Below, piece by piece: positions 1 through 11,882 of a DNA stretch of 11,882 nt (positions within the stretch are counted from its first letter, which is position 1; the number at the start of each line of letters is the position of its first letter). The stretch lies in contig JABMOJ010000325.1 of NCBI GenBank assembly GCA_013204195.1, forward strand, positions 1 through 11,882. The letters run 5' to 3'. Position numbers and translations under genes: made by a program. This DNA is from SAR86 cluster bacterium (GTDB taxonomy: Bacteria; Pseudomonadota; Gammaproteobacteria; Pseudomonadales; Azotimanducaceae). Below the pieces are notes generated by a model, which had not been told where the DNA came from, made no database searches, and saw nothing but the letters and a program-made list of their open reading frames with translations.

Positions 1-1475
1 TCCAGCATAAGGAACACCGCTTGTTGAGTTATGCGCTCGGCTATAAAGGCCAGATTTTGCTAGATAATGGGGAGCATGACGCCGCCTTACCCTTGCTGCA
101 AGCGGCGACTTTTTATGCAAACGATAGTCTGGCTTATGAAAGCGCTTATCTATGGGAATGGCAGCTAGCTCGAGCCAGCGCTCAGTCGGGACAGATCGCC
201 GAGGCTATCCAGGAATACTATCGAGCGATACGAACTCTTGAGCCTGTGCGCCAGTCACTCATTGACGGCTCTCCCTTCACTTTTTATCAGAAGATTCAGC
301 CGTTGTTTACAGAACTGTCGAGTTTGTTGTTAGATGCGGCTAGTCAGAGCGTGGGTGATGAGCAGCAGTCCTACTTGCAACAGGTTCAGGTCGTACTTGA
401 GCAGGCCAAGTCTGCTGAGCTGCAGGACTATTTTCAGAACGACTGCGTCATTCCAGACAAGACACTAGAGCTAAATAATATTGAGCCAGCAACCGCAGTG
501 CTTTATCCGGTTATCCTCGCAGATAAATTATCTTTGTTGGTTAATATTGGTGACAAAGTACATTTATATACCACGCCGGTGGAGAAGGCCGAATTTGATG
601 CGTTGGTAAACGAGTTTCGTTATGTGATTCAAAGTGATCTAGGAGATGACGACTATCTTGAGTTAGGCGAGGAGATTTATCATTTATTGATAAAACAGGC
701 GGAACCATTACTTGAAAAAAATCAAGTAACCACGCTTTTGTTTGTGCCCGATGGTGTATTGCGAACGGTTCCAATGGCAGCACTTTATGACGGCGAACAA
801 TTTTTAGTTGAAAAGTACGCCATTGCCACAACACCCGGCGTCAGTATAACGATGCCTGCGCCTTTAGATGCACGATTGCCCAATTTTTTTGCAGGAGGTG
901 TTTCAGAATCCGTCCAGGGTATGGCTGGTTTGCCGGGCGTGACGGGGGAGCTGCTTAACCTAGAAACGCACTATCGTGCGTCTACTTTGCAAGATACGAG
1001 CTTTCTAGCTGCGGATGTGAGTGCTGAGTTGGCTTCAACAAAATACTCTATTTTTCATATTGCTACCCATGGGCATTTTGACAGTAACCCACAAAAGTCC
1101 TTTTTGTTAGCCTATGACAAAAAGCTAACAATGGACGTTCTGTCGCAAAGCATCGCTAGCCGTCAAGCCAGTGATCAACCGCTCGAACTCCTGGTTTTAA
1201 GCGCTTGCGAATCGGCGGCCGGCGATCAGCGAGCCGCGCTTGGTTTGGCCGGTGTTGCATTGAAAGCTGGTGCGCGTAGTGCCTTGGCGACGTTGTGGGA
1301 GATCAGTGATTCAGCAACAGTAGAAATTATTAATACTTTCTATCAACAGATATCGGTTCAAGGTGTGACTAAAGCTCAGGCGTTACGAACAGCCCAAATG
1401 CGCCTGATTACTCAACCTCGCTTCAGTCATCCGAACTATTGGGCGCCGTACATGTTAATCGGCAATTGGTTATGA
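1..1475 (+). CDS. TPR/CHAT-domain protein, caspase-like cysteine peptidase (5' partial)
   Basis: This is the C-terminal part of a CHAT protein (caspase HetF-associated with TPRs). The reading frame stays open to base 3 with no stop and no good start, so the gene begins outside the window; the TTG at 21 is not a credible start. Numbering from base 21, residues 1-130 are helical and TPR-like, followed by a YFQNDCV segment typical of CHAT proteins. The CHAT domain covers about residues 155-484. The expected catalytic pair is present: His350 in IATHGHF (codon 1068-1070) and Cys396 in LSACES (codon 1206-1208). The C-terminal NYWAPYMLIG block is also typical of the family. These proteins belong to the caspase-like clan, and peptidase activity is inferred from the intact dyad. 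The stop overlaps the downstream tpsB start as ATGA. Whether it has a signal peptide cannot be seen, so its compartment is unknown. Substrate unknown; the linked adhesin is a candidate by context only. Confidence 0.9.
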   Translation, partial: QHKEHRLLSYALGYKGQILLDNGEHDAALPLLQAATFYANDSLAYESAYLWEWQLARASAQSGQIAEAIQEYYRAIRTLEPVRQSLIDGSPFTFYQKIQPLFTELSSLLLDAASQSVGDEQQSYLQQVQVVLEQAKSAELQDYFQNDCVIPDKTLELNNIEPATAVLYPVILADKLSLLVNIGDKVHLYTTPVEKAEFDALVNEFRYVIQSDLGDDDYLELGEEIYHLLIKQAEPLLEKNQVTTLLFVPDGVLRTVPMAALYDGEQFLVEKYAIATTPGVSITMPAPLDARLPNFFAGGVSESVQGMAGLPGVTGELLNLETHYRASTLQDTSFLAADVSAELASTKYSIFHIATHGHFDSNPQKSFLLAYDKKLTMDVLSQSIASRQASDQPLELLVLSACESAAGDQRAALGLAGVALKAGARSALATLWEISDSATVEIINTFYQQISVQGVTKAQALRTAQMRLITQPRFSHPNYWAPYMLIGNWL

Positions 1476-3118
1476 GGCGTCTACTGCGATTATGCGTTGT
1501 CGGCTGTATGCTGAGCACGCATGTGCTTCATGCTGACGCTGTTGTCGACGCGAAGACCGCTGTGGATGCAGTAACGCGCCTCGATGGCGTTGTACTAACG
1601 TCCGTTGTTTGTGAGCTAGACACTAGCGATGAGCTGGCGCCGTCAAACGCGTTAATGGGGGCGATCGAAGGCGAATATTCTCAGTGTGTCGTTGGTAACT
1701 TGGCCGACGATGTTGAGCACATTATTGCTGACTATCTGCAGGTCTCTGTCGGTGTCGATGATTTATTAACGATGAAAAATCGATTGAATCAGCTTTATGC
1801 GGTTAACGGCTATATCAACACCGGCGTCCAAATTCCGAATCAGGAAATTACAGAGGGTATGTTGAGACTTGTGTTGACGCCTGGTCGACTGTTAACCATG
1901 ACGATTGCCAGTGACTTAAGAGATCGCTATATCACAGGGCGGCTGCGCCTCAATCAACCCTTTAATTTGGTAGAACTTCAAGCTCAGTTAAAACTATTGG
2001 AGCAAGATCAACGAATTACCCGTATCGATGCCCGAGTTGAACCGACGGGTGTGGCTGGTAGTGCCGCATTGCTGCTTGTCGCAGATACGGTGCCCAGGTT
2101 TGCGATTGGTGTCAGCCTTGCTAACGATAGGTCTCCGTCTATTGGCTCGAACAATACTCGCTTACAGATGGAGGCAAATAACCTCACTGGTTGGGGCGAT
2201 GCTTTGCAAGGCTCTGTGTCAACAACTCAAGGACTCGATGCCATTGATGTTCGATACAGTTTGCCTCTGACGTTCAGTGATCTAACCGTAACGTTCGAGC
2301 ATAGCCGCAGTGATTCGTCTGTTATCGAACAGCCTTTTGCGGATTTAGATGTTGATAGCGAGACCGAGAGTTCAGGTATCGTGTTTAACTGGCCGGTGAT
2401 CAGCGAGTTAGACTCATCCTTGTCCTTGGGTTTGGCGTTCGAGTCGCGACGTAATCAAACGTCGTTGCTCGGGCAGGCATTTTCTTTTTCGGAAGGTGCG
2501 CTAGACGGAGAAAGCCGTGTGACGCCAGCTAGGCTCTCTGTGAACTATGCGGTGCAAGGGTTAGCGGCGTCATTGGCGGCAAAGTTGACCGTTTCTCATG
2601 GCACCCGCGCGCTTCAGCCGACAGTGGATGATCCTAGCAGCGCAGGGCCAGATGGAAGCTTTACCGCGTATCTCGCTCAGGTGCAGTATGCGCGCATGTT
2701 GACCGACCGATTCTACGTCACGGCTAAAGTGCTCGGCCAGTATTCAGCGAGTACATTACTCTCGGTTGAAAAATTCGCCCTAGGTGGTGTTGGTTCTGTT
2801 CGTGGTTACAGGCAAAACCAAATTGTGCGAGACAATGCCTTGTTATTCTCAGTCGAAAGCAACTATCGCTTTGAGGCTTTGCCTGGGTTCGAAATTGTCG
2901 CGTTTTATGATTGGGGTAGTGGTGAAAATGCCTCTGGCAGCGTCAGCCTCGGTAGAGATACGATTTCTAGTCTGGGCGCTGGTATCGCCTATAGCGTCGC
3001 GAATGGGTTCAGTGCTGAGCTGTATGTGGCTCACGGCTTTACAGATTTCGCAGTTGAAAATCGGAATTTACAAGATGACGGCATCCACTTCAGGTTGAGC
3101 TATGACTATAAATTTTAA
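1472..3118 (+). CDS. TpsB two-partner secretion transporter, ShlB/FhaC/HecB family
   Basis: Outer-membrane Omp85-superfamily pore that exports a TpsA partner across the outer membrane. I place the start at ATG 1472 (548 aa), not the in-frame TTG at 1439. The ATG overlaps the previous stop as ATGA and begins directly with a signal peptide: two arginines, a hydrophobic core, and cleavage near HADA. Residues about 38-145 form a POTRA_2 domain (GYINTGVQIP and the following TPGR segment). A second POTRA lies at about 145-205, and the 16-strand barrel follows. The conserved loop-6 motif VRGY is at residues 443-446 within GGVGSVRGYR. The protein ends in an aromatic-rich beta-signal with terminal Phe, as expected for a barrel inserted by BAM. 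Length is normal for TpsB. No strong ribosome-binding site was seen, so translation is probably coupled to the CHAT gene. Two cysteines, 47 and 72, sit in the first POTRA region and could form a disulfide. Confidence 0.93.
   Translation: MRRLLRLCVVGCMLSTHVLHADAVVDAKTAVDAVTRLDGVVLTSVVCELDTSDELAPSNALMGAIEGEYSQCVVGNLADDVEHIIADYLQVSVGVDDLLTMKNRLNQLYAVNGYINTGVQIPNQEITEGMLRLVLTPGRLLTMTIASDLRDRYITGRLRLNQPFNLVELQAQLKLLEQDQRITRIDARVEPTGVAGSAALLLVADTVPRFAIGVSLANDRSPSIGSNNTRLQMEANNLTGWGDALQGSVSTTQGLDAIDVRYSLPLTFSDLTVTFEHSRSDSSVIEQPFADLDVDSETESSGIVFNWPVISELDSSLSLGLAFESRRNQTSLLGQAFSFSEGALDGESRVTPARLSVNYAVQGLAASLAAKLTVSHGTRALQPTVDDPSSAGPDGSFTAYLAQVQYARMLTDRFYVTAKVLGQYSASTLLSVEKFALGGVGSVRGYRQNQIVRDNALLFSVESNYRFEALPGFEIVAFYDWGSGENASGSVSLGRDTISSLGAGIAYSVANGFSAELYVAHGFTDFAVENRNLQDDGIHFRLSYDYKF
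3092..3104 (+). promoter_or_regulatory. Ribosome binding site of tpsA inside tpsB
   Basis: The AGG at 3092-3094 lies 7 nt before ATG 3102, inside the last codons of tpsB. This supports ATG 3102 as the true tpsA start and the 17-nt gene overlap. The same ATG is followed directly by a plausible signal peptide. Confidence 0.55.
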
Positions 3119-6100
3119 TTTTCAGCGACTCAGACGTTGCAGCGTGCGTAGCACATTGTTTCTGGCCCTCGTGACACTGTCAAATGGGTCTTTTTGTAGT
3201 GTTGTGCTTGACGGTTCTATGGGCGGACTGCCAAATCAAATCGTCAGTGCTGGTAATGGAGCGACTTACAATATCACTGCCAATCTTGGCCAAACTCGGG
3301 GTGCAAATTTGTTCCATAGCTTTTCGACGTTTGATGTCGGTGGTAGTGAAATTGCGAATTTTTCTGGTCCTAGCAGTATTTCTAATATTATCGCGCGTGT
3401 AACGAGCGGCCAAAATTCAACAATAGCCGGTCAGGTTCGCGCCAGTATCGATCAGGCAAACTTGTGGTTGATCAACCCAGCGGGAATTATCTTTGGCAAT
3501 GGCGCTGTAGTTGACGTCAGCGGTAGCTTCAATCTCTCTACTAGTGATTTTGTCAATTTTGTTGATGGGTCACGTTTCTATTCCCAATTGTCGCCCGCAT
3601 CAACCTTGTCTACAGCGGCTATCAGTAGTTTCGGTTTTCTTGGTGCTAGCCACGGAGCGGTCTCTTTCAACAGCGACCCTGATGTCGTGGCTAGTGTGGT
3701 CGAAGCCTCGCAAAACGTCTATGTCGGCGCGCAGACAATCGCTCTAGATCAGGTCAACATTTTTGCGCAAGAAGTGGAAGTGTCGACGGGGGCTAAGACC
3801 GTGGGCAGCATTACGCTGAACCAGGCTTCGCTGCAGGCGGTTGAGGGTAAGGTAATATTCCTCGGTGGCCAGGTGAGCGCAGTGGATTCCTTTATTAGTG
3901 CTGCGGGCAAAGACAGCGGTATTGATATTCAGTCCAACGCTATCCTGTTAAGAGGCGCATCCGGTACGAGTGTGATTAGTTCAGGCAATTTGCAAGCCAG
4001 TGGCGGCGACATATTGCTGCAAGCGGACAAGATCCAGCTTAGTAATAATGCTCAGCTCATTTCTTCTTCTGGCGGAGAAAGATCCGGTGGGAATATCGGT
4101 TTGATCAGTAAGAATATTCTCGTTGATTCAGGCAGCGTGATCGAGTTAGCCAGTGGCGAGGGTTCTAGAGCCGGTAATCTCACCATTGATACCGACAACT
4201 TCCTGCTCCGGAATAATTCCAGCCTTAACACCTCGAGTGAGTTTGCTAGGGCCACGGCGGGAAGTATCACGATTGATGCGACTAGCCGTTTCGGCATTGA
4301 GAATAATAGTCAGTTGCTCGCGACTTCTGTAATTTCAGGCGATGGTGGCAAAGTCTCAGTGTCAGCAGATACCATCGTGCTGCGATCGCAATCGGCCATC
4401 GACGTGAAAACCGAAGGCGCTGGGAATGCTAATCTCGTCGACCTTGTGGCTACGACGAGTATTACTATTGACCAGCAGTCGACCTTAAATGCGAGCACTA
4501 GTGGTATTGGTAACGGTGGTGACGTCCGGCTGACAGCGCCGATAATTAATATCGATGATAGCGATATAGTAGGCGCGGTGAGCGGTTTAGGTGCCGGCGG
4601 TGATATTTTCTTGATCGGTGACGCCGTGAATATCAGCGGGGGCTCTACCTTTAATGTGTCGTCTTTGGCCCCTGGAGCGGTTGGCGGAAATGCCGGGCTG
4701 ATTGATATAAAGTCGGGGTCGGTCTCGGTCTCTGGTGGCTCAAGATTTCAGTTGGTGAGTGTCGGTGCGGGGCAGGCGGGACGGTTGAAGCTCGAAGCGA
4801 CCAGTATCAATTTCACGGATTCGGCTATTGAAGCCGAAGCCAGAAACAAAGGGTTAGGTGGCGATATCGTCATGTTGGCAGACGTCATTGACTGGGACGG
4901 TGTGCAGGTGGATGCCAGTGTCGCTGGCGAGGGTAGCGGGGGATTTTTGTCTCTGTTAGGTGGCACTGTGGAGTTGAAAAATTCATTTGTGAATATCACC
5001 GCTGCCGGACTCGGTGGTGGTGGCAGGTTTCGTTCTGTAGCCGATTCCTTCACATCGTCAACCACGGCTATTGTGTCGAACACCAGCGGTGCGGGTGCCG
5101 GCGGCAGCGTCGCTATTGAGGCCACTAGCATTAATTTGTTAGCGGGAACGACCCTCACGGCAGGCAGTACCGGCCGAGGCAATGCCGGTGCAGTTACGCT
5201 CGCTGCAGGTACGTTTAACATGGTTGCCGCGTCTATTTTGACCGATGCGCGTGGTGCTGGCGATGGTGGTAGGGTGAAGATAGATGCCGATGTTTTCTCA
5301 ATGACAGAGGATGCCGCTATTCGCAGTAATTCCTTTGATACCGGCGTCGGTGGGGACATCAAGCTGAATGCCGCAGATATGCACCTAAGTGCGGCGATTG
5401 TTCATGCGCTGGGCTTTGGTTTGGGCGATGCGGGTCAAATCAGTCTCGTGGCCACTGACCTGGTGGTGACTGATGAGAGTTCGATTAATGTATCGGCCTT
5501 CATTGGCGAGAGCCAGGGTGGGCGCATCACGCTTGAGGCGGATACTATAGCGATTGATCATAGTGATTTTCTGTCAGATACGGCAAGCGCTGGACTGGGT
5601 GGCGATATTGTTATCACGGGTACGCTGATCGATTTGTTGGCCGGTACTAGCCTTAAGGCCCAGACGTTGGGTCGTGGCAATGCGGGTAATATTTTTGTCA
5701 CTGCTGATACCCTCAATGTCGCTGGTGCAGCATTGATTACTAACTCAAGAGGCGAGGGCAATGGCGGTGGTGTCGCGATTGATGCGACTAACTTCACCAT
5801 GACAGACTTGGCCACCATTAGAAGTTACGCCTTGGGTACTGGTTCGGGCGGCAATGTGAGCATTACAGCCACAGAACTATCAATGAGTAACGCCGGTATT
5901 AATGCCCTGACGAATGGCGATGGTGATGGCGGTGTCGTCAATCTTGAGGCAACTAACCTGAGCTTGACTGCTGGTGTTTCACTCAATGTCTCGTCAAACG
6001 TTGGTTCTGGTGACGCCGGGCGTATCGACCTGACGGCTGAAAATATTGTAATCGATCAGAGTCGTCTGCTATCGAACACTTCAGCCTTGGGTCGCGGGGG

Positions 6101-7271
6101 TAACATCACCTTGACTGGGACAAATATTGAATTGCGGGCTGATGCGAGTTTGAACGCTGAAACCTTTGGCAGTGGCGACGCTGGTGGCATTGTACTGGTT
6201 GGCGAATCAGTCAGCCTGGTTGGCAGTTCAGTGAATACAACGTCAACGGGCGCGGGTAACGGCGGACGGGTAGGAATTGACGCGGCGAGTGTTACGCTGG
6301 CCGATGCTGCGGCGATACGCAGTGACGCTTTAGGGGCGGGGTCGGGCGGTAATGTGACAGTAGTGGCCACAGAATTATCGGTCAGCGACTCTGGTATCGA
6401 TGCCTTAACCCGGGGTGATGGCAGTGGCGGTGTGGTAGCGCTGACTGCGGCGAATCTGACGCTAAAAGAAGATGCTGTGGTTAATGTTTCTTCTCTTGGT
6501 GGTACGGGTGATGCAGGGCGCATTGAAATCGCCGCCGACACTTTGCTGATTGACCACAGTCGTCTGTCGTCAGATACCACAGGCCCAGGGCTCGGCGGTG
6601 ATTTGACGTTAACCAGCACCAGCATGAGTCTGCTGAATGAGGCGCTGATTTCTTCCTCGGCTTCAGGCGTTGCTAATGCAGGTCGAGTTAACTTGATCGC
6701 AGCAGATCGGTTCACGGCAGTTGATGCTACGGTCCAGACTGTGGCGTTAAAATCAGGCGGCGGTAGTATCCTTATCAGTGCAGTGGAACGTATAGAGATT
6801 GATAATAGCGTAGTCTCTGCTTCAGCCAGTGGGGTTAAGTCTGGAGATGATGGCGGCAACGTTACGATTGACCCGGTGCTGTTCACGCTCAGGCAAAGTC
6901 AAATCGTGGCACAGGCGAATGTCGGAGATGGTGGTAATATTTTGCTGGTGGCAGAAAACTTTGTTGCGGATACACAAACGCTGATCTCAGCGTCATCGCA
7001 ACAGGGGATTGACGGACTAGTGGCGATCGAGTCGCCCAATCAAGCGGTGAATCCTACGAGTGCAAATCTGAATACCGGATTTCAGGATTTATCAGAGTTT
7101 ATCAGTCGGCGTTGCAGTACCGAAAAATTGGAAGGCCGCAGTTATCTGGTTGTTGAAAATATGAACCCAGTTCGCCAAAATCCGAACGATTACCTAACGC
7201 TGGGCCCACGGTTAGCGCGATCCGCCACCGCGGCTAATGACGGCATGGCTCCTTGGCAGCCAGGCTGCTAG
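3102..7271 (+). CDS. TpsA exoprotein: filamentous-haemagglutinin N-domain, beta-solenoid adhesin
   Basis: Secreted or surface protein exported by the adjacent TpsB; adhesion is inferred from the family. The 1389 aa begin with an N-terminal signal segment (arginine-rich, then LFLALVTL), with cleavage probably near residues 30-34. The TPS haemagglutinin-activity domain covers about 34-270. Its conserved blocks are RGANLFHSFSTFDVG (residues 66-80), SNIIARVT (94-101) and LINPAGIIFG (123-132), where the usual NPNGI is NPAGI. Residues 301-1304 form about 36 glycine-delimited turns of mostly 27-29 residues, each opening GG or AG, a pattern expected of a right-handed beta-helix. Residues 667-1164 are three indel-free 166-residue super-repeats. 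The C-terminal tail has a GIDG block (1302-1305), then Cys1338 and the terminal Cys1389. These are the only cysteines outside the signal region. The blocks resemble cyanobacterial-type TpsA proteins as I remember them. No C-terminal toxin domain is visible. Confidence 0.93.
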   Translation: MTINFNFQRLRRCSVRSTLFLALVTLSNGSFCSVVLDGSMGGLPNQIVSAGNGATYNITANLGQTRGANLFHSFSTFDVGGSEIANFSGPSSISNIIARVTSGQNSTIAGQVRASIDQANLWLINPAGIIFGNGAVVDVSGSFNLSTSDFVNFVDGSRFYSQLSPASTLSTAAISSFGFLGASHGAVSFNSDPDVVASVVEASQNVYVGAQTIALDQVNIFAQEVEVSTGAKTVGSITLNQASLQAVEGKVIFLGGQVSAVDSFISAAGKDSGIDIQSNAILLRGASGTSVISSGNLQASGGDILLQADKIQLSNNAQLISSSGGERSGGNIGLISKNILVDSGSVIELASGEGSRAGNLTIDTDNFLLRNNSSLNTSSEFARATAGSITIDATSRFGIENNSQLLATSVISGDGGKVSVSADTIVLRSQSAIDVKTEGAGNANLVDLVATTSITIDQQSTLNASTSGIGNGGDVRLTAPIINIDDSDIVGAVSGLGAGGDIFLIGDAVNISGGSTFNVSSLAPGAVGGNAGLIDIKSGSVSVSGGSRFQLVSVGAGQAGRLKLEATSINFTDSAIEAEARNKGLGGDIVMLADVIDWDGVQVDASVAGEGSGGFLSLLGGTVELKNSFVNITAAGLGGGGRFRSVADSFTSSTTAIVSNTSGAGAGGSVAIEATSINLLAGTTLTAGSTGRGNAGAVTLAAGTFNMVAASILTDARGAGDGGRVKIDADVFSMTEDAAIRSNSFDTGVGGDIKLNAADMHLSAAIVHALGFGLGDAGQISLVATDLVVTDESSINVSAFIGESQGGRITLEADTIAIDHSDFLSDTASAGLGGDIVITGTLIDLLAGTSLKAQTLGRGNAGNIFVTADTLNVAGAALITNSRGEGNGGGVAIDATNFTMTDLATIRSYALGTGSGGNVSITATELSMSNAGINALTNGDGDGGVVNLEATNLSLTAGVSLNVSSNVGSGDAGRIDLTAENIVIDQSRLLSNTSALGRGGNITLTGTNIELRADASLNAETFGSGDAGGIVLVGESVSLVGSSVNTTSTGAGNGGRVGIDAASVTLADAAAIRSDALGAGSGGNVTVVATELSVSDSGIDALTRGDGSGGVVALTAANLTLKEDAVVNVSSLGGTGDAGRIEIAADTLLIDHSRLSSDTTGPGLGGDLTLTSTSMSLLNEALISSSASGVANAGRVNLIAADRFTAVDATVQTVALKSGGGSILISAVERIEIDNSVVSASASGVKSGDDGGNVTIDPVLFTLRQSQIVAQANVGDGGNILLVAENFVADTQTLISASSQQGIDGLVAIESPNQAVNPTSANLNTGFQDLSEFISRRCSTEKLEGRSYLVVENMNPVRQNPNDYLTLGPRLARSATAANDGMAPWQPGC
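4002..7013 (+). repeat. Beta-solenoid turn array in TpsA (about 36 turns of 26-32 aa)
   Basis: Reading residues 301-1304, nearly every turn starts GG or AG followed by alternating hydrophobic residues, and ends in a glycine-rich loop such as GRGN, GEGN or GDGD. I divided it by eye into seven turns (301-498), six turns (499-666, 168 aa), eighteen turns (667-1164) and five more (1165-1304). At a standard beta-helix rise of about 4.8 angstrom per turn this would give a rod of roughly 17 nm. That length is inference and assumes one coil per turn. Confidence 0.75.
5100..6593 (+). repeat. Three in-frame 498-bp (166-aa) super-repeats in tpsA
   Basis: The units are 5100-5597, 5598-6095 and 6096-6593 (residues 667-832, 833-998, 999-1164). 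Each has exactly 166 residues, and units 1 and 2 align with no gap, as do units 2 and 3. Unit 2 divides into six turns of 28, 27, 28, 27, 29 and 27 residues. By hand count units 1 and 2 share 75 of 166 residues and units 2 and 3 share 88 of 166. Diagnostic blocks recurring at the same offset include LAGT, GRGNAG, AIRS or TIRS, ATEL and IDHS or IDQS. The preceding 168-aa block (4596-5099) looks like a more diverged relative, and the block after 6593 like a degenerate partial copy. The DNA has diverged, so this is an old duplication. Confidence 0.85.
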
Positions 7272-7384
7272 TTGTCGGAGCTGTTGGGGCCGTTGGTTCT
7301 GCGGCAAGCTCGCAGGTTCTCAAGTCACAAACCATTATTTGAAAAGTAGATAAGTCCGCTTTAGCGTGGGCTTTAACTGCTCGC

Positions 7385-7427
7385 AAAAAAAACCGTCAGT
7401 ACCTTTTGAGTTAAGGCGCTGACGGTT
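7385..7427 (-). terminator. Intrinsic terminator of acnB
   Basis: A 9-bp perfect stem is formed by 7391-7399 and 7419-7427 (AACCGTCAG against CTGACGGTT). The loop contains a second short pairing, CCTT 7402-7405 with AAGG 7413-7416. On the minus strand the hairpin is followed by a run of eight T (complement of A 7385-7392), about 60 nt after the acnB stop. On the plus strand no T run follows, so it acts for acnB only. Confidence 0.88.
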
Positions 7428-7486
7428 AATGTCTGATGCTATGTAACCGCAGAGCAGGCGCCCGGCGGTTACAACTACAAGACCGC

Positions 7487-10063
7487 TTATGCGACGTTGA
7501 CGATATTCACCGCAGGTATCACCGCAGTATCAGCTGATTTCTGGAACGCTTCAATCTGATCGAAGTTCAGGTAGCGATAGATCTCGCTAGCCATCGTGTC
7601 GAGTTCTTGCATATGTTCCAGGTATTCGGCGACGGTGGGCAGGCGACCGAGTATCGCGGCGATCGCAGCCAATTCAGCTGACGCGAGATAAACATTAGCC
7701 CCATCACCTAACCGGTTCGGAAAGTTTCGGGTTGACGTCGACACACAGGTGGACTTGGGCGCGATGCGCGCCTGATTGCCCATGCACAGCGAACAACCTG
7801 GCATTTCCGTACGAGCGCCGGCGGCGGCGAAGATGTTGTAGATACCTTCCTCGCGAAGCTGATGCTCGTCCATCTTAGTGGGTGGTGAGATCCACAGACG
7901 GGTCGGGATGCCGCTGGTTTTATTTAACAGCTGAGCTGCCGCGCGGAAGTGACCGATGTTGGTCATGCAAGAACCGATAAAGACTTCGTCGATCTTGGTG
8001 CCGGTCACTTCGGATAACGGCTTCACATCATCCGGGTCATTCGGGCAGGCTAACAATGGCTCTTTGATATCATCTAGATTGATCTCGATAATTTCTTTGT
8101 ACTCTGCATCAGCATCCGGTTCCATCAATACAGGATTAGCGAGCCATTCTTGCATTGCAGTGATACGTCGACCGATGGTGCGGGCGTCGCCATAACCTTC
8201 GCTGATCATCCACTTCAACAGGGTTACGTTGGAGTTCATGTATTCGATGATCGGTGCCTTGCCCAAGCGAATCGTACAACCACCGGCAGAGCGTTCGGCA
8301 GACGCGTCGCTGATTTCGAAAGCTTGCTCAACTTTCAAGTCAGGCAGCCCTTCAATCTCGAGAATGCGACCTGAGAAAATATTCTTCTTCCCTTCTTTGG
8401 CGACCGTTAATAAACCGCTTTGAATTGCCGCGTAAGGAATCGCGTTCACCAGGTCGCGCAGAGTGATACCGGGTTGCATGGTGCCTTTAAAACGGACCAG
8501 TACAGACTCAGGCATATCCAGCGGCATCACACCGATGGCAGAAGCGAAGGCCACTAACCCTGAACCCGCGGGAAAGCTGATGCCCATGGGAAAGCGCGTA
8601 TGTGAGTCGCCGCCGGTACCCACTGTATCGGGTAACAACATACGATTCAGCCAAGAGTGGATGATACCGTCGCCAGGACGCAAAGCAACGCCGCCGCGAG
8701 TCTGGATAAAGTCTGGCAGGGTGTGCTGAGTGTCGATATCAACAGGTTTAGGATAAGCCGCTGTGTGGCAGAAAGACTGCATCACCAAGTCCGCAGAGAA
8801 GCCCAGGCAGGCGAGTTCTTTCAACTCGTCGCGAGTCATGGGGCCAGTGGTGTCCTGCGAGCCCACAGTAGTCATCTTCGGTTCGCAATAGGTGCCAGGC
8901 CGTACGCCAACCACACCACAAGCCTTGCCGACAATTTTTTGCGCCAGAGTAAAACCTTTGGTCGAGGCTTGCGCCGGTACTGGGCGTCTGAAGATCTCGT
9001 TCTGAGGCATGCCCAGGGTTTCTCGAGCTCGTTCGGTCAGGCCACGGCCAATGATCAAGGGGATACGACCGCCAGCTTGAACTTCGTCTAACAACACTTC
9101 GGTAGCGAGTTCGAATTCGGCAATCACTTCGCCAGTCTTATCGCTGGTGACCTTGCCTTCATAGGGATGGATCACGATCACATCACCGGTTTCCATCTTG
9201 CTGACGTCACATTCGATGGGCAGGGCGCCAGCATCTTCCATCGTGTTGAAGAAGATGGGGGCGATCTTACTGCCCAGCACAACGCCACCATCACGCTTGT
9301 TAGGGATGTTGGGGATATCGTCGCCCATATGCCAAAGCACTGAGTTGGTGGCTGATTTCCGTGATGACCCGGTACCGACCACGTCGCCTACATAGGCAAT
9401 CGGGTTGCCGGTTTGCTTCAGCTGCTCGATCGTCTGAATCGGGTTTTCCATGGTCTTTTGTAACATGGCAAGTGCATGCAGCGGGATATCTGGGCGGCTC
9501 CAGGCGTCGCCAGCTGGAGACAGGTCATCGGTGTTGGTTTCGCCATCAACCTTGAAGACGGTGACTTTGATTTGGTCGGCGACTTTCGGCTTGGCCATAA
9601 ACCACTCGGCATTCGCCCAGGACTCAACCACGCGCTTAGCATGAGCATTGGTCTTGGCTTTCTCCACAACATCATGGAAGGCATCAAACATCAGCAGGGT
9701 GCGTGATAGAGCTGCTGCTGCGGCGTCAGCGGTTTCAGCGTCGTCCAACAAGTCGATCAGCGGTTCAATATTGTAGCCGCCGAGCATGGTGCCCAGTAGT
9801 GTCGTGGCATCGACCTTACTGATCATTGGCGAGCTATCAACGCCCTTGGCGATGGCGGTGAGAAAGGCAGCCTTGACATAGGCGGCGTCGTCAACGCCGG
9901 CAGGCACTCGATTAGTGATCAGGTCGAGCAGAAACTCGCCTTCACCGGCGGGTGGCGCTTTTAAAAGTTCAACCAACTCGTTAACCTGTGCGGCAGTGAG
10001 TGGCTTCGGGTCGATACCCATTTCTAATCGTTCGGCGACGTGTTGTCGATAAGCTTCAAGCAC
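7487..10063 (-). CDS. acnB: Bifunctional aconitate hydratase 2 / 2-methylisocitrate dehydratase (AcnB)
   Basis: Cytosolic [4Fe-4S] enzyme of the TCA cycle that interconverts citrate and isocitrate through cis-aconitate. The family also dehydrates 2-methylisocitrate. The architecture is AcnB-type: an N-terminal HEAT-like domain (about residues 1-155), then the swivel domain (about 165-370, with [16 protein letters not shown]), then the catalytic domain. In the 863-aa frame counted from ATG 10078, the cluster ligands are Cys704 (GSCMTNIGH) and Cys762 and Cys765 ([10 protein letters not shown]). These match the E. coli AcnB spacing. I prefer the GTG at 10063 (858 aa): it gives [12 protein letters not shown], aligned with the usual AcnB N-terminus, and has GAGGA 8 nt upstream. 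The ATG at 10078 lacks a Shine-Dalgarno and adds only five residues. The gene is divergent from miaE and convergent with tpsA, with its own terminator. Confidence 0.97.
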
Positions 10064-10071
10064 AGTGTTGA

Positions 10072-10076
10072 TCCTC
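10072..10076 (-). promoter_or_regulatory. Ribosome binding site deciding the acnB start
   Basis: On the minus strand GAGGA occupies 10076-10072, 8 nt before GTG 10063. The alternative ATG at 10078 overlaps this motif and has no purine-rich site of its own. This favours the GTG start. Confidence 0.55.
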
Positions 10077-10138
10077 ATTCATTCAAAAGTAGCAGTGGCG
10101 GCTCCGCAGGGGCGTAAACCGCTGAAAACAGGCGGCCC

Positions 10139-10167
10139 ATTCTATCCTAATAGGCCCTTAAAGTTAA
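10139..10167 (-). promoter_or_regulatory. acnB: Candidate sigma-70 promoter of acnB
   Basis: Read on the minus strand, a -35-like TTAACT (10167-10162, 4 of 6 consensus bases) is followed after 17 nt by a -10-like TAGAAT (10144-10139, 5 of 6). Transcription would start near 10132, giving a leader of about 70 nt before the GTG start. The site lies just ahead of the miaE coding region, so the two divergent genes may influence each other. Confidence 0.5.
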
Positions 10168-10201
10168 GATGTGTGGGCGAATGCCCCGACCAGGTTGCAG
10201 A

Positions 10202-10864
10202 ATGACGATAGACGACTTTTTATACTGTAAGACGCCCGCAAGCTGGGTCGCGGCGGTTAATGCCAATCTCGATATTCTCTTGATTGATCATGCCAACTGC
10301 GAGAAAAAAGCAGCCTCGACCGCCATGAACCTGATGTACCGTTATATCGACAAGCCCGAGATGCTGATGCGCCTGTCGAAATTAGCGCGCGAGGAATTGC
10401 GCCACTTCGAGCAAGTGGTGTCTTTACTTAATGCCCGCAATATTCCCTATGCCAATGTGCCGTCAGCCCGCTACGCGGGAGAGTTGCGCAAGGGCGTGAG
10501 AACCTATGAGCCTGCCCGTTTGATAGATATCTTGGTCGTCGGTGCCGTCGTCGAAGCCCGTAGCTGCGAACGCTTCAACGCCATGATTCCGGTACTGGAC
10601 GATGAGTTAGCGGCGTTCTACACCTCATTGCTCAAGTCAGAAGCTCGGCACTTCATGATTTATCTGGATTTTGCTAAGCGCTACTACCAGCAGTACGAGG
10701 CGCAAATGAAAGAGCCTCTTGAAGACCGCATCGCGTTTTTCTTGAGCGAAGATCAGCGTTTGATCGAGTCAGAGGATCACGAATTCCGCTTCCACAGCGG
10801 CCTGCCCGTGTTGGCAGGCGGTATTGATGTGATTCCAGAGACGAAAGTCGGTAAGCGTCGCTAA
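10202..10864 (+). CDS. miaE: tRNA-(ms2io6A)-hydroxylase (MiaE)
   Basis: Ferritin-like diiron monooxygenase that hydroxylates the isopentenyl side chain of ms2i6A at tRNA position 37, after MiaA and MiaB have acted. From ATG 10202 (220 aa) the expected ligands are present: Glu34 (NCEKKAAS), Glu65 and His68 (EELRHFE), Glu118 (VEARSCERF), Glu147 and His150 (SEARHFM). In-frame ATGs at 10169 and 10181 would add 11 or 7 Arg/Pro/Cys-rich residues not usual for the family. ATG 10202 gives MTIDDFLYCKTPASW, which matches remembered pseudomonad N-termini, and has AGG 10192-10194 upstream. The gene is divergent from acnB, and its stop lies 4 nt from the lpxH stop on the other strand. Its tRNA partners read codons starting with U; the tRNA-Pro in this window is not a substrate. 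Confidence 0.93.
   Translation: MTIDDFLYCKTPASWVAAVNANLDILLIDHANCEKKAASTAMNLMYRYIDKPEMLMRLSKLAREELRHFEQVVSLLNARNIPYANVPSARYAGELRKGVRTYEPARLIDILVVGAVVEARSCERFNAMIPVLDDELAAFYTSLLKSEARHFMIYLDFAKRYYQQYEAQMKEPLEDRIAFFLSEDQRLIESEDHEFRFHSGLPVLAGGIDVIPETKVGKRR
10800..10819. other. Perfect 7-bp hairpin in the 3' end of miaE
   Basis: GCCTGCC (10800-10806) pairs with GGCAGGC (10813-10819) around the hexaloop CGTGTT. It lies inside the miaE coding sequence, and on the minus strand 50-70 nt after the lpxH stop. Neither side has a T run, so it is not a standard intrinsic terminator. It could still stabilise the 3' end of an lpxH transcript that reads into miaE. The fold is seen in sequence; the function is unproven. 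Confidence 0.35.
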
Positions 10865-10868
10865 GATC

Positions 10869-11606
10869 TCAAAGGCTAAAAGACTCGAGCCGAACCCCCG
10901 TCGCATCTGCCTGTATAAACCAACCCAGCTGGTCCCAATCGCCGAGCACAATCCGCTCGGCAGACTCGCCCTCCACCAGTAAAGAGTGCCTGGCGGGGCG
11001 GTGGGTGTGGCCATGAATCAACCGTAGCACCCCAGCCTCGGCCATCACCCTGGCCACCTCCGATGCCGTAACATCCATAATGCCCATGTCGGTGCTCTGA
11101 GTATGCGCCTGGCTCTGCTGTCTGGCCTGTGCCGCGAAGGCCGCGCGATCGGCGAGGCTCTTCGACAGAAAATCGGCCTGAAATGCCGGGCTGCGCAATT
11201 GGCCGCGAACCTGCATATAGGCCGTATCTTCGGTACAAAGGCTGTCACCATGCATCAGCAGCGTTTTTGTACCGTGCAGATCAATCGTGGTGGGGTCATT
11301 TAAGAGTGTTGCGCCGGTCTGAGCACAAAATCGCTCGCCGAGCAGGAAATCTCTGTTGCCGTGCATGATAAACACCGGGCAGGACAGCGCCTTGAGTGCG
11401 AGGATAATGGTGTCCACCGACGGCTGACTATGATCATCGCCCAGCCAAACCTCGAAAAAGTCGCCGAGAATGTACAGCGCGCCGCATTCTTGGGCCTGAT
11501 TGCTGAGAAAGCTCAGCAACGCCCGGTGGATATCCGGCCGGCTGGGATCCAGGTGTAAATCTGAGATGAACAGCGTGGGTAGCGCAGTTGTCGTGTGACC
11601 GGGCAT
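10869..11606 (-). CDS. lpxH: UDP-2,3-diacylglucosamine diphosphatase (LpxH)
   Basis: Peripheral inner-membrane metallophosphoesterase that hydrolyses UDP-2,3-diacylglucosamine to lipid X plus UMP, the fourth step of lipid A synthesis. All dimanganese-centre motifs are intact in the 245-aa protein: Asp16 and His18 (SDLHLD), Asp49 (LGDFFEVW), Asn84 (HGNRDF), His119 (MHGD), and His198 with His200 (IHGHTHRP). Length is normal for LpxH (about 240). The ATG at 11606 is preceded on its strand by AAAGGA, with about 10 nt between it and the start. The gene is convergent with miaE, and no terminator lies between the stops. In many gammaproteobacteria lpxH follows ppiB; here its upstream side faces a tRNA gene instead. 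Confidence 0.97.
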   Translation of the reverse strand: MPGHTTTALPTLFISDLHLDPSRPDIHRALLSFLSNQAQECGALYILGDFFEVWLGDDHSQPSVDTIILALKALSCPVFIMHGNRDFLLGERFCAQTGATLLNDPTTIDLHGTKTLLMHGDSLCTEDTAYMQVRGQLRSPAFQADFLSKSLADRAAFAAQARQQSQAHTQSTDMGIMDVTASEVARVMAEAGVLRLIHGHTHRPARHSLLVEGESAERIVLGDWDQLGWFIQADATGVRLESFSL

Positions 11607-11687
11607 ATAAAAGCCGTCCTTTGGATGAGTTTTTTGGGGCGATGCGGCTATTATTCATAAATTAGCGTCGAGAATCCATTTTCGTGT

Positions 11688-11717
11688 TTGACGGGTGGCC
11701 ATATCCTTCAGTAGAAT
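11688..11717 (+). promoter_or_regulatory. Candidate sigma-70 promoter for the tRNA-Pro transcript
   Basis: TTGACG (11688-11693, 5 of 6 to the -35 consensus) is followed after 18 nt by TAGAAT (11712-11717, 5 of 6 to the -10 consensus). The next bases, GCCGCC, form a GC-rich discriminator typical of stringently controlled stable-RNA promoters. Predicted transcription starts near 11724, about 114 nt before the mature tRNA end. No coding start is present between, which supports assignment to the tRNA. Confidence 0.6.
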
Positions 11718-11754
11718 GCCGCCTCTCGTGTAAGAGTCTGTTCTTGAATAACTC

Positions 11755-11802
11755 GACAACGGGGAATTACCCAGTCAACGGACTAGCGTTCGGGTAGTTG
11801 TC
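11755..11802 (+). other. Foldable structure in the tRNA-Pro leader
   Basis: The right arm 11792-11802 (GGGTAGTTGTC) pairs with GACAAC (11755-11760) and TACCC (11768-11772); the left arm carries a 7-nt bulge. Inside lies a small hairpin, AGTC (11773-11776) with GACT (11781-11784). A further short hairpin follows, GGCC 11812-11815 with GGCC 11823-11826. These could guide 5' processing of the precursor tRNA. Chance pairing is possible. Confidence 0.35.
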
Positions 11803-11837
11803 AAATCGTTTGGCCTATTGAAGGCCGAGCACTATAT

Positions 11838-11882
11838 CGGGGTATAGCGCAGTCTGGTAGCGCGCCTGCTTTGGGAGCAGGA
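11838..11882 (+). tRNA. tRNA-Pro(UGG), 3' truncated by the window end
   Basis: From C11838 the layout is a 7-nt acceptor arm (CGGGGTA), TA, a GCGC D-stem with the AGTCTGGTA loop, then the anticodon stem CCTGC/GCAGG. The 7-nt anticodon loop is TTTGGGA, giving anticodon TGG, which reads proline codons CCN. The order and loop sequences match E. coli proM-type tRNA-Pro closely. The variable loop, T-arm, 3' acceptor strand and any encoded CCA lie beyond the window. Confidence 0.95.

Follow-up and report, generated by a model that had tools for sequence, protein, structure and literature searches.

In two-partner secretion, TpsB exports TpsA with its N-terminus first, and the C-terminal part of such exoproteins may be retained or removed: FhaB of Bordetella is matured by SphB1 and CtpA, and HMW1 has a C-terminal disulphide anchor. 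In the type IX route, PorU, an exported caspase-fold protease, acts on the conserved C-terminus of its cargo and joins the cargo to a surface molecule. To our knowledge, few substrates are known for CHAT proteases outside CRISPR. The CHAT-containing Craspase of type III-E CRISPR is described as a single-cut protease held inactive until switched (PMC10028731). For the two-partner cargo CdrA of Pseudomonas aeruginosa (CdrA/CdrB with LapG and LapD), a cut near the C-terminus by the periplasmic protease LapG is reported (PMC4694147, PMC11898600), and the C-terminal cysteines are thought to form a hook anchoring the adhesin to the pore (PMC11898600).

The locus described here most likely resembles CdrA/LapG control, but with an unrelated caspase-fold enzyme, a CHAT protein, which is encoded with the adhesin or, in other genomes, fused to it. 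We consider it somewhat probable (about 0.55) that this CHAT protein is a dedicated exported protease which processes a module at the C-terminus of a particular TpsA class and thereby controls retention or release of the adhesin. The window, i.e., the whole stretch of 11,882 nucleotides that was analysed, is an entire contig and carries the three genes of the cassette on its forward strand. The CHAT protease gene, whose 5' end is missing (3..1475), is followed by tpsB (1472..3118), encoding an outer-membrane two-partner transporter, and by tpsA (3102..7271), encoding a filamentous-haemagglutinin-type exoprotein of 1389 amino acids. The POTRA (POTRA_2) and ShlB barrel domains of TpsB and the N-terminal TPS secretion domain of TpsA (3240..3887, 104.5 bits) assign the pair to two-partner secretion (type Vb). 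Both gene overlaps of the preliminary description were confirmed: the CHAT stop codon TGA (1473–1475) and the tpsB start codon ATG (1472–1474) share the sequence ATGA (1472..1475), and the tpsA start codon ATG at 3102 precedes the tpsB stop codon (3116–3118), giving 17 shared nucleotides (3102..3118). A TTG at 1439 is another candidate start of tpsB and would extend the first overlap to 37 nucleotides. Between positions 1 and 7600, terminator-like sites numbered 7, against 7.1 expected by chance, and promoter-like sites likewise matched the chance expectation; CHAT, tpsB, and tpsA presumably share one message.

The CHAT frame runs off the start of the contig and comprises 490 amino acids, with a TPR region followed by the CHAT domain (residues 220–488; Pfam PF12770, 174.7 bits, cut-off 24). 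Because the window spans the entire contig, approximately 262 N-terminal residues are missing in comparison to a relative of 752 amino acids (L033/L053, 87% identity). The His/Cys pair noted previously corresponds to His356 (ATHGHF; codon CAT, 1068..1070) and Cys402 (LSACES; codon TGC, 1206..1208), both invariant in the alignments A1 (8 rows) and A3 (17 rows). Cys402 is identical to the residue formerly termed Cys396, which was numbered from a TTG at base 21. The dyad residues are intact, and the protein is a putative protease. A third, noncatalytic residue, Cys148 (444..446), belongs to a DYFxxxC motif (DYF-C) conserved in the TPS-linked CHAT clade; the motif was found in 82 of 82 clade frames but was absent from the relatives' 23 other CHAT matches, which include fragments. 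In the AlphaFold model of the window CHAT (mean pLDDT 87), Cys148 is placed in a low-confidence loop.

The best PDB matches of this model were Csx29 TPR-CHAT structures, and the TPR plus CHAT architecture and the fold are shared with this Craspase protein. However, membership in the Csx29 family was ruled out (NCBIfam NF041237, 27.4 bits against a cut-off of 300), and Csx29 is an RNA-switched partner of Cas7-11, whereas the CHAT relatives analysed here have a signal-peptide-like start. Such an N-terminus was present in 69 of the 76 CHAT frames with a 5' end, with an interior stretch qualifying in 7 of 76, as counted by hydropathy and a permissive A-x-A pattern instead of SignalP and with three fused proteins included. 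The signal peptide or membrane anchor sought at the CHAT 5' end is thus represented, in relatives, by a signal-peptide-like segment; a periplasmic location is putative. Because of these N-termini, a role in stress or cell death as a protease of the cytoplasm was set aside. The CHAT profile match also ruled out membership in the LapG family, Peptidase_C93 (PF06035). No match to PF06035 was found in the source genome, which is 87% complete. Mutual exclusion of the two protease types is not claimed, since Peptidase_C93 occurred in 2 of 10 cassette or fusion genomes compared to 22 of 48 others (Fisher p 0.17).

The genomic neighborhood was compared at 80 loci from named genomes, the best 80 of 531 confirmed relatives as ranked by similarity to the window CHAT, using TpsA and TpsB models built in this analysis. 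A TpsA or TpsB gene was located within 5 kb of CHAT at 58 of these 80 loci, in permuted gene orders, and at 27 of the 35 loci with at least 5 kb on both flanks. The adjacency anticipated for related genomes is therefore conserved among the best relatives. At 38 of the 80 loci, a TPS gene on the same strand follows CHAT within 5 kb, and 25 of these 38 genes overlap it or lie no more than 20 nt away, a recurrence that exceeds coincidence. The remaining 22 loci had no TPS gene within 5 kb, but 18 of these 22 genomes encode the TpsA tail module elsewhere, with up to 36 copies per genome. Less favorable to a dedicated pair, in a draw across the window's class only 9 of 22 CHAT places (at least 150 bits) had a listed TPS match on their contig. 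Some relatives have TPS genes without CHAT in the fetched stretch; among these, only L135 shows the C-terminus, and there the module is absent.

For 26 of the 80 loci, those with all three pieces usable, the CHAT tree agreed more closely with the TpsB tree (r 0.87) than TpsB did with the TPS domain (r 0.65). That the CHAT tree matches TpsB best, together with an exported protease being encoded beside a secretion pair, would also suit a periplasmic quality-control enzyme that clears TpsA or TpsB after stalling or misfolding. We regard this as improbable, because the coupling and fusion to a single type of TpsA tail would be unexpected of a general clean-up protease.

The tail in question is a module of approximately 73 residues containing a cysteine, the sequence SSF, and often a GRGGLP box. 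In the window it is located at 6981..7196 (A2 model) and co-occurs with this CHAT clade. TpsA contains four cysteines, of which Cys13 and Cys32 are N-terminal, whereas Cys1338 (7113..7115) lies in the module and Cys1389 (7266..7268) is the last residue. As in CdrA, there are two C-terminal cysteines, and the disulphide between them is putative. The distance between the two cysteines ranges from 34 to 97 residues in the TpsAs studied here; the likeness to CdrA refers to their presence. A second cysteine near the C-terminus is usual in CHAT-linked TpsAs (22 of 29 aligned tails); the other seven have a single one, and a universal intramolecular two-cysteine hook was therefore dropped. The predicted structure consists of a confident beta-helix followed by a low-confidence tail. 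The invariance of the module cysteine in the models A2 (17 tails) and A4 (29 tails) results from the selection of these sequences by the Cys motif, which was present in 34 of 65 TPS frames; among those without it, many are truncated by the end of a contig or derive from interrupted genes. Of the 40 CHAT-linked TpsA frames that include a C-terminus, 35 contained the module. Three of the five misses (L058, L060, and L064) are pieces of interrupted frames, L088 shows two cysteines and the motif by eye, and in L086 the CHAT gene adjoins a tpsA without the module. Within the clade to which the window belongs, the GRGGLP box is degenerate and not conserved, for which reason Arg-Gly cleavage as a fixed rule was dropped.

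Both partners also occur on one polypeptide. Of the 120 homologues listed for one fused protein, 52 combine TPS and CHAT domains on a single chain, and all 52 retain the module cysteine, the DYF-C motif, and the catalytic cysteine; in 35 of them, no further cysteine occurs beyond residue 45. Remnants of the module were detected on 12 separate CHATs; the tree that compared separate CHATs with fusions was built without these 12. The frequency of single-chain proteins among the listed homologues could indicate that CHAT is itself the cargo, an effector displayed or secreted via the two-partner route; the fusion would then be the original state. This is very unlikely, as the separate CHATs mostly have their own signal-peptide-like start and a Pfam search of the window CHAT did not detect a TPS domain. 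The cysteine pattern of the fusions, and the restriction of DYF-C to the clade as compared with the partly fragmentary other matches, would fit a CHAT protein acting mainly as an anchor. It would be a bulky, folded periplasmic cork bound via a disulphide from Cys148 to the module cysteine, with the fusions as the peptide-bonded form and proteolysis secondary or serving release only; the placement of Cys148 in a low-confidence loop is compatible with this. We consider it unlikely: 22 of the 29 aligned tails already have a second cysteine of their own, and the invariance of His356 and Cys402 in the 17 aligned clade members counts against a pure cork, which would have no need of the dyad.

The combination of CHAT and this TpsA tail type was found in several bacterial phyla. 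In the Stenomitos phylum, a clade CHAT was present in 31 of 117 genomes (best E ≤1e-130, a cut-off chosen here; 31 of 39 genomes with a match, the other 8 having best E between 1e-66 and 1e-83), including all 28 genomes with the module (Fisher p 6e-24, computed ignoring shared ancestry). The association of CHAT with haemagglutinin-type genes suggested earlier for cyanobacteria holds at the genome level. In the window's class (229 genomes), a clade CHAT of at least 150 bits was present in 15 genomes and in 11 of the 13 with the module (Fisher p 6e-14, likewise ignoring shared ancestry). For two of these 13 module genomes (G173 and G198), the match to the module is weak (E 4e-4). As exceptions to the pairing, the module occurred without a clade CHAT in 2 of 13 genomes of the class draw, and a clade CHAT without a detected module in 4 of the 22 named unlinked genomes, 3 of 31 in the Stenomitos phylum, and 4 of 15 in the window's class. 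Permuted gene orders, fusions, and co-occurrence without linkage speak against a chance neighborhood, which was set aside. The dedicated partnership proposed earlier is supported by linkage, fusions, correlated trees, and genome co-occurrence, but the operon arrangement is not essential to it, given the permuted orders and the 22 of 80 unlinked loci.

Modules outnumber CHATs in some genomes (G089 and G374, 9 versus 3 places each; G397, 16 versus 7), as is usual for sorting signals, and an RG-LP-like box is found in many TpsA tails and fusions. Both observations would be expected if CHAT were a transpeptidase of sortase-like type, cleaving the module and attaching the adhesin to some surface molecule in the manner of PorU. 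We give this little credence: the window's clade has only a degenerate box, and other genomes show the reverse ratio, such as G366 with 13 CHAT matches, a count that includes other CHAT types, to 5 modules. PorU belongs to a different family and secretion route. As the numbers vary both ways, in a comparison that leaves out the CHAT copies of the 36-module genome, "one CHAT serves many TpsAs" was dropped as a general rule.

Adjacency, fusions, and the company of one kind of tail across several phyla suggest a dedicated enzyme acting on this tail. As to the roles considered earlier (maturation, shedding, or a response to failed secretion), the C-terminal cysteine module favors control of retention or release. 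Since export proceeds from the N-terminus, the flexible C-terminal tail would come last and could stay at or behind the pore. For processing of the module by CHAT, the favored reading, the tail may be held there by a Cys1338–Cys1389 disulphide hook or by a bond to Cys148 of CHAT. The His356/Cys402 dyad would then act at or beside the module as the putative substrate, with the GRGGLP-like box as the candidate site. Upon a presumed trigger, CHAT action would decide whether the adhesin is tethered, trimmed, or released, the direction of this effect being conjectural. FhaB and HMW1 are comparable as exoproteins with a retained or removed C-terminal part, but other protease types and no CHAT are involved. 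A wider reading, which we put forward only tentatively and hold to be doubtful, is an unrecognized, widespread outer-membrane pathway, in which the GRGGLP/Cys module would be a TpsA sorting signal, the exported TPR-CHAT protease, disulphide-linked from the module cysteine to DYF-C, would be both tether and release blade, and the fused TpsA-CHAT would be its one-chain version.

No paper on a CHAT/TPS pairing was found among the titles and abstracts listed in one open-access library, which lacks most subscription journals. For a whole CHAT clade, the analysis points to a candidate substrate with a candidate site and to a recognition module. Members of this clade include cultured marine isolates; Haliea salexigens DSM 19537 (L066) and Parahaliea mediterranea DSM 21924 (L070) have the cassette in the order CHAT–tpsA–tpsB. 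If the favored reading is true, the cassette would represent an operon-encoded, caspase-fold counterpart to LapG in the control of surface adhesins, and would be relevant to sulphur bacteria, cyanobacteria, and marine gammaproteobacteria, in which aggregation and filament contact matter.

The CHAT gene, of which the window retains the last 490 residues of the encoded TPR-CHAT protein (3–1475), tpsB (1472–3118), and tpsA (3102–7271) lie on one entire contig of a draft genome. The preliminary description had proposed a coupled cassette in which the CHAT protein is the adhesin's dedicated partner, and its overlaps of 4 nt (CHAT/tpsB) and 17 nt (tpsB/tpsA) are borne out by the gene coordinates. 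The genes next after the cassette, acnB, miaE, and a metallophosphoesterase gene, look unrelated to it. Both catalytic residues of the CHAT protein, His356 and Cys402, are present. Its AlphaFold model (mean pLDDT 87, low confidence around Cys148 and directly past Cys402) matched the TPR-CHAT protein Csx29 best, followed by DdvA, separase, and SAVED-CHAT. Csx29 is described as being kept inactive until switched (PMC10028731).

The linkage of CHAT and TPS genes was surveyed near home and further out. Near home, the genome of the window and those of 57 relatives (58 in total) were searched for CHAT, the TPS domain, and POTRA_2, and selected regions were read. All 11 CHATs of the window's clade, recognized via the motif DYFxxxC (the window's and ten in relatives), are either adjacent or fused to a TPS gene. 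The gene orders were CHAT-TpsB-TpsA, TpsA-CHAT-TpsB, CHAT-TpsA-TpsB, CHAT-X-TpsA-TpsB, and TpsB followed by a TpsA::CHAT fusion. No TPS or POTRA_2 match was located on the contigs of the 12 CHATs of the other, large type (673–1321 aa, some cut by contig ends) in the 58 genomes. The second CHAT of the window's genome (L148 on contig C519, 77–3898, minus strand, 1273 aa) is of this type; it lacks the DYF-C motif, and its contig has no match to TPS or POTRA_2. Large CHATs resembling it occur in several relatives. This genome also encodes a second POTRA_2 protein (contig C399, 857–1072, minus strand), on whose contig it has no TPS-domain or CHAT match.

Among named genomes, for which the best 80 of 531 confirmed CHAT relatives were kept, TpsA or TpsB was encoded within 5 kb of CHAT in 58 of the 80 loci and both in 28; with both flanks of at least 5 kb, either was found within 5 kb in 27 of 35. 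Taxa represented among the linked loci of this set include Gammaproteobacteria, Verrucomicrobia, Desulfobacterales, Nitrospirae, and cyanobacteria. Evidence against tight linkage came from 229 genomes drawn evenly across the window's class, in which 9 of 22 CHAT places with at least 150 bits share a contig with a TPS match among the matches listed; the contigs are short. Individual loci showed further features. The closest relative (L033) encodes a subtilase (Peptidase_S8; 10768–12000, minus strand) upstream of CHAT on the same strand, and in L042 an FG-GAP repeat protein of 1363 aa (4932–9023, plus strand) separates CHAT from TpsA. In L037, read in pieces, the CHAT gene (6020–8263, minus strand) is split over two frames by a frameshift or assembly error, and TpsA is likewise in two frames.

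The CHAT-adjacent TpsAs have a C-terminal module in common, which comprises the last beta-helix turn followed by a cysteine, SSF, and in many cases a GRGGLP box. Of the CHAT-linked TpsA frames that extend to a C-terminus, the module model matched 35 of 40; some of these frames had been used to build it. Pfam detected only the TPS domain in the window TpsA, and NCBIfam nothing beyond the N-terminal adhesin domain in the window TpsA, the TpsA of L085, and the L036 fusion. AlphaFold predicted the beta-helix of TpsA with confidence and the tail after it with low confidence. The window TpsA has two cysteines at the N-terminus (13 and 32), one at position 1338, and one as its final residue (1389). 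A second cysteine near the C-terminus occurs in 22 of 29 aligned tails; the other seven have a single one, five of them from Beggiatoa, Thioploca, or other Thiotrichaceae-type sulfur bacteria. The TpsA of L135 (2569–6633, minus strand), with no CHAT in the fetched stretch, has two close terminal cysteines (1314 and 1326) resembling a short Cys hook.

Module and clade CHAT also co-occur across genomes. In the phylum of the cyanobacterium Stenomitos (117 genomes), the module was found in 28 genomes, all of which belong to the 31 that encode a full-length clade CHAT; it was absent from three of these 31 and from all 86 without one (Fisher p 6 ∙ 10−24, shared ancestry ignored). In the 229 genomes of the window's class, 11 of 13 module genomes were among the 15 with a clade CHAT (p 6 ∙ 10−14, shared ancestry ignored), and in the 79 with a TPS domain among the matches listed, clade CHAT was present in 10 of 11 module genomes. 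Where CHAT lacked a TPS neighbor in the named genomes (best 80 of 531), the module was encoded elsewhere in 18 of 22, in up to 36 copies. Candidatus Halobeggiatoa HSG11 had 36 module matches in one genome and Symploca 23. TpsB and the TPS domain are known partners. Tree correlation on 26 loci gave r values of 0.87 for CHAT and TpsB, 0.65 for TpsB and the TPS domain, and 0.67 for CHAT and the TPS domain, which owes part to common descent.

The fused protein of L036 matched 2056 proteins, and among the best 120 examined, 52 carried TPS and CHAT domains in one chain. In a tree of 192 CHATs, the fused or separate state required seven changes versus approximately 49 with shuffled labels and is thus mostly inherited, with several switches. 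The DYFxxxC cysteine (Cys148 in the window), which is present besides the catalytic one, was conserved in 82 of 82 clade frames from the window and the 80 loci; the 23 remaining CHAT matches in relatives, which include fragments, all lack the motif. In many clade CHATs, including the window's, these two are the only cysteines beyond residue 40; others have more. All 52 fusions contain the module, DYF-C, and catalytic cysteines, and 35 have no further cysteine beyond residue 45. In a one-chain exported fusion, the two non-catalytic cysteines would be a natural disulfide pair; in two-chain systems, the pair would bond TpsA to CHAT or help to open the TpsA hook.

The N-terminus of the window CHAT is missing. 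Among the related CHAT frames whose 5′ end was available (76, including three fused proteins), 69 showed a hydrophobic segment and then an A-x-A-like site within the first 75 residues, as called by a hydropathy rule rather than SignalP; the identical measure on residues 100–175 gave 7 of 76. The seven frames without such a start are L060 (an interrupted frame), L104 and L112 (fused proteins), L074, L094, L115, and L120.

In Pseudomonas aeruginosa, the periplasmic protease LapG is reported to cleave the TPS cargo CdrA close to the C-terminus, and truncated CdrA without the C-terminal cysteine is reported to be always released (PMC11898600; PMC4694147). The parts list of the CHAT–TpsA system is similar, although CHAT, unlike LapG, belongs to another enzyme class and is encoded beside its presumed substrate. 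Peptidase_C93 had no match in the draft genome of the window. A loose hint from outside comes from phage-resistant Nostoc mutants, for which one strain with a mutated CHAT gene, possibly of a clade other than the window's, and a second mutation and another strain mutated in a filamentous-hemagglutinin gene are described (PMC10811720). Because of the resemblance to CdrA/LapG, we favor a reading in which the CHAT system would process TpsA at the C-terminus and may thereby control its retention or release.
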